This document shows, piece by piece, positions 1 to 64,000 of a stretch of DNA of 64,000 nucleotides. A program made the translations under genes and the position numbers. Position 1 is the stretch's first letter, and the number at the start of each line of letters is the position of its first letter. The notes below the pieces were generated by a model. It saw only the letters and a program-made list of their open reading frames with translations, did not search any database and was not told the origin of the DNA. This DNA is from Candidatus Zixiibacteriota bacterium. GTDB taxonomy: Bacteria; Zixibacteria; MSB-5A5; WJJR01. Location: positions 36,463 through 100,462 of the forward strand of contig JBFMGX010000016.1 of NCBI GenBank assembly GCA_040752595.1. The letters run 5' to 3'.

Positions 1-196
1 CCTCGCCGACCAGCACCAAGAGCATCTCCTGGAGTTCCCCCCGCCGTCGATCCAGAACGACCGCATCCTCGGTCGGCAGGCGGCGTCGGATTTCCTCTGA
101 ACCCATCGCCGTCAGGCACATCCCGGCGGTGGCCTCGACAATCTTATCGAACTCCAGAATCGCCCGCACGCTGTCGGTGGACACTGACGACGTCAT
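1..196 (-). CDS. mutS2: MutS2 N-terminus (partial)
   Basis: The first 65 codons of a minus-strand gene that runs off the left edge. After a short leader the protein reads LEFDKIVEATA, followed by a charged helix with REIRR-like and EMLLVL segments. This matches the start of MutS2-type endonucleases (LEFDKI signature), which suppress recombination or act in ribosome rescue. The ATPase and Smr domains lie outside the window. The ATG at 196 has no clear ribosome-binding site, and a TATATT box ends only about 8 bases upstream, so a leaderless mRNA is possible. Identity rests on this short stretch alone. Confidence 0.65.
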   Translation of the reverse strand, partial: MTSSVSTDSVRAILEFDKIVEATAGMCLTAMGSEEIRRRLPTEDAVVLDRRRGELQEMLLVLVGE

Positions 197-218
197 GGCG
201 CGCAATATAATGCCACGA

Positions 219-299
219 TTGTGTGCCCGCGATCTCTGATCGCGGTTCTTCGTGTCGGAGTCGCCCCGCTATCCGCGATCAGAGATCGCGGGCACACAA
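219..299. repeat. 27-bp perfect inverted repeat
   Basis: Arms at 219-245 and 273-299 are exact reverse complements, separated by 27 bases. Each arm is itself partly palindromic (GCGATCTCTGATCGC). It lies between the mutS2 start and the stop of the GGDEF gene on the same strand, so in RNA it would form a long hairpin. The form resembles a REP/MITE-like dispersed element; no second copy is seen in this window. Confidence 0.8.
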
Positions 300-356
300 G
301 AACCGCACACACGGGGAGGATTCCAGAAACCAGAGGACGGGGGCTCCTGTGGCGTG

Positions 357-1283
357 TCAGTACTTGGCCCGGCGCTCGATCATGAAGTTCGAGCCGGGCA
401 GGGTCTTCGTGTAGTGCTTGAGGTCCGCGACCATGTGGGAGATCTCGCCCACGTGGGAGAAGGTGTCGCCGTGGTTCACCACGACGGCGATTGAGAGAGT
501 CATCAGGCCATACGTCTCCGGCATGCCGCGGCGGTTCTTGGAGATGATATAGCCGTTGCGGCGGTCGCGGGGCTCATAACACAGGCCGATCTCGGCATCG
601 AACCGGTCCAGGATCGCCCGGCAGGTGGATTGGACTTTCTTCGGATCGATCAGAAAGACAAAGTCATCGCCGCCGATGTGGCCAACAAACGCATCCGGCT
701 GATGTTCAAAGACAATCTCACGGATGATCCGCGCGCACATCTTGATCACGCGGTCGCCGTAGAAGTACCCGTAGTAGTCGTTGTAGGCCTTAAAGTCGTC
801 GAGATCGGCATAGCAAACGGCGAAGCGCTCGTGCGCGGCGATCCGCGCGGCGATCACCCGTTCGATGGTGGTGGGGCCGGGCAGACGGCTGGAGGGATTC
901 ACATCCAAGTCCCGCCAACTGCGGCGAAAGGCCAGACGCAGACGGGCGGCTGCGGCCGGATCAGTCAGCGATCCGATGATCAGATCGTCGATCACGGACT
1001 CGAGAATCTCGGTGGCCGCGTCGCATTCGCCTTCGGTCTGCCAGAGAACCACCGGAACGACGGCCAGTGCCGGTAGCCGCTTGGCATGCGCCGCCAGCGA
1101 CAGCATCTGCTTCCCCTTCGATCCCATGGGAAGGACGACCAAGTCGAGCACCGTGTGCATCGCCAGATCGGCCAACTGCCGCAGCCCGTTGAACGGGACG
1201 ATTTCGGGATGAAACGGGGCCAGTGCGCGCTGCACTGCCCGCGGCCACTCGGTCGTGCCGTTCTCACAATAGGCGCAGATCAT
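357..1283 (-). CDS. GGDEF-domain protein, probable diguanylate cyclase
   Basis: A 308-aa protein with two parts. Residues 1-120 look like a degenerate receiver or pseudo-receiver without the usual phospho-acceptor context. Residues about 125-300 form a GGDEF domain, with a NPSSRLPG segment in place of DPLTGLPNR, then ADLDDFKAYND, and the active-site loop as GGDDF at 204-208. GGDDF keeps the metal and catalytic acids, so cyclic di-GMP synthesis is plausible. The RxxD inhibitory site expected just upstream of the loop is absent (QPDA at the equivalent place), so product feedback is probably lost. No transmembrane segment is seen, so it should be cytoplasmic. It may instead be a non-catalytic sensor. 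Confidence 0.75.
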   Translation of the reverse strand: MICAYCENGTTEWPRAVQRALAPFHPEIVPFNGLRQLADLAMHTVLDLVVLPMGSKGKQMLSLAAHAKRLPALAVVPVVLWQTEGECDAATEILESVIDDLIIGSLTDPAAAARLRLAFRRSWRDLDVNPSSRLPGPTTIERVIAARIAAHERFAVCYADLDDFKAYNDYYGYFYGDRVIKMCARIIREIVFEHQPDAFVGHIGGDDFVFLIDPKKVQSTCRAILDRFDAEIGLCYEPRDRRNGYIISKNRRGMPETYGLMTLSIAVVVNHGDTFSHVGEISHMVADLKHYTKTLPGSNFMIERRAKY

Positions 1284-1419
1284 CGCATCACACTCCGCCT
1301 GCGAGGGCAGAGCCCGATCACGTGCATCTCTGTCCCGCCCGACCCGGGGAGCGCTTGATCCCCACTCGTATTTTCGACCGCGGAGGGAGACGAATTGACC
1401 GGCGTTTATGTCGAGCCGT

Positions 1420-2409
1420 TCAACCGTTCGACGGCTTCGGTGTGGCTTCGAGGGGATGGAAGCGCTGGTGCACGCGGCGCAGATGTCCTCTGTCCAGATG
1501 CGTGTAAACCTGTGTCGTCGATACGGATCGGTGTCCGAGCATCATTTGCACAGCGCGCAGATCCGCGCCGGCCTCGACCAGGTGCGTGGCAAACGAATGG
1601 CGGAACGTATGCGGCGAAACTCGATCGGCCACGCCGGCCCTCAGGGCCGCCTTGCGCACGATGCGCCAGAGTCCCATCCGGCTGAGCCCTTGGCCGCGCC
1701 GGTTGAGGAAGACGAAACCGGGATCGTCATCGACCAGATCATCTCTTCTTGCCCCGCGCAGGTACGTCGTCAATGCGCGTGCCACGACGTCCCCGAACGG
1801 AACAAGTCGCTCACGATCACCCTTCCCGCGAACGCGAAGGAAGCGCGAAGGGAAATCGACGTCGCTGAGACCCAGCGTCGCCGCCTCCGAGACGCGCAGA
1901 CCGCACCCGTAGAGAACGGCGAGAATCGCCCGGTCACGGACTCCCAAGGGATCATCCATCGGCGGCGCGAGGAGCAATGTCTGCATCTGGCGAACCGAGA
2001 GCACATCGGGGAGCTGGCGCGGCAGTCGCGGCGTCCGGATGGCACGGGCGGGATTCTGTGGACAAATCTCATTCTGCAGAAGGAAGCGGTGGAAGCTCTT
2101 TACCGCCGATAGGGCGCGTGCCACCGACGCCGGCGACAATCCGGCCCGTGTCTGGCGCCCCAGAAACTCCCCCACGAGACGGGAATCGACCTGGCGGGGA
2201 TCGCCGATTCCCTGGTCGGCGCAGAAGGCCGCATAGCGCGCCAGGTCACGACGATACCCCAAGAGCGTGTTGGTGGCACGTCCGGTCACCAGCACAAGGT
2301 GGTCGAGGTACTGCCCAATCCAGCGGTCGAGCGATGATCGTCCCGATGTGGAACCCGAACCCCGACGCGTCCCCGCCCGGGATGACTCAGAGACTCGCTG
2401 GCGCGGCAC
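1420..2409 (-). CDS. xerC: Tyrosine recombinase XerC/XerD
   Basis: A 329-aa site-specific recombinase for resolving chromosome dimers at dif with FtsK. An N-terminal SAM-like core-binding domain (about 28-115) precedes the catalytic domain. All the catalytic residues are visible: R172 (LRVSE), K196 (RGKGDRE), H267 and R270 (HTFRHSF), H293 (LGHRS) and the nucleophile Y302 (VYTHLD). Start is GTG with GAGGGG just upstream, 9 bases after the comF stop. The first 25 residues are Arg/Ser-rich and longer than usual. The window has only this one Xer, so XerC and XerD cannot be told apart. The chromosomal housekeeping context (comF, rodA) argues against a mobile integrase. Confidence 0.88.
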   Translation of the reverse strand: MPRQRVSESSRAGTRRGSGSTSGRSSLDRWIGQYLDHLVLVTGRATNTLLGYRRDLARYAAFCADQGIGDPRQVDSRLVGEFLGRQTRAGLSPASVARALSAVKSFHRFLLQNEICPQNPARAIRTPRLPRQLPDVLSVRQMQTLLLAPPMDDPLGVRDRAILAVLYGCGLRVSEAATLGLSDVDFPSRFLRVRGKGDRERLVPFGDVVARALTTYLRGARRDDLVDDDPGFVFLNRRGQGLSRMGLWRIVRKAALRAGVADRVSPHTFRHSFATHLVEAGADLRAVQMMLGHRSVSTTQVYTHLDRGHLRRVHQRFHPLEATPKPSNG

Positions 2410-2418
2410 GCGGTCCCC

Positions 2419-3183
2419 TCAAGCGTTCCGGGCGGCAGGGCCCAAGTTGAGCGCCACAACGGCACCGGTGACTCGGATGGCCCCGGCCTCCATCAACACA
2501 CGCGACGCTTCACCGATTGTGGCACCGGTCGTCATCACGTCATCGACAAGAACAAAATCTCTTCCTCGTACAGTCGAGTCGTCCGGCACCGCAAACGCCC
2601 CCTGGACGTTCTGGTGACGTTCGGCCGGCGACAGCCGCGTCTGGTCCGCCACCCGCCGCGTGAATCTGATGGCCCGGTCCACAAATGGGATTGCGAGTTC
2701 TTGGGCCAGGCGCTCGGCGATCACCTCGGCGTGACCGAACCCTCGTTCGCGCCGCTTGTGTTCTGTCGTCGGCACCGCGACAACGGCGTGGCATGAACCG
2801 AAGTCCTGCAGCCGAGCCGCCAGCAACCGTCCCAGTGGAGCGGCGACAGCGCGCAACTGATCGTACTTGAGCGCCTGCACGGCGGCGCCGAGAGCTCCGT
2901 CGTAGGCCCCCAAGGCCACCACGATCCGCAGGGAGGACGGCGATGCACCGTCGGAACAACAATGCTCTTCACCCGTCAAGAATCGCCGGCAGCGCGGACA
3001 AATCGGTTCCCGCCATAAGTGGACCGAGCGTGTGCATGCGGCGCACCATGGGTAATCTCGAAGCTCGGCTATGGCCCCGCACACCGGACAACGCAGAGGC
3101 CAGATCAGACCGAGGATGGCATCCAAGCTGTGGCCCAGACGAGACTTCAGGGCGGTCGAGCGCGCGGCTCGGTGGCGGTCCAT
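2419..3183 (-). CDS. comF: ComF-family phosphoribosyltransferase
   Basis: A 254-aa protein of the ComF/GntX family, linked to DNA uptake and intracellular handling of single-stranded DNA. A four-cysteine zinc finger (CPVC, CAAC, CPRC, then CC) lies in about residues 25-75, followed by a type I phosphoribosyltransferase fold with the PRPP loop VLVDDVMTTGAT. The reading frame extends upstream to 3486, but that extension overlaps rodA. The ATG at 3183 sits two bases after the rodA stop and gives the usual ComF length, so it was chosen. It appears to be co-transcribed rodA-comF-xerC. Confidence 0.88.
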   Translation of the reverse strand: MDRHRAARSTALKSRLGHSLDAILGLIWPLRCPVCGAIAELRDYPWCAACTRSVHLWREPICPRCRRFLTGEEHCCSDGASPSSLRIVVALGAYDGALGAAVQALKYDQLRAVAAPLGRLLAARLQDFGSCHAVVAVPTTEHKRRERGFGHAEVIAERLAQELAIPFVDRAIRFTRRVADQTRLSPAERHQNVQGAFAVPDDSTVRGRDFVLVDDVMTTGATIGEASRVLMEAGAIRVTGAVVALNLGPAARNA

Positions 3184-3185
3184 CG

Positions 3186-4409
3186 TCAATACTCCTGCCA
3201 ATGCCGGCGGATGTTGACGACCAGTCCGGTCAAAAACCAGAATAACACCAGCGAGCTGCCGCCGTAAGAGACGAAAGGCAGTGGCAGACCGGTGACCGGC
3301 ATCAAGCCCACCGTCATGCCGACATTCACCAGGAGCTGGAAGGCAATGATACCGGCGGCGCCGACCGCCAGGAATCGACCGAAGTTGCTGCGTGCCCGAT
3401 ATCCGGTGTCGATCATCCGCCACAACAGCAGGCCGAAGAGAACAAGGACGATCATCGCCCCCCAAAACCCCAACTCCTCGCCGCACACCGAGAAGATGAA
3501 ATCGGTGTGCTTCTCCGGCAGGAAATGCAGACCGGTCTGGGTGCCGTGCAGGTACCCTTTGCCCCAGAGCCCACCCGACCCGATCGCCACCTTGGACTGA
3601 ATGATCTGGTATCCCGCCCGCTGGGGGTCACTCCCCGGATCAAGGAAGACCAGAATGCGCATTCTCTGGTACGGCTGCAGCTTGTTCCACAGAATCGGGG
3701 TGACAATGCCAAAGAGCGTATTCACGGTTACGACGCCCACCGACATCAACAACCGCGGCCGGGTGAGGTAGAGGGCCCCCAAAAGAACGGCGATGTAGAT
3801 GATCCACGTGATCCAGTTGAACGCCAACACCAGACTGATCAGAGGTGAAACCAGGAAGAAGAGCGACATTGGGGGCACGCCGGCCCAGAAGAGCATCACC
3901 AACACCAAGGCCCAGAAGACCAGCGAGGTCCCCAGATCGGGTTGCTTGAGAACCAAGAGCCAGATCGGCACAACGATAACGGCAAGGACCAGCAAGGGTC
4001 GCCAACCGAAGACCGGGCGCTTCAGATACGCCAAATAACGCGACAGGGCGAACAGTAGCGCCAGCTTGGCCAGTTCGGAGGGTTGGAGGTAGGCCGGGCC
4101 CAGAGAGAACCACTGCCGTGATGTGCCCACCCCCGACCACAGAAGTGCCATGAGGACCAACCCGATGGCCACCAGATACACGTAGGCGAAGACGTCGTGC
4201 AGTCGCAACGGCAGCCATGCCGCGAGCGCGAAGGCGCCCGTGGCGACGAGCCACCAGAGCAGTTGGCGGCTCCAGAGGATCTGATCCCGGGGATCCGGCA
4301 TGGCGTGCTGCGCCGAGTAAATCAGCAGCGCGCCGATGGCGGTCAGCCCGAATGCGCTTCCCACCAAGATCGGGTCCAACTCGCGGAGGTATTTCAGAAT
4401 GGTCTGCAT
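3186..4409 (-). CDS. rodA: Rod-shape SEDS glycosyltransferase RodA
   Basis: A 407-aa polytopic membrane protein with about ten hydrophobic segments, of the SEDS family (FtsW/RodA/SpoVE). It polymerises lipid II into glycan strands during elongation, together with PBP2. Recognisable parts are the start LDPILVGSAF, the loop with RQWFSLGPAYLQPSELAKL, and the periplasmic segment with LHFLPEKHTDFIFSV near residue 300. PVTGLPLPFVSYGGSS is near the C-terminus. Normally rodA directly follows mrdA. Here a plus-strand gene and a spacer intervene, so it needs its own promoter. A TTGACA -35-like box is seen near 4490 but no convincing -10. Confidence 0.93.
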   Translation of the reverse strand: MQTILKYLRELDPILVGSAFGLTAIGALLIYSAQHAMPDPRDQILWSRQLLWWLVATGAFALAAWLPLRLHDVFAYVYLVAIGLVLMALLWSGVGTSRQWFSLGPAYLQPSELAKLALLFALSRYLAYLKRPVFGWRPLLVLAVIVVPIWLLVLKQPDLGTSLVFWALVLVMLFWAGVPPMSLFFLVSPLISLVLAFNWITWIIYIAVLLGALYLTRPRLLMSVGVVTVNTLFGIVTPILWNKLQPYQRMRILVFLDPGSDPQRAGYQIIQSKVAIGSGGLWGKGYLHGTQTGLHFLPEKHTDFIFSVCGEELGFWGAMIVLVLFGLLLWRMIDTGYRARSNFGRFLAVGAAGIIAFQLLVNVGMTVGLMPVTGLPLPFVSYGGSSLVLFWFLTGLVVNIRRHWQEY

Positions 4410-4708
4410 GGATCTTCACACGACGGTTCGGCGACACGGATTCTGCCCGAGCCCCGCGGGTTCAAGGTGTGCCCATGCCCACAAAGTGTCAATCGTGGAA
4501 ACTCCCCGGCACAAAAACAGGGCGCGCGGACCTCGCGTGCCCGCGCGTGTTGGGACCGTCATGTGTAACAAGAGGTTGCATGATGCCGATTTTGCCTGCG
4601 CACAGGCATGTTTTTCGCTTTCTATTGGGTACGAAACGCCGGCTTCAGGCGTAATACACTTGGATGTTGGAGTCGACCCTGACCACAGGGGACTATGGGG
4701 TGATGACG
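4410..4708. other. Intergenic region between divergent genes
   Basis: About 300 bases between the divergent starts of rodA and the secreted-protein gene. A TTGACA hexamer (minus strand, near 4490) and a TAATAC hexamer (plus, 4652-4657) are seen, but neither has a good partner at 16-18 bases. No tRNA, repeat or small gene was recognised. Confidence 0.5.
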
Positions 4709-5803
4709 ATGAAACGGTTGATGATCACACTGGGATTCGTGGCCGCCATGGCGGTGAGCAGCCAGGCGATGAACACCGATGACATCCTGGCTCTGTGCCA
4801 GTCTGGGTTCGAGCCCGACAAGATCGCGCGCATCGTCGATGCCACCGGTCTCGATCAGCCGCTGACGACCGGCGACTGGGTGCGATTGAAGACTGAGGGA
4901 TGCGGTGACGACGTCGTTGAGGCGCTGCTGGATGTCCTCGTGCCCGTCGACGAAGAAGGTCAGGAGGTGTACGATTCGGATACGGAGTACCGCGATCGAG
5001 ACGTGAATGTGTACGTATCCGGCGACTGGGGCTGGAACGGTTGGTATGGATCGCTCTTCTGGGGGTACGACCCCTATTGGTCGTTCGGCTGGAATACCTG
5101 GGATCCGTGGGCGGGGTGGTGCTGGACGTCGCGTGCCTCTTGGTGGTATGACCCGTGGGGCCCCTCCTACTACCATCATCGTTATTGGGGTTGGGACGAT
5201 CGGTTCTACTACGGTCACGGCCATCGCCCGGGATGGCACGGCTATGATGGGCGGTACGTACGCCACAAGGCGCTGCGGCGTGCCGGCCACAGCGCGGCCG
5301 AGTACGCTGTGGTGAAGTCCTCTCCGATCGCACGCCGGGCGGTCCATGCGAATGTGCAAACCAGAGCGTATCGTGCCACGTCCACCGTTGCGACCGGGAA
5401 CGCGACTTCCGGACACATGACTGCGCGCACCAAGAGCGGGCGCGCCGGAACGGCATTCACGACACGCTCTCAGTCGCGCGGAAGCTCAAACACGAGCACA
5501 GGCGCACGATCATCGGGAACGTACGCGAAGCGCAAGACATCCGGGGCGGCGGGAAGCGGCCAGACGGTCACGCCGCGCACCGGTGCGCAGCCCAGAACAA
5601 CAGTAAGATCTCAGCCGGGATCGTCGGGGACAACGTCAACGGCCAAACCAAAGGCCAAAAAGAGTTCCCGATCGGGCGGGACGCCACCGTCGGGATCATC
5701 GTACAGCCCTCCTCCGACTTCTTCGACGGGTCGGGCGTCCAGCGGTTCCCAGCCATCGCAGTCCTCGCACAACGGGACGCTCAAGCCGCGTCCCAAGCGA
5801 TAA
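4709..5803 (+). CDS. Secreted Trp/Gly/Tyr-rich low-complexity protein
   Basis: A 364-aa protein of unknown function. A signal peptide (MKRLMITLGFVAAMAVSSQA) is followed by a predicted helical region of about 80 residues. Next comes a segment near residues 90-185 extremely rich in Trp, Tyr, Gly, Asp and Pro (WGWNGWYGSLFWGYDPYW). A basic Ser/Thr/Gly/Lys/Pro-rich disordered tail runs to the end. No catalytic motif is seen; a surface or envelope-associated structural role is possible. ATG at 4709 is chosen because GGGG at 4697-4700 is 8 bases upstream; an in-frame ATG at 4703 is the alternative. It interrupts the usual mrdA-rodA order on the opposite strand, which suggests insertion. Confidence 0.7.
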   Translation: MKRLMITLGFVAAMAVSSQAMNTDDILALCQSGFEPDKIARIVDATGLDQPLTTGDWVRLKTEGCGDDVVEALLDVLVPVDEEGQEVYDSDTEYRDRDVNVYVSGDWGWNGWYGSLFWGYDPYWSFGWNTWDPWAGWCWTSRASWWYDPWGPSYYHHRYWGWDDRFYYGHGHRPGWHGYDGRYVRHKALRRAGHSAAEYAVVKSSPIARRAVHANVQTRAYRATSTVATGNATSGHMTARTKSGRAGTAFTTRSQSRGSSNTSTGARSSGTYAKRKTSGAAGSGQTVTPRTGAQPRTTVRSQPGSSGTTSTAKPKAKKSSRSGGTPPSGSSYSPPPTSSTGRASSGSQPSQSSHNGTLKPRPKR

Positions 5804-5829
5804 GCAGACCACTGTTCCAGAGTGAATGA

Positions 5830-5854
5830 CAAGGGCCCCGATTCGGGGCCCTTG
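5830..5854. terminator. Bidirectional terminator-like hairpin
   Basis: A perfect 10-bp stem (CAAGGGCCCC) with a 5-base loop sits between the convergent ends of the secreted-protein gene and mrdA. The U-tract is poor on both strands, so termination is inferred from position and stem strength. Confidence 0.55.
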
Positions 5855-5899
5855 CCTATTGTGACACGGTGTGCGGCCCTGCCGGACCGGTGTCGCCGT

Positions 5900-7708
5900 T
5901 CACGGCATCGTCGTGTGACTGTCGGCCACAGCGACGTCCGGTGTCGACGCGGGCGGTGGGGGAGCGAGGATTGCCTTGGCCACTTGAAAGCATATGGGGG
6001 CAGCGTACGTTGACCCGTGCCCCACATTCTCCACCAGGGCCACAACGGCAATCTGAGGATCATCGGTGGGAGCATACCCGACAAACCACGCGTGATCCTC
6101 CCCGTGCGGATTCTGCGCGGTGCCGGTCTTGCCTGCCATTCGAACCACATCGTCGTTGATGCCGTGCGCGGTGCCGGAGCCGCCTTGAACAACACGGCGG
6201 CATCCTTCGCGAAGCGTGACCAACGCCGAGGGCGAGTACGGCAGTGCGAAGGAAACCTGCGGCGTCGTGTACTCCCATCGCCCGCCTGAGGACCGTGCCG
6301 CCATCACACAATGCGGACGCATGGCCTGACCATGATTGACCATGGCGGCATAGAAGACCAGAAGCTGCAACGGCGTGACGGAGAACTCCCCCTGCCCGAT
6401 GGCGAGATTCACCATCAATGTGCGTGTCCACTTTCCCTTGCCGTAGAGTCGGTCGTAGTATGCCGCCGAAGGAACAATGCCGGAGACCTCGCCAATCAGG
6501 TCGATCTCCGTCGGCTTGCCAAACCCGGAACGCCTGGTCTGCTTGGACCATTCCTCCAAACCGAGTTTGGCACCCAATTGGTAGAAATAGACATCGCATG
6601 ACTGCTCGATCGCGCCCAAGAGATCCAGCGAACCATGCCCCTCCGGCTTCCAGCATTTGAAGACGCGATTGCCGAAGCGATGGCCGCCGCCGCACGAGGC
6701 AAACCGCGATGACGGCGTGATCACACCCGCCTCCAACGCGGCGGCGGCAGTCAACAGCTTCGCCGTGGAACCGGGCGGATACATCCCCATCGCAGCCCGA
6801 TTCAGCAGCGGATGCAACGGGTCGGAGCGCAGCGCTTCCCATTCCGCCGAGGACATCCCACCCGAGAAGGCGTTGGCATCAAACCCAGGACGGGTCACGA
6901 AGCACAGGATCGCGCCGGTGCGCACATCCATGGCGACCACGGTCCCGGCCACGTAGGCCGACAGCAACGAGTCGGCCAGATGCTGGAGTCCGAGGTCGAT
7001 GGTCAAAAGCACATCGTCACCGGCGGTGGGCGCTACGGGGGCATACCCCGGCATCGCCCCCATGACTTGCCCGTAGGCATTCACCTGACGATAGACGATC
7101 CCGTCCAAGCCGCGCAAGACGTCGTCGTGGCGCTTCTCAAGGCCGATGGCACCGACTTGTCCGCGCAAGGGCGCTCCGCTTTTGTCGGTGCGGTTGGCGT
7201 CCTCGTCACTGACCTCGCGAACATACCCGAGAAGGTGCCCGCCCCAAGGCGCGGAGGGATACTGGCGCACCGGCTCACTGGCGACCATCACGCCGGGGAA
7301 TTCCTCGATGCGTTCTTCGAGCCGGGCAATAACCGACAGATCGGCGTCGCGTTGAACGTTCACCGGCTCCAGCGGCAAGCCGGGACGGCGTCTCAGACGG
7401 GCGGCCAGATCATCACCCGAAAGATCGAGAACCGATGCGAGTCTGAGTCGCGGCCCGTCGCCGCGGAAGTCGGCCGGGAGAACGGCAATCGAGAACGACA
7501 GCCGATTGCCCACAATCTCAATGCCGTTGCGGTCGAGAAGCCGCCCGCGCGGCGCCGAAATCGGGAGCACGCGGATGCGGTTTTCGTCGGCGATTCTCCG
7601 GTACGCCCCGACCTGAAGGAGTTGCATGGTCGCCAGGCGAGCCGCAAGCACCAAGAGTATGGCGACGACAGCGGCGAGAAGGACATTGCGGCGCCCGGTC
7701 CAGTTCAC
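5900..7708 (-). CDS. mrdA: Penicillin-binding protein 2 (peptidoglycan transpeptidase)
   Basis: A 602-aa class B PBP that cross-links peptidoglycan during elongation with RodA. One N-terminal membrane anchor (about residues 8-27) precedes a dimerisation domain starting RGRLLDRNG. The transpeptidase domain has the three motifs: S-T-A-K (PPGSTAKLL), S-C-D (EQSCDVYFY) and K-T-G (AGKTGTAQNP). The frame continues upstream, but a GTG at 7708 preceded by GGAGG at 7 bases gives the normal PBP2 start. Its GTGA overlaps the mreD stop by 4 bases, so mreC-mreD-mrdA are translationally coupled. Confidence 0.93.
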   Translation of the reverse strand: MNWTGRRNVLLAAVVAILLVLAARLATMQLLQVGAYRRIADENRIRVLPISAPRGRLLDRNGIEIVGNRLSFSIAVLPADFRGDGPRLRLASVLDLSGDDLAARLRRRPGLPLEPVNVQRDADLSVIARLEERIEEFPGVMVASEPVRQYPSAPWGGHLLGYVREVSDEDANRTDKSGAPLRGQVGAIGLEKRHDDVLRGLDGIVYRQVNAYGQVMGAMPGYAPVAPTAGDDVLLTIDLGLQHLADSLLSAYVAGTVVAMDVRTGAILCFVTRPGFDANAFSGGMSSAEWEALRSDPLHPLLNRAAMGMYPPGSTAKLLTAAAALEAGVITPSSRFASCGGGHRFGNRVFKCWKPEGHGSLDLLGAIEQSCDVYFYQLGAKLGLEEWSKQTRRSGFGKPTEIDLIGEVSGIVPSAAYYDRLYGKGKWTRTLMVNLAIGQGEFSVTPLQLLVFYAAMVNHGQAMRPHCVMAARSSGGRWEYTTPQVSFALPYSPSALVTLREGCRRVVQGGSGTAHGINDDVVRMAGKTGTAQNPHGEDHAWFVGYAPTDDPQIAVVALVENVGHGSTYAAPICFQVAKAILAPPPPASTPDVAVADSHTTMP

Positions 7709-8220
7709 AGGGATTCCTCCCGGCTCTGATCGGGAGCGACGACGAAGCGCCTGGGACGCGCCCGTTCCCAAAGCACGGCGATGCCAACCCCCGCTGTCGC
7801 TGTCAAGCCCGCGGACGCCAATGCGCCCGACCAGAGGGAACTCAGCCAGAGTCCGAGATCCCAGCCCGTCTGGAATAACAACTGGAATGCCTTGGCCACC
7901 AACAGGACGGACCAGAGGATCAGCCAACGTGAAAAGGTGTACTCAAGGAACAAGCGTTCCTTCCAAAATCCGACAATCCACCCGGCACCGGCTCCCAACA
8001 AGCTCCCCCACACCAGCCGGCCGGGGTCACCGGCCGCGGCGAGAAAGCCGATCGCCCAGCCCGAAAACGTGCCGATAAGCCGTCCCCGGTTCAGACCAAT
8101 CAGCGCGATGACCATGAGGTCATAGTCGAGCCGCATGCGCGGCGGTGCCGGTGTGTCAGGAAACCAGACACGATACGCCACGATGCTGGCCGCCAGAGCG
8201 ATCCAACTCACGACACTCAC
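7705..8220 (-). CDS. mreD: Rod-shape protein MreD
   Basis: A 171-aa integral membrane protein with about five hydrophobic helices, placed exactly where MreD is expected between mreC and mrdA. Family members have little sequence conservation. The DYDLMVIALIGLNRGRLIG and GTFSGWAIGFL segments fit the MreD pattern of a loop followed by a glycine-rich helix. The GTG at 8220 overlaps the mreC stop (GTGA) and has GGGAGG six bases upstream. It links MreC to RodA/PBP2 in the elongasome. Confidence 0.85.
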   Translation of the reverse strand: MSVVSWIALAASIVAYRVWFPDTPAPPRMRLDYDLMVIALIGLNRGRLIGTFSGWAIGFLAAAGDPGRLVWGSLLGAGAGWIVGFWKERLFLEYTFSRWLILWSVLLVAKAFQLLFQTGWDLGLWLSSLWSGALASAGLTATAGVGIAVLWERARPRRFVVAPDQSREESL

Positions 8221-9035
8221 GGCAGGCCTCCCTGGCCGGCCGCATCTGATCCATCCAAGAGCGGTCGAATGATAAAGACCGCTTCCAGCCGATCCGGGCG
8301 CACCGCCGGTTTGACGCTCACTTGCAGAAAATCGCCGGCCGGTACGGTGTCGACCGTCGCGACGACCCCGATCTGCAATCCCTTGGGGAAAATCCCGCCC
8401 CACCCCGAGGAGATGATGGTGTCCCCCGGGACGACATCAGCGGCTCGCGTCAGGTAGTTCATCTCCAGATGAGACCCTGACTCCCAGCCCACGATTCCCG
8501 CGGCGCGGCTGCGTTGGTCATACGCCGCCACCCGCAGCAGGGGATCCCACAACGTACGCACGCGCGACACATCGGGCGACACGTCGATCACACGCCCCAG
8601 CAAGCCGTCCTCCGTCACGACCGGCCAGTTCACCTGCACCAGGCGCCGCGAACCGGCGCCGACCCAGAGGATACCCGAACCGGGCGCCAGGGGACCGATG
8701 ACTTCAGCGGCAATCGCCCGGGCCCGCCAACTGGGAGCGAATTCCATGAGGCGGCGCAGCCGGGTGTTTTCCCGCCGCTCTTCCTGGAGTCGTTGATTCT
8801 CGACTTCCAGTGTGGCCACACGCTCGTGGAGTTGCTGGTTCTCAGCGAAGACATCGGCGCCGGCGGAAATACGATTATGAAGCGCGAAGAACGGGGCATA
8901 AACGAATCGCACGAGCGCCTGGGAAAGCGACAGACGCACTCCCTCCCCGACCAGAAGCAACAACCCTGACAGGACCACGGCCCAACGGAGCGCCGCGGGT
9001 CGCTTGAAGGAATTCCACAAGTGACTCCGCCACAC
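8217..9035 (-). CDS. mreC: Rod-shape protein MreC
   Basis: A 272-aa bitopic protein. One membrane helix (about residues 15-35) is followed by a coiled coil (FAENQQLHERVATLEVENQRL region), then two beta-barrel domains ending in the typical VKPAVRPDRLEAVFII segment. It scaffolds PBP2 and RodA on the periplasmic side. The frame can begin with TTG at 9050, but that codon has no ribosome-binding site. The GTG at 9035 has GGGGG about 7 bases upstream and is preferred. mreB, usually directly upstream, is absent; the upstream gene is a PTS IIA protein. Confidence 0.9.
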   Translation of the reverse strand: MWRSHLWNSFKRPAALRWAVVLSGLLLLVGEGVRLSLSQALVRFVYAPFFALHNRISAGADVFAENQQLHERVATLEVENQRLQEERRENTRLRRLMEFAPSWRARAIAAEVIGPLAPGSGILWVGAGSRRLVQVNWPVVTEDGLLGRVIDVSPDVSRVRTLWDPLLRVAAYDQRSRAAGIVGWESGSHLEMNYLTRAADVVPGDTIISSGWGGIFPKGLQIGVVATVDTVPAGDFLQVSVKPAVRPDRLEAVFIIRPLLDGSDAAGQGGLP

Positions 9036-9058
9036 GCCGTCAGCCCCCAAGGGAGGAG

Positions 9059-9511
9059 TTAGGGCGCCGAATCGAGAATCAGCATCACTTCACCGGCCGT
9101 CTTGGCCCGCATGAGGCGTTCGCGATTCTTCTCGCTCTTCATCACATAGGAGAGGCGCGCCATGACATTCAGGTGGGCCCCGATGGCGTCCTCCGGAGCG
9201 GCGATCAGGAAGAACAGATGTACCGGCTTCTTGTCCATCGCTTCGAAATCGACGCCGACTTCCGAGCGGCCGAAGACGATGATGATTCCCTTGACCGCCC
9301 GTGTCTTCGCGTGGGGAAAGGCGACGCCATATCCAACGCCCGTGGTCACGAGCTTCTCCCGTTCCAGAACCGCCGCCAGAAGCTCGTCTTTGTCCCGCAC
9401 CATACTGGAGCGCGCGGCCATGTCGACCAACTCGGTGATGATCTCGGCCTTCCCCTGACCGGACAAATCGAACGACATCGAGTCTTCTTCACAGAACTTC
9501 GAGAGTTTCAT
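9059..9511 (-). CDS. ptsN: PTS IIA-type protein (PtsN/EIIA-Ntr or fructose IIA class)
   Basis: A 150-aa single-domain EIIA protein. The phosphorylatable histidine is H67 in VAFPHAKT, and FFLIAAPEDAIGAHLNVMARLS is the conserved central strand and helix. No IIB or IIC sugar-permease gene is nearby, so a regulatory PtsN-like role is more likely than sugar uptake. No HPr or EI gene is in the window. ATG at 9511 with GGAGA at 7 bases is preferred over the longer frame beginning at 9544. It lies 23 bases before mreC, at the end of the long glycosylation unit. Confidence 0.82.
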   Translation of the reverse strand: MKLSKFCEEDSMSFDLSGQGKAEIITELVDMAARSSMVRDKDELLAAVLEREKLVTTGVGYGVAFPHAKTRAVKGIIIVFGRSEVGVDFEAMDKKPVHLFFLIAAPEDAIGAHLNVMARLSYVMKSEKNRERLMRAKTAGEVMLILDSAP

Positions 9512-9560
9512 CGAGAGGTCTCCAGCGAACTGCGCGACGGGCATTCAAGAATCGGCAACG

Positions 9561-9725
9561 TCAGCATGACTCGGCTTCCTCGACCAGCATGATCGGGATA
9601 TCATCACGCACCGGGTACCGTAGCCGGCAACGGCCACACTCCAAGGTTTCTCTGTCCCGATCATACTGCAACGTCCCCTTGCAGGCGGGGCAGACCAGAA
9701 TCTCCACAAGCCGGGGGTCAAGCAT
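9561..9725 (-). CDS. Trm112-like zinc-ribbon protein (UPF0434)
   Basis: A 54-aa protein matching the small Trm112/YcaR family: [18 protein letters not shown], then CGRC, then [11 protein letters not shown]. The paired cysteines (CPAC and CGRC) would bind zinc. Family members act as small activators of methyltransferases or near lipid A genes, but no partner is obvious here. ATG at 9725 has GGAGG four bases upstream. The frame is open further upstream, without family similarity. Confidence 0.82.
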
Positions 9726-9859
9726 CGTCCCTCCGGCCCCACCCTGACCTGAGAGAAGGCACGGCGGTCGCCCTGCGTCCGGATGGGCCGGCATAACGGG
9801 CCGCACAGAGCGACACCGACGGACCCCATTCCGAAACAACCACGCCGCTGCCCGCTCCT

Positions 9860-10837
9860 TCAAAACGTGTCATCGTCTCCGAACACGCCGACCTGTCGAT
9901 ATTTAGCACGGCGTTGCGCGAGCAGCTCCGGCACAGGGACGGCACTCAACTCCACGAGACACTCCAGAATCGTCGCCCGCAGGAAGGACGATGCCGCGTC
10001 GGGATCACGGTGCGCGCCACCCAAGGGTTCGGGGATTACGCGATCGACGATTCCGAACTGGGTGAGATCTTCGGCTGTCAGCCGCAACGACTCGGCCGCC
10101 CGCGGAGCATTCGTGGCGGCTTCGCCCGGCCAGAGTATCGCCGCGCACCCTTCCGGAGAGATGACCGAATACCACGCGTTCTCCATCATCAGCAACCGAT
10201 CGCCGATACCGATCCCCAGCGCACCTCCGGAGGCGCCTTCACCGACGACCGCGACGACGACCGGAACCGGCAATAACGACATCTCGCGCAGGTTCCATGC
10301 GATCGCCTGCGCTTGCCCTCGTTCCTCCGCCTCGATCCCCGGAAAGGCCCCCGGGGTGTCTATGAGGATGACGATCGGACGGCCAAACCTCGCCGCTAAT
10401 TTCATGAGTCGCAAGGCCTTACGATATCCCTCCGGATGGCACATGCCGAAGTTGTTGGCCAGCTTTTCCTTGGTCGACCGCCCCTTCTGTTGCCCCAAGA
10501 CCATCACTGGCCGGTCACCGAGCGTTGCCATGCCGCCGACCAAGGCACGGTCATCGCCGTAGGCGCGATCACCATGAAGTGTGAGAAAACCGGTGGTCAT
10601 CCGCTCGATGTAATCCAAGGAACATGGCCGGAGGGGATGGCGGGCGAGTTGGACACGCTGCCACGGGGTCAGACTGGAGAACGTATCTCGTTTGAGGCGT
10701 TCCAGTTTGCGTTCCAGAAGGCGAATCTCACGGGACAACTCCACGTTTTCGCCTTGGGCAAACTCCCGCATGTCGCGGATACGCGCCTCTAACTCGGCGA
10801 CCGGTTTCTCGAAATCCAGGTACGTTCCTGGGCTCAT
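9860..10837 (-). CDS. accA: Acetyl-CoA carboxylase carboxyltransferase subunit alpha
   Basis: A 325-aa subunit, the normal length for AccA, which with AccD transfers carboxyl from carboxybiotin to acetyl-CoA to give malonyl-CoA. Characteristic segments are [15 protein letters not shown] at the start, [45 protein letters not shown] and [18 protein letters not shown]. The ATG abuts the wecA stop without a gap, so translation may be coupled. accD is not in the window; accB and accC are about 20 kb away. Confidence 0.95.
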
Positions 10838-11920
10838 TCAATCCTCATCACCAACTCCGTGGCGGTGCCCGGTGCTCCCCAAGGTCCGTGGGCGCAAGAT
10901 AATACCCAAGGCCACCAGTATCGACAACACAAAAAAGCCCAAGACAGCGGCCAGAACCCGCCGATTGGCATAGCGTAAGCCCACACAAAAGGTCCCGAGA
11001 ATCACCGCGAGCACGTTATAGACAATCAAGATGCGCCGAGCGCTGAAGCCGTGCTCCAGCAGACGATGGTGGATGTGGCCGGCATCGGCGCCCAAGGGAT
11101 TCGTACCCGAAAGCGAGCGCCGCCCCAATGTCATCGCCGCCTCCGCCAGGGGCAGCAGCAGGGCGAAGACCGGCACGAAGAAAGCGACAACCGTGAACCG
11201 CTTGATCGGCACCAGGAGGGCCACGACCGCGATGAAGTATCCCAGTGTGAGGGAACCGGAATCGCCCATGAACACTCTGGCCGGAGGGCGATTGAAGCGC
11301 CAGAACGCGACCAACCCGCCGAAGAGTGCGGCGGAACCGAGAGCGGTCGCCGGCAGGTGGTGAATCCAACTGACCCAAATCAGCGTCAACGTCGCCACCG
11401 CCGTTGTACTGACTGCCAAACCATCCATCCCGTCGATGATGTTGATGGAATTGACCAGGATCAGGAACCACAGGAGAGTCACCGGCCAAGATAGAATGCC
11501 GAGACCGACACCCCCGACAAACGGAATCCATAACCGGTCAAACCCAATTCCCACCGCATAGAGAAACGTCCCTACAGTGGCCTGAGCCGTCAACTTTACC
11601 GCGCCGCTCAGGGGATGGAAGTCGTCGATGACCCCCACGCCCAAGATGAGAATGGCCCCAGTGATGATCGGGATCGCACTGGGGAGAAACTCGGCCACGT
11701 GGGTGGGGGCGAACCAGACGGCGGCCAACAGGGGCACCCAGATGGAGAAGAACAGCGCCACCCCGGTGAGGCGTGGAGTCGGATGAGGATGCGCCTTCCG
11801 CGGTCCGGGCTGATCCAACCATCCGCGACGGTGACAGATTCGCGCCAGCAGCGGCACGAGGACGCTGGTGATCACCCACCCGGCCACCGCGGCCACAAGC
11901 AAGATCAGACCCTCGCTCAT
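10838..11920 (-). CDS. wecA: Undecaprenyl-phosphate N-acetylglucosaminyl 1-phosphate transferase (WecA/TagO)
   Basis: A 360-aa polytopic enzyme with about ten or eleven helices. It starts glycan synthesis by putting a sugar-1-phosphate on undecaprenyl phosphate at the inner membrane. Family motifs are GVIDDFHPLSG (DD motif), INIIDGMDGLA, FMGDSGSLTLGY and the C-terminal GADAGHIHHRLLEHG, the HIHH motif that separates WecA/TagO from MraY. ATG at 11920 overlaps the upstream glycosyltransferase stop (ATGA). It likely starts the polysaccharide assembled by the glycosyltransferases upstream. Confidence 0.9.
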   Translation of the reverse strand: MSEGLILLVAAVAGWVITSVLVPLLARICHRRGWLDQPGPRKAHPHPTPRLTGVALFFSIWVPLLAAVWFAPTHVAEFLPSAIPIITGAILILGVGVIDDFHPLSGAVKLTAQATVGTFLYAVGIGFDRLWIPFVGGVGLGILSWPVTLLWFLILVNSINIIDGMDGLAVSTTAVATLTLIWVSWIHHLPATALGSAALFGGLVAFWRFNRPPARVFMGDSGSLTLGYFIAVVALLVPIKRFTVVAFFVPVFALLLPLAEAAMTLGRRSLSGTNPLGADAGHIHHRLLEHGFSARRILIVYNVLAVILGTFCVGLRYANRRVLAAVLGFFVLSILVALGIILRPRTLGSTGHRHGVGDED

Positions 11921-12846
11921 GACCCGCCTGCTCTCCCCGGCGACGACCGAGCCAGTCGATCCCAGCCGGCCGCCAAGGCAAGAGCCGTGAACACAGCGGC
12001 ATTGCGCAACCGCTTTTTGGGGTGATGTCGGCGAAAGTACCTGCGGATGCCGTCGCGGTGGTGGCGCGCCAGCATGGGGTCCGGCATGACACGACTTTGC
12101 CACACGTGGCGCACCGTCACCGCCGGATCGCTCCACACCTCCCATCCGGCATCGTGCCATCGACGGCAGAGGTCGGTGTCCTCGACATAAAGAAAATACC
12201 CCTCGTCCATCCCTCCGACCTCTCGAAAGGCCGATGTACGGACACACAGGAATGTGGCGGCGACGGCCTCTATGACAGATGGTGACGGAGGATCAGTCAG
12301 AGTATAGGACCACGGAGACCGACGCACGGCGGCCGCTGGTCCCCAGGGAGACCGACGAGAAAACCAGATATTCGCATGGGTGGGGAATCGCCGGATGGAC
12401 GGCTGGGGCCGCCCATCCGGGTACAGGAGCCGCGGCGCCACTGCCGCCGCTCGGGGATGTTTCCCGAGCAAATCCTTCAATCGATCGATCGCATTGTCAC
12501 ACCACGTCACATCGGGATTCGCCAGAAGCAGGCATTCACCACGCGCGGCCCGCGCCCCGGTATTGACGGCTGCCGCGAAGCCGCGATTTTGCGGCGATAC
12601 GATCACGACGGCGTCAGGGATGCCGTCGTGAAGAAGGGCGATGGACCTGTCCCTCGAAGCGTTGTCCACCACGATCAATTCCCAAGGACAGCCGGGCGGA
12701 TACGCGTGCAGTGAGTCGATGAGGCCGGGGAGCGATTCGGCCGAGTTGTGGGTGACGATGATGATCGAGAGCGAAGGCGTGCCGGGTCTGTGTCCCGCTC
12801 CCGACTCCGGAGTAGCTTGAGCCACCGTCAGATCCCGTGACAGCAT
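11917..12846 (-). CDS. Family 2 glycosyltransferase (rhamnosyltransferase-like)
   Basis: A 309-aa GT-A enzyme with LSIIIVTHNSAESLPGLI at the start, ELIVVDNASRDRS, and NPDVTW as the DXD-like site. FLYVEDTDLCRRWHDAGWEV carries the ED(T/V)DL motif typical of WbbL-like rhamnosyltransferases. Acceptor and sugar cannot be told. It overlaps wecA by 4 bases, so it should act on the same lipid-linked glycan. No membrane helix is clear. Confidence 0.85.
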   Translation of the reverse strand: MLSRDLTVAQATPESGAGHRPGTPSLSIIIVTHNSAESLPGLIDSLHAYPPGCPWELIVVDNASRDRSIALLHDGIPDAVVIVSPQNRGFAAAVNTGARAARGECLLLANPDVTWCDNAIDRLKDLLGKHPRAAAVAPRLLYPDGRPQPSIRRFPTHANIWFSRRSPWGPAAAVRRSPWSYTLTDPPSPSVIEAVAATFLCVRTSAFREVGGMDEGYFLYVEDTDLCRRWHDAGWEVWSDPAVTVRHVWQSRVMPDPMLARHHRDGIRRYFRRHHPKKRLRNAAVFTALALAAGWDRLARSSPGRAGGS

Positions 12847-13010
12847 GGCGATGTTGCGTGCTCCAGGAGGGCGAAGCTCTTGTTAACCCTGAGCGAAGCG
12901 TGAGGGCTGAGCCGTCTTCCGTTTGGTCGCCACGTGCGGCTCGGCAGGAGCATCGCCCTCCCCGTCTTCCGCCGGCGTGTCGGCGGCGATCTAATTCATC
13001 AAGAACGTTC

Positions 13011-13730
13011 TCACTGCAATTGCCCCGTCAGCGCCATCCACCGGAGCTTGGGCACCATCCACACCGCCTCGCGCACGATCGCTTTCGACATCTTGGAGTG
13101 CCCCTGCTCGCGGTCGGTGAAGACGATGGGAATCTCGCGCACGGAGAAGCCGCGCCGGACGGCACGGAACGTCATCTCGATCTGGAACGCGTAGCCGTTG
13201 GAACGCACGGCATCCAGATCGATCCCGGCCAGCACCTCGCGGCGAAAGCACTTGAAGCCGCCAGTCAGGTCTCGCACTCGAAGCCCGGTCACAATCCGGG
13301 CATACACATTGGCATAGTAGGACAAGAGCAGCCGCCCCATCGGCCAGTTGATGACGTTGACGCCGGAGACATACCGCGATCCCACGACAAGGTCGGCGGC
13401 CTCCGAGGCACGGAGCAAGTCCGAGAGATAGCGGGGGTGATGGGAGAAATCGGCATCCATCTCCATAACACGGTCGTAATCGCGCGCCAAGGCCCAGTGA
13501 AACCCGGCGAGATAGGCCTTTCCCAACCCCGCCTTGCTCTCACGATGCAGGACATGCACCCGACTGTCCGATGCCGCGGCGAGGTGATCGGCGAGCGCGC
13601 CGGTGCCATCGGGCGAATTGTCATCGACGACCAGAACGGAGAGACAGGGGTCCTGCGCCAGGACCTCGGGCACGATGCGGACGATGTTGTCCTTTTCATT
13701 GTAGGTGGGGATGACGACCAGCGCCTTCAT
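13011..13730 (-). CDS. Polyprenol monophosphomannose synthase-like GT2
   Basis: A 239-aa DPM1-type enzyme: ALVVIPTYNEKDNI, VLVVDDNSPDGTG, MEMDADFSHHP (the DAD catalytic site) and LTGGFKCFRR. REIPIVFTDREQGHSKMS near the end is diagnostic of dolichyl/polyprenyl-phosphate mannose synthases. It lacks the C-terminal membrane domain of some relatives. It would provide polyprenyl-phospho-sugar for the GT39-type membrane transferase encoded at 16563-18779. ATG at 13730 follows GGGGGTGAC; the upstream extension to 13757 is not conserved. Confidence 0.85.
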   Translation of the reverse strand: MKALVVIPTYNEKDNIVRIVPEVLAQDPCLSVLVVDDNSPDGTGALADHLAAASDSRVHVLHRESKAGLGKAYLAGFHWALARDYDRVMEMDADFSHHPRYLSDLLRASEAADLVVGSRYVSGVNVINWPMGRLLLSYYANVYARIVTGLRVRDLTGGFKCFRREVLAGIDLDAVRSNGYAFQIEMTFRAVRRGFSVREIPIVFTDREQGHSKMSKAIVREAVWMVPKLRWMALTGQLQ

Positions 13731-13886
13731 GTCACCCCCGCGCCGTGGGTACCGCATCGTCTTGATGTCATCATGGAAGTGTCATCTCGGTGCATGCCGG
13801 GTTCCTCGGAGGGCCGCGGCACCCTGTCGGGCTCACGGGTCACCTGATGATACCGGAAGGGCACCCGACGTTGCAAGACCCATGGA

Positions 13887-15083
13887 CTACTGCGGCCATT
13901 CATACCAGCCCAGAAACCGATCGACGATGGCCGCGGACGAGAATCGCCGTCGCGCCGATGCCCTTCCCTTCTCGGCCAGTCTCTGTCGCAGGGCTGGATC
14001 AGGCAGTACCCGCGCCAGCATGTCGGCCAGATCGCCGGGGTCCCTGGGCCGAGCCAAGAGCCCCGACTCACCATCTTCGATGATGTCCGTCAGGCCACCG
14101 GAACGCACACCGACAACGGCGCAACCGCATAACTGCGCCTCGACGAGCGCCATACCGAATCCCTCATCGACGGCGGGCAGAACGGTGACATCGGCATTCC
14201 GGTATTCGTCGGCCAGACGGTCTTGCGCCATGCTGCCGACCAACTCCACATGTGACGTCAGCCCCCGTCCGGCAATCTCCTGCACGACCTGGCCGCGCAG
14301 TGCCCCACCTTCGCCGACGATCCGACAACGGTACCGCACACCGCGATCACGAAGACGTGACAGCGCCTCGATCAAGTCACCGGTCCGCTTCTGCGCCGTG
14401 AAGCGGGTCACGCAGAGAATGATGGGTGGATCATTGACGGACCGCGGCGTCGCTGAGGGCATGAAAATCTCATCCTCGGGGGGCATCGGAGCGACCCGGA
14501 CCTTCGCTGCCGCCGTCGGGAATGTGACTTGCAGAAACTCCGACAGCCACGATGAGACGGTTGTGATGATGTGCGCCCGGGCAAAGACGCGGCCGGCCAA
14601 TAGACGCAGCCACGGCTTCATTTGCAGCAATCGGATGTCGGTCCCGTGCAGCGTGACGATCAGGCGATTCCCACGGTTGTGCTTCCGCGCCACCCAGCCG
14701 GCGGGAACCCACCAGTGCGCATGAACGACCGACGGACGATGAGCGGCCAACAGCATGCGCGTGGCGCGATCGAACGAGCGAAAGAACCGCCAGTGCGCCC
14801 ACAGACCATGATCGCCGAGTATGGAAACACCCCCCCAATCGCCGCGGTACGCCAGCGTTTCCCTGGCATCCGGCGCATAGCGGAAGCGCCAGACATGGAC
14901 GCCATCCATTTCCTCTTCGGCGGCCGAGCCGGGGCCATGCGGCGCCAGCACACCGATCGCACGTCCCCGTTGGTTGAGCAGCAGTGCCAGACGCGCGAGA
15001 AACCGTCCCGCGAAGTCCGTGGAGTGGCGGGGGTAGTTGTGAGTCAGAAAGAGGGTGTCGATCTGATCAGCGCGGCCGGTCAC
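13887..15083 (-). CDS. Family 4 glycosyltransferase
   Basis: A 398-aa GT-B retaining enzyme. The N-terminal domain opens with FLTHNYPRHSTDFAGRFLARL, the acceptor-binding loop. HAHWWVPAGW follows in the middle. The C-terminal donor domain has LCVTRFTAQKRTGDLIEAL, then the E(x7)E element in DEGFGMALVEAQLCG, and VRSGGLTDIIEDGESG. GTG start with GAGGATTG about 7 bases upstream. The donor sugar is unknown. It sits 8 bases after the GT2 at 15092-16561 in the same unit. Confidence 0.85.
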   Translation of the reverse strand: MTGRADQIDTLFLTHNYPRHSTDFAGRFLARLALLLNQRGRAIGVLAPHGPGSAAEEEMDGVHVWRFRYAPDARETLAYRGDWGGVSILGDHGLWAHWRFFRSFDRATRMLLAAHRPSVVHAHWWVPAGWVARKHNRGNRLIVTLHGTDIRLLQMKPWLRLLAGRVFARAHIITTVSSWLSEFLQVTFPTAAAKVRVAPMPPEDEIFMPSATPRSVNDPPIILCVTRFTAQKRTGDLIEALSRLRDRGVRYRCRIVGEGGALRGQVVQEIAGRGLTSHVELVGSMAQDRLADEYRNADVTVLPAVDEGFGMALVEAQLCGCAVVGVRSGGLTDIIEDGESGLLARPRDPGDLADMLARVLPDPALRQRLAEKGRASARRRFSSAAIVDRFLGWYEWPQ

Positions 15084-15091
15084 GACAATCC

Positions 15092-16561
15092 TCAGGGCCG
15101 ATTGCGACGACCATATGGAGAGCGAGACGGCATGTCCTTGCTCAGATCGTTGGCGGGCGGTGTCCCACCCGGCAAATCTGAGGTGCTCGACGCTGATCCT
15201 CGTTCGGTCACCCGATGCTCAGGAATCTCCGGGGGAGGAGTCGGACGCCGTGGCGGCTCGTCGGCCCCTTCACGCCACCCCGAATCGGCCCAATCGGTCG
15301 GCGGGATGAACAGGTCGCCCGCGTCGGGTCCGGGCGTTACCTCGGGGGCTGACACCTCCACATCGGCACGTGCCAATGGCTCGGACCCGCCGGGCCGTCG
15401 ATCAGTGGGGACCCCGGCACGCTCGGTCGATTCGACCTGCCGTCGTCCTCTCCGGGCCGGCTGCACCTTCGACGCCGGTCTGGCGTCGCGGTCCCCCGGC
15501 AATCGATGTTGCCGGCTGTCTGGGCCACGGCGTTCGCGTTGTCGATCCATCATATCGACGCCTCGCCGATCCGCACTGCCCGGACGTGCCGAGACCTGGG
15601 GGCGGGAACCGGGGCGATACGTGTGCAGGCGGGGCGCCGGTCGCATCGCGTCGATTTGTTGCCTGACTCCGGCGACCGACTCCGCCAGAAAACCCATCGC
15701 GAAGAAGACAATCCCGGAGATGCCGAGGGTCATGACCAAGTAGATGAGCGGGCGGTGCCCGTGTCCCTGCAGACGCTGGACGACGGCCACCAGACCGACC
15801 ACAAACGCGGCCGCCAGAAGCAGCAATCCTGTCATCCCGAAGTACCAGAGTGGGCGTCGCATCGTGTGGTACTGGAACTTCACCGCCAACAAATCGAGCA
15901 CGCCGCCGGGAATGCGCCAGAATCCGAACTTCGAACGCCCGGCGCCGCGCCGATAGAGCGTCACATCGACCTCGCCGACGCGATACCCGGCCTCGGCAAC
16001 GATCGCCACCCAGAAACGGTGCCAGTCATGCCGGTAGTCCAGCACGCTGACCAACTCGCGCCGGAACGCTTTCACCGAGTTGAGATCGGAGACCGGAATG
16101 GCGGGAAACAGCCAGCGCGACAGGCGATTGTAGAAACTGGAGACGAAACGCTTGCTGTACTGGCCGATCTTACGGCCAGTGACCAGATCGTATCCAGCGC
16201 GCACTTTCTCAACCATCCGGGGAATGTCGGCCGGATGAAACTGGCGGTCGGCCGGATAGAACACGAGGATGTCACCCCGGGAGACCCCGAAACCGGCACG
16301 CAGTGCCTCGGTCAAACCGCGACGATGCGGCAGCGAAACGACACGCAGGAAGCGATGCTGCGCCTGGGCATCGACCACTCGTGGGAGCGTCTGATCGGTC
16401 GAGCCGTCATCGACCCAAACGACCTCCAGCCGGAAGCGGGCGCGTTGCGCCAACTCGGCAAACTGCTCGAGCAGGGGCAAGACATTGTCCTGCTCATTAT
16501 GAGATGGGACCACGACCGAGACGTCGACGCGGTCTGTGTCGCTGGTAGGGCGGTGGTTCAT
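15092..16561 (-). CDS. Membrane-anchored GT2 with long disordered tail
   Basis: A 489-aa protein. Residues 1-235 form a GT2 domain (VSVVVPSHNEQDNV, VVWVDDGSTD, FYPADRQFHPADI, RRGAGRSKFGFWR). Two membrane helices follow at about 243-265 and 277-300 (FGMTGLLLLAAAFVVGLVAV). This is the layout of polyprenyl-phosphate glycosyltransferases such as ArnC/GtrB. The last 165 or so residues are hydrophilic, rich in Arg, Pro, Asp and Ser, with no recognisable fold, and far longer than in relatives. ATG lies one base after the GT39 stop. The tail may bind other envelope enzymes, but this is speculation. Confidence 0.82.
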   Translation of the reverse strand: MNHRPTSDTDRVDVSVVVPSHNEQDNVLPLLEQFAELAQRARFRLEVVWVDDGSTDQTLPRVVDAQAQHRFLRVVSLPHRRGLTEALRAGFGVSRGDILVFYPADRQFHPADIPRMVEKVRAGYDLVTGRKIGQYSKRFVSSFYNRLSRWLFPAIPVSDLNSVKAFRRELVSVLDYRHDWHRFWVAIVAEAGYRVGEVDVTLYRRGAGRSKFGFWRIPGGVLDLLAVKFQYHTMRRPLWYFGMTGLLLLAAAFVVGLVAVVQRLQGHGHRPLIYLVMTLGISGIVFFAMGFLAESVAGVRQQIDAMRPAPRLHTYRPGSRPQVSARPGSADRRGVDMMDRQRERRGPDSRQHRLPGDRDARPASKVQPARRGRRQVESTERAGVPTDRRPGGSEPLARADVEVSAPEVTPGPDAGDLFIPPTDWADSGWREGADEPPRRPTPPPEIPEHRVTERGSASSTSDLPGGTPPANDLSKDMPSRSPYGRRNRP

Positions 16562-16562
16562 G

Positions 16563-18779
16563 TCACCGGGCCATGGTCAGTCGATCAATCAGGTACTTGT
16601 TACCCGGCACCAGCCGGAGAGCACGGCTCCAGTAGTCGACCGCCCGGGATTTGTCCAACGGGCCTCCGACCGTGCTGTAGCGTTGCCAATAAACCTCGCC
16701 CGTCTGCCCGAGCAAAACAAAATCGTCGGGATAGAAGGCCAGGGCGCGCTCGTAGGCATAGATGGCCTGGTCGGGGCGATTGGCCCGATGGTACAAGTCG
16801 CCGGCAAACCACCACCCGGAGAAGTTGTCGGCGGAATCGGCGACCCGCTGTGTCAGCTCCTTGAGGAGCGTGTCGAGCGGCTGCTGACCCAAACTGCCCC
16901 GCAGTCGCTCAAAGAACGACGGCCGGTAGCTACTGGCCTCCGGATTGCCGCCGATTTCCGCCACACGCAGCACGGCGTACCGCAGGTTCCGGACCGTGTA
17001 AGTGGTCACGCGTTCGGCCGCCTGCGCGATCTGGGGGTATTCCTTGAAGAACGGCGCATCGCTCTTGTCTTCGACGACGACGTGCGTGATCGGCCGTTCG
17101 GCGAAGAAACGCTCCGATTCCTTCAGCACAAAGAAGTGGTTCAGACTCTTCGGCGAATCGCGCCGCTGGGTCAAGGCGGGAGCCATCTCCCCGGTCACGA
17201 CGGCCCCGGGACCGAGAATGACACTGAGGTCCCGGTTGGCCGAGGCAATGGTCGTCTGCGGATGCGCCCACCACCGGACGAAACGACGACCCTGACCCAC
17301 GAGAGACACAAGCAAGATGACGGCAATAATCACCTCGACCCAGGGGCGCAGTCCCGGCCGTCGTCCAACGGTCGTCGATGCACCCGCCCGGCCGGCCCAA
17401 GCAATCCAGGCGACCGCCACCGCGAATCCGACGAGGAGGGGCGCTGAGTAGCTTGTGGACGTGAACACGCGCCGCGACCCGCCCAAGAGAGGGGCAAACA
17501 GGAAATGCTGCAGGCCCATCGAGACGAGGGCGAACAGAACCGGCGTCACCCACCAGATCGCCCGCGGTCGATCAGCCGCGCGTCTCGGCCCCGAACGCTC
17601 AGCCCAGTATTGGAGCAGCCAGCCGGCGGCCGCGGCCAGCGGAAGAATCAGCACGATTTGGTAGCGGACGGGGCGGTAGTTGAACGGGGAGAATGCCAGA
17701 TAGGCGCTGAGGAACCACCCGACGATCAACCAGACCGCCGCCGGAACGCGAGTCAAGAAGTGGCGCAGCGTCGTGACCCGTCCATAACACACTGTCATCG
17801 TGGCCATGCCGATCAGGCCGATGATCCCGACAACCGGCGCACGCGTCAGTATGCCGGTGTCCGTACCGAACGAGAACCACATCCCCAGAAAGCCCGAAAG
17901 AGACGACAATCCCACTGGGTCGCCGTAGAGACTGCGCGACTGCTCACGCAAGTACTTCAGCACTTCTGCGGAGGCCAACTGGTAGACGAAGATGTACCAA
18001 ATCAGGGTGACAACACCCATGCCGGCGGCGTAGCCAATCGCCCGTCGCCAACGCGCCAGGTTGCCCGACGACGTGTGTCCTGATTCGGAGAATCCGACGA
18101 CGATCGCGCCGAACAGGAAGATCGGGGCGGCGTGCAGGGCCGTGACCTTGCCGAATACGGTTCCGATTCCTGCCACGATCCCGGCCACAATCGCCCACCA
18201 CCATCGGCCCGCGCTGGTGATGACCGCCCAGAAGGCGACCGCCAACGACGCGTTGGCGGCAACCTCCAGAAACGGCTGGCGGCTATAGGCAACGAACAAG
18301 TAGTGCACCGCCAGGAAACATCCGGCGCACGCTCCGGCGAGATATCCGAAGGCCCGGCCGACGCCCCACGCCAGGAATCCGACGGCCACGAGATTCAGCA
18401 GGACCGCAGTCAGGTTCGCAGTGGAAATGTCGGTGCCAAAGACGGTGAATACTATATACGCGAATAGTCCGGTGATGTTCTTCCGGAAGAAGACCAACTT
18501 CTCATCGTTGAGGGGGTTCCACTCGCCGAAACTGATCGCATTGCGCGCGTAGGCCGTGTACTGCGGTGGATCGGTGAGCAAGTCCTGGCTCCAAGACACG
18601 TCCGACGGCGCATCGGCACCGAGGTACGGAAGCCGTGTCGCCAGGGTTAACAATGCGACGAGGAGAACCGCCGCGATCTGCCACCGCTTCTCCTGCAGAT
18701 AGTGCGTCCATCCGGCCCACGCAGTCCGGGTCTTCGGAGCCGTTGGCCGGGCGTCGGGACGGCGGGAGGGTTTGGTCAT
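16563..18779 (-). CDS. GT39/ArnT-like membrane glycosyltransferase with TPR-like C-terminus
   Basis: A 738-aa protein. About twelve membrane helices fill residues 35-500. The first periplasmic loop contains DVSWSQDLLTDPPQYTAYAR, comparable to the acidic catalytic loop of PMT/ArnT-type (GT-C) enzymes that use polyprenyl-phospho-sugars. A soluble C-terminal part ends with TPR-like helices (GDLYHRANRPDQAIYAYERA; SRAVDYWSRALRLVPGNKYL). It may transfer the sugar activated by the neighbouring GT2/DPM-like enzymes to a protein or glycan outside the inner membrane. Family assignment is from topology and the loop; acceptor unknown. Confidence 0.72.
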   Translation of the reverse strand: MTKPSRRPDARPTAPKTRTAWAGWTHYLQEKRWQIAAVLLVALLTLATRLPYLGADAPSDVSWSQDLLTDPPQYTAYARNAISFGEWNPLNDEKLVFFRKNITGLFAYIVFTVFGTDISTANLTAVLLNLVAVGFLAWGVGRAFGYLAGACAGCFLAVHYLFVAYSRQPFLEVAANASLAVAFWAVITSAGRWWWAIVAGIVAGIGTVFGKVTALHAAPIFLFGAIVVGFSESGHTSSGNLARWRRAIGYAAGMGVVTLIWYIFVYQLASAEVLKYLREQSRSLYGDPVGLSSLSGFLGMWFSFGTDTGILTRAPVVGIIGLIGMATMTVCYGRVTTLRHFLTRVPAAVWLIVGWFLSAYLAFSPFNYRPVRYQIVLILPLAAAAGWLLQYWAERSGPRRAADRPRAIWWVTPVLFALVSMGLQHFLFAPLLGGSRRVFTSTSYSAPLLVGFAVAVAWIAWAGRAGASTTVGRRPGLRPWVEVIIAVILLVSLVGQGRRFVRWWAHPQTTIASANRDLSVILGPGAVVTGEMAPALTQRRDSPKSLNHFFVLKESERFFAERPITHVVVEDKSDAPFFKEYPQIAQAAERVTTYTVRNLRYAVLRVAEIGGNPEASSYRPSFFERLRGSLGQQPLDTLLKELTQRVADSADNFSGWWFAGDLYHRANRPDQAIYAYERALAFYPDDFVLLGQTGEVYWQRYSTVGGPLDKSRAVDYWSRALRLVPGNKYLIDRLTMAR

Positions 18780-18802
18780 GACCGGAATGGGGTGGGCGAC
18801 GA

Positions 18803-19900
18803 TTAGAGATCGACGGAGTGCCGCGCGACGGCGGCGACATGGTCGATCTGCTCGTCCGTCAACTCGGCGTACATCGGCAGCGAGACAATCCGTCCCGCCA
18901 ACGTCTCCGTGACCGGATAGCGCAGCGAACTCATCTGCGCATACGCTTTCTGCTTGTGCACCGGGATAGGGTAGTGAATCAAGGTATCGATTCCTTCGGC
19001 CTTCAGGTCCTCCTGGAAACGGGAGCGGTCATCAACCTGCACAACAAAAAGATGATAGACCGATTGCGCGTCATCATCAGGAGGGGGCAACACAAGATTG
19101 GCACCGGCGAGTTTCGCACGATAGCGGGCGGCGTGGGCCCGCCGGGCTGAGTTCCAATGATCCAAGTGCTGCAATTTCACGTCCAACACCGCGCCCTGGA
19201 TGCCCTCCATCCGATAGTTGTACCCGAGGACGTCATGGTGGTATTTCTGCAACGAACCATGATCACGCCACATGCGTATTTGCCTCGCCCACGCGTCATT
19301 GTCGGTGACTACCGCGCCGCCCTCACCGTAGGCGCCCAGGTTCTTCCCTGGATAGAACGAGAAGCAGGCGGCTGTCCCCCACTGTCCGGTACGTCGCCCC
19401 TGGTACGACGCGCCGTGTGCCTGGCAAGCGTCCTCGATGACGACAATCCCCTTCTCGTCGGCGATGGCATTGATGGCGTCCATCGGCGCTGGACGCCCAT
19501 ACAGATGCACGGGCAGAATCGCTTTGGTCTTCCGCGTGACGGCCTTGCGCAGAGCCGACGGATCGACATTGTAGGTCTTGGGATCGACATCGACCAGGAC
19601 AGGAGTCGCGCCGCAATAGGAGACCGCCGCACAGGTGGCGATGAAGGTGTTGGCGGCGGTGATGACTTCATCCCCCGGCCCGACACCGGCGGCCAACAGC
19701 GCCAGGTGCAGCGCCGAGGTTCCACTGTTGACCGCAATGCAGTTCTTCGCGCCGCAGTAGGAGGCGAAATGCGCTTCGAATTCCTGCACGTGTTTGCCGA
19801 GGATGAAGCCGCAGTCCGCGACGACCCCGGCGATCCCGGCGTCGACCTCGGGTTTTATTGTCCCATACTGGGCCTTCAGATCAAGGAATGGAACACGCAT
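18803..19900 (-). CDS. DegT/DnrJ/EryC1/StrS sugar aminotransferase
   Basis: A 365-aa PLP enzyme that aminates a nucleotide keto-sugar. Family segments: VPFLDLKAQY at the start, NSGTSALHLALLAAGVGPGDEVI, EDACQAHGASY, and the PLP lysine K186 in FYPGKNLGAYGEGG. The end reads LPMYAELTDEQIDHV. It is the first gene of the long minus-strand glycosyltransferase unit, 23 bases before the GT39 gene, which suggests an aminated deoxysugar in the product. ATG at 19900 matches the family start; a nine-residue upstream extension is not conserved. Exact substrate unknown. Confidence 0.88.
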   Translation of the reverse strand: MRVPFLDLKAQYGTIKPEVDAGIAGVVADCGFILGKHVQEFEAHFASYCGAKNCIAVNSGTSALHLALLAAGVGPGDEVITAANTFIATCAAVSYCGATPVLVDVDPKTYNVDPSALRKAVTRKTKAILPVHLYGRPAPMDAINAIADEKGIVVIEDACQAHGASYQGRRTGQWGTAACFSFYPGKNLGAYGEGGAVVTDNDAWARQIRMWRDHGSLQKYHHDVLGYNYRMEGIQGAVLDVKLQHLDHWNSARRAHAARYRAKLAGANLVLPPPDDDAQSVYHLFVVQVDDRSRFQEDLKAEGIDTLIHYPIPVHKQKAYAQMSSLRYPVTETLAGRIVSLPMYAELTDEQIDHVAAVARHSVDL

Positions 19901-19920
19901 GAAACGGTCCTTTGAACGTA

Positions 19921-19990
19921 GGGACACGGCGTGCCGTGCCCATAGGGCGCCTCGTCAACATAGGGGTTATGGGCACAGCAGGCTGTGCCC
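19921..19990. repeat. Two GC-rich hairpin repeats
   Basis: A first palindromic block (CGGCGTGCCG core, 19927-19936) is followed by a 9-bp perfect stem (GGGCACAGC at 19971-19979 with GCTGTGCCC at 19982-19990). Both start near TAGGG/ATGGG and end in CCC, like other hairpin repeats in this window. They separate the pyrimidine and glycosylation units. Confidence 0.7.
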
Positions 19991-20028
19991 CTTGTAGACG
20001 TGGGTTCATGTTCGGGGCATCATCACAG

Positions 20029-21375
20029 CTACGACGGCAGCGCCCGGCCACGCGCGCCATTGGACTCGTGCACCAGCCGCCCGTCCACGATCGTGGACTT
20101 CACCAAGCCCGTCAACTCCCAACCGTAGAAGGCGGAGTTCTTGGACTTGGAGGTCAGTTGATCCGGCGTCACGGTCCAGCGCGCATCCGGATCGATGATT
20201 GCGATGTCGGCGGGTGCACCCGGCGCGATGGCGCCCGCGGGAAGATGGAAAACCTGAGCGGGGCGACGCGACAAGCAATCGATCAGCAGCAACCACTCCA
20301 TCAAGCCGGTCTCCCGCAGTGCCTTGACACAGACACCCAGCGCCGTCTCCAGTCCCACCGTGCCAAACGGTGCCAGATCAAACTCCCCATCCTTTTCCTG
20401 CTCGGCGTGCGGCGCGTGATCGGTGGCGATGCAGTCGATCGTTCCATCCGCCAACCCCGCGCGGAGCGCCGTGACGTCGTCCGCGGTCCGCAGCGGCGGA
20501 TTGACCTTGTAGAGCGGATCGAAATCCCGGGCGACCCAGTCGTCGGTCAGCATGAGATGGTGAGGCGTGACCTCGGCGGTCACGTTCACACCGGCGGCTT
20601 TGGCGGCGCGGATGATGGCCACGGAGCCGGCGGTCGAGACATGCGCCACGTGCAGGTGGGTTCCCGTCTCCCGGGACAGCGCGATGTCGCGCGCCACGCA
20701 GATCTCTTCGGAGATCGCCGGGATGCCGCGCAGCCCCAGCTTGGTCGACACAAGACCCTCGTGCATCACGCCATTGCCGGACAACTCCGGCGTCTCGCAG
20801 TGCTCGACGATCGGCACGCCGAACATGTGAGCGTACTGCATGGCACGGCGCAGCAGCCCCGCCGACGCCACCGGCGCTCCATCATCGGAAAAAGCCACGG
20901 CGCCCGCCGCGACCATCTCGGCGATCTCGGCCAGCGATTTGCCCTCGCGGTCGCGGGTGATCGCTCCGACCGGATATACACGCCCCGGCGCCGAGGAGGC
21001 GCGATCAAGGACAAAGCGCACCGTCTCCTGATCGGCAATCGCCGGCTCGGTGTTCGGCATACAGCAGAGCGTCGTGAATCCGCCGCGAACACCGGCCGCC
21101 GAGCCACTCGCCACAGTCTCTTCGTCCTCGCGACCGGGCTCGCGCAAGTGGCAGTGCAGATCGACGAATCCCGGGGCCACGATCATGCCGCCGGCATCGA
21201 GAACCGCCCCAGGCACGCGTTCATAGCGACGGTCACGACCGGCGCGCTCGATGCGTTCGACTCTTCCCTTACCGTCGAGAATCACGTCGGCGACGCCGTC
21301 GAAACCGGAAGCGGGATCAATCACCCGTCCACCGACGATCACGCCAACCGCGCGGAATGTGGAGCGGTATGTCAT
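20029..21375 (-). CDS. pyrC: Dihydroorotase
   Basis: A 448-aa amidohydrolase of the class I (PyrC/AllB-like) group that closes carbamoyl-aspartate to dihydroorotate. The metal-binding motif VDLHCHLREPG holds H74 and H76. Also seen are CCMPNTEPAIADQ, HVAHVSTAGS, EVTPHHLMLTDD and the catalytic aspartate in CIATDHAPHAEQEK. ATG overlaps the pyrB stop by 4 bases, as in many pyrB-pyrC pairs where the two enzymes associate. It ends the short pyr operon. Confidence 0.94.
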   Translation of the reverse strand: MTYRSTFRAVGVIVGGRVIDPASGFDGVADVILDGKGRVERIERAGRDRRYERVPGAVLDAGGMIVAPGFVDLHCHLREPGREDEETVASGSAAGVRGGFTTLCCMPNTEPAIADQETVRFVLDRASSAPGRVYPVGAITRDREGKSLAEIAEMVAAGAVAFSDDGAPVASAGLLRRAMQYAHMFGVPIVEHCETPELSGNGVMHEGLVSTKLGLRGIPAISEEICVARDIALSRETGTHLHVAHVSTAGSVAIIRAAKAAGVNVTAEVTPHHLMLTDDWVARDFDPLYKVNPPLRTADDVTALRAGLADGTIDCIATDHAPHAEQEKDGEFDLAPFGTVGLETALGVCVKALRETGLMEWLLLIDCLSRRPAQVFHLPAGAIAPGAPADIAIIDPDARWTVTPDQLTSKSKNSAFYGWELTGLVKSTIVDGRLVHESNGARGRALPS

Positions 21376-22439
21376 TCGCCTTCCCGTGCGGCTGCCGCCG
21401 GTACCTGTCCACCGCATAACAAGTAGAGAACGGCCATACGGACCGCCAGCCCGTTCGTGACCTGATCGAGGATGACGGAGGCGTCACCATCGGCCACTTC
21501 GGACGTTATCTCCACCCCACGGTTCATCGGTCCCGGATGCATGACGAGCGCCCCCGGACGAAGACGCGACGCACGGGCGGCATCAATCCCGAAGAGACGG
21601 GCGTATTCCCGCAACGAGGGCAGAAAATCGGAACTCTGTCGTTCGCGCTGGATGCGCAGCACGTTGACGGCATCGAAACCGGTGTCCAAGGCCGCGTCGA
21701 CGTCGGTGAAAACCTCGATGCCCAAGTCGGCCAGACAGGCCGGGACCAGCGTTGCCGGTCCACACACCGCCACCTGGGCGCCCATGGTCAAAAGCCCCCA
21801 GATGTTCGAACGCGCCACCCGGGAGTGAAGGACATCGCCCAGAATGAGAACGCGCTTCCCCTCCAGTGTCCGCCAGCGCTCCCAGAGGGTATACATGTCC
21901 AGCAGTCCCTGGGTCGGATGCTCATGGGCACCGTCGCCGGCGTTGAGGATGATCGCATCGGTGGCACGGGTCAGGAAGTGCGGCGCCCCCGGCGACGGAT
22001 GGCGAATGACGATCACGTCGGTCTTCATCGCCAGGATGTTCTTGACGGTATCGCGGAGCGATTCCCCTTTCTGCACCGAGGACGCGGCCGTCGTGAAATT
22101 GACGACATCGGCGGAGAGGCGTTTCTCCGCCAGCTCGAATGAAATGCGTGTGCGCGTGGAGGGCTCATAGAAGAGGTTGACAATCGTCTGCCCGCGCAGG
22201 GGCGGAACCTTCTTGATGGGTCGATCCAGCACTTCCTTGAAGGACTCCGCCGTCGTCAGGATCTTCTCGATGTCCTCGCGACAGACGCCCTCCAATCCCA
22301 GCAAATGGCGGATTCGCAGCCGTCCGGGAGGTGGTGCCGGCGTCGCATCGGAGGCCATGGGCGCAATCGGGGCCGGTCGACGCCCCCGTCCTGTCTCCGC
22401 ACTTCCGCCTGCCCTGCGTTCGCGATCAGATACGACCAT
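21372..22439 (-). CDS. pyrB: Aspartate carbamoyltransferase catalytic subunit
   Basis: A 355-aa protein; residues from about 45 match ATCase. Motifs are the carbamoyl-phosphate loop FYEPSTRTRISFE, ASSVQKGESLRDT, HPTQGLLDMYTL, and HPGPMNRGVEI near the end. The first 40 or so residues are Gly/Arg/Pro-rich and not typical. An internal ATG at 22358 gives a more usual length but has no ribosome-binding site, whereas the ATG at 22439 has GGGGATGAG upstream. No pyrI regulatory subunit is seen, which fits PyrR control. Confidence 0.93.
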   Translation of the reverse strand: MVVSDRERRAGGSAETGRGRRPAPIAPMASDATPAPPPGRLRIRHLLGLEGVCREDIEKILTTAESFKEVLDRPIKKVPPLRGQTIVNLFYEPSTRTRISFELAEKRLSADVVNFTTAASSVQKGESLRDTVKNILAMKTDVIVIRHPSPGAPHFLTRATDAIILNAGDGAHEHPTQGLLDMYTLWERWRTLEGKRVLILGDVLHSRVARSNIWGLLTMGAQVAVCGPATLVPACLADLGIEVFTDVDAALDTGFDAVNVLRIQRERQSSDFLPSLREYARLFGIDAARASRLRPGALVMHPGPMNRGVEITSEVADGDASVILDQVTNGLAVRMAVLYLLCGGQVPAAAAREGE

Positions 22440-22514
22440 GTCTCATCCCCGAACGTCAGGAGCCCAGTTCGGCTCCGCTCACTGCAAGCAGGGCTCCTGA
22501 CCTACGCGTCCACT

Positions 22515-23246
<732 letters not shown>

Positions 23247-23321
23247 TTAAAAGGCGGTGGTAAGAAACGGTGCGTCGAAGCGCAAGTCCACCCTTTTTGC
23301 GGCGGTTGCGTTCGGGGTGTG

Positions 23322-24755
23322 TCATCGGAACCCGATCGCATCGAGAACTCCCCCGTGCCTCTCCAGCGCCGCCCACGTTCCGTCGAAGATGATCCGCCCC
23401 TTGTCCAAGACCCAGACACGACGTGTCAGCCGCCGGAGAAACTCGAGGTCGTGGGAGATGATCACGTAGGCGGCCCGACGCTCCAGCCAGTCACGCAACA
23501 GCGATTCCAGACTTGCCTGGCCTTCAGCATCCAGCGACGCTTGGGGTTCGTCCAAAAGATACAGACGCGATGGGATGGCCGCGATGCCGGCGAGCGCCGC
23601 CCGTCGCCTTTGGCCACCGGAGAGCGAGAACGGTGCGCGTCGGGCAAACGTCGCCGCAGGGAGCCCGACTCGATCAAGTGCGATCGTCACGGCCGTTGCC
23701 AGCTCACCCGACTTCAGCCCGCGGGCTTTGGGTCCCACAGCTACATCATCGAGGACCGTCGAACAGAACAACTGGCGCTCGGGAAACTGCATCACCATCG
23801 CGGGTGCTTCATGACCGGGCATGTCACACCAGGTCATTTCCCCCTCCCACCGCTCAATCAGTCCCGCCAGATGCAATGCCAGCGTGGTCTTGCCGGCACC
23901 GATCGGACCGCACAGCCCAATCGCATCCCCCGCTCGTATCTCAACGGTAATGTCTTCGAGGGGATGATCGGGAATCGGCCACAGATGGGAGTCGACCTGT
24001 CGCAATCCCCGCGCACGTACGATCACCGGGGCATCAGGAGGCGCTTTTGGGACCGGCAGACCGGGTCCATGGTCATTCTGCGCGCCGGCCCAACCTGCAC
24101 TCGGGCCGTCGTAGACGATCCTGCCTGCGTCGAGCGCGATGATCCGCGGTAGCCGTCTTGCCTCTTCTTCATACTGGGTGACCAGGACCATCGCCGGGGC
24201 CGCACCAACTCCTCCTTTAGTTGCCGCCTCCAGATAGGCGAAGAACTCCCGCCGACCCGATGCATCGAGATGCGAGGTCGGCTCATCGAGTATGATCAAC
24301 CGACGCTGCGACGCGCGTGCGCAGGCCACCGCGACCTTCTGCTTTTCTCCTCCCGAAAGACTGTCGGTGGAACGGTCGATCAGATTGCCGAGTCCGTAGG
24401 ATTGCAGCGTCTCTCGTGCAATCGCCTCAACGGGGCCGCCATCGACCACATGCTCCAGTGTCAACATCATCTCTTCCAAGACCGTCGCCCCGATCAGGTT
24501 GTCCTCGGGCGACTGAAAGACGATGGCACCGTACGGCGGAATTGCCTGCCCGCTCTCGACGATCACGCGACCCCGAGTCGGAGCCAAAAGACCGGCGAGA
24601 ATCAAGGCGAGTGTCGACTTGCCGGAGCCGTTCGGGCCGACGATCGCCACGCGCTCGCCGGAAACGACTGTCAGAGACACGTCGGTCAAGGCGGGAATGG
24701 CATCGCCCTGATCTGGCGCGTACGTTGCCGACACCTGGTCACAGCGATACAACAC
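23322..24755 (-). CDS. Fused double ABC ATPase of ECF transporter type (EcfA1-EcfA2)
   Basis: A 477-aa protein with two complete ABC domains. Domain 1: Walker A GPNGSGKST, FQSPEDNLIGATV (the Q-loop wording typical of EcfA/CbiO), signature LSGGEKQKVA, Walker B LIILDEPTSHLD. Its switch residue is Gln (VTQYEEE) in place of His. Domain 2: GPIGAGKTT, MQFPERQLFCSTV, LSGGQRRRAALA, LYLLDEPQASLD and a normal switch His (ISHDLEFL). It should energise uptake of a vitamin or metal, but no EcfT or S component is adjacent. Start codon uncertain: GTG at 24755 has no ribosome-binding site. Confidence 0.87.
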   Translation of the reverse strand: MLYRCDQVSATYAPDQGDAIPALTDVSLTVVSGERVAIVGPNGSGKSTLALILAGLLAPTRGRVIVESGQAIPPYGAIVFQSPEDNLIGATVLEEMMLTLEHVVDGGPVEAIARETLQSYGLGNLIDRSTDSLSGGEKQKVAVACARASQRRLIILDEPTSHLDASGRREFFAYLEAATKGGVGAAPAMVLVTQYEEEARRLPRIIALDAGRIVYDGPSAGWAGAQNDHGPGLPVPKAPPDAPVIVRARGLRQVDSHLWPIPDHPLEDITVEIRAGDAIGLCGPIGAGKTTLALHLAGLIERWEGEMTWCDMPGHEAPAMVMQFPERQLFCSTVLDDVAVGPKARGLKSGELATAVTIALDRVGLPAATFARRAPFSLSGGQRRRAALAGIAAIPSRLYLLDEPQASLDAEGQASLESLLRDWLERRAAYVIISHDLEFLRRLTRRVWVLDKGRIIFDGTWAALERHGGVLDAIGFR

Positions 24756-24831
24756 AGGAGGCCATGATAAGCGAAAAGCTCCGCCGGCAGTAGCGTCGAC
24801 GGAGTCCGATCACTGCTCGCCCGAGGGGCTA

Positions 24832-26289
24832 TCAGCCGCAATCGAGATCGCGACCGGCGCGGGCCTCATCGACCCGCGAACGCGGGGTGTCATGGGGCGC
24901 AGAGTTCACAAGTTCGGGATCGGTCTCGGCCTCACGCGCAATCTGTAGCAGGATTTCGGCGTAGGCATCGAGCCGCTCCCGACTCTCCGTTTCGGTCGGC
25001 TCGATCATCAGCGCCTCGGGGACGATCAGCGGGAAGTAGACCGTGGGGGCATGCACGCCGAAATCGAGGAGCCGTTTGGCGATGGCACCGGCGCGGACGC
25101 CATGCTTCTTCTGACGCGCGGCCGAGGCAACGAACTCGTGCATGCAGGGGCCGGGATGGGGGATGTCGTAGGCATCCCGAATGAGCGTACGCAAATAGTT
25201 GGCGGCCAGGATCGCATCGCGCGACACTTCGGCCAGTCCATCCGGCCCCAGGCTACGAATGTAGGTGTAGGCCCGTACCAGGACGCCGAAGTTGCCGAAG
25301 AACAAGTGCACGGAACCGATGGACTCCGGCCCTGGGGCGACCCGGGCATACGATTCTGCACCGTCCGAGACGGATCGGACGATCGCCGGGCCCGGCAGGA
25401 AGGGTATCAATTCGCGCTTGGCACCGACCGCAGCCGCACCCGGCCCACCGCCGCCATGGGGTGTCGAGAATGTCTTGTGCAGGTTCAAATGCAGGACATC
25501 GAATCCCATGTCGCCGGCGCGGGCCAGCCCCAGCAGGGCATTCGTATTGGCGCCATCGTTGTACAGCAACGCGCCGCGCGCATGCGCCATGGCGGCAATG
25601 CGGACGATGTCGCGCTCGAACAACCCGAGCGTGTTCGGATTCGTCAACATGATGCAGGCCACGGTCTCATCGAGCACCTGCCCCAGCACATCCGGGTCAA
25701 CCAGCCCCTGATCGTTCGATTTGATCGCCACGGATTCGAAGCCGGTGAGCGTCACCGAGGCGGGATTGGTTCCGTGCGAGGAGTCGGGTATGATCACGCG
25801 TCGACGGTCCTCACCACGGCGACGGTGATAGGCGCGCGCCATCAAGAGCCCGACCATTTCTCCCTGCGCCCCGGCGGAGGGCTGCAAGCGCACCTCATCC
25901 ATGCCGGTGATCTCCGCCAGGTCGCGCGCCAACTCCCACAGGACCTGTAACGCCCCCTGGCAGTCGGAATCGGGGCTCTCCGGGTGCAGCCGCGCCATCC
26001 CGGGGATTGACGCCACGCGCTCATTGATCTTGGGGTTGTACTTCATCGTACACGACCCCAGAGGATAGGTGTTCTTGTCAATGTGGTGGTTGCGCGTCGA
26101 CAATCGCGTGTAGTGGCGCACGACTTCGATCTCTGAGACGTCGGGCCAGTCGGGCGCGGACACGCGGCGCAGTTCCGACGGAAGTGCCCATACCGGGCCG
26201 ATGGCGGGAACTTGGGACGTGGGAATCGTGACCCCGACCGTGCCTGCGGCCGAGAGGTCGAATATGGTCGTGTTGTCCGGATCCCTCAT
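24832..26289 (-). CDS. gcvPB: Glycine dehydrogenase (decarboxylating) subunit 2
   Basis: A 485-aa PLP subunit of the two-part P-protein. TRNHHIDKNTYPLGSCTMKYN near the start and the PLP site in HLNLHKTFSTPHGGGGPG mark the B subunit. With GcvPA it decarboxylates glycine and passes aminomethyl to GcvH. The ATG at 26289 with GGGGAG at 8 bases is chosen. A GTG at 26310 that overlaps the upstream stop (GTGA) is the alternative. It closes the gcv operon in this window; gcvT is not present. Confidence 0.93.
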   Translation of the reverse strand: MRDPDNTTIFDLSAAGTVGVTIPTSQVPAIGPVWALPSELRRVSAPDWPDVSEIEVVRHYTRLSTRNHHIDKNTYPLGSCTMKYNPKINERVASIPGMARLHPESPDSDCQGALQVLWELARDLAEITGMDEVRLQPSAGAQGEMVGLLMARAYHRRRGEDRRRVIIPDSSHGTNPASVTLTGFESVAIKSNDQGLVDPDVLGQVLDETVACIMLTNPNTLGLFERDIVRIAAMAHARGALLYNDGANTNALLGLARAGDMGFDVLHLNLHKTFSTPHGGGGPGAAAVGAKRELIPFLPGPAIVRSVSDGAESYARVAPGPESIGSVHLFFGNFGVLVRAYTYIRSLGPDGLAEVSRDAILAANYLRTLIRDAYDIPHPGPCMHEFVASAARQKKHGVRAGAIAKRLLDFGVHAPTVYFPLIVPEALMIEPTETESRERLDAYAEILLQIAREAETDPELVNSAPHDTPRSRVDEARAGRDLDCG

Positions 26290-26306
26290 CGGCGCACTCC
26301 CCGCTG

Positions 26307-27179
26307 TCACTGGGTCGGTTCAGCGGGCTGGGGCTCCAATTGGCGGATACGCCCCTCGACCCACTCCCGTTCCTGTGAGCCCTTGAAGTCCTTCAGGAAT
26401 GCCCGGTAGTGGCGAAGGGCCTCGGACGTGTCGCCCGCCTGCGCATAGAGCCAGGGAATGTAGATGGCCGCGTCCTCGAGCCATTCCGATTTCGAGAACT
26501 TCTTGGCAATCTGCTTGAACTCCTCAATGGCCTTGTACCAGCTTTCCTCGCGGCGGTGCATCATGCCCATCGCAAAGAGAGCGTCGTCCGCGCGTCCGGA
26601 GCTGTTCTTCGGATCGCGCGTCAGCACCTGATCGAACTGCCCCCGCGCCTTGGCGAAATCGCCGCGACGCATGTAGATCTCCCCCTGCGCAAATGCGGCG
26701 GACGGGTCGCCCGGCTTGTCCCGGGCGCGCTGCTCCCAATCCCACAGGACACCATGACCCTCAAGGTAGTCTACGATCGTCTGCCGAAACTGCGCTGGAG
26801 GAACATACCCCACGACGCGGTCCACTTCCTGCCCTTCACTATTGGTCAGCACCATCGTGGGGTAGGCCCAGACGGCAAAACGCCGCGCCGTCGCGGTATC
26901 GATTTCGGCATCGACCCGCACGAACACGAGTCGCTTCTCCAAGTCGATGACCCCGGGATCGGCGAAGGTCGATTCGTCCATGACCCGGCACCAGCGGCAC
27001 CAGTCGGTGTAAAGCGCCAGTAGAACCTGACGTTTGCTGGAGTCAGCCAGTGGTTTGGCCTCCGCAAGCGAATTGAACCAGCTGATTCCGGTCGAAACCG
27101 TGTCCGACGGCTCCTGGGCAGCCAGAGGGACAGCCCAGAAGACCAGGAACAGGATTGTCAGCAGACTGCGAATACGCAC
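26307..27179 (-). CDS. Secreted thioredoxin-fold/TPR protein in the gcv operon
   Basis: A 290-aa protein. A signal peptide (LLTILFLVFWAVPLAAQ) leads to a thioredoxin-like domain (about 35-140) with active site TDWCRWCRVMDESTF, the CxxC spacing of DsbD-gamma/DUF255-like folds. cis-Pro is seen in AYPTMVL. The C-terminal half holds three or four TPR-like repeats (PSAAFAQGEIYMRRGDFAKA; SEALRHYRAFLKDF). It probably handles thiols in the periplasm and binds a partner through the TPRs. Its place between gcvPA and gcvPB is unexpected. GTG start; GGGTGAAG upstream is only a fair ribosome-binding site. Confidence 0.8.
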   Translation of the reverse strand: MRIRSLLTILFLVFWAVPLAAQEPSDTVSTGISWFNSLAEAKPLADSSKRQVLLALYTDWCRWCRVMDESTFADPGVIDLEKRLVFVRVDAEIDTATARRFAVWAYPTMVLTNSEGQEVDRVVGYVPPAQFRQTIVDYLEGHGVLWDWEQRARDKPGDPSAAFAQGEIYMRRGDFAKARGQFDQVLTRDPKNSSGRADDALFAMGMMHRREESWYKAIEEFKQIAKKFSKSEWLEDAAIYIPWLYAQAGDTSEALRHYRAFLKDFKGSQEREWVEGRIRQLEPQPAEPTQ

Positions 27180-27205
27180 GGCTTCACCCGGTGAATGACG
27201 GAAGA

Positions 27206-28597
27206 TCAGGGGCTCGGCGACAGACCCTGGGGCACCGCCTTGGATCTTTCCCCTGTGCCGCTGGTGGCCGCCGACAACTCGCGGACATAGCGGTCGAGCT
27301 TCTCACGTGAGTGTTTCTCCGTGACGCAAACGAGGATCCGGCGGTCGAAACCGGGAAACCGCCCGGCCAGATCGATCCCGCCCAAGATCCCCTGCCGGCG
27401 CAACTGCGCCAGGACAACGCGGGAGCTCACCGGTGCTTCGATTACGAATTCATTGAAGAAAGCGCGACCGAACGGCACGCGGAAACCATCGAGACCCGCA
27501 ATCTGCTCGGCCAAGTAGTGTGCCCGTTCGCAGCACGTCTGCGCCAGAGCGGTGATCCCCTGTCGGCCCAACAGCGACATGTAAATCGCAGCGCGCGTGG
27601 CCAACAGCGCCTGCGCCGTGCAGATGTTGGAGGTGGCCTTGTCGCGCCGGATATGCTGTTCACGTGTCTGCAGAGTGGTCACGAATGCCATCCGCCCGTT
27701 GGCATCGACGGTCCGACCCACAAGCCGGCCCGGAAGGCGACGGATGAACTCACGGCGGACAGCGAACAGCCCCAAGAGCGGTCCTCCAAATGATGGAGGA
27801 TTGCCAAGGCATTGCCCCTCGCCCACGGCGATGTCGGCGTCCGCGTCGCCGGGCGGAGTCAACAACCCCAAAGAGATTGGGTGAAACACGGCCATCAACA
27901 GCGCACCCGTGGCGTGGGCGACGTCCGCCGCTTTGCGCCAATCGTCGATGCCGCCGAAATAGTTTGGCGATGGCATGATGATCGCCGCTGTTTGCTCTCC
28001 GACCAGTCGTTCCAGTGACGGGAAATCCGTGCAGCCGTCGGCCGCGATGGCGTCCTGGATCTTGGCATCCTGCGCCGCCAGGTATGTCTCCAAGACGGTG
28101 CGATAGCGGGGATTGAGCATCCCAGCCAGGACGATCCCCCGGCGTCCCGTCTGCGCCATTGCCAGCAGCGCACCCTCGGCCACGGCGGATGCGCCATCGT
28201 ACATCGATGCTTGCGCGACATCCATCGCGGTCAGACGGCGGATCAACGACTGGAATTCATAGGTCGCCTGGAGCGTTCCCTGGGCCACCTCCGGCTGATA
28301 AGGCGTGTACGCCGTATAGAATTCGGATCGTGATCCCACATGGTCGACCGCGGCCGGGATGTGGTGGTCATAGACACCTCCGCCCAGAAACGACACAACC
28401 TCGGGCGCCACGGCATTACGGCGCGCCAGCGACTCGACGAGCTCCTGCACTTCGGCCTCGGACAATCCGGCCGGAATGTTGGCGGGGGTCTTCTGCCGGA
28501 TCTCCGGCGGGATGGCGGCGATCAAATCCTCGAACTGCGCCCCGATGGTGCGCAACATTTCCCGGCGGGAGTCATCGGTGTGCGGACTATAGGACAC
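27206..28597 (-). CDS. gcvPA: Glycine dehydrogenase (decarboxylating) subunit 1
   Basis: A 463-aa subunit of the split P-protein. The start SYSPHTDDSRREMLRTIG matches the family opening (Y.PHT..D...ML..IG), so the GTG at 28597 is chosen over the TTG at 28627, which overlaps the gcvH stop. Other family segments are FLGGGVYDHHIPAAVDH, FYTAYTPYQPEVAQGTLQA, MYDGASAVAEG and TSNICTAQALLA. It lacks the PLP lysine, which is in GcvPB, as expected. The last 25 residues are Ser/Gly/Pro-rich and probably disordered. Confidence 0.93.
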   Translation of the reverse strand: MSYSPHTDDSRREMLRTIGAQFEDLIAAIPPEIRQKTPANIPAGLSEAEVQELVESLARRNAVAPEVVSFLGGGVYDHHIPAAVDHVGSRSEFYTAYTPYQPEVAQGTLQATYEFQSLIRRLTAMDVAQASMYDGASAVAEGALLAMAQTGRRGIVLAGMLNPRYRTVLETYLAAQDAKIQDAIAADGCTDFPSLERLVGEQTAAIIMPSPNYFGGIDDWRKAADVAHATGALLMAVFHPISLGLLTPPGDADADIAVGEGQCLGNPPSFGGPLLGLFAVRREFIRRLPGRLVGRTVDANGRMAFVTTLQTREQHIRRDKATSNICTAQALLATRAAIYMSLLGRQGITALAQTCCERAHYLAEQIAGLDGFRVPFGRAFFNEFVIEAPVSSRVVLAQLRRQGILGGIDLAGRFPGFDRRILVCVTEKHSREKLDRYVRELSAATSGTGERSKAVPQGLSPSP

Positions 28598-28623
28598 GTG
28601 AGCGGACCTATCGGGGGGAAGAG

Positions 28624-29004
28624 TCAATGCTGCTCAAGCAACTCGCCGTATTCCTTCGGCGTCAGCAGGCGGTCGACCTCTTGCGGGTCCGACAACTTGA
28701 TCTTGATCATCCAGCCGTCCCCGTAACAGTCCTGATTGATCAGACCGGCCTCGTCCGCCAGACGTGCGTTGATCGCCGACACGGCTCCCGAGACCGGAGC
28801 GAACAACTCTGCGACCGCCTTGACTGCTTCAATGGTGCCGAATGACTGCGCCGCCGCCACCCGCGTGCCGACCGACGGGAGCTCGACGTACACCACGTCA
28901 CCCAGTTCGGCCTGGGCAAAATCGGTGACACCGACCGTGCCGGTGTCACCCTCGACCAGCAACCACTCATGGTCCTTGGTATACTTGAGATTGTCCTTGA
29001 TCAC
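28624..29004 (-). CDS. gcvH: Glycine cleavage system H protein
   Basis: A 126-aa lipoyl-carrier protein: KYTKDHEWLLVEGD, GVTDFAQAELGDVVYVELP, and the lipoylated lysine K62 in IEAVKAVAEL. It shuttles the aminomethyl group between P, T and L proteins. GTG at 29004 has GGAGG four bases upstream and gives the family start (IKDNLKYTKDHEW). An ATG at 29016 would place that GGAGG inside the gene. First gene of the operon, directly behind a promoter at 29027-29055. Confidence 0.93.
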   Translation of the reverse strand: MIKDNLKYTKDHEWLLVEGDTGTVGVTDFAQAELGDVVYVELPSVGTRVAAAQSFGTIEAVKAVAELFAPVSGAVSAINARLADEAGLINQDCYGDGWMIKIKLSDPQEVDRLLTPKEYGELLEQH

Positions 29005-29026
29005 GTCGCCTCCCATCGAAAGCCAG

Positions 29027-29055
29027 AACATACCCCAAACGGGTCACGTCAGCAA
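29027..29055 (-). promoter_or_regulatory. Promoter of the gcv operon
   Basis: On the minus strand TTGCTG (29055-29050), a 17-base spacer and TATGTT (29032-29027). Transcription would start near 29020, giving a leader of about 16 bases before gcvH. Confidence 0.5.
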
Positions 29056-29160
29056 GCGCGCCGGCGGCGAATCTGACAATGATTTCTGGTAAGGACGTCT
29101 AACAAACTGAGAAGCTCAAGGTGCGTTGGGGCTTCGGCATGTGCAATGCGACGGTGACGA

Positions 29161-29304
29161 CCCCTCACCCCTTCGGCTTCCCTCGACTCTGCTCAGGACA
29201 AGTCGCTCAGGGCAAGCCTGCCCTCTCCCCAGAGGGGAGAGGGGAAGCTCAACCTCTCCTTCCGGGAGAGGTCGATCCGTCCAGAGGACGGATCGGGTGA
29301 GGGA
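29161..29304. repeat. Composite dispersed repeat with four nested hairpins
   Basis: The element begins CCCCTCACCC and ends GGGTGAGGGA, so its ends pair. Inside are a copy of the CTCAGGACAAG motif, a 10-bp stem CCCTCTCCCC/GGGGAGAGGG (29221-29243), CCTCTCC/GGGAGAGG (29252-29270), and a 10-bp stem CGATCCGTCC/GGACGGATCG (29273-29295). The last two parts recur with changes at 35083, 38639 and 47423. It fills most of the 348-base gap between gcvH and accC. Confidence 0.8.
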
Positions 29305-29352
29305 TCTCTTTCGCCCGTTCATTTCGCTACGGCCCCAAGGAGAAGCGAGAGC

Positions 29353-30765
29353 TCAGGCCGACGGTGAGGGCACGGTGGGTGCCGCCGAGAGGGACGTAGT
29401 CTCCGGGGAGGGCGGCGTGCGCGCTCCGGGGAGGAACCGCTCGACAAACGACGTATCAAACCGCCCCGAGCGGAACTCGGCACTGTCGAGGACCCTCTGG
29501 TGGAAGCCGATGGTCGTGTGGATCCCCTCAACCACGAATTCGTCCAAGGCCCCCAGCATGCGTGTGAGCGCCTCATCGCGGTTCTTGCCGTGGGCAATCA
29601 GCTTGGCCAACAGCGAGTCGTAGTAGGGCGGAATCGTGTACCGGGCGTAGGCATGCGTATCGACCCGCACACCGTGCCCGCCGGGAACGTGCAGCGAAGT
29701 GATCTTGCCGGGAGACGGCCGGAAGTCGTTGTCGGGATCTTCCGCGTTGATGCGCACTTCCAGCGTGTGCCCGGAGAATCTGACATCCGATTGAGCGATG
29801 CCCAGCGTGTCACCGGCCGCAATGAGAATCTGCTTTTGGACCAGATCAATGTCGGTTTGCTCTTCGGTGACGGGATGCTCCACCTGGATGCGCGTATTCA
29901 TCTCCATGAAGTAGAAGCTGCCGTCCTGGTCGACAAGGAACTCCACTGTGCCGGCGGAGTGATAGGCGGCGGCATCGGCCGCCAGAAGGGCCGCCGCACC
30001 CATCCGGCGGCGGGCCGCGTCATCGATAGCGGGCGACGGAGACTCCTCGATCAGCTTTTGGTGCCGCCTCTGGATGGTGCAGTCACGTTCGCCCAAGTGC
30101 ACCAAATTGCCATGCAAATCCCCGAGAACCTGGAATTCGACATGGCGGGGTGCCTGTAGGTATTTCTCGATGTAGACGTCGCCGTTCCCGAATGCGAGTT
30201 TGGCCTCGCCCTGAGCCGCGACGATCAACGCCTCCAACTCCGACGGCTCGCGGCAGATCCGCATGCCGCGACCACCACCGCCGCCCGCAGCCTTGATGAT
30301 GACGGGGAAACCGACCGCGTCCGTGACCGCCCGGGCCTCCTTGAGGTCGGATACCGGCCCCTGCGAACCCGGCAGGACGGGAACACCGGCATCCGTCATG
30401 GTCTGCCGAGCCACCGCCTTGTCGCCCATGCGCCGAATCGTGTCTGGCGCCGGACCGATGAAGGTGAGCGCGCATGCTTCGCAAATCTCGGCGAACTCGG
30501 CGTTCTCCGCCAGGAATCCATAACCGGGATGGATGGCCTCCGCGCCGGTCAATTCCGCGGCGGCGATGATGCGCTTCATGTTCAGGTACGACTGCGACGG
30601 CGAGGCAGGTCCGATGCAGACATCCTCATCGGCGAAGCGCACGTGCAGCGATTCGCGATCGGGCTCCGAGTACACCGCGACGGTGGGGATCCCCAGCTCG
30701 CGGCAGGCCCGAATGATCCTCAGGGCGATTTCGCCCCGGTTGGCGATGAGAATCTTCTTGAACAT
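29353..30765 (-). CDS. accC: Acetyl-CoA carboxylase biotin carboxylase subunit
   Basis: A 470-aa ATP-grasp enzyme that carboxylates the biotin on AccB. Seen are [37 protein letters not shown], the glycine-rich ATP loop [33 protein letters not shown], and the catalytic [16 protein letters not shown]. Slightly longer than usual because of a Ser/Pro-rich C-terminal tail. GGAGG lies about 10 bases before the ATG. Unusually, accB is not adjacent: a zinc-finger gene and pilT lie between them. Confidence 0.95.
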
Positions 30766-30922
30766 GGCAAGCGACCTCCGGCCTGCCGCCGATGCCGCCT
30801 GAGGTCAGAGGGAACAGAACAGGGGAGGACTTGACGGCCGCTGTCTATCCGACTGCGTTGGGTGGACCGCCCATCCCGTCGGGTCCCGAGCGACCGCGTC
30901 CGGAGCACCCGTGGGTCGGAAT

Positions 30923-31099
30923 TCAATCGTACGGCTCTTCTTCCTCCTCTTCCTCCTCGACCTCAAGCTCGGCATCGTCATCCGATGCCGCGATCTCAAA
31001 CTCGTGTTCTTCCGCACAGGTCCGGGAACAATACACGTGTTTCTTGCGGCGCAGCGGAGCTCCCTCGATCTCCGCGCCACAGTAGTCGCAATACTGCAT
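30923..31099 (-). CDS. Small four-cysteine zinc-binding protein with acidic tail
   Basis: A 58-aa protein. C4, C7, C24 and C28 (CDYC and CSRTC) form a likely zinc knuckle with KKHVYCSRTCAEEH, of the TRASH/MYM style. The C-terminal 20 residues are almost all Asp/Glu, with a run of eight Glu, ending PYD. ATG at 31099 has GAGGGA at a good distance; the ATG at 31105 would sit directly on it. It is not a shadow: both cysteine spacing and composition are protein-like, and a good promoter lies upstream. Function unknown. Confidence 0.72.
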   Translation of the reverse strand: MQYCDYCGAEIEGAPLRRKKHVYCSRTCAEEHEFEIAASDDDAELEVEEEEEEEEPYD

Positions 31100-31286
31100 C
31101 GCCATTCCCTCACGTTACACGTTCTGGACGTGTGGATATGCCCCAACGGGGACGTGCTGTTCCTATGTCAACCGACCGATGGACTCCGATCCTCGCCCAT
31201 CCACAATCCTGAGGTAGTGCCGGTCCGGACCCCGGCGACAGGAAATCGACACACGAACCAACCGCAACGTCCGCGGCGGGCCGCCC

Positions 31287-31315
31287 TTAATATCCGAAAT
31301 GGTCCGATAAGTCAA
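31287..31315 (-). promoter_or_regulatory. Promoter upstream of the zinc-finger gene, long leader
   Basis: On the minus strand TTGACT (31315-31310), a 17-base spacer and TATTAA (31292-31287), a good sigma-70-type match. Start would be near 31280, leaving about 180 untranslated bases to 31099. I see no gene in 31100-31405. accC may be transcribed from here too. Confidence 0.6.
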
Positions 31316-31405
31316 ACAAAAAACCGGTGAGAGCGCATCTGCCCCGGCGCGGCCGGATGCGCCATGGGACGCGTACCGCAGGAAAGCTCGGAGATGGCGA
31401 CAGCG

Positions 31406-32518
31406 TCACCCGTTGCTGATTTCGAATTCTCGCCAGCCGCGATCGGCGGCGCCGGTGATCCCGCGCAGCCGCAGGTCGAAATCGTCGGGGTTCGTCGTGT
31501 TCACGATGGCCGTCTCGTAGGCGATGACGTTCTGTCGGTACCAGCGCATGATCGATTGATCGAAGGTCTGCATCCCGTACTGGGTCGAGCCGCTCTCGAT
31601 CAGATCATGGATCAGATTGGTCTTGGCGGGATCGAGAATCGCATCCCGGATCGCCGCGCTGGCGAACATGATCTCAATGGCGGGCACACGTCCCGGGCCG
31701 TCGATCCGCGGCAGCAACCGTTGGGAGATGACCGCCTGCAATGTGCCCGACAGCAGCAAGCGAACCTGCTGGTGCTGGTGCGGCGGGAAGAAGGAAATGA
31801 TGCGTGAGATCGTCTCGACGGCGTTCAGCGTGTGCAGCGTCGTCAAAACCAGATGACCGGTGTCGGCCGCCATCAGCGCGATCATCATGGTCTCCAGATC
31901 GCGGATCTCGCCGATGAGAATGACGTCCGGGTCCTGCCGGAAGGCATGTCGTAGCGCTGATGCGAACGACTCCGTGTCGCCGCCAATCTCGCGTTGGGAG
32001 ACGATGCTTTGACGATCGCGGAAGATGTACTCCACGGGGTCCTCCACCGTGAGGATGTTCTCCGCCCGCGAGGCGTTGATCTCCTCGATCATCGCTGCCA
32101 GCGTTGTCGACTTCCCCGATCCGGTCGTCCCGGTCACGATGATCAATCCGCGACGCAGCTGGCACAGACGTCGTACCGTGTCCGGGAGGTGCAGATCCGC
32201 GAACGACGGGATGGTCGTCTGCACGGCGCGCAGCGCGATTCCCGGCGTCCCGCGTTGCCGGTAGAGGTTGACGCGGAATCGTCCCAACTTCGCGACGCCC
32301 AACGCCACGTCCATTTCCATCCGACCGGCGAAGCGGCGCTGCTGCTCCTCGTTGAGGATCTGCCCGAGCGTCTCCTCGATCTGTTCGGTCGTCAGGGGCT
32401 GGGCTTCCAGTGCCATGAGTTGCCCATCGACCCTCAGGTACGGACGCACGCCGACTCGCAGATGAAGGTCGGAGGCGCCCCGCGCCATCATCTCTTCCAA
32501 CAACGCCTTGAGTGCCAT
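31406..32518 (-). CDS. pilT: Twitching-motility ATPase PilT
   Basis: A 370-aa hexameric secretion-type ATPase that drives type IV pilus retraction. Walker A is GTTGSGKST at 130-138. VEDPVEYIF (Asp box), Walker B DPDVILIGEIRDLETM and the His box HLVLTTLHTLNAVETI are all present. AIRDAIL near the C-terminus resembles the AIRNLIRE motif of PilT. ATG at 32518 has GGGAG about 7 bases upstream; the longer frame starts with TTG at 32536. No pilus assembly genes are in the window. Confidence 0.92.
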   Translation of the reverse strand: MALKALLEEMMARGASDLHLRVGVRPYLRVDGQLMALEAQPLTTEQIEETLGQILNEEQQRRFAGRMEMDVALGVAKLGRFRVNLYRQRGTPGIALRAVQTTIPSFADLHLPDTVRRLCQLRRGLIIVTGTTGSGKSTTLAAMIEEINASRAENILTVEDPVEYIFRDRQSIVSQREIGGDTESFASALRHAFRQDPDVILIGEIRDLETMMIALMAADTGHLVLTTLHTLNAVETISRIISFFPPHQHQQVRLLLSGTLQAVISQRLLPRIDGPGRVPAIEIMFASAAIRDAILDPAKTNLIHDLIESGSTQYGMQTFDQSIMRWYRQNVIAYETAIVNTTNPDDFDLRLRGITGAADRGWREFEISNG

Positions 32519-32655
32519 TGCCGTCTCCCGTTTCAATCCCTGCGACCCCGTCGCACGATTCTCGGGGCCCTCTCATACTGGGTATCGGCAGGACATCCAC
32601 AGGAATGAACTCGGCGGAGACCGTAGCAGCTGCGACCCACGTCCGGATCATCTGT

Positions 32656-32680
32656 AGGGGCGAGGCGATGCCTCGCCCTT
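32656..32680. repeat. GGGCGAGGC hairpin repeat
   Basis: A 9-bp perfect stem, GGGCGAGGC (32658-32666) with GCCTCGCCC (32670-32678), extended by an A-T and a G-T pair, loop GAT. It stands alone in the spacer between accB and pilT. Confidence 0.7.
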
Positions 32681-32756
32681 GGGCGACCCGACATTACGGT
32701 TCTGTTGGCTGGGACTCGACCGCAGAACCCGGCCATTCAAGACTTGAAGCTAATGC

Positions 32757-33230
32757 CTACGCCGTGGGATCAAGCAGGAAGAGTGGTTGGCCGAACTCCA
32801 CCGGCTGGGCGTTCTCCACCAGCACCTTGGCGATCCGTCCGCCCTGTTCGGCCTCGATCTCGTTCATCAACTTCATCGCTTCAATGATGCAGAGGACGTC
32901 TCCCGGCTTGATGGTCTGCCCGACGTCGACAAACGGAGGCGACGACGGCGAGGGTGCGCGGTAGAACGTCCCCACCATCGGCGACTTGATCTCCAGATAG
33001 TGGGACGGAGTCGGAACCGGGGCCTCCACCGTGGTCGGTGCCGTCGCCGGCGTCACGTGGGCGGGAACGACGGCAGACGGAGCCCCCGCGGACGGCACGA
33101 TCAACGGCTGGTCCGGGCACGCGCGGTTCTTCGTGATGCGAATCGTACGGAAGAAGCGCCGGATCTCCAGTGAGTCGATCTGGGATTCTTCCACGATCCT
33201 AATCAGGCGTCGGAGAGTATCCTCATTCAT
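32757..33230 (-). CDS. accB: Biotin carboxyl carrier protein of acetyl-CoA carboxylase
   Basis: A 157-aa BCCP. A short N-terminal helix region ([19 protein letters not shown]) is joined by a Pro/Ala-rich linker (about 42-77) to a biotinyl domain with K120 in [14 protein letters not shown] and [16 protein letters not shown] at 33230 has AGGTG at a suitable distance; the frame opens earlier with GTG at 33245. It follows the M24 peptidase gene by 48 bases, the common peptidase-accB arrangement with efp missing. Confidence 0.94.
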
Positions 33231-33278
33231 CACATTCACCTGCACCGGACGAGGGCAGACATCGTCCCGTTCGCGCCA

Positions 33279-34367
33279 TCACAGTTCCAACAGCGTGCGA
33301 TCGGCCGATGTCAGCACGTCCGCCGAACGCGCTTGGACGAGAACGTCATCTTCGATCCGCACGCCACCCCAGCCGGGGAAGTACACGCCCGGCTCAATGG
33401 TGACGACCATGCCCGGCTTTAGAACGGTATTGCTCTTGGCGTTCACTGCCGGCCCTTCGTGCACGACCAGTCCGATGCCATGGCCCAGACCGTGATCGAA
33501 CCGTCTGCCGTGACCGGACTTCTCGATAATGCCGCGGGCGACCCGGTCCAGTTTCGAGGCCACGACTCCGGACCGGACCCGGGCGACCGCCGCGCGTTGA
33601 GCACGGGCCACCAAGTTGTACACCGCTTTCTGTCGCGCGGTGGCACGCCCCACAACGACGGTCCGCGTCAGATCGGACACATAGCCCTTGTAAGTGGCAC
33701 CGAAATCGAGCGTCACAAAATCCCCGGCCCGTATGCGCCGGGACGATGCCCGTCCATGGGGAAGCGCGGCCCGCGGACCGGAGGCCACGATGGTCTCAAA
33801 CGACGTCTTCTCCGAACCGGCCTTCATCATCGTGTACTCCAACTCGGCGGCGACATCGCGTTCGCGGACCCCGGGGCGGATCACCGGCAACACCGCGGCA
33901 AATGCGGCATCGGTGATCGCCGCCGCGCGTCTGATCAGAGCCAGTTCCGCCGCATCCTTGATCTGTCTCAGCGGGGCGACAGGATCGTCGACCGGCACGA
34001 ACAGCGCTTTGGGAAGCGCGGACCGGAGAATCCGGATGCGATCCTCCGAAACCTGCTGCGGGCAGTACGCCAGCTTGGGGCGGCTGTTGGCCAACCACGA
34101 GATGCGCCCCAGGTGACCGGCCAGATCACCGGACACGACATGGATCCTCGCGCCTTTGACTTCCCGGGCGGCCTGTTCACGGTAGCGACCGTCGGTCAGA
34201 AAATCCGCGCGGCTCTCTCCCATGATCAACAGACCATTGGAGCCGGTGTAGCCGATCAAATACTGTAACTGCGCGCATTCCGCCGTGATCAGGGCATCGA
34301 GGTCTTCCTTGCCCAGCCATGTCCGGATTGCCGCGGCCCGCTTGCGATAGTCGTGCCCACCAATCAC
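33279..34367 (-). CDS. Xaa-Pro aminopeptidase (M24 family)
   Basis: A 362-aa metallopeptidase with creatinase-type N-terminal domain (about 1-125) and pita-bread catalytic domain. Metal ligands are visible in VTLDFGATYKGYVSDLTRTV (two Asp), HGLGHGIGLVVHEGP (His), TIEPGVYFPGWGGVRIEDDVLV (two Glu). It cleaves N-terminal Xaa-Pro dipeptides or peptides. The GTG at 34367 with AGGGA upstream is chosen; the frame runs on to 34472 without conservation. PepP and PepQ types cannot be separated from sequence alone. Confidence 0.92.
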   Translation of the reverse strand: MIGGHDYRKRAAAIRTWLGKEDLDALITAECAQLQYLIGYTGSNGLLIMGESRADFLTDGRYREQAAREVKGARIHVVSGDLAGHLGRISWLANSRPKLAYCPQQVSEDRIRILRSALPKALFVPVDDPVAPLRQIKDAAELALIRRAAAITDAAFAAVLPVIRPGVRERDVAAELEYTMMKAGSEKTSFETIVASGPRAALPHGRASSRRIRAGDFVTLDFGATYKGYVSDLTRTVVVGRATARQKAVYNLVARAQRAAVARVRSGVVASKLDRVARGIIEKSGHGRRFDHGLGHGIGLVVHEGPAVNAKSNTVLKPGMVVTIEPGVYFPGWGGVRIEDDVLVQARSADVLTSADRTLLEL

Positions 34368-34527
34368 AGGTCCCTGCTCTTTCTCAGTCCGCCGTACACT
34401 CGTGCACCCTGTGCCCGGAGGTGACCTGGCCGGCGCGCTGGGGCAACGTGTTGAGATTGGTCCAAGTTGCATCCACTGTCAAGGGAAATGTCCCCTGTGT
34501 CAGGACCGGCGTCCGTGCCCCCGTCGT

Positions 34528-35040
34528 CTAAGACCTTGCGCGACGGCCGGATGTCGCGACGCACTGAATCAGGTTGGTCGAGGAGTATCCCGCGCGCATC
34601 CGCACCCGCCTAACCGTTCCACCCCAGCCGGTGACGAGATCCGCACCGACGATCGCGTCACGGTCGTACTCGGCTCCCTTGACGAGGACATCGGGATGCA
34701 GCTCGCGGATCAGTCGCAGCGGCGTCGACTCGCTGAACAGACAGACGCAGTCAACCGGCCGCAGGGACGCCAGCAAGGCCGCGCGGTCGCGCTGGGAATT
34801 GACCGGACGGCCCGGACCTTTCAGACGTCGCGTCGAAGCGTCGCTGTTCAGACCAACGACCAGCACATCGCCGTAACCGCGCGCCTGGACCAATAAGTCC
34901 AGGTGACCGCGATGAAGCACGTCAAAGACACCATTGGTGAAGACGACACGCAGTCCGCGCCGGCGCCACTGCCGCCGTAGACGCACCAGCGTTGCGAGTG
35001 ACACCACGCCCCAATTAGTCGATTTGTCAGTCGGCACCAT
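34528..35040 (-). CDS. hldE: D-glycero-beta-D-manno-heptose 1-phosphate adenylyltransferase
   Basis: A 170-aa nucleotidyltransferase like the C-terminal half of HldE (RfaE2). VFTNGVFDVLHRGHLDLL carries the HxGH adenylyl-transfer motif. VVGLNSDASTRRLKGPGRPVNS, then LVKGAEYDRDAIVG and STTN-like AGYSSTNLIQ near the end fit the family. It makes ADP-heptose for LPS core. The kinase half is a separate gene 145 bases upstream, so the bifunctional enzyme is split here. ATG at 35040 is preferred to GTG at 35046; ribosome-binding site weak. Confidence 0.9.
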   Translation of the reverse strand: MVPTDKSTNWGVVSLATLVRLRRQWRRRGLRVVFTNGVFDVLHRGHLDLLVQARGYGDVLVVGLNSDASTRRLKGPGRPVNSQRDRAALLASLRPVDCVCLFSESTPLRLIRELHPDVLVKGAEYDRDAIVGADLVTGWGGTVRRVRMRAGYSSTNLIQCVATSGRRARS

Positions 35041-35082
35041 CGTCACATCGCAACTGTCGACAGCACGGATGAGCCCAAAGCG

Positions 35083-35157
35083 CCCTCACCCCTTCGCTCC
35101 GCTCAGGACAAGCCGATCCACTGACGGCGGATCGACCTCCTCTAGAAGAAGAGGTCG
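35083..35157. repeat. Dispersed repeat, second copy of the CCCTCACCCC family
   Basis: CCCTCACCCCTTCGCTCCGC then CTCAGGACAAG, as in the element at 29161, followed by a CGATCC...GGATCG stem (35114-35134) and a CGACCTC/GAGGTCG stem. It lies in the 145-base gap between the two heptose genes. Confidence 0.65.
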
Positions 35158-35185
35158 GACTACCATGCACCGCGGTGGAGTTCCC

Positions 35186-36211
35186 TCATGCGGTCTGATT
35201 GAGGATCGGCTCAGGGATCTCTTGCAACGCCCGCCGGATGGCCGGGACCGTGGTCTGAGCCGTACCCAGTTCCTTGATCACCTCACCGGCCGCCACGTTG
35301 GCGGTGTAGGCCGCCTGCAACATGGTTCCGCCCGCCGCCAGGCACAATGCCACGGCGGCAATCACCGTATCTCCCGCCCCCGTGACATCATAGACCTGAC
35401 GCGCGACTGTCGGGATGGTGGTCATGCGGCCGTCACCATCCGGTTCGAACAGCGCCATCCCCAACTCACCGCGGGTAATGAGCAGCGAGTCCGCTTCCAA
35501 CGAGCGCAACAAATCGAATCCCACCGCACGCAACGATTCCTCGTCCCGGATTCGCCGACCGGCGACGAAACCGGCCTCATGGTGATTCGGCGTCAGGGTC
35601 GTCACACGGCGATACGCCGGGAAGTGCGTGTCCTTGGGATCGACAACGACAAAGCGGCCGCGCACCCGTGCTTCGCTCACCACGCGCTCCAGCAGCGGTC
35701 GGTTGATCACGCCTTTGCCATAGTCGGAAATCACGAGTCCCGCCGCGCCCTGATCCAGCGCCTGCTCGCACAACGCGGACATCCGCTCCGATACGGACGC
35801 TTCGATCTCGGTCGTCGATTCGAAATCGGCCCGTACGACCTGCTGGTGGTGCGCGACAATCCGCGTCTTCAGCGTCGTCGGGCGCGAGGTGTCCACGAGC
35901 AATCCGTCGGTCCCCAGACCTTGTGCCGCCAGTTGTTCACGTATCGTATCGGCGGGGCGATCTCGACCGACGACGCCCAGGAGCGCCACCGTGCCTCCCA
36001 GCGAACGGATATTCTGCGCCACGTTGGCGGCTCCCCCCAGCTTGGCGTCCTGTCGCTCCACAGCGACGACGGGAACCGGCGCCTCGGGGGAAATCCGTTC
36101 GACCCTTCCCCACCAGTACTCATCCAGCATGACGTCACCGAGCACAATGACGTTCTGCCCGGCGAAACGATCCAAAAGGGGCTCAATCCCCAAGTGAACG
36201 GGTACGGTCAT
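35186..36211 (-). CDS. hldE: D-glycero-beta-D-manno-heptose-7-phosphate kinase
   Basis: A 341-aa PfkB-type kinase like the N-terminal half of HldE (RfaE1). Seen are VIVLGDVMLDEYWWGRVERI, SPEAPVPVV, KLGGAANVAQNIRSLGG, VISDYGKGVI, VDPKDTHF and the anion-hole/catalytic base motif DVTGAGDTVIAA. It phosphorylates heptose 7-phosphate to the 1,7-bisphosphate. The ATG at 36211 was chosen; a GTG at 36235 is possible. It is divergent from the DUF3467 gene and the two promoters overlap. Confidence 0.92.
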   Translation of the reverse strand: MTVPVHLGIEPLLDRFAGQNVIVLGDVMLDEYWWGRVERISPEAPVPVVAVERQDAKLGGAANVAQNIRSLGGTVALLGVVGRDRPADTIREQLAAQGLGTDGLLVDTSRPTTLKTRIVAHHQQVVRADFESTTEIEASVSERMSALCEQALDQGAAGLVISDYGKGVINRPLLERVVSEARVRGRFVVVDPKDTHFPAYRRVTTLTPNHHEAGFVAGRRIRDEESLRAVGFDLLRSLEADSLLITRGELGMALFEPDGDGRMTTIPTVARQVYDVTGAGDTVIAAVALCLAAGGTMLQAAYTANVAAGEVIKELGTAQTTVPAIRRALQEIPEPILNQTA

Positions 36212-36237
36212 CTGTCGCTTTCGACGGGGAGCCACGG

Positions 36238-36284
36238 TTGACTTTCATCGTCGGATGGTATACCGTGGCAGCGCACGTACACAA
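36238..36284. promoter_or_regulatory. Overlapping divergent promoters sharing a palindromic -10
   Basis: GGTATACC (36257-36264) can serve as -10 both ways. Plus: TTGACT (36238-36243), 15 bases, TATACC (36259-36264), toward DUF3467. Minus: TTGTGT (36284-36279), 16 bases, TATACC (36262-36257), toward the heptose kinase. The two would compete for polymerase. Spacing on the plus side is short. Confidence 0.45.
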
Positions 36285-36296
36285 GGAGGATTTACC

Positions 36297-36593
36297 GTGC
36301 AAGGCAGACCGCAAATCAACGTTGAAGTCGGACCGACAGAAGCCGAGGGGATCTACTCCAATCTCGCGCTCATTGTGCACTCGCCGCAGGAGTTCGTTAT
36401 CGATTTCGCCCGGGTCACGCCCGGATCGCCGAAATCGAAGGTCTACGCGCGCATCATCATGACCCCGGCCCACGCCAAGATGCTCCAGAATGCCCTGGAG
36501 GAGAACATCAAGAAGTACGAATCTGCCTTCGGTGCGATCAAGCTGGCCGGGGTCGACGAAAAGAACATCGGCTTCCAGACGCCACGGGAGTAG
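36297..36593 (+). CDS. DUF3467 family protein
   Basis: A 98-aa protein: QINVEVGPTEAEGIYSNLAL, then SPQEFVIDFARVTPG, RIIMTPAHAKMLQNALEENI and a final YESAFGAI. This is the compact DUF3467 pattern seen widely in Bacteroidetes and relatives; function unknown. GTG at 36297 is six bases after AAGGAGGA, a near-ideal ribosome-binding site, so it is preferred to the longer frame from 36255. It is alone on the plus strand in this region. Confidence 0.88.
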   Translation: MQGRPQINVEVGPTEAEGIYSNLALIVHSPQEFVIDFARVTPGSPKSKVYARIIMTPAHAKMLQNALEENIKKYESAFGAIKLAGVDEKNIGFQTPRE

Positions 36594-36735
36594 GTTCCGC
36601 AAGGCGCCCACCCCAGTGACCGACCGGAACCCACCGGGAGGGCGACGCTCCCGCGGAGCCGCACTGCGCTCCATGACACATGACGGTGCGGTTGATGCGA
36701 CAGCTTCCCAAGAACGATCAATCACCCACGATGCT

Positions 36736-38541
36736 TCAATTCGGGGCCTGGTCGGCCAGAGTCAGAGTGACCCCCCAGCCCGCTTGATCCTCCGGCGGGG
36801 CGGCATTCCAATCGCCGAAGGCATGGGAATCGTCGGTCACGAAGCGCAGCAGGTACTCCCCTTTGTCCAATAGAATCGTCTGATCGACGACGCGGTTCTT
36901 CTCGGTGCCGCCGGCATGGGACGTCTTCCGGTACGTCATCTCCCAGACGACGTCCCCGGTGCCGATCTCCTCGATCCAGCCGTAGTCGCTCATGCCCGAT
37001 CTCGTGCCCTCGCCGACCGCGTGAATGTGCACGCGGGTGGGCGAACTCAACGTGAAGCGCTGCTCGCGCTCCTCGTCGTCGCCGACCTCGGTGAGGGCCG
37101 CAATCACGCCCGGCGTCCTGAGCCGGGATTTGGGTACCACCACAAAGGTCGACGTGTCGAAGCCGTCGGTCGCGGGAAACAACGTGACACCGTACGATTG
37201 CTGATCGTGGGGCGGCGATGTATTCCATCCCCCCGCGTAGGAATGCGAGCCGTCGGAACTGTAATACAACAGGAAATCACCGGCGTCGAAATGCACGATG
37301 CCGTCGAACTGGCGGTTCTTCCTCGCCCCACCCGCCGGTTCGGTGTTGTCCCACGTCATCTCCCAAACCTTGCGCTTGTTCTCTGCCTTGACGACCCAGG
37401 CGTAGTCCGCCATGCGGTTGTCGTATTGGTCATACTCCCCGATCGCGTAGACGCGGAGCGGTTCGGCCCGCGTCAGACGAAACGCCTGGGACTTCAGTTC
37501 GTTGTCACCGATCTCGACCATCCGGAGCAAGGCCGCACGGGAAGTTCCGCCCTCATACGGGATAATCAACGGGCGCTCCGCTTCATGGATCGGGATGATC
37601 TGCAGGCCCCACGCCCCGGGATCATAGGGGGGCGGCGCATTCCAGTCGTCGTAGGTATGGGAATCGTCGGTCACATAGAAGGCGACATAGTCCCCGCGGG
37701 GCAGGTGCACGCGATCGTGGAATCGTCTGTTTTTCGCCGCGCCGCCGGCCAGATCGGTGTTCTCCCGGGTCATCACCCAAACGCGTCGACCGAGCCGGGC
37801 ATCGTTGATCCATCCCCAATCGACCATCGCGTCGCCGGACTGGGAATACTCCCCGATCGCGTAGATCTCAAGGTCCAAGTCGGCCTGAAGCGTGAATCCC
37901 TCCTGTCGGTACGAATCGTTGCCGGGACGGACAAGGCCGACAGCAGGTGCGCGCTGCGTCCCCGCGACGGTCTCCCGCAGGGCCGCGGCGTCACCCGTGA
38001 TCACGACGTGATAGCGGGGAGCAAGAGAGCTCAGTCCGTCGTTCTTGTCACCCCTTCCCAGACGCGATAGCGCCTCGCCGAGCCGCTTGAAAACCTCCCC
38101 CAGATTCTCACCGTCGAATCCACCGGGAAAGATGTCCGGCCAGCCGACATAGTAGTACAGCTCGTACGACCCCCGCCGCAACCTCACGTTACCCTCGAAT
38201 CGGCGGAGCGACTTCGAGTCGGGAACGGGTTCGGTAATTTCCTCATCCAGGGACCAGACCATGGTGCGCGTCTTGGCATCCAGAATCCAAGGGTACGCAA
38301 AGAAGCTCTGCCCCGATTCCAAGGCCGCACCCACCGCCGCGATCGTGACATCCAGATCCCGATCAACCGTGAAGTAGCGATGGACCAGATCTCGTGACGA
38401 CAGATCAGCAATCTCAATGGTCCCGTCGGCCCGCGCCGTCCTCGGCACGAATGCGTCCCACGCGGCCGCGGCAACCACCAAGACGGCAAGCGTGATGATG
38501 CGCGTGCCGGTCACGGTATGGGCGTGACAGCGCGCCCGCAT
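36736..38541 (-). CDS. Secreted protein with four copies of an unrecognised repeat domain
   Basis: About 601 aa. A signal peptide (TRIITLAVLVVAAAAWDAF, ending TARA) precedes four related modules. Copies 2, 3 and 4 share AIGE or AVGE, then DWGW/DYAW/DYGW, VWVMT/VWEMT, AGG..KNR, a GDY or GEYLL strand, DDSH or DGSH, DWN or GWN, PPxD, and a WG/YG close. They cover about residues 225-330, 345-455 and 490-600. Copy 1 is divergent (FFAYPWI, TMVWSLDEE, GSYELYYYVG). I do not recognise the domain; its alternating aromatic strands suggest a beta-sandwich. The start is uncertain: in-frame ATGs at 38550, 38592 and 38637 exist, and only 38637 has a ribosome-binding site, supplied by a repeat element. Confidence 0.75.
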   Translation of the reverse strand: MRARCHAHTVTGTRIITLAVLVVAAAAWDAFVPRTARADGTIEIADLSSRDLVHRYFTVDRDLDVTIAAVGAALESGQSFFAYPWILDAKTRTMVWSLDEEITEPVPDSKSLRRFEGNVRLRRGSYELYYYVGWPDIFPGGFDGENLGEVFKRLGEALSRLGRGDKNDGLSSLAPRYHVVITGDAAALRETVAGTQRAPAVGLVRPGNDSYRQEGFTLQADLDLEIYAIGEYSQSGDAMVDWGWINDARLGRRVWVMTRENTDLAGGAAKNRRFHDRVHLPRGDYVAFYVTDDSHTYDDWNAPPPYDPGAWGLQIIPIHEAERPLIIPYEGGTSRAALLRMVEIGDNELKSQAFRLTRAEPLRVYAIGEYDQYDNRMADYAWVVKAENKRKVWEMTWDNTEPAGGARKNRQFDGIVHFDAGDFLLYYSSDGSHSYAGGWNTSPPHDQQSYGVTLFPATDGFDTSTFVVVPKSRLRTPGVIAALTEVGDDEEREQRFTLSSPTRVHIHAVGEGTRSGMSDYGWIEEIGTGDVVWEMTYRKTSHAGGTEKNRVVDQTILLDKGEYLLRFVTDDSHAFGDWNAAPPEDQAGWGVTLTLADQAPN

Positions 38542-38638
38542 GCCCCGCATGGGCGGGGAAAGCGGCTCAGGTTGTGCATCTCGGACCGTCATAGTTCCAT
38601 TTACGAGAATCGGCGCCGCCGGTTGCACCTGTATCATA

Positions 38639-38691
38639 ACCTCTCCCTGCGGGAGGGGTCGCTTGGACCGGAGGTCCAAGCGGGTGAGAGA
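38639..38691. repeat. Dispersed repeat, third copy, with CGCTTGGACC stem
   Basis: ACCTCTCCCT and GGGAGGGG pair, followed by a 10-bp perfect stem CGCTTGGACC/GGTCCAAGCG (38660-38682, loop GGA), then CGGGTGAGAG. Same order as at 29252-29304, but the second stem has an unrelated sequence. A partial echo (GGCCGGAGGTCC) follows near 38725. Confidence 0.75.
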
Positions 38692-38763
38692 GTTCTCAAG
38701 TCGTATGGTCCCGTCATACCCCTTGGCCGGAGGTCCAAAGCCGAGGCAGCCCTCGACCCGGGG

Positions 38764-40116
38764 TCAGAACCCGGTCTGGCCGGAAAAACGGAACGATCCC
38801 AAGTGCACGGCCGGCGCGGTGATGCACCCCAGTGAATCCCACCAGGCGTTGATGCACTGCCGCTGGGCCGACAGCGCTTTCACCGTGCCAAACGCCCTCA
38901 GCATGCTGTCTGTGAAACGCAGGTTCTTCACGCCCCCCTGCAAACGCCCGTCCTTGATCCGCATCAGGCCGTCCCGCGTCATGCCCGTCAGCACGGCATG
39001 CGGCGTGTCCAGGAAGCCGTTGATGTAGTGAAACCGGGTCACCAGAAGCCCGTCGCCGACACCGGCGATCATCTGCGGCAACGAGGAATCGCCTGGGGCC
39101 ACAAACAGATTCAGCGCCAGAGCGCCTTCGCCGGAACTGTCCGGTGTCAGCGCATGACCGGTAGACACCGTCTTTCCCCGGGACGCTGTGAGGGAATCGT
39201 AGACGACTCCTTTGGCCACACCGGCCGTGATCAGCTCCACCCGCCGTTTCGGCACACCCTCGAAGTCAAACGGCATTGCCACGCCTGCGGGGTCGGTACC
39301 ATCGTCGTGGATGCTGATCTCTTCCCCGGTGATTCTCTGTCCAATCCTGTTGCACATGAAGGAGGTGCCGTCGAGCATCGCCTTCGAGCCAAAGCCGATG
39401 TAGTTGACCCACTCCATGAGTGCAGCCACCGCCGCCGGTTCGAGCACGACCTCGTACTCGCCGGGAGATAGAGTCTCGGGGTCGGCACAGGCGACCGCCT
39501 TGTCCACCGCTGCCCCGGCCACGGCGCGCACGTCGAGCGCACCGACGTCGCGGGAGAGACCCTCGGCATACCCCGAAGAGTTCTTCGTCATGGCGATCAC
39601 CGACAGCGATGCCGAGGTGAGCGGCTGATACGCCGCGACGCCGCGCGTGTTGACGACCGCGACTTCGCCCGTCCCTGTGGTCAACGATCCGGCGACCGTG
39701 CACCCCCGCCGTGACGCTACTTGGACAATGCTTTTCACTTTGAGCCCACGGGAACGTGGCGTGAACTTCGCCGTTTCACTGAAGAAGGTGGAGACGTCCG
39801 GATATGTCGCCGGTCCCGGCAAGGACTCAAAGTGCGGATTCTCCTTCTGCGCCTTGGCAATCTTGATCGCCGCTCGATAGGCCGCTTTCAAGTCGCCGCG
39901 TGACAGGGAGTTGGTCGATGCCACACCGAGCTTCCGGCCCATGGCGACGCGGAAGAACACTTTGCTTTGCGTCTCAGCGACGTTCTGGTGGATGATGGAA
40001 TTGGCGAATCGTGTCAGCCCCGACTCGGAGCCGACGAAGACAGCTTCGCCCTGATCGGCCAGTTTGAGCGCCAATGTGTCGCCCAATAGCGTGACAATCT
40101 TGTCTTTGCCGATCAT
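38764..40116 (-). CDS. tldE: TldE/PmbA-type subunit of the TldD-TldE protease
   Basis: A 450-aa U62-family protein, the non-metal subunit that partners TldD. Signature parts are ESGLTRFANSIIHQNVAET near the start, LEPAAVAALMEWVNYIGFG, DDGTDPAGVAMPFDFEGVPK and NLFVAPGDSSLPQMIAGVGDG. TldD/E degrade unstructured peptides and mature some modified peptides. ATG overlaps the tldD stop by 4 bases, as typical for the pair. The frame is open upstream inside tldD and was not used. Confidence 0.9.
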   Translation of the reverse strand: MIGKDKIVTLLGDTLALKLADQGEAVFVGSESGLTRFANSIIHQNVAETQSKVFFRVAMGRKLGVASTNSLSRGDLKAAYRAAIKIAKAQKENPHFESLPGPATYPDVSTFFSETAKFTPRSRGLKVKSIVQVASRRGCTVAGSLTTGTGEVAVVNTRGVAAYQPLTSASLSVIAMTKNSSGYAEGLSRDVGALDVRAVAGAAVDKAVACADPETLSPGEYEVVLEPAAVAALMEWVNYIGFGSKAMLDGTSFMCNRIGQRITGEEISIHDDGTDPAGVAMPFDFEGVPKRRVELITAGVAKGVVYDSLTASRGKTVSTGHALTPDSSGEGALALNLFVAPGDSSLPQMIAGVGDGLLVTRFHYINGFLDTPHAVLTGMTRDGLMRIKDGRLQGGVKNLRFTDSMLRAFGTVKALSAQRQCINAWWDSLGCITAPAVHLGSFRFSGQTGF

Positions 40117-41555
40117 CGGCTCACCCCCACGGTGATCTGGCGAAAACGCGCCGGGGCGGCGCCATGCGCGACCCGCGCCACCTGCATCGGCTGCCCTTTG
40201 CCGCAGTTGGGAACACCCCACACATGCCAGTGATCGCGGTTGCAGATCGCGTCGCAGGCGTTCCAGAACTCCGGCGTGATCCCGGTGTAGAGAGCGTTCT
40301 TATATAGTTGTCCTTTGCGTCCGCCTTTGATCTCCCACGCCGCCTCGACGCCGAACTGGAAATTCAAGCGGCGGTCATCGATCGACCACGAGTTGTTGGT
40401 GTCGAGGAACAACGCCCCGTCGGAATCGGCGAGAAGATCATCGAAGGAGACCGACCCCGGCTCCAAGTTGATATTGGTCATGCGAATCAATGGAATCCGA
40501 TTCCAACGGTCGGCGCGCATCGTACCGTTCGAGGTCCGATCGATCACCGGCGCCGTCTCGCGCGACGTCAGGTAACCGACAAAGACCCCTTCGCGGACCA
40601 GATCGGTTCTCTGGGCCGGCACACCTTCGTCATCGTATCCGAATGTCCCCAGCCCCTCCGGCGTGGTGGCGTCCGCGACGATGTTCACCAGCCGGGAGCC
40701 GTAGCGGAGTTTCCCCAGTTGATCGACGGTCAGAAAGCTCCCGCCGGCCAGCGAGACCTCGGTTCCGAGCACGCGATCAAGCTCGGCCGGGTGACCGCAG
40801 GATTCATGCACCTGCAAGGCCATCTGCGAGGCGCCGATGACGATGTCGCGCGAGCCCGACGGGCAGACCGGCGCGGTCAGAAGGGCAACCGCCTCCTCGC
40901 GGACGCGCTCCGCCTCGTCCTTCAGATTCATGCGCTCGATCAACTCGTATCCGCCGGTCCCATAGTCGCCGCGGTGCGAGTTGGGATAGGAGCGTCGCTG
41001 AACCTCTCCCGAGTCGACCGCGGTGGCGGTATACCCCGCTCCCGATTCGGTCAGCACCTGTTCGATCAGGGCACCCTCAGTTGAGGCGAAGATCTTCTCA
41101 GTACGGAAAAAGTCCATCGACGCTTCGGCAACTTGGATCTTGCGATCCCGGCGCAACACGCGGTTGACGAAGGAGAGAAGCTCGAGCTTTTTCGACAGCG
41201 GAACCTTGAACGGATCGAGCGTCACCGGCGTTTCGAAACGTCCGGTGGCAGGCACCAGGGGCGCGAGCGTCACGTCGTGTGTCTTGACCAGGGCGCTGGC
41301 CTTGGCAATCGCCAGTGCCCGACCGGCGACCTTGCGCATCTCCCCCAGCGTGCAGATCGCCGAGGACGCAAACCCCCAGGCACCGTCGGCGAGGACCCGG
41401 ATGCCGAATCCCTGATCGAGATCACGAGAGAGCGTGTCCACCGTCTCATTGGTGAGTTTGATGTTCTCGGTGGTTGTGCGGACATACCGGATGTCGGCAT
41501 AGGTGACGCCCCGGGACTTCAAGAAGTCGATTGTGGTGAGTAGTCGATCCTTCAT
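40113..41555 (-). CDS. tldD: Metalloprotease TldD
   Basis: A 480-aa protein with the zinc motif HESCGH (H250, E251, H255) followed by PAELDRVLG, the diagnostic HExxxH of TldD. Other family parts: DQGFGIRVLADGAWGFAS near the start, DDEGVPAQRTDLV, and GALFLDTNNSWSIDDRRLNF, where the last ligands lie. It forms the active heterodimer with TldE. GGAGGG stands just before the ATG and a good promoter lies at 41597-41625. No obvious precursor peptide gene is nearby. Confidence 0.92.
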   Translation of the reverse strand: MKDRLLTTIDFLKSRGVTYADIRYVRTTTENIKLTNETVDTLSRDLDQGFGIRVLADGAWGFASSAICTLGEMRKVAGRALAIAKASALVKTHDVTLAPLVPATGRFETPVTLDPFKVPLSKKLELLSFVNRVLRRDRKIQVAEASMDFFRTEKIFASTEGALIEQVLTESGAGYTATAVDSGEVQRRSYPNSHRGDYGTGGYELIERMNLKDEAERVREEAVALLTAPVCPSGSRDIVIGASQMALQVHESCGHPAELDRVLGTEVSLAGGSFLTVDQLGKLRYGSRLVNIVADATTPEGLGTFGYDDEGVPAQRTDLVREGVFVGYLTSRETAPVIDRTSNGTMRADRWNRIPLIRMTNINLEPGSVSFDDLLADSDGALFLDTNNSWSIDDRRLNFQFGVEAAWEIKGGRKGQLYKNALYTGITPEFWNACDAICNRDHWHVWGVPNCGKGQPMQVARVAHGAAPARFRQITVGVSR

Positions 41556-41596
41556 AACCCTCCAGTGGGCGTCGTGATTGCTGACACCCGGGAGCG

Positions 41597-41625
41597 AACA
41601 TACCCGTCAAAGCGACGGCAGTCAA
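41597..41625 (-). promoter_or_regulatory. Promoter of tldD-tldE
   Basis: On the minus strand TTGACT (41625-41620), 17 bases, TATGTT (41602-41597). Start near 41590, leader about 35 bases. One of the clearest promoters in the window. Confidence 0.62.
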
Positions 41626-41656
41626 CCCGAGGGTGGCACACGCGGACCCCTCTGTG

Positions 41657-41681
41657 GGGGCAGCTTTGAGACCTGCCCCTA
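41657..41681. repeat. GGGGCAG hairpin repeat overlapping the waaF stop
   Basis: GGGGCAG (41657-41663) pairs with CTGCCCC (41673-41679), loop of 9. Read on the minus strand it begins TAGGGGCAGG, and that TAG is the waaF stop codon. Confidence 0.6.
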
Positions 41682-42752
41682 AGCATCGATCGTACGGGGC
41701 TCAGAACCGCCCCCACCGGAGCGGGCATGCAGTGCCACGAGTGCGTTCCAGACGTCGTCCACAGTGACGAGCATCTGGCATTCGAGCGGCAGATCGCGAC
41801 GCCAGCAGTCGTTGCGATAGCAGGGAGAGCAGAACACCGGCTTCTTCACGGTGACGGCAATGGGGGTGTACGGTGCGACCTCAGCGGGATCGCCGGGGCC
41901 GGAGATCACGACGGTCGGTGTACCGACGGCCGCGGCGAGGTGCGAAAGACCAGAGTCATTCGCAACACACATGTCCGAACGGCGGATGATCTCTGCGGAA
42001 AACGCCAGATCACCCACCCCGGAGAAGTCGAACACCGCCGGTTTGTCGACGGCGCGCGCCACACGGGTGCAGAGTTCCCTCTCGGCGGGACCGCCGACGA
42101 GAACCACGGCCCCGCCGGTGGATTCGATCCAACGGCGTGCCAGGGCGGCGAAGCGCTCGTCCGGCCAGAGCTTGTTCGGCTGTGCAGCGCCGGGACCGAC
42201 GGCCAGAACCAACTCGAAGTCGACGGGACCGGATTGCTGCCAGAGTCGAGAGACTCTATCCTGTACGTGCTTGCCCGCTCGAAAAGAAAGGGCCCGCACT
42301 TTCTCGCTCCCCGGCCAAATCAGATCGAGGAGCGCCAGATACCCATCCGTCCGATGTGGGCGATGACCATTTCGGCCATAGGGAAGCGACCGTGTCAGCA
42401 GCCAACGTCGCCCATCGGCAGCGTGGCCGACGCGCTCGTTGATTCTCGCCATCCAGAGCATCAGGGCCGAGCCGAACGACGGTGGGAGGCAGAAGACCAT
42501 ATCGAAGCGCTCTCTTCGCAGCGCACCGGCATTGCGCCACTGGGACCGCAACCCACTTCGACCGGCAGACTCGTCGAGGATGATCACCCGATCCACACCC
42601 TCGGCGTCCGCGTAGAGGGGGACAAGATGTGACCGGGTCAGGCAGACGACATTGGCGTCGGGCGCGTTCTTCTTCAAGGACGCGAAGAACGGGAGCGACA
42701 TCACCGCATCGCCAACCCAGTTGGGAGATCGCGCGAGGATGGACTGGCTCAT
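41679..42752 (-). CDS. waaF: ADP-heptose--LPS heptosyltransferase (GT9)
   Basis: A 357-aa GT-B enzyme of family 9, closest to WaaF (heptosyltransferase II): ILARSPNWVGDAVMSLPFF at the start, then GPGAAQPNKLWPDERFAALA, and NDSGLSHLAAAVGTPTVVISGPGDP in the donor site. PVFCSPCYRNDCWR and ECQMLVTVDDV near the end have the cysteines common in this family. It adds heptose, made by the hldE products, to the LPS inner core. The stop codon lies within a hairpin repeat. Confidence 0.92.
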   Translation of the reverse strand: MSQSILARSPNWVGDAVMSLPFFASLKKNAPDANVVCLTRSHLVPLYADAEGVDRVIILDESAGRSGLRSQWRNAGALRRERFDMVFCLPPSFGSALMLWMARINERVGHAADGRRWLLTRSLPYGRNGHRPHRTDGYLALLDLIWPGSEKVRALSFRAGKHVQDRVSRLWQQSGPVDFELVLAVGPGAAQPNKLWPDERFAALARRWIESTGGAVVLVGGPAERELCTRVARAVDKPAVFDFSGVGDLAFSAEIIRRSDMCVANDSGLSHLAAAVGTPTVVISGPGDPAEVAPYTPIAVTVKKPVFCSPCYRNDCWRRDLPLECQMLVTVDDVWNALVALHARSGGGGSEPRTIDA

Positions 42753-42780
42753 TTCACATCAAGGGTGCGTGCTCTGCCTG

Positions 42781-42893
42781 TGGCGAGCGACTTGTCCTGA
42801 GCGGAGTCGAAGGAAGCCGAGCCGCACGCAACATCTCAGAGGGCCGGAGACGCACTGTCCCTGAGGAAGACTGGTGGGTGCAGAGCACCCACC
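42781..42893. repeat. Dispersed repeat segment with GGTGGGTGC hairpin
   Basis: CTTGTCCTGAGCGGAGTCGA (from 42791) is an inverted relative of the CTCAGGACAAG block at 29161 and 35083. Further on GGTGGGTGC (42873-42881) pairs perfectly with GCACCCACC (42885-42893). The block fills most of the spacer between lpxL and waaF. Confidence 0.7.
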
Positions 42894-42929
42894 CTACGTC
42901 TCGTGCAGATGTGCCGCCCATGGCACGAT

Positions 42930-43808
42930 CTAATCCCGCCAGCGACGGTGCGTCCACAGCCATTGCTCCGGGTGCCGACGGACGTGCTGTTCCAAACGAC
43001 GGGTGTATTCCTGTGTGACGGCGACAAGGTCCTGCTCCGCATCACCCGTCTGCGGAAGCTCAATCGGACCGTCGATCACAAGCGTGAAGCGCCCATGGGC
43101 CTCACGTACCAGACATCCGGTGAGAACGGGACACCGAAACCGCAGTGCCAATGCCGCCGGACCACGCGGTGTCGAGACCATCCGACCGAAAAACTCCACC
43201 TCAATACCCTCCGCGCCGGCATACTGGTCGGCGAGAATCGCGACGAAACGCCTGGCCTGCAACGCGCGGGCAATCCCCAAGGTCGCCACCTGCGTGTGGA
43301 TGACCCCCATTCCGGCCCGGAGGCGCAGATCGTTGTAGAACCGGTCGGCCCACGGGTTGCGCGCGGGCTTGACCACGACATCCAGAGGAAACCCCTGCGC
43401 ACACACCCATGCCCCCAAAAGTTCCCAGTTGCCGAAATGCCCAGTCAGCAGCAACGCACCCCGCCCCTGCGCGATGACCCGTTCGAAGTGCTGAACGCCC
43501 TCCGGGTCGATTCGAGACAAGATCGTTTCCTGTGTCTGGCGACCCAAACGCAGGATTTCGAAGGTCGTGCGCCCAAGGTTGTTGAATGTCGCTTTGACAA
43601 CGTGCTCAACGCGGTCCGAATTCCATTCGGGAAACGCCCGACTTAAGTTGCCATGGGCGATTCGCCGACGCCGTCGCCAGAGTCGGCCGACGATCCTCCC
43701 CGCCATGCCGCCGACCCACCACGATAGTCGTTCCGGGAGCGCATGGGCGACCAGCTTGAGTAGCCACAGTGCCGTCCATTCCAAGCGAAATCGCAGTGAA
43801 CGGATCAT
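42930..43808 (-). CDS. lpxL: Lipid A biosynthesis acyltransferase (LpxL/HtrB family)
   Basis: A 292-aa LPLAT-family enzyme with an N-terminal membrane helix. The catalytic H124-E129 pair is in LLTGHFGNWELLG. NPWADRFYNDLRLRAGM, FVAILADQYAG and QEYTRRLEQHVRRHPEQWLW complete the signature of late acyltransferases that add a secondary chain to lipid A. Other LPLATs acting on different acceptors cannot be ruled out, but waaF and heptose genes nearby support lipid A. Confidence 0.88.
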   Translation of the reverse strand: MIRSLRFRLEWTALWLLKLVAHALPERLSWWVGGMAGRIVGRLWRRRRRIAHGNLSRAFPEWNSDRVEHVVKATFNNLGRTTFEILRLGRQTQETILSRIDPEGVQHFERVIAQGRGALLLTGHFGNWELLGAWVCAQGFPLDVVVKPARNPWADRFYNDLRLRAGMGVIHTQVATLGIARALQARRFVAILADQYAGAEGIEVEFFGRMVSTPRGPAALALRFRCPVLTGCLVREAHGRFTLVIDGPIELPQTGDAEQDLVAVTQEYTRRLEQHVRRHPEQWLWTHRRWRD

Positions 43809-43823
43809 GTGTGCAACCAGCGG

Positions 43824-44801
43824 CTACGGTCCATGATTTGCGATGTCCTCGCCGGCATTTGGGCGCTGAAACGGCGCATAGAGCACGTCTTCCCTCGCTT
43901 CCTGACGCTCCCAGTCGGCCCGTCGGGCGGCGCTCTGCCGCCTCTTCACCAGGTACAGAATCACAAACACGATCACCAAGCCGATCCAAAGCAGAACGGT
44001 GTCACCGAGGAAGGACGCCCAGTTGTACTTGCCGGACAGGAAGGTGTGGAACTCGCGCTGGTAGGCGGCGTAGTCGGCCCCGGTGGCCGCGAAGAACGCC
44101 TCGTCCCAGGTTCCCCCGGCGCGGATCCGTTGCGCGAACAACAGCAGGCCTTCCCACCCATACGAGTCCAGGAAGAGGTGCATCGCCAGGTACGATTCGG
44201 CATAGGCCAGTCGCGCGGAGGCATCACGAAATGAATTGACGCCGTCGATGTCTCGCAACGGGATCACATGCCCGGAGAACGCCGCGCGCGCGACGACCCA
44301 GTCATCGCCGAACTGCCACTGGTGCGCCGACTGCTGGGCGTACCCCTCCTGCATCCAACGCGGCACTTGACGAAGACCGACGAGGGCGTCGAGATGCAGG
44401 TGTGCCAACTCATGCCGAAGGATCGAAGCCAGATCGCGCCCGATCGGGTGATCGCGCGGCGAACGCACGGCGATCAGGTTCCGCTCGGCCACGGCGGCGG
44501 CCACGCCCCAGTCGGGAAAGCGCCCGCCGACCACGGAGTCGAACGACATCCCCCGCCCGACATAGATCACGCGCACCGTGTCGGTGAGCGCCACACCACT
44601 GGCCGCCGCCATCTCTGCGTGGGCCGCAGCGAGGATGGCGACGGTTTCACGCGAGAGTGCAAAGTCCGCTCCTTCGACGGCGAAGACCAATGCCGACCGG
44701 TGCGGCCATTCTTGTCCCTGGACCGTGCCGGCGACACCAAGTCCTTGGATCAGGATTCCGCCGACAATCCACAGCCAGCCAGAGACTCGGTGAGGGGTCA
44801 T
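43824..44801 (-). CDS. Membrane-anchored zinc metallopeptidase (gluzincin, MA-like)
   Basis: A 325-aa protein with signal peptide or N-terminal anchor (about 9-30). The zinc motif is H130-E131-L-A-H134 in ILRHELAHLHLD, and a third ligand E152 lies in PRWMQEGYAQQS. This is the arrangement of peptidase-MA-like gluzincins. A membrane helix near residues 268-288 (TVLLWIGLVIVFVILYLV) leaves a basic cytoplasmic tail. The catalytic domain should face the periplasm. Three bases separate it from asmA, so the two are probably coupled. Substrate unknown. Confidence 0.82.
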   Translation of the reverse strand: MTPHRVSGWLWIVGGILIQGLGVAGTVQGQEWPHRSALVFAVEGADFALSRETVAILAAAHAEMAAASGVALTDTVRVIYVGRGMSFDSVVGGRFPDWGVAAAVAERNLIAVRSPRDHPIGRDLASILRHELAHLHLDALVGLRQVPRWMQEGYAQQSAHQWQFGDDWVVARAAFSGHVIPLRDIDGVNSFRDASARLAYAESYLAMHLFLDSYGWEGLLLFAQRIRAGGTWDEAFFAATGADYAAYQREFHTFLSGKYNWASFLGDTVLLWIGLVIVFVILYLVKRRQSAARRADWERQEAREDVLYAPFQRPNAGEDIANHGP

Positions 44802-44804
44802 CGC

Positions 44805-47228
44805 TTACGGCTTGGGACCTTTCAGGAGATTCTTGAGGGCCTTGTCGATCCCCTTTCTGAGCGTGTCCGACGCGGCCTCACGGAGGTTCTTCAACACCGT
44901 CTGGCCTGTCTCCCGCAGATCGACGCGTACAATCGGCTCGGCAACGGTGCCGCCGAGATCGAACTTCACACCGGCTCCCGCGAGGGAACGCGGCATCCCT
45001 GCGGATTCGCACGGGGTGATCTTGACCTTGTAGTCGAGTGTGTGGTCGAAACCGAATGATCCTGTCGCGGAGTACTGCGCTTCATCGGTGGTGAACGTGA
45101 GCCGATCGGTGATGATCTGTCCCGAGGCGATCCGGAACGGCAGCCCCAAGTCGCGGATCGATCGCGGACGATCCAACCCTTTGATCCCGATCTGCTCGCC
45201 GATCTTGGCCAAGAGCGGCGCGGCCTCAAGACGCCCCGAACTCAGGTCGAGTGAACCGGCGGCTGTGAGAGCGGGCAAAATGTCGCGGGCATATCGCCCA
45301 TGACCGGAGAACTCGCCTTGGAAGGCCGCCTGTCCGAAGACGCCGCCGGCCCAACCGAAGTAACGCGCCAGCAGATCATTCGTTTCGATCGAATCGGCCC
45401 GCAGCGAAGTGCGAAAAACCGGATCGGGCCACGTCGAGATGTCCCACACTAAGGATCCCAACAAATGCCCTCCGAGAACCTCTCCGTCGATCGGATCCAG
45501 AATCAACACGTTGTTCTTCAGTTGGAGTTGAGAGCGAACCTGTGTCAGCGTCAGGCCGGAGTAGATGACCGTGTCGCTGGACACCTCCCCATTGGCGACG
45601 ACCGGAGGAACCGCCAGGGCAACGGCGACGGCACTGCCGACATCCGAGGGCGGCGGCTCTTCACCGATCATCTGGTCCAAATCGAGGCGGCCGCATGTGA
45701 TCGTCAATTCGGCGCGCGGCACATCGGGCGACTTGAATCGCGACAGCACACACGGGACCACATCGGCGATCTGCCCGGTCATCGCCCCATGGGAATCCCC
45801 GGCACGCCAGTCGCAACGCCGGATGGCGATGTCAGCCCCCGCCAGTTCGATGTCGAGGGCCGCCGCGACCGAGTCGACAGTCCACGCTGTGTCGGTGACC
45901 GCGAGCCGATCCGAAGTCAGGTGGCCTGTGAATTGAGCCGTCTGCCATGCCGCAAGGTCGGCAAACCCGGTGATGTCGGCCTTGATTCGGCCCGCCGTCG
46001 ACAGCCCGTGGGCACTTGGCATCAGGGCTTCCAGCCCCGAGACCGGCATGTCGGCCTCCAACCGTCCTGACAAAGTGCGCTGGCCCGTGAACACTTGGTC
46101 GACGGTCCCCGTGGTTGCGAAGGTGCCATCACCAAACCGACCGGCCGTGACGGCCCAGGAGATTGTCTGGCCGCCGCCGCGCAATTCGACTCGGGACGCA
46201 GTCATGGGAGGTGGATTCCCAGGAAGCGTCCATGCGAGATCTGATAGGTCGAGGACCATCCGCCATTCCGGCAGCCGTCCTTGCGGCAATGGCCAGACGA
46301 AGGTCGCCTCGGCGGATCCTTGCGCCGTAGCCTCCAATCCGGCCAGCAGCGGCATCGGACGCAAGCGCTGGATTTCCGGGAGTATGTCCTGAACTGGCGT
46401 CGGCAGCAGGCGTGCGTTTACTTCGATTTCCCGAAGTCCCGGATTGGAACGCATCGAGCCCTGTGCAAGAACGGTGACGCCCCACCATCGGAGCGCCAGG
46501 GAGTCGGCGCGCAGCGATCCCGAACGCCGATTCCACTCGCCCGACAGAAGACACCTGGGATCGCCGCTGGTGATCGACCAATGGCGGTCTTTCTGCACAA
46601 ACTCCAGCGAATCGAAACTCACCCCAATGGCGAAGGGCAACTCCTGCGACTCCACAGGCGGCGATAGACGCAGATCCACGTTCAAGCCACCCGCGTCGAG
46701 CCGTCGCGGCACACGGGCGTCACGGAGCGAGAATCGCCCTCCGGCAATGATGACGTGCTGAACGAAGAGCCGGGAGGCCGCGAGGCTGTCGGCCACTTGA
46801 GCGGGTTCGCCCGGCGTCGATGTTGATGTGGCTAACAGACCATCGAGGTTCGATCCCCCCATGGCGTCATACTCGATAGTGACCGCAGGATGCTCCATGC
46901 GCACGTGATCAACCTCGGCCCGTCCGACCAGAAGCGGCCAGAACCTCGCCTTGACGTCCAAGGCCTCCACGCTCAGAAACGGCTGTTGTGAGAATCCGGG
47001 CCGATTGCCGATCGTGATCCCGGTCAACCGCACACCGATCCCGCCCCAGAACGTGATCCCGGCGTCATCGATGCGCACGGGGCGATGGAGCATCGCCTCG
47101 ATGCGAGGCGACAACAGGGCCAGGATGCGCTGCTTGGTGAAGACGAACTTGGCGACGATGATCGCCAGCACCGCCAGAAATACCAGGACGCCGACAACGA
47201 GGATGAGGATGCGCAGCGAGCGTTTCAT
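44805..47228 (-). CDS. AsmA-family envelope protein
   Basis: An 807-aa protein: one N-terminal helix (LRILILVVGVLVFLAVLAII), then a long beta-rich periplasmic region starting RIEAMLHRPVRIDDAGITFW, typical of AsmA/TamB-like proteins that bridge the envelope to move phospholipids. The C-terminal AsmA-like block (SLDLSSGRLEAAPLLAKIGEQ to the FDLGGTVAEPIVRVDL segment) is clear. The start has only AGAG upstream. It leads a unit with the gluzincin and lpxL. Confidence 0.87.
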   Translation of the reverse strand: MKRSLRILILVVGVLVFLAVLAIIVAKFVFTKQRILALLSPRIEAMLHRPVRIDDAGITFWGGIGVRLTGITIGNRPGFSQQPFLSVEALDVKARFWPLLVGRAEVDHVRMEHPAVTIEYDAMGGSNLDGLLATSTSTPGEPAQVADSLAASRLFVQHVIIAGGRFSLRDARVPRRLDAGGLNVDLRLSPPVESQELPFAIGVSFDSLEFVQKDRHWSITSGDPRCLLSGEWNRRSGSLRADSLALRWWGVTVLAQGSMRSNPGLREIEVNARLLPTPVQDILPEIQRLRPMPLLAGLEATAQGSAEATFVWPLPQGRLPEWRMVLDLSDLAWTLPGNPPPMTASRVELRGGGQTISWAVTAGRFGDGTFATTGTVDQVFTGQRTLSGRLEADMPVSGLEALMPSAHGLSTAGRIKADITGFADLAAWQTAQFTGHLTSDRLAVTDTAWTVDSVAAALDIELAGADIAIRRCDWRAGDSHGAMTGQIADVVPCVLSRFKSPDVPRAELTITCGRLDLDQMIGEEPPPSDVGSAVAVALAVPPVVANGEVSSDTVIYSGLTLTQVRSQLQLKNNVLILDPIDGEVLGGHLLGSLVWDISTWPDPVFRTSLRADSIETNDLLARYFGWAGGVFGQAAFQGEFSGHGRYARDILPALTAAGSLDLSSGRLEAAPLLAKIGEQIGIKGLDRPRSIRDLGLPFRIASGQIITDRLTFTTDEAQYSATGSFGFDHTLDYKVKITPCESAGMPRSLAGAGVKFDLGGTVAEPIVRVDLRETGQTVLKNLREAASDTLRKGIDKALKNLLKGPKP

Positions 47229-47260
47229 CTCTATCAGGCTGCTGAAAGACCAGCCGACGC

Positions 47261-47357
47261 TGTCATTCTGAACCCCGCCGTTCTTTGGCGGGGTGAAGAA
47301 TCTGCTGTTTCTTCATCGGGGAGGGAAAGCAGATGCTTCGCTTCGCTCAGCATGACA
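47261..47357. repeat. TGTCATTCTGAA dispersed repeat
   Basis: Outer ends TGTCATTCTGA and CAGCATGACA pair imperfectly. Inside, CCCCGCC/GGCGGGG form a 7-bp stem, with GAAGAATCTGCTG and AGCAGATGCTTCG pairing further out. It looks like a long imperfect hairpin in the asmA upstream region. One copy only here. Confidence 0.7.
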
Positions 47358-47422
47358 AGCCTGTTCCCCCGACATGGTAATGCACTTCTCAGCACTTTGC
47401 CATAGTGAGTGTCACAACGATA

Positions 47423-47471
47423 ACCTCTCCCTCCGGGAGAGGTCGCCCCCCCACGGCGGGCGGGTGAGGGA
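47423..47471. repeat. Dispersed repeat, fourth copy, with CGCCCCCCC stem
   Basis: ACCTCTCCCTCCGGGAGAGGT is a perfect 9-bp stem. TCGCCCCCCC and GGCGGGCG follow as the variable stem, then GGGTGAGGGA. Same order as at 29252-29304 and 38639-38691. Confidence 0.75.
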
Positions 47472-47485
47472 ACCACCTCGTCCGC

Positions 47486-48175
47486 TCAATACCCCAGTCG
47501 CTCGCCGATCTTCATGATGGTCACCTTGGCGCCGTGCCGGGACGCGCCATCGGCGAAGACCTGTGGATCGGCCTTGATCAGATCGAACGTGTCGTAGTGC
47601 ATCGGCACTACATGCCGGGGGCGCAACAACTCCACCGCCTTGATCGCATCGCTGACACCCATCGTGAAGTTGTCGCCGATCGGCAGAAGGGCCAGATCGA
47701 TCGGGTGCATCTCGCCGATCAACTTCATGTCGTAGAAGATCCCGGTGTCCCCGGCATGATACAGTGTCTTCCCCTCGGCGGTGATTAGGAACCCGCATGG
47801 ATTGCCGGTGTATTCCCAGCCATTGGGACCCGGCCCCGCGGCGGAACCGTGATGAGCGATCGTCAATTTGACCCGCCCGAAGTCGAAGTCATGGCCGCCG
47901 CCGATGTGCATCGGATGCACCTTGGCTCCTTTGTTCTCGCACCAGACCGCCAGTTCGTTCGGGGCGATGATCACCGCCCCGGATCTCTTGGCGATCTCCA
48001 AACCATCACCCAAGTGATCGCCATGACCGTGAGTCAGCAGGAGGTAATCGGGTTTGATCTTGTCGGTGCCCTGCGGCGCCTTGGGATTCCCCGTGAAAAA
48101 CGGATCAATGAGGAGCGTCTTCCCCCCCGCCACGACGAGGAAGCAGGAATGCGAGAGATACTGTACCGTCGGCAT
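47486..48175 (-). CDS. UPF0173 metal-dependent hydrolase (metallo-beta-lactamase fold)
   Basis: A 229-aa protein of the YtkL/UPF0173 group. It starts VQYLSHSCFLVVAGGKTLLIDPF. The metal-binding motif is H49-G-H51-G-D53-H54 (LLLTHGHGDHLGD). Later ligands lie in LTIAHHGSAAGPG, TLYHAGDTGIFYDM and RHVVPMHYDTF. The family has no settled substrate. GGAGGGAATC precedes the ATG at 48175. A TATATT box lies about 45 bases upstream without a good -35. Confidence 0.9.
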   Translation of the reverse strand: MPTVQYLSHSCFLVVAGGKTLLIDPFFTGNPKAPQGTDKIKPDYLLLTHGHGDHLGDGLEIAKRSGAVIIAPNELAVWCENKGAKVHPMHIGGGHDFDFGRVKLTIAHHGSAAGPGPNGWEYTGNPCGFLITAEGKTLYHAGDTGIFYDMKLIGEMHPIDLALLPIGDNFTMGVSDAIKAVELLRPRHVVPMHYDTFDLIKADPQVFADGASRHGAKVTIMKIGERLGY

Positions 48176-48330
48176 GATTCCCTCCGTGTCGCGTCGTACG
48201 CTGCGCGTACGGGGGGAATATACACGGGGCGCGGGGAAAAACCCACTGGTGGGAGACCGATCCTCGTGGCACCGGCCGTGGTGGTCATAGCCTGAGACTT
48301 GGAATGACCGCCGATGGCATGGGACGTCAC

Positions 48331-49047
48331 TCAGCCTCCCTCCCCGATCCCCATCTTGCTGAGAATCGGGCCGAAGCGGCGGCGCAGGTCGCTGCGGAGT
48401 TTCTTGCGGGCGCGGTGGAGGTACCAGCGGACCGTGGCTTGGGGCATCCCCATAATTTCGGCGATCTCGTCGATGTCCTTCCCCTCGAGGTCCTTGAGGA
48501 CAAAGGCGGTGTGCTGCTTCTCATTGAGCCGTTGCGCCGCCTGCAGGACAAATTCGCGCAGTTCCTTCAACTGAAAGGCCTGCTCCGGGGTTACCGAAGA
48601 GCTGCCCGGCTCGTTGACATCCTCCAGCTCCTCGAACTTGTGCTTCTTGAACTTGCGGATGTAGTCGATGGAGGCGTTGACGGCGATGCGATAGAGCCAA
48701 GTGGAGAAGCGCTTGGTCAGATCGAAGCGCTGGATGTTGTAGAAGGTCTTGACGAACACCATCTGCGAGATGTCTTTGGCGTCGTCATAGTCGCCGACCA
48801 TCTTGTAGGCGATTCCCGCCACTTGGGCGCGGTAGCGGTCGATCAGCATCTTGAAGAGGTGGGTCCTGCCCTGTTGGATCTGTCGAATGATCTCGCGAAC
48901 TTCTGTTTCGTCCTTGTCGGAGCCGAGATCTTTCCCGTCCAGCGACGGCTCGGCGATCGACTTCGGGCCCACCGCCGTGCCGGTCACTGCGTCCTTCCGC
49001 CGCACCCGTCTGCGTCTCGGCCGGTCGATGGTTCTACGTTTGGGCAT
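48331..49047 (-). CDS. ECF-type RNA polymerase sigma factor with basic N-terminal extension
   Basis: A 238-aa sigma-70 family protein. Region 2 spans about 75-140 (FKMLIDRYRAQVAGIAYKMV, then DISQMVFVKTFYNIQRFD and FSTWLYRIAVNASIDYIR). Region 4 is about 170-225 (LNEKQHTAFVLKDLEGKDID, then IMGMPQATVRWYLHRARKKL). The first 70 residues are unusual: an Arg-rich stretch (RRTIDRPRRRRVRRKD) and an acidic linker. ATG at 49047 has AAGGA five bases upstream. No anti-sigma gene is adjacent. Confidence 0.87.
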   Translation of the reverse strand: MPKRRTIDRPRRRRVRRKDAVTGTAVGPKSIAEPSLDGKDLGSDKDETEVREIIRQIQQGRTHLFKMLIDRYRAQVAGIAYKMVGDYDDAKDISQMVFVKTFYNIQRFDLTKRFSTWLYRIAVNASIDYIRKFKKHKFEELEDVNEPGSSSVTPEQAFQLKELREFVLQAAQRLNEKQHTAFVLKDLEGKDIDEIAEIMGMPQATVRWYLHRARKKLRSDLRRRFGPILSKMGIGEGG

Positions 49048-49256
49048 CCGTTCCTTCCGGGTCCCGACAAGAGGAATCACTGTCACTGGGCGCCCACGAC
49101 AGAAGCGATGGCGTCGACCGACCGGCATTGTGTCGTCGCGCTGCCGGCATGATCATGGGACGTGAACGCACCATCAGCACTGCTCTTTTCTGTTACCCGG
49201 CATCGCCACATCGGCCCATCGCAAACAGAACCACCTCGTGCACCCGATCAGTTTCC

Positions 49257-49307
49257 ACAAAAAGACACCGGCCGGCCATTCCTTGGGCGGAACGGGCCAT
49301 GCCGGTG
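49257..49307 (-). terminator. Rho-independent terminator of the M23 gene
   Basis: Read on the minus strand, a GC-rich stem (CACCGGC/GCCGGTG plus GGCC/GGCC with a bulge) is followed by TCTTTTTG, 24 bases after the M23 stop. This is a standard intrinsic terminator. Confidence 0.75.
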
Positions 49308-49330
49308 CAACAGTGCAAGCAGCCAGTACG

Positions 49331-50278
49331 CTAAGACTTCTTCTTTTCGCCTGAGGCCGACGACACATCGGCCTGCGGCGCCCGGTCATAGATGTACCCC
49401 ATCGGGTCCACCGGTCGGCCGTTCAGCACGACCTCATAGTGCACGTGGGGACCCGTCGAATAGCCGCTGCTGCCCACATAACCGATGATGTCGCCGCGGC
49501 GGACGACATCGTGCGGCTTGACGGCGAAGCGGCTGAGATGACCATAGCAGGTCTCGATCCCGTAGCCGTGGTTAATGGCGATGAAGTTGCCGTAGTGGGA
49601 CTGCCGTTCGCAGAGAATTACAGTCCCCGCTGCCGGCGCGAAGATCGGCGTCCCGATCGGGGCGGCCAGATCGAGCCCGGTATGCATGCGTATCTGGTTG
49701 GTGAACGGGTCGGCTTTGTAGCCGTACCCGCGTGCCAGACGACCGTTGATCGGGTAGATCGAGGGTGTGTGGTCGAGCTGGTTCTTGCGCCCCATGAGAC
49801 TACGCATGACCGACTCGTAGTTCTCACGTTCGAACTCGCTGCGCCGCAACAGACCGGCGACCTCGGTCTCGATCGCGTAGATCATCCGGTCGGTTTCGTT
49901 CTGCGGCGGTTCAGCAGGGGCGACCGAGCCCCCGGTCCCGAGAGCGCGGACTGTCGGATCGATTTCCGGAAACCCAAAGACAAGACGCACAGATTTCTCG
50001 GCATCCTCCAGGCGCTTGAGCTGTTGGCGCAGCACTGTGACGTCGGTACTGATGTCCACCAGCGCGGCCTTGAGCGCCGCGTTCTCTGCCGCCTGATCCT
50101 GATGCTGGTCCGCCTTGTTCAAGCCATAGGTGGCCAGCCCCATGGAAACAAAGAACCCGATGATGAGGAGCGTTGCGGCAGTCAATGCCGCACGCACTAT
50201 CCATTGTGGTAGGGAGTACTGCTTGACTCTACCAGTCGAAGGCGGGATCACCCAAACATTCAATCGTCGTCTCGACAT
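49331..50278 (-). CDS. M23 peptidoglycan endopeptidase with coiled coil
   Basis: A 315-aa protein. Basic N-terminus, one membrane helix (about 28-50), a coiled coil (about 55-100), and a LytM domain. The zinc ligands are H199 and D203 (RMHTGLDLAAPIG) and H280 of H278-V-H280 (GPHVHYEV), with H247 (YGHLSR) catalytic. All are present, so it should cut stem-peptide cross-links rather than be an EnvC-like degenerate activator. The C-terminus is Lys-rich (GEKKKS). ATG at 50278 has AAGGA six bases upstream; GTG at 50305 is possible. It has its own promoter and terminator. Confidence 0.9.
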   Translation of the reverse strand: MSRRRLNVWVIPPSTGRVKQYSLPQWIVRAALTAATLLIIGFFVSMGLATYGLNKADQHQDQAAENAALKAALVDISTDVTVLRQQLKRLEDAEKSVRLVFGFPEIDPTVRALGTGGSVAPAEPPQNETDRMIYAIETEVAGLLRRSEFERENYESVMRSLMGRKNQLDHTPSIYPINGRLARGYGYKADPFTNQIRMHTGLDLAAPIGTPIFAPAAGTVILCERQSHYGNFIAINHGYGIETCYGHLSRFAVKPHDVVRRGDIIGYVGSSGYSTGPHVHYEVVLNGRPVDPMGYIYDRAPQADVSSASGEKKKS

Positions 50279-50331
50279 TCCATATCCTTTCGTCCTCATC
50301 GGCACGGAATCCCTCCCCGCCGAGAACGGGC

Positions 50332-50362
50332 CATGTTATCCGTAACATGCCTGTAATGTCAA
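50332..50362 (-). promoter_or_regulatory. M23 promoter with palindromic operator-like site
   Basis: On the minus strand TTGACA (50362-50357), 18 bases, TAACAT (50338-50333). A perfect palindrome CATGTTA-TCCG-TAACATG (50332-50349) covers the -10 box and half the spacer. Such a site would let a dimeric regulator block polymerase. The regulator is unknown. Between the promoter and 50523 nothing else is recognised. Confidence 0.62.
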
Positions 50363-50523
50363 GAGAAACAACGGGTGCGGTCGGCTGAAATGTCTGTCCG
50401 GCCCGACACCCCCCCTCGTGTGGGCCTTCCTCGAGCTGTCAGGACCGCTGCTCCCCGTTAGGCCGCCTCCCTGTCGGCCGAGACCGTCCGCAATCCATTG
50501 TCGCCGAGCGAGATGCAGTCCAC

Positions 50524-50664
50524 CTACTTGATCAGGTGGTACTCATGCCTCAGGATTTTGTTGACCACCTTTATGAACTTCTCCGAGTTGAGGGTCTGGA
50601 GGCTGTACAGATGCCAGAAAGTCTTATGCGGCACCCTCACATCGGATTTCCGTTTCTTCGTCAC
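50524..50664 (-). CDS. Small basic hypothetical protein
   Basis: A 46-aa ORF starting with GTG, placed six bases after GGAGGG, a strong ribosome-binding site. The protein is rich in Lys, Arg and His (TKKRKSDVRVPHKTFWHLYS, later KFIKVVNKILRHEYHLIK) and more AT-rich in codon use than its neighbours. No family is recognised. It is alone in a gene-poor stretch. It may be a real small protein, an acquired fragment, or chance; the ribosome-binding site and amphipathic end favour a real gene. Confidence 0.45.
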   Translation of the reverse strand: MTKKRKSDVRVPHKTFWHLYSLQTLNSEKFIKVVNKILRHEYHLIK

Positions 50665-51371
50665 GCCGCCCTCCTCCCGTGTGCACCTCGAGGCAGAAGG
50701 CGGCTGGCCTTTCCCCAAGGTCTGCTATCGGCAATGAGCCGCAGATTTTAACTGCCGACTGCACTTCCGAGGTAGGCAACGATCTTGCCGTGACACGGCG
50801 TTGCTTGGCGAGATGACGTCAACGCGCAGTGTATCAATGAGTTGTGCGGTGGCCGGTCGAAGGATTGTGTGGCGACGACCAGACTACAAGATCACAGAAG
50901 AATCCTGAGGGGATAGGGTTGAGACCCCATTGATGGGGATTCGGACAATCTCACGTCACCTCCAGACATGGGCACCGACAGGATCGCCGACGGCTACCGC
51001 TCTGCAAGAGCTTGCAAACTCACAGACGGATCGACGCGGTATCTGCCTCCCTCTCGAATCAAACGGACAAGTGATGGGAACCCTTCGTCAGTACGGCCGG
51101 TCGTGCTTGGGCCAAGACGAACCGGCTTCGGTCGGTGCGGGGTGGATGCATCCGCCAACCCAAGACGCACCAGCACACCAAGATCAGGACTTGGCGATGT
51201 GCTGCCCCGGATCCTGATCTGAATCGCCGAACAAGGCAGTGACGGAAGGGCCTTTGATGTGGCCGGTATGTGAGGCAAGGGATTACATTGCCGAGCGACC
51301 CTCCGGGAGGCACGGATCGCCGCCGGAGAAACAAACAATTGGGAGTTCCGTACCGGAAGGTGTGTCGCACG
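50665..51371. other. Gene-poor spacer upstream of the ECF operon
   Basis: About 700 bases in which I find no supported gene. ORFs here are short or antisense and their proteins show no family features. One small hairpin, CCCCATTGATGGGG (near 50926-50939), is visible. No tRNA fold was found. A promoter for the downstream sigma operon must lie here but I cannot assign it. Confidence 0.5.
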
Positions 51372-51941
51372 GTGGCCGAATCGGACGAACGCCTGATCAG
51401 AGATGCCCTGGCGGGGGACCAGAGTGCGTACAGGGAGCTTCTGGCTCGCCACCGACAGTCGATCTACCACGTCATCTTCAAGATCGTGCGTAACCCGGAC
51501 GAGGCGGCCGACCTGGTTCAAGAGACATTCATGAAGGCCTTCGGGTCGCTGGCCTCGTACCGGTTCGAATACCGGTTCTCAACCTGGCTCTACAAGATCG
51601 CCGCCAACAGCGCCATCGATCATCTGCGCAAGAAGCGCATCGAGGCGTTGTCGTTGGACAAGCCGGTGCCGACCCACGACGGCGAGGTCGCCTTGGAGAT
51701 TCCCGACTGGTCCCACAGCCCGGAAGAAGATCTGTTTCGCAAGCGTCGGGCTGTCACGATCGGGGAGGCAATCGAGGCTCTACCCTCGAAGTACCGGGAA
51801 GTCATCATCTTGCGCCACCAGCAGGACAGGTCGTACGAGGAAATCGCGGTGCAGCTCAATATCCCGGTCGGCACGGTCAAGGCACGGATTTTCCGAGCGC
51901 GCGAGCTGCTGAAGAAGAAACTGAAGGGTCTGGTGTCATGA
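51372..51941 (+). CDS. ECF-type RNA polymerase sigma factor
   Basis: About 189 aa. Region 2: DQSAYRELLARHRQSIYHVI, DEAADLVQETFMKAFGSL, YRFSTWLYKIAANSAIDHLRK. Region 4: LPSKYREVIILRHQQDRSYE, then QLNIPVGTVKARIFRARELL. This is the RpoE-like SigW/SigE group. Start is uncertain: GTG at 51372 gives the family start (AESDERLIRDAL) with GGAAGG 11 bases upstream; GTG at 51360 and an upstream GTG at 51270 are open. It heads a three-gene plus-strand operon; no anti-sigma gene follows. Confidence 0.88.
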   Translation: MAESDERLIRDALAGDQSAYRELLARHRQSIYHVIFKIVRNPDEAADLVQETFMKAFGSLASYRFEYRFSTWLYKIAANSAIDHLRKKRIEALSLDKPVPTHDGEVALEIPDWSHSPEEDLFRKRRAVTIGEAIEALPSKYREVIILRHQQDRSYEEIAVQLNIPVGTVKARIFRARELLKKKLKGLVS

Positions 51942-51958
51942 TCCTGGGGAGGTAGCCC

Positions 51959-53026
51959 GTGGACAGGCAGACAGCGGTACATTGTGTCCTTGTGGCGGCG
52001 GTCGCCGCGGCCGGTTGGGGCGCAGTCCCCTGCCTGGCCACTGAGGAATTCCGCTCGAGCGATACCAAGTCGTTTGTCGTCGGCACGCAGCCCGACATCG
52101 CCATTGAGACCATCAACGGCGACATATCCTACGTGGTCACGGAAGGGACAACGGCCACGGTCACCATCGAGACGATCGTGCGCGCGGACAACGCCGAGGA
52201 GGCGGAGCGAATCCGCCAGAAGATCCGTTTGACGGTCGAGGGGGACGAAGGGTTCCTCACCGCCCGTGTGGATTATCCCGACGATTTCCACCGGTGGCTG
52301 CGGGAGATCTTCGGCACACAACGCTCCATCACCGTGAGCTTCCATGTGCGCGGCCCCAAGGGGGCCGATGGCGTCCTCGGCTCCGTCTCAGGAGACGTAG
52401 ACGCTGAGGGCGTGTTGGGACATCTTGAGATGCGCAGCGTGTCGGGAGACATAGACGCGCGACGCCTGGGGGGGCGGCTGCGCATCAACTCCACTTCGGG
52501 GGACGTTCATATCACGGCAGCAGGGGCGTCCACCAGCATCCGCACGGTCTCCGGCGACCAATGGATCCAGACCTGCGCCGGCGACCTGGAGGCGAATTCG
52601 GTCTCCGGCAACGTCGAGGCCCACGCCGTCAGGGGAATGACCGAGGTGGGAACGGTCTCGGGTGATGTCACGCTGGACGGGCTGGAGGCGACAGTCCGCG
52701 TCGGTACGACATCGGGGGAAATCCGCATCGTGCAGGAGTCGGGTGGCTTCGATTTGCACTCGACCTCCGGTGATATCACGATCGAGTCGTCGGCTCCTGA
52801 GGAACCGTTGATTGTTCGATCCACGTCCGGCGAAGTCAGTGTGTCGGTCAGACCCGAATCCATCGGGCAAGCCGTCCTGGAGACATCCTCCGGCGACATT
52901 CAGGCCGACCTGGAAATGACGGTCCGGCAGCATACGCGGCATCGCCTTGTCGGGCGAGTCGGGCCAGGGGACCAGGAAATCAGAATCTCGACCGTCTCCG
53001 GCGACATCGTCCTCGGAGAACTATAA
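51959..53026 (+). CDS. Secreted DUF4097 beta-solenoid protein
   Basis: A 355-aa protein with a signal peptide (about 1-27). From residue 130 on, eleven or so short rungs each carry (S/T)(V/T)SG(D/E/N), such as SVSGDVDAE, STSGDVHIT and TVSGDIVLG. This is the DUF4097/DUF4098 repeat, predicted to coil into a right-handed beta-helix. Its biochemical role is unknown. GTG at 51959 sits after GGGGAGG. It is 17 bases behind the sigma gene and 12 before the bactofilin-like gene, so the three are co-transcribed. Confidence 0.87.
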   Translation: MDRQTAVHCVLVAAVAAAGWGAVPCLATEEFRSSDTKSFVVGTQPDIAIETINGDISYVVTEGTTATVTIETIVRADNAEEAERIRQKIRLTVEGDEGFLTARVDYPDDFHRWLREIFGTQRSITVSFHVRGPKGADGVLGSVSGDVDAEGVLGHLEMRSVSGDIDARRLGGRLRINSTSGDVHITAAGASTSIRTVSGDQWIQTCAGDLEANSVSGNVEAHAVRGMTEVGTVSGDVTLDGLEATVRVGTTSGEIRIVQESGGFDLHSTSGDITIESSAPEEPLIVRSTSGEVSVSVRPESIGQAVLETSSGDIQADLEMTVRQHTRHRLVGRVGPGDQEIRISTVSGDIVLGEL

Positions 53027-53038
53027 CGGGCAGTCTGA

Positions 53039-54448
53039 ATGAGGGCCGCACACCAAGTGATCGCGGGACGATTCCGCCCGGCCTCGAACCGGGTTGGGTC
53101 TGTGCGGCGGTATGTCCACTTCGCCATCATGGCGCTGATCGTTGTGGCTTGCCCATCTCCTTGCGGCAGTCACACGGCGATGGCGGCTGACCCGACGGCG
53201 ACGGTTGCTTCCCCTGCGCCTGCTCCACCACGACCACAACCGCGGGCGCACGTGGTGGTCGTGACCGACTCTCTCGCCGTTTCCCCCGAGGCGATGCCCG
53301 GTGACTCGATTTATGCCAGGGAAATCACCATCGATGCCAGTGGCATCAGCGTGGTTGGACGAGACGGACGGCGTTTGCGCTTCATGACCAGCCCGGGCGG
53401 GCGAATCGAACTGCCGGATATCCCCGGCGTGATTGTGCCGCCTCTCCCCGGGGGACACCCAGTGGTCTTGTCGGAAGACAAGCTGAGCAACTTCGTCCTG
53501 GCAGGAAACATCACGATCGATCCGGATGATGTTGCCGATGGCGATGTCGTCGGGATCTTCTGCGACGTGCACGTGCGGGGGCAGGTCGACGGCGACGTCG
53601 TCGTGGTCTTTGGCGACATTGACGTCGAAGGTACGATCAACGGCAGCGCCGTGGCGCCGTTCGGCACGGTGCGTCTCGGCCCGGAAGGATATGTCAGGTC
53701 GGACGTCACTGCCTCGCGGGTTCTCCGCGAGCCGGGGGGACGAATCGGCGGTCAGAGGCAGGAGACACGAATCGCCCCGTTTGGCGTCGGTCCGGGGGAA
53801 ATCGGCCGTACTTGGGGTAAGCCAACGGTCACGATCTTGATTCTTCTCAAGATTGTGCTGTGGCTGTTCCTCGTCCTGGTGGCCTATGCCTTGGCGGCGA
53901 AGAACATCACCAAGGTCAAAGATCGTGTCCGTGTGTCGTTCTTCAAGTCGTTTCTGATGGGCGTGCTGGCGCAGATTCTGGTTCTCCCGCTATTCCTGCT
54001 GCTGATTGTCACGATCGTCGGAATCCCCGTGGCCCTATTCCTGATGCCGCTCTTGATGTTTGCCGGTCTCATCCTGGCGCAGGCGGCCGTCGGCCAGTAT
54101 GTCAGCGATCTGCTCGCGGAGAATGCCGACCTCACCCTAAGGACGCCACTGGCACGAACCATCCTCGGTGTCTTGGTGCTGCAAGCACCGGCGCTTCTGA
54201 TGATCATCTCGATTTGGGGAACGGGCCCGACAGAACTCGGTGGTGTCTTCCGCGTCACGACCCTTAGTCTGCTCACGCTGTCCATCGTGATTGGGTACGT
54301 CGTGATGACACTGGGAACCGGCGCGGTTGTGCTCACCCGCTGGGGCACACGTCCGAAAGACGTTGAGGCACCTCCCCCACCCACCGCCCCTCACACCGAA
54401 CTCCCTGGCGCGACACCTCTGCCGCTCGCGGGGACTGGGAATTCGTAG
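53039..54448 (+). CDS. Membrane protein with bactofilin-like periplasmic domain
   Basis: A 469-aa protein. An N-terminal hydrophobic stretch (HFAIMALIVVACPSPCG) is followed by a Pro-rich linker. A beta-strand repeat part at about 150-215 (GNITIDPDDVADGDVVGIFC, then VHVRGQVDGDVVVVFGDIDV) resembles the bactofilin/polymer-forming fold. Four or so membrane helices fill 265-440 (LILLKIVLWLFLVLVAYAL; LAQILVLPLFLLLIVTIVGI). A Pro-rich tail ends it. It may assemble at the envelope together with the DUF4097 protein. The bactofilin comparison is from pattern only. Confidence 0.75.
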   Translation: MRAAHQVIAGRFRPASNRVGSVRRYVHFAIMALIVVACPSPCGSHTAMAADPTATVASPAPAPPRPQPRAHVVVVTDSLAVSPEAMPGDSIYAREITIDASGISVVGRDGRRLRFMTSPGGRIELPDIPGVIVPPLPGGHPVVLSEDKLSNFVLAGNITIDPDDVADGDVVGIFCDVHVRGQVDGDVVVVFGDIDVEGTINGSAVAPFGTVRLGPEGYVRSDVTASRVLREPGGRIGGQRQETRIAPFGVGPGEIGRTWGKPTVTILILLKIVLWLFLVLVAYALAAKNITKVKDRVRVSFFKSFLMGVLAQILVLPLFLLLIVTIVGIPVALFLMPLLMFAGLILAQAAVGQYVSDLLAENADLTLRTPLARTILGVLVLQAPALLMIISIWGTGPTELGGVFRVTTLSLLTLSIVIGYVVMTLGTGAVVLTRWGTRPKDVEAPPPPTAPHTELPGATPLPLAGTGNS

Positions 54449-54467
54449 CTCCGTGCTTTGCACGCAC

Positions 54468-54540
54468 CGTCAGGGGGCTGAAAGCCCGCTGTCCTTATGA
54501 CATAGCACTTCGCGGACAGGGGGCTTTCAGCCCCCTGACG
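54468..54540. repeat. Long hairpin repeat GTCAGGGGGCTGAAAGCCC
   Basis: Arms 54468-54487 and 54521-54540 are perfect 20-bp complements. After one mismatch six more pairs (54489-54494 with 54514-54519) extend the stem to about 27 bp around a 19-base loop. It is just after the end of the ECF operon and may stop transcription, though no U-tract follows. Confidence 0.75.
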
Positions 54541-54592
54541 TAGCCATCGGGGGAAGGTGCGCCTTACCGGACCGTCCGCGAGGGAATCAGTC

Positions 54593-54656
54593 CCCCACCC
54601 GCAGGGTGGGGTTGTTCTGACAAATGCACGGGGCAGATTCCCACCCCTCGGGTGGG
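54593..54656. repeat. Twin CCCACCC hairpins
   Basis: CCCCACCC/GGGTGGGG (54593-54611, loop GCA) and CCCACCC/GGGTGGG (54640-54656, loop CTC) are two short near-identical stems in one spacer. Confidence 0.65.
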
Positions 54657-54681
54657 GCACTTACGGAGGACAGCAACATTA

Positions 54682-54708
54682 AGGCCCCGTTCCAGCGGAA
54701 CGGGGCCT
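54682..54708 (-). terminator. Terminator after rpoD
   Basis: A 12-bp perfect stem AGGCCCCGTTCC/GGAACGGGGCCT with a 3-base loop, 33 bases past the rpoD stop on the minus strand. Only a short T-rich end (TTAATGTT) follows, but the stem is very strong. It may also serve the convergent operon. Confidence 0.7.
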
Positions 54709-54740
54709 CAGGGTCCGTTTTCAGTTGTGTGTTGGACCGG

Positions 54741-55604
54741 TCAGTCCAAATAGGCGCGCAGCGACTTGCAGCGCGAGGCGTGACGGAGACGGCGGATCGC
54801 TTTCTCTTTGATCTGGCGCACCCGCTCGCGGGTGAGGTTGAAGCGCACGCCGATCTCCTCCAAGGTCAGGGCTTTCTCGTGGGAGAGCCCGAAGTAGAGG
54901 TTGATCACCTCGGCTTCGCGGGGCGTCAGCGTGTCCAGCGCCTTCTCGATCTCCAGACGCAGCGAGTCCTTCAAGAGCGACTCATCCGGTGCCGGCTGCA
55001 GTTCGTCTTCGAGAACGTCGATCAGACTGTTGTCTTCCGACGTCGAAAACGGCGCATCCAGCGACAGGTGCGTGTTCGAAATCTTCAGCGTGTCGGACAC
55101 CTCCGAAGCCGAGAGCTCCAACTCGCGCGCGATCTCATCCGGTGAGGGCTCGCGCCCGAACTCCTGCTCCAACGACGAGGCGATCTTGCCGATCTTGTGC
55201 AGCGTGCCCACACGGTTGAGCGGCAGACGCACGATGCGCGACTGCTCGGCCAACGCCTGCAGGATCGCCTGGCGAATCCACCAGACGGCGTACGAGATGA
55301 ACTTGAACCCGCGCGTCTCGTCGAAGCGCTTGGCGGCTTTGATCAATCCGATGTTGCCCTCGTTGATCAGATCGGCCAGGGACAGGCCCTGGTTCTGATA
55401 CTGTTTGGCAACCGAGACCACAAACCGCAAGTTCGCCTTGGTCAGACGCTCAAGGGCGGTTTCATCGCCCTGCTTGATGCGCTTGGCCAGAGACACTTCC
55501 TGGGCCGATGTCAACAGCGGTGTTTCGCCGATCTCCTTCAGGTACAAATCGAGTGACCGGTCTTCATCCCGGTACTTGCGAGAAGTTCTGACGCTCGTAC
55601 CCAT
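54741..55604 (-). CDS. rpoD: Primary RNA polymerase sigma factor (SigA/RpoD, short type)
   Basis: A 287-aa group 1 sigma factor. Regions: 1.2 ([13 protein letters not shown]), 2 ([20 protein letters not shown], then [20 protein letters not shown]), 3 ([17 protein letters not shown]) and 4 ([20 protein letters not shown], then [20 protein letters not shown]). There is no region 1.1 and the protein is about half the E. coli length. This closely resembles Bacteroidetes-type sigma factors and supports an FCB-group host. AGGAGG directly abuts the ATG, an unusually short spacing. It is 17 bases after the htrA stop. Confidence 0.93.
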
Positions 55605-55621
55605 CCTCCTATGCTGGGGTG

Positions 55622-57109
55622 TTAGTTCTGCCGCGCCGGCCGGACCGCGATATAGGCGGTCTGTCCCTGCTGGCCGTACACCAGAAGCGACACCGCCTTG
55701 GTCTGATCGCCGATCTGCGCGACCTTCTCCTCGTATTCGCCACGACTCCGGATCGGTTCGTGGTTGATCTCCGCAATGATCATCCCGATGCGAATACCCT
55801 TCTCATACGCCGGACCGGCGGCGTCGATGTCGGTGACCAGGACGCCGGGATGGAATTCAGACTCATACTGTACCGCCAGTTGCGGCGTCGCCGTCGTCAC
55901 CTCGATCCCGAGCCAGAGGGTCTCCGCACTCGACGGAGCCGGTTCGTCGCTCTCGGACGAGGCCCGGAGGGCACGGTCGCGATCTTCGAGCGTCACGGCG
56001 AACGTCTGCGGCCGCCCGTTGCGCAGCACGCCAAGGCGCACCGTTGTCCCGGCCCGCGCCTGCCAGATCAGACGCATGAACTGCTGGGTATCGGTGATCT
56101 TCTCGTCGTTCACCGTGACGATCACGTCACCGGGTTTCAACTCCGCCCGTTGGGCCGGTGTATCGTCCATCACCCGGTCGATGATCGCCCCCTCGGCCGT
56201 CTCCAATCCCTCGGCTTCTGCGTCATCCCAGGAGACATCATGCAACTGGATGCCCAGCCAGCCTCGGGGAACCCTGCCGGAAGCCAAGAGATCGGGAATG
56301 ACCATCTTGGCGAAATTGACCGGGATGGCGAAGCCGATCCCGACATTGGCACCGGTCGGGCTGGCAATCGCGGCGTTGATGCCGATCACTTCCCCCTTCA
56401 AGTTCACCAGCGGCCCGCCGGAATTCCCGGGATTGATCGAGGCGTCTGTCTGGATGTAGTCCTGATATGTCGGCGTCTCCGAGCCGAAATTCAGACTCTT
56501 GCGGCCGACGGCCGAGATCACACCGACGGTGACGGTGCGATCCAATCCCTGCTGAGGAAACGGATTGCCGACCGCGACCGCCCAGTCACCGACCAGTATC
56601 GAGTCGGAATCTCCCAGCGTCACGGCGGGTAACTCGTGATCCGCCTTGATCTGCAGAACCGCCAGGTCCGTCTCCCGATCCGTGCCCACCAGTTCCGCCC
56701 GGAGCTCCATCTTGTCGGAGAGGCGCACAGTGATGTTGTCCGCTCCATTCACGACGTGGTAGTTCGTCAGAATGTATCCGTCAGGGCGAAAGATGAAGCC
56801 CGACCCGAGGGACTTCTGCCGACTGCGCCCCGTGTCGGGGCCGAACCAGTCCTCGAAGAACGGTTCGAAGGAGTGGAATCGTCGCGCATCGACGACCTTC
56901 TCCGCCGAGATGTTGACGACGGCATCCTTGACGGTTTGGACGACGTTGACGAACGGGCTGTGGCCGTTGCCGGTGACCCATCCTCCGGGCGGGGCGCCTT
57001 GGCCCGCTGCCGGGACGCCATGGCCAATGAACAGGACCAACAGGGAAGGAACGAAGACCGCAAGCCAGCGTCGGGAAGACGACAACGAAGACGTCAGACG
57101 GGTAATCAC
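55622..57109 (-). CDS. htrA: Do-like periplasmic serine protease HtrA/DegP
   Basis: A 495-aa protease and chaperone. Signal anchor at about 14-36. The trypsin-like triad is H118 (LTNYHVV), D148 (TDLAVLQ) and S230 (NPGNSGGPL). Two PDZ domains follow (about 275-365 with [12 protein letters not shown], and about 395-490 with [18 protein letters not shown]). It degrades misfolded envelope proteins. The GTG at 57109 with AGGAG upstream is chosen. The longer frame to 57253 crosses a good promoter and is rejected. rpoD lies 17 bases downstream, probably in the same transcript. Confidence 0.93.
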
Positions 57110-57140
57110 GGTACAATTCTCCTCAAGAGCACAAACTTGT

Positions 57141-57169
57141 ATTTTACTACCCACAGGCCCTCGTTTCAA
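57141..57169 (-). promoter_or_regulatory. Promoter of htrA (and perhaps rpoD)
   Basis: On the minus strand TTGAAA (57169-57164), a 17-base spacer and TAAAAT (57146-57141): near-consensus. Start near 57134, leader about 25 bases. No ECF-type or heat-shock motif was seen. Confidence 0.65.
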
Positions 57170-57464
57170 GGCCTTTCTCGACCTCATTTTATACGATTTG
57201 CGGTCGTTTTGTTCCCACCAGTACGGCGGGCCCGGCCCCGTGCGGAGACACATGCCTGAAGCCGCCGGCGACCTCGCTTTCCATCAGCACAGGATGTCGC
57301 CCGCAACTTCAGCCGAAGCCTATGTCAGAACGTGCGTACCCCATCGCGCCATTGCATATACGGCCCGAACCCGATCCTGTTGTGACAACGGTCTGCCTCG
57401 GACGGGATTTCGTCACCCGCAGGAGAACCCCTGACGGCGTGATCGATCCCGCAGAGACCCGTGG

Positions 57465-59702
57465 TCACTTCCGTTCAATACTGAAGAGTCTGGAATCGCC
57501 GCGGCTCAGACGGATCTCGATACCCGCCTTGAGGTCCCGAGCTGAGAGTTTGTGGGACTCCGTGCCCAGAATGTCCGTCAGAACGACCCGAGGCGAAGTG
57601 AGGCCCAGCGCCCCGAGGTCGGCGCCGACGATGACTCCCCGGCCTGCAGAGTCGCCGCTGTCTTCGATCATGCCCAGCGTGTCGGCCACGTCGTACACCA
57701 TCAGCAGTGCCGCCTTCGCATGCCCCTGAAGTACGACATGAACATGCGGGTCGGACGAGAATACGGGCGACGTCAGCTTACCGAGCTTCAAGACATCATT
57801 CAGGAGGATCAGCTTCTCCGGCAGGAGATGCGAACCAGGCGAGAAGGTCAACACCGTAACCTGACCCTTGCCGCACTTGTTCGAGACGCCGAGGAGCTTC
57901 GTCCCGGCCTTCACCAGTTTGGCGGCTCGGTCGGGGGCGCGCTTGATGGTCCCCCAGACAGCGGTGTTGAACGTATGGTGCTTGGCTTCGACCGTCAAAA
58001 GGCCGGGCTCGAAGGAGGTGCGGACGCCGATCCCTTTGGCGAGGATCTCACAGGGATCCATCGAGTTGTCGAACCGGGGCAGAACACCATAGAGGATCAG
58101 GTGCGCACCGCCCTTGGCCAATTGCAGGAGACGTTCCTGGCTGGCTGAATCCATGAACTCGCCGGTCGGCACGACAACTGTCCCGTACTTGTCGAGACGA
58201 TCAGGAACCGCCAAATCGAAGACGCGATAGTCGTACCCCAACGCCATCACATCGGCAGCCGTCGCATCGAACTGGGCTCCCATGAGGTCATAGAGGTAGC
58301 CATGTGACGCGCAGCGACCCAGGAGCGCGGCGCGCTGATACGGGCGATACTGGACCAGAGCCACATCGGCGAAATCCCGCATCGTCTCGAAGCGTAGGGT
58401 CGTCAGTTGTGAGACGGCTTCCCGGATGACCTCATAGGAAGGAAGAATGGCGCCGTCGGCTTCCAGGGCGGCATCATACCAGCGCTGCCGACCGACGAAC
58501 ATGTGGAAGTTGAATCCCTTGAGTCCCGCGGCAAGAGCCGCCACCAACAGGCGCTTGGAGTCGCGCGCCCCCAGTGGTCGGAACGACCGACCGGCATGTG
58601 GATCCGCATGGCGATTGCCGATTGTCAACTCGGTGGAGAAACCCGTCGGCTGCCATCCGGCAACACTGCGTGCCTGACGGATCGTCTCCGCGAACGGCCG
58701 GTTCCAGTCGAGGTTGACGGTGTACAGCACCCGTCCGGAATCCCTCGCCCCGGCCACATCGGGGAAATGGTACGATCCATGAAAGGCCAGACTGCGCGTG
58801 AATAGCACCGAGACTTCCGTCTGCGACATCAGTTCGGCCAAGGCCTCCGCGTAGCGGTTGACAACCCACTCGCGGAACTCCACCCAGTCCATGAGCCGGC
58901 AGAACTCGGGCGGGGTCTTGCACTCGGCCGTCTCAGGCGGTGTGGCCTCCTCGAATCCCTTGTGCCGCGTCTTCCACAGCCGATTGAGGCGGTCAATTGT
59001 CTCGTATTTCTCCGTCAGAAACTGCCCGAAGAACGACCGCGACCCCTGGGGACTAAAATCGGCGGAGAGCGGCGCGAAATGCCCGGCGAACGACGTTTCA
59101 TGATCCAGTTCGACCATGAAGACCGGCCCGCGGGGGTAGATGTAGTTCTTGACCACTTCGCTGAGCACCGAGAAGTAGTTTTTGAGGAGGATGTGGAAAC
59201 GATTACCCAAGTATGAGGGCAGGGCCACAGCCTTGGCTCCGGCACCTGGGTCGGCAGTGATATGCTGCCCGGCGTGATCGACGGCCAAATTGTCCGGATG
59301 ACGGACGACAAACTCGGGGATGCCGCCATTGTCCCACTCCGAAGCCAGCCACGGCCCCGGACGCAGCATGATCTTGAAGCCGAACTCTCGACACAACTCG
59401 AGGAAGACAATCAAGTCCTTGGTGGGGTCGGTCGATCCCGCAAAGTCGAATTCACCCTGACGCGTCTCATGGAGATTCCACGGAACAGCGGTGGAGATGA
59501 TGCGGAAACCCGCCTTGCGGATTCGCTCGAAACAAACTGACCAATGTCGTTTGGCGACACGGAAGTAGTGCATCTCCGCCACATAGGGCAGGAATTCCTC
59601 CTTGCCGATCACGAACTTGTGATCGACGACGCGGAGCGAGGATCGCGAATCCCTTGTGCCGCCTATGGTTAGTAAGAAGGGATCACTCGTTCGATCATCC
59701 AT
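57465..59702 (-). CDS. GH35-like glycoside hydrolase with altered acid/base motif
   Basis: A 745-aa protein. The N-terminal 350 residues match GH35 beta-galactosidases: FLPYVAEMHYFRVAKRHW, TAVPWNLHETRQGEFDF, LRPGPWLASEWDNGGIPEF, a nucleophile-like E358 (GFSTELTIGN). At the acid/base site, where GH35 reads QVENEYG, this protein has VELDHETS (196-204), so E202 is kept but the Asn before it, invariant in clan GH-A, is His201. There is no signal peptide, so it appears cytoplasmic. The C-terminal half holds a GATase-like segment (VVVPTGEFMDSASQERLLQL) as in GH42/GH35 relatives. Substrate unknown. GAAGGA precedes the ATG at 8 bases. Confidence 0.8.
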   Translation of the reverse strand: MDDRTSDPFLLTIGGTRDSRSSLRVVDHKFVIGKEEFLPYVAEMHYFRVAKRHWSVCFERIRKAGFRIISTAVPWNLHETRQGEFDFAGSTDPTKDLIVFLELCREFGFKIMLRPGPWLASEWDNGGIPEFVVRHPDNLAVDHAGQHITADPGAGAKAVALPSYLGNRFHILLKNYFSVLSEVVKNYIYPRGPVFMVELDHETSFAGHFAPLSADFSPQGSRSFFGQFLTEKYETIDRLNRLWKTRHKGFEEATPPETAECKTPPEFCRLMDWVEFREWVVNRYAEALAELMSQTEVSVLFTRSLAFHGSYHFPDVAGARDSGRVLYTVNLDWNRPFAETIRQARSVAGWQPTGFSTELTIGNRHADPHAGRSFRPLGARDSKRLLVAALAAGLKGFNFHMFVGRQRWYDAALEADGAILPSYEVIREAVSQLTTLRFETMRDFADVALVQYRPYQRAALLGRCASHGYLYDLMGAQFDATAADVMALGYDYRVFDLAVPDRLDKYGTVVVPTGEFMDSASQERLLQLAKGGAHLILYGVLPRFDNSMDPCEILAKGIGVRTSFEPGLLTVEAKHHTFNTAVWGTIKRAPDRAAKLVKAGTKLLGVSNKCGKGQVTVLTFSPGSHLLPEKLILLNDVLKLGKLTSPVFSSDPHVHVVLQGHAKAALLMVYDVADTLGMIEDSGDSAGRGVIVGADLGALGLTSPRVVLTDILGTESHKLSARDLKAGIEIRLSRGDSRLFSIERK

Positions 59703-59729
59703 TGGCCATTCCTTCTCCGGAAAACCCCC

Positions 59730-59759
59730 TATTTAGCAAAACCACCCACTTCAAGTCAA
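59730..59759 (-). promoter_or_regulatory. Promoter of the GH35-like gene
   Basis: On the minus strand TTGACT (59759-59754), 18 bases, TAAATA (59735-59730), in a clearly AT-rich stretch. Start near 59723, leader about 20 bases. Confidence 0.6.
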
Positions 59760-59884
59760 GGAATATCTCCTAATACACAGCCAGACAACGCGTTGCCGCG
59801 CCACTGCCATTATGGCAGCGCCTCTGGCCATCACTTACACGACTCTGGAATCGTCGTATTCCGCGGAAAGGCGAGGAAGCAACC

Positions 59885-61474
59885 CTATTTCAGAAGGAGC
59901 ATGCTACGGATCGATTCGAAATCCCCGCTGACAATGCGGCAGAAATAGACCCCAGTCGATAGCGTCCGACCGGCATTATCTCGCCCGTCCCAATCCACGG
60001 CATAGACTCCCAGCGGCTTGAATTCGTCGAGGAGCGTCCTGACCGATCGACCGAGGATGTCGAACACTTCGACCCGGACGCGGGCATCGTGCGGAAGACC
60101 GAAGCGCACCACGGTGGAGGAATTGAACGGGTTGGGGTAGTTCTGTTCCAGCGAGAACTTGGCGGGGACACCATCTCCCGCCTCCAATTGGCGCACGGCA
60201 GCGGCTTCGGCGACGGTGATGGTCACGACATCGGTGTCTGCCAGAAGTCCGTCTGAGGCGATGAAAGTGACATGGTAGTCTCCGGCTTGGCTGAGATCAG
60301 GGTCAAAGACAAATGACCCGCTGCCATCCCCATTGTCCGAGAAGCTCGCGTTGAGCGGCACGTTCAAAGCCGAGAGCGCAGGGACCGTGGCATCGATGTC
60401 ATGGCCGATCACCGTAAGCGCGAGATGCTCCCCCTCGTTGACCGACTGCGGGGAAATGTGATCGAGCACCGGCGCCGCGTTCGTATGGGCGACCATGATC
60501 GTAACGACTTCGCCGTCCGCAAGTTCTCCGTCCCAAGCAATGAAGAGAACATCGTAGATCCCTTCCTGCGTGTAGTCGGGATGGAAGATGAATGTCCCCG
60601 TGCCGTTGCTGCTGTCGATCAACGCCGAATGATCGGGTGGGTTCGCCACCATGAGGAGCGGAGTTGTTCCGTCAAGATCGGATGCTGAGATCGGAAATGC
60701 CAGCGAGCCGCCTTCGGCAGTCGTCTTGGAGCCGATAGTGGCAAGCACAGGGGCATTGTTGGCGTTCGGGTTGATGGTCACAATGCCCCGCCGGAATGCA
60801 AACATGACGCCCGCAAAGGACAGATCAGTCCCTTGCAGGTGGTTGTTGGGGCACGTACACGCGGTGTCGATCTCAAAACTGCCCGGGACGGAATCGACAT
60901 CGAAGACAAACTCGAATGAGGGTCCAGCCAGGTATGGCGTTGAGTCACCGTCTTGCGGCCAACCGTGATGGACACCGGCTGCGCTGTCGCTCCCTGACGG
61001 TAGATACCAAAGGTGCGGGGGAGCGCTTGTGCTCACTCCGGCCCACAGGAAGCCGTCGGGGGACGTGAAGTCCACTGGACTACTGGTATTGTACGCATGA
61101 GCAACGGGCCCACTGCAGAGGGGGAAACCACCGCCCGCGTGGCAGTTCGTGTCGGTGGGTGTGCCGTAGACTATCTTACTCACGGAACTCGTGAGTGCGC
61201 TGGCGGAGATCCTGCGATCCGGCGGTGCCGAGAAGACACAAGACCCCATAATGTACGACCCGTTGGCATCGGTATCGCGAAACTCCAGCGGCATGACGAA
61301 AGCGGTGAGGGGCGTGTCGTTGACCACCCAAACGCCGATGGTCACGTCGGTATCACCGGGATGGACCGACTTGGACTCGACCCAGACGGCGTTGTATGCG
61401 CACGCCGTCCCGGCACCCAAGAGGCCGCACAGAACGCAGATTGCGACGACGATCCGGGGCCGATTCACGGACAT
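59885..61474 (-). CDS. Secreted cohesin-like/Ig-like protein with type IX sorting domain (paralogue 1)
   Basis: A 529-aa protein. Signal peptide 1-26. Residues 27-235 form a cohesin-like domain (YNAVWVESKSVHPGDTDVTI, then GVWVVNDTPL). Two cadherin/Ig-like modules follow at about 245-335 and 336-425, each with an NAAPVL..I opening and a FIAWDGELADGEVV or FIASDGLLADTDVV close. The C-terminal 87 residues are a FlgD-like type IX sorting signal: EQNYPNPFNSSTVVRFGLP, GRSVRTLLDE, and RSMLLLK at the end. It would cross the outer membrane by T9SS and stay on the surface. It begins directly after the stop of paralogue 2. Confidence 0.87.
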   Translation of the reverse strand: MSVNRPRIVVAICVLCGLLGAGTACAYNAVWVESKSVHPGDTDVTIGVWVVNDTPLTAFVMPLEFRDTDANGSYIMGSCVFSAPPDRRISASALTSSVSKIVYGTPTDTNCHAGGGFPLCSGPVAHAYNTSSPVDFTSPDGFLWAGVSTSAPPHLWYLPSGSDSAAGVHHGWPQDGDSTPYLAGPSFEFVFDVDSVPGSFEIDTACTCPNNHLQGTDLSFAGVMFAFRRGIVTINPNANNAPVLATIGSKTTAEGGSLAFPISASDLDGTTPLLMVANPPDHSALIDSSNGTGTFIFHPDYTQEGIYDVLFIAWDGELADGEVVTIMVAHTNAAPVLDHISPQSVNEGEHLALTVIGHDIDATVPALSALNVPLNASFSDNGDGSGSFVFDPDLSQAGDYHVTFIASDGLLADTDVVTITVAEAAAVRQLEAGDGVPAKFSLEQNYPNPFNSSTVVRFGLPHDARVRVEVFDILGRSVRTLLDEFKPLGVYAVDWDGRDNAGRTLSTGVYFCRIVSGDFESIRSMLLLK

Positions 61475-63046
61475 CTACCTCAGTACCAACATGCTGCGCA
61501 CCCGCGAGTAGCCGGACGCTTCCAAGCGATAGAAGTACACCCCTGAGGCGACCGGCGCGCCACCATCGTCAGCGCCATTCCAATCGACCGCGTAGCTGCC
61601 CAATGTCATGCTCTCGTCAACCAGCGCCCGTACTCTCCGCCCCAAGATGTCGAAGATCTCAAGCCGCACCGACCCGTCACGCGGCAGACTGAAGCGCACC
61701 ACGGTGCCGGCATTGAACGGATTCGGGTAGTTCTGCTCCAGCGCGTACTCGGTCGGGACACTCCCCCCTGTCTCCAGCGAGCGAATCGCGGCGACGTCGT
61801 TGACCGTTATGACAGCGATCTCGGTGTCGGCCAGAAGCCCATCGGAGGCGACGAAACGAACATCGTAGTCGCCCGACTGGGTGAGATCGGGGCTGAAACT
61901 GAAGGCCCCGATTCCGTTGCCGTTGTCGACGAAACTCGCATTCAGAGGTACGTTCTGTGCCGTCAGATTCATCGTGTCGCCATTCGGATCGCTCGCCGTA
62001 ACCGGGAAGTTCAGGGTCTGCCCTTCATCGACGGACTTGGGAGTGATGGATGCGATGATCGGTGCCAGATTCAAATGACTGACCGTGATCGGCACGACCT
62101 CGCTGTCAGCCAGCTCGCCATCCCAGGCGATGAACGTGACATTGTGTACCCCCACCTGACTCGAGTCCGGATGGAAGCTGAAGGTGCCCGAGCTATCGGC
62201 GTAATCCGGAAACTCGGAATTCGCCGGCAGATTCCTCGCCATCAAGAACGGAGGGGTGCCATTGGCGTCTGTGGCGGAGACGGTGAGGTCGAGCGAGTCA
62301 CCGACCGTCACAGATTGGGAACCGATGGCCGCCAGGACAGGGGCGGCATTGGGCACGTCGCTGATGGTTATGATTCCCTTGCGAAACACGAAATGCACAA
62401 GATCGGCACTGGGGGGTGTGGTGGCCATCAAGTGATTGTTGGGTGTGATGCAGGCCGTGTCGATCTCGAATGTCCCGAGCGATGAGTTCACGTTGAAACC
62501 GAGAGTCACCGACGCCCCAGCCAAGTATGGGGTCGACTCACCGACGCTCGGCCAGTCCTCGAACTGGCCGGCCACACTGTCGTTTCCCGGCGGCAGGTAG
62601 TAGAGATTGGGCGGAGCGGACATGCTGAAGAGGGCCAGCATCACCGCATCCGGGCTGAGAAAGTCGACAGCAGCGGGAGGCGGCCAGGTATGCGACGTGG
62701 GTCCACTGCATGATTGCGTCGTGGGCGATCCGTACTTGGTCATGACGGACGAGGCGGTGAGTGGACTTGCACCAACACGGTTCGTGCTGGGGACTTGGGT
62801 GCCTGAGAACGAGGCGGCTGGGCCCTCGATGTACGAACCGTTACCGTCGGTGTCCCGAAATTCCAGCGGAAGCACCCATCCCGTCAATGCCGTGTCATTC
62901 ACCACCCACACACCGATGGTCACTCCAGTCGCACCGGGGGCGACGGTCTTCGACTCCACCCAGACGGCGTTGTAGGCCACCGCACCGCCCGCGATCGACA
63001 GGACAGATGCGATGGACATGATGAATACGGCGGACAGACGTCTCAT
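61475..63046 (-). CDS. Secreted cohesin-like/Ig-like protein with type IX sorting domain (paralogue 2)
   Basis: A 523-aa protein with the same layout as its neighbour: signal peptide (RRLSAVFIMSIASVLSIAGG), cohesin-like domain opening YNAVWVESKTVAPGATGVTI, two Ig-like modules (NAAPVLAAIGSQSVTVGDSL; PITVSHLNLAPIIASITPKS) and a sorting domain ending RSMLVLR. ATG at 63046 has GGAG eight bases upstream. The frame extends upstream to 63409 through a terminator and is rejected. Its TAG is followed at once by the ATG of paralogue 1, so they are co-translated. Confidence 0.88.
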   Translation of the reverse strand: MRRLSAVFIMSIASVLSIAGGAVAYNAVWVESKTVAPGATGVTIGVWVVNDTALTGWVLPLEFRDTDGNGSYIEGPAASFSGTQVPSTNRVGASPLTASSVMTKYGSPTTQSCSGPTSHTWPPPAAVDFLSPDAVMLALFSMSAPPNLYYLPPGNDSVAGQFEDWPSVGESTPYLAGASVTLGFNVNSSLGTFEIDTACITPNNHLMATTPPSADLVHFVFRKGIITISDVPNAAPVLAAIGSQSVTVGDSLDLTVSATDANGTPPFLMARNLPANSEFPDYADSSGTFSFHPDSSQVGVHNVTFIAWDGELADSEVVPITVSHLNLAPIIASITPKSVDEGQTLNFPVTASDPNGDTMNLTAQNVPLNASFVDNGNGIGAFSFSPDLTQSGDYDVRFVASDGLLADTEIAVITVNDVAAIRSLETGGSVPTEYALEQNYPNPFNAGTVVRFSLPRDGSVRLEIFDILGRRVRALVDESMTLGSYAVDWNGADDGGAPVASGVYFYRLEASGYSRVRSMLVLR

Positions 63047-63065
63047 CGAACGGCTCCTCGAAGTG

Positions 63066-63093
63066 AACATACCCGGCAGGTCGGGCAGCGCAA
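63066..63093 (-). promoter_or_regulatory. Candidate promoter of paralogue 2
   Basis: On the minus strand TTGCGC (63093-63088), 16 bases, TATGTT (63071-63066). The -35 is weak but the -10 matches other promoters here. Nothing else is seen in 63047-63350 except this box. Confidence 0.38.
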
Positions 63094-63352
63094 ACCCCCG
63101 ACTCTTGTACAACCGTCCCTGTCGGTTCGACCGACGCGCAGTCGAACAACGCCGGCTACGCCCAGCCGGTTCCCATTTGTCGCATTCGGATGCTGCCCCT
63201 GGAGAACAATCCGTCCCTGCGGTGCAGATTGACGGCATCCATGCCTCCCGCCTATCTTCATCGGCCGAATCCGCGGAATCTGTTCCGGCTCCTGCGACCC
63301 TTCGCGCACGGTCCCGGGCAGGCGCCGCCGTAGCCACGCCCCGGTCGGGCAC

Positions 63353-63380
63353 AAAAAGACCGCCCATAGGGGCGGTCTTT
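63353..63380 (-). terminator. Rho-independent terminator after paralogue 3
   Basis: An 11-bp perfect stem AAAGACCGCCC/GGGCGGTCTTT (63355-63380), loop of 4, followed on the minus strand by further T (TTTTT in total). It starts 25 bases after the stop at 63406. The clearest intrinsic terminator in the window. Confidence 0.85.
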
Positions 63381-63405
63381 GAGATGTCGTTCAAGGCGAC
63401 CAGCA

Positions 63406-64000
63406 TCACTTCAGGATGAGCATACTCCTGGTGTTGGTGTAGTCCTCCGTCTGGATGCGATAGAAATACACGCCGGTCGACAACGGTTTGCCCCGATCAT
63501 CGGTGCCGTCCCAGTCCACCGCATAGACCCCCAGCGGGCGGAACTCGTTTAGAAGCGTCCTGACCTTACGCCCGAGAACGTTGAACACTTCGAGGCGGAC
63601 TTTGCTGTCATGCGGCAGAGCGAAGCGCACCACCGTGCCGGCGTTGAACGGATTCGGGTAGTTCTGGTCCAGAGCATACGTCGTGGGCACGTTATTGCCG
63701 TCCGACACCGACCGCACGGCGGCGGCGACGTCGAACACTTCAATCGTCACGACCAGAGTGTCCGCCAGGAAGCCATCCGTGGCGATGAAGACGAAGTCGA
63801 CGAATCCGGCCTCATCGTAGCCGGGCGCGTAGTGGAACAGCCCGGCCCCGTTGCTGCTGTCGGTCAACTGGGCGGTACCGGGCGGTGATCCGCCAAGAAC
63901 CAGCAGAGGCGAATACCCTCCGTTGGGATCCGAAGCGGTGACGCGGAACTCGAGTGAACTGCCCTCCCTGACTGTGTCGTTGCGGATGAAGTCCAGCACC
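63406..64000 (-). CDS. Secreted Ig-like protein with type IX sorting domain (paralogue 3, partial)
   Basis: The C-terminal 197 residues of a gene cut by the window edge. One Ig-like module (SSLEFRVTASDPNGGYSPLL, then FIATDGFLADTLVV) leads to a sorting domain, DQNYPNPFNAGTVVRFALP, GRKVRTLLNE, and RSMLILK at the end. Close to paralogues 1 and 2 in its tail. It has its own terminator, so it is transcribed apart from the next two. Confidence 0.87.
   Translation of the reverse strand, partial: VLDFIRNDTVREGSSLEFRVTASDPNGGYSPLLVLGGSPPGTAQLTDSSNGAGLFHYAPGYDEAGFVDFVFIATDGFLADTLVVTIEVFDVAAAVRSVSDGNNVPTTYALDQNYPNPFNAGTVVRFALPHDSKVRLEVFNVLGRKVRTLLNEFRPLGVYAVDWDGTDDRGKPLSTGVYFYRIQTEDYTNTRSMLILK

Follow-up and report, generated by a model that had tools for sequence, protein, structure and literature searches.

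An exported four-module protein of Candidatus Zixiibacteriota built from a probably undescribed module, likely to bind in or around the cell envelope

The four-module gene and its modules

The window, a stretch of 64,000 nucleotides from the genome of a Candidatus Zixiibacteriota bacterium, carries on its minus strand a gene for an exported protein made of four copies of one module, with a pair of metallopeptidase genes upstream of it (Table 1). A start at ATG 38541 gives the protein a normal, standard-type signal peptide, within which AlphaFold predicts a helix at residues 15–31. The open frame offers two earlier starts, and judging from the sequence it is uncertain which of the three is used. 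The N-terminus is hydrophobic and without a lipobox in 99 of 100 homologues. Some searches reported one in-frame stop in the four-module frames of two other loci, L015 (G032) and L025 (G019); these stops could precede the true start or reflect assembly errors.

Table 1. Features of the four-module gene and its upstream neighbours (window positions)
Feature	Position	Strand	Remarks
Four-module exported protein gene	36736..38541	minus	601 aa from ATG 38541
Alternative start ATG	38637	minus	Shine-Dalgarno-like stretch GGGAGAGG just upstream
Alternative start TTG	38679	minus	reached by the open frame
Signal peptide, residues 1–38	38428..38541	minus	type I style: hydrophobic core, ...TARA/D; no lipobox
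Module 1, residues 39–190	37972..38427	minus	fold residues retained, polar site residues gone; from profile, conservation and strands
Helical insert of module 1, residues 147–176 (about 30)	38014..38103	minus	AlphaFold secondary structure; replaces the DDSH..WN..PP loop between the last two strands
Module 2, residues 203–317	37591..37935	minus	polar set complete: GE, D, AGG-KNR, DDSH, WN, PP
Module 3, residues 338–456	37174..37530	minus	polar set complete
Module 4, residues 480–595	36757..37104	minus	polar set complete: E511, D519, K548-N549-R550, D570, S572, H573, N579
tldE/pmbA-type metallopeptidase gene	38764..40221	minus	directly upstream; Pfam PmbA_TldD; context only
tldD-type metallopeptidase gene, partner of tldE	40113..41555	minus	Pfam PmbA_TldD; context only

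A preliminary description of this reading frame had claimed a four-copy repeat with an ordered set of motifs, and both were located as claimed. A profile of modules 2–4 from other genomes, from which the window's own family was excluded, matched the protein four times: at residues 43–131 (42.9 bits, E = 2.3e-15), 203–316 (150 bits), 338–456 (139 bits) and 480–594 (157 bits). The top score among 1000 shuffles of the protein was 6.3 bits, which indicates that the repeat is real, copy 1 included. The full module measures about 115–120 residues, longer than the 90–110 first proposed. Copy 1 had been called degenerate, which is true of the polar motif set, absent from this copy, and of the loop taken over by the helical insert, but not of the fold residues, which are retained.

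AlphaFold2 models built from the family alignment reached a pLDDT of 85.8 for the whole protein and of 95.6 for module 4 alone. Each module is predicted as an eight-stranded beta-sandwich, as had been guessed from the motifs, and copy 1 is predicted with high confidence although it lacks the polar set. The modules are separate in the predicted structure, which argues against one continuous fold. Foldseek searches with a single module returned nothing below E = 1e-3 from the PDB, and a search of a viral structure library likewise gave no match below this threshold. The full-length search mixed the domains and can be read only as 'jelly-roll repeats'. The nearest folds (GOLD, PPC, collagen-binding, CBM6, C1q and haemagglutinin-esterase lectin) had TM-scores of about 0.4–0.5 to the query. 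The jelly rolls of the PPC and collagen-binding type (5sv5, 1nqj, 2o8o, 5iku) resemble the module in length (~110–120 aa) and in their jelly-roll beta-sandwich, with a Foldseek probability of 1.00, and they too are exported, often in tandem and C-terminal to hydrolases. However, their TM-scores to the query are 0.41–0.47 at E > 1e-3, their identity is about 10–12% and no Pfam match links them to the module. Being an exported jelly-roll beta-sandwich within the 100–120 aa typical of PPC, the module would share at most the fold class with it. The GOLD domain of p24 delta (5azx/5azy) is among the top TM-scores (0.47–0.50 to the query, 0.60 to the target), but it is a domain of the eukaryotic secretory pathway, with 8–9% identity, a non-significant E of 2.3e-3 and no Pfam match. 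Based on these models, the fold class of the module is known and its family is not.

Sequence libraries gave the same picture. The window protein matched no Pfam-A family at E up to 10 and no entry of NCBIfam or PADLOC, and its PHROGs matches were not significant. Searches of PDB sequences returned only matches with E > 0.6, and those made with profiles only matches with E > 0.7. The module therefore belongs to a domain family without a name in these libraries, in agreement with the novelty first suggested for it. A Pfam scan of 36 homologues and 58 single modules yielded only weak scattered matches, most commonly to AMPK1_CBM, and PPC was absent from the families listed. We rejected an identity with the glycogen-binding AMPK1_CBM: in the individual proteins examined, the scores of 16.4 and 19.9 bits fall below the cut-off of 26.8, and the matches are partial, over 30–40 residues. 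The likeness to CBM48/AMPK1_CBM (PF16561) is limited to the stretch L..G.Y...Y.TDGSH, which matches weakly in 14 of the 36 homologues; the profile is covered only in part, no stretch passes alone and the family is absent from the listed top structural matches. No named family was found to carry the set GE...D...AGG-KNR...DDSH..WN, and no paper on the domain was found among open-licence papers.

Distribution, architectures and gene neighbourhoods

By record title, the closest relatives belong to Candidatus Zixiibacteriota. Among Zixibacteria genomes with completeness of at least 90% and contamination of at most 5%, 53 of 79 encode a four-module protein, with one gene each apart from very few exceptions. 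The protein was found in all 24 Calditrichota genomes, in 25 of 59 genomes of a KSB1-type phylum, in 15 of 99 of an Ignavibacteria-type class (at least two of the 15 with the sensor form only) and in 2 of 101 Gemmatimonadota, with single examples in records labelled Latescibacterota, Neomarinimicrobiota and Acidobacteriota. The expectation that the repeats recur in other FCB genomes was thus borne out. One locus titled Actinomycetota (L062) is near-identical to a Calditrichota locus (L055) and probably comes from a mislabelled or contaminated bin. No relative was found in phages, plasmids or viral contigs, and we consequently rejected an origin from mobile elements.

Nearly all of the stand-alone proteins collected have four copies; six were found in three Calditrichota proteins and three in one shorter protein. 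We compared the copies across 97 proteins and observed that the best match elsewhere was the copy of the same rank in 386 of 388 cases (96/97, 97/97, 97/97 and 96/97 for copies 1–4). In the two exceptions the best match was the copy at the corresponding end of a six-module protein, and between phyla the same-rank copy was still the best match in 185 of 204 cases. A recent amplification of the repeat is ruled out by this rank-to-rank orthology, which marks the four-copy order as ancient and its positions as differentiated. The six-module versions (L136, L138 and L144; 856–888 aa) consist of one site-less copy and five full copies. One Zixibacteria family has a coiled coil of about 100 residues between modules 3 and 4 (L038:2768-4927 and L039:5128-7287).

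The module also occurs outside the tandem proteins. Single copies were found in proteins of 1068–1369 aa in Calditrichota and Ignavibacteria-type genomes, and the long proteins of KSB1 carry the module too, some of them twice. The ones scanned with Pfam are Reg_prop/Y_Y_Y propeller sensors whose output is SpoIIE phosphatase, HisKA or HisKA_3/HATPase; they carry the module between or within the propeller parts, at three positions (residues ~157–278, 287–422 and 440–696). Some copies are therefore housed in the sensor domains of hybrid two-component propeller sensors; there, however, the module is an extra insert at varying places with no Pfam match of its own, and the window protein has no propeller. 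Three Calditrichota loci, L132 (1040-16120), L133 and L134, contain tandem clusters of three paralogous propeller sensors, each with one module at a similar place; the scanned members carry SpoIIE. A Zixibacteria genome that also encodes a four-module protein has a lipoprotein-like protein of the beta-lactamase fold (PF00144; L147:5219-7018) with one module at its C-terminus. These varied contexts (four or six in tandem, three sensor output types, behind PF00144) show the module to be an autonomous extracytoplasmic domain. The proposal of a new domain family of secreted proteins stands as far as the libraries hold no name for it, but 'secreted' is too narrow, since the module is also present in membrane sensors and behind a hydrolase.

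The neighbourhood of the gene differs between phyla. In the window, RfaE-type and heptosyltransferase genes lie near the four-module gene, and tldD/tldE are neighbours in the loci of seven Zixibacteria families. The close relatives L002, L003 and L006 lack the tldD/tldE link, as do additional Zixibacteria families and all the other phyla seen. A functional operon with tldD/tldE was demoted as a candidate; this link, patchy even within Zixibacteria, is treated as lineage-specific synteny. A perfect hairpin (CTTGGACC-TCC-GGTCCAAG; window positions 38662–38680, minus strand), with no T run after it, lies between tldE and the four-module gene. It could represent a processing, attenuation or termination site, and it weakens the idea of a single transcript of tldDE and the four-module gene. 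At five loci of two Zixibacteria families (L048:5192-5887, L050, L052, L057 and L071), an exported protein of about 200–237 aa without a Pfam match is encoded between these two genes.

In Calditrichota, genes for an Omp85-like barrel, the four-module protein and a Toastrack (DUF4097) protein lie in this order on one strand in 13 of 19 newly fetched genomes, and two more of the 19 have one of the two neighbours. Most gaps in this operon measure about -4 to 23 nt. Signal peptides are present on the four-module and Toastrack proteins, and some of the barrel members include a bactofilin-like part. Records from KSB1, Ignavibacteriota, Bacteroidota and Chlorobiota again show a barrel or a Toastrack/LiaF-like gene as a neighbour. 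No such operon was seen in Zixibacteria: there the four-module gene has tldD/tldE and heptose genes for neighbours, and barrel homologues are encoded elsewhere in these genomes, including that of the window. ECF sigma genes are enriched about 4–5-fold around the family (13 genes in 12 of 80 loci, against 2.7 expected at 3.8 per Mb), which we take as supporting evidence only, since several of the loci share ancestry; DUF6249 genes are enriched near other members. Toastrack or LiaF-like operon neighbours in Calditrichota and KSB1, and ECF sigma and DUF6249 genes near other four-module genes, recall the Toastrack (DUF4097/LiaF) envelope-stress systems (PMC11237479). However, the four-module protein is itself no Toastrack: Pfam found no Toastrack, PspC or LiaI-LiaF-TM domain in it, and Toastrack is present only on its operon neighbours. 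The keywords bactofilin, ECF and DUF6249 gave no hit in PMC11237479, which therefore appears not to describe the barrel/four-module/Toastrack operon.

A polar site shared by copies 2–4

Conservation was tabulated over copies 1–4 of the 97 proteins, together with 15 extra copies from six-module proteins and 19 copies inserted in sensors; residues are given in module 4 numbering (add 476 for protein numbering). Eight residues (E35, D43, G69, K72, N73, D94, H97 and N103) are conserved at 98–100% in each of copies 2, 3 and 4 and at 100% in the extra copies of the six-module proteins. In the sensor-inserted copies, which are divergent elsewhere, they are still found at 78–94%. The Glu, Asp, Lys-Asn-Arg, Asp, His and Asn are thus common to copies 2–4 and the sensor copies, whereas they are lost in copy 1, where position 43 is alanine in 68% of the proteins, position 73 is leucine in 57% and the residues of the G-H loop are absent. 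Copy 1 nonetheless retains F20, W46, W57, L82, G85 and Y87 at 84–100%, and W46, W57, G85 and Y87 among them at 98–100%.

Residues needed only for the fold should survive in copy 1. The polar set does not, which argues that its role is functional, and from this pattern Glu35, Asp43, Lys72-Asn73-Arg74, Asp94, His97 and Asn103 look like the residues of a functional site. Copy 1 represents the core of the domain without the polar set, so that the site can be separated from the fold residues, as in a domain family of its own. The earlier argument for a binding site had drawn on conserved Asp, His and Trp together; the Asp and His do look like site residues, but Trp46 and Trp57, present in 100% of the site-less copy 1, belong to the fold. 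From the alternation of the predicted strands we infer that loops C-D, E-F and G-H would lie at one pole of the sandwich and both chain ends at the opposite one. Such a geometry fits a pocket at the tip, and it also fits the insertion of the module into loops of other proteins.

Possible roles in the cell envelope

The likeliest role of the module, judging from these results, is that of a ligand-binding domain acting outside the cytoplasm, in the cell envelope. In copies 2–4, loops C-D, E-F and G-H would form one conserved polar pocket each, at the same pole of the sandwich, and the three copies would bind the same or a similar extracytoplasmic ligand multivalently, perhaps a saccharide or another cell-envelope polymer. 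Copy 1, with its pocket lost and its helical insert, would more likely serve to dock a partner, for example the barrel or the Toastrack protein. For Calditrichota and some further phyla, these partners would probably be the Omp85-like outer-membrane barrel and the exported Toastrack of the same operon. Inserted in a propeller sensor, the module would present a ligand of this kind to the output domain, a phosphatase or a kinase. We give this reading as a whole (an exported soluble protein of four beta-sandwiches, multivalent binding of an envelope ligand by copies 2–4, docking by copy 1 and use of the same module by sensors) about an even chance. Binding at the envelope is favored by the conservation of the site, the rank orthology, the beta-sandwich, the insertions in sensors, the PF00144 fusion and the Calditrichota operon, and jelly rolls that bind carbohydrate or collagen are among the nearest folds. 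It is weakened by the fact that an enzyme or a metal site would also be consistent with conserved Glu, Asp, Lys, Asp and His, and that the operon is unseen in Zixibacteria; gene neighbours suggest a shared process only.

A conserved and usually single-copy exported protein is present in about two-thirds of the Zixibacteria genomes of good quality and in every Calditrichota genome sampled, and it is nameless in the libraries searched. Its pattern makes a testable prediction: three equivalent sites and one natural knock-out copy in the same chain, with the same site in sensors. Identifying the ligand would show what is being monitored or built on the outside of the cells in these rarely cultured phyla. 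With a model of the family, hundreds of proteins now listed as 'hypothetical' could be annotated, and so could part of one class of sensor phosphatases.

The acidic residues in the loops and the tandem arrangement would also fit a structural module in which a metal held by Asp, Glu and Asn, possibly calcium, stiffens the domain into a rigid spacer or an adhesive rod of the envelope, and the Foldseek neighbours include structures solved with calcium (ColG collagen-binding domains, 5iku; a lectin, 7f9j). We regard this as unlikely: near-invariant Lys72, Asn73 and His97 would be unusual for a calcium site, copy 1 is predicted to fold confidently without the polar residues, and a rod makes little sense for single copies within the propellers of sensors. 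Charged residues at 98–100% over 97 proteins of several phyla, and the one fusion to a serine hydrolase of the beta-lactamase fold, could alternatively mean that the module is a hydrolase or transferase of an unrecognised type, which would act on polymers of the envelope and use Glu35, Asp43, Lys72, Asp94 and His97 for catalysis. An enzyme seems less probable still, as three equal tandem copies and single insertions in sensors are typical of binding modules and Foldseek gives no convincing enzyme fold. Least probable of all, and in our view very improbable, is a role in the periplasm as an accessory to peptide processing by TldD/TldE or to biosynthesis of the LPS core. The same-strand tldD-tldE pair upstream in the window and in the seven families, and the heptosyltransferase and RfaE-type genes of the locus, would agree with it, but TldD/E are expected to be cytoplasmic and the four-module protein is exported, the link is missing in the relatives and phyla named above, and the hairpin separates tldE from the four-module gene.

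Two further readings concern the partners of the protein. Envelope binding could be part of an undescribed surveillance system of FCB bacteria, in which one family of ligand-binding domains serves both an outer-membrane complex of Omp85-like barrel, four-module protein and exported Toastrack and the transmembrane SpoIIE or histidine-kinase sensors, so that the same envelope component would be both bound structurally and sensed; we consider this extension speculative, if slightly less doubtful than the metal-stiffened rod. The protein could instead be a pure protein-protein scaffold of the barrel/Toastrack complex whose polar patch binds a protein partner, which we judge improbable to about the same degree as that rod. 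The operon is tight, the insertions in sensors could receive the same partner, and Toastrack has been proposed as a hub that assembles envelope-stress complexes (PMC11237479). Yet the barrel homologue is encoded elsewhere in Zixibacteria, and single polar residues that are near-invariant across phyla are more typical of a chemically fixed ligand. Toastrack has also been argued to be intracellular (PMC11237479); in conflict with this proposal, the Toastrack (DUF4097) proteins of two loci (L154:5654-6466 and L161:7384-8187) carry clear signal peptides.
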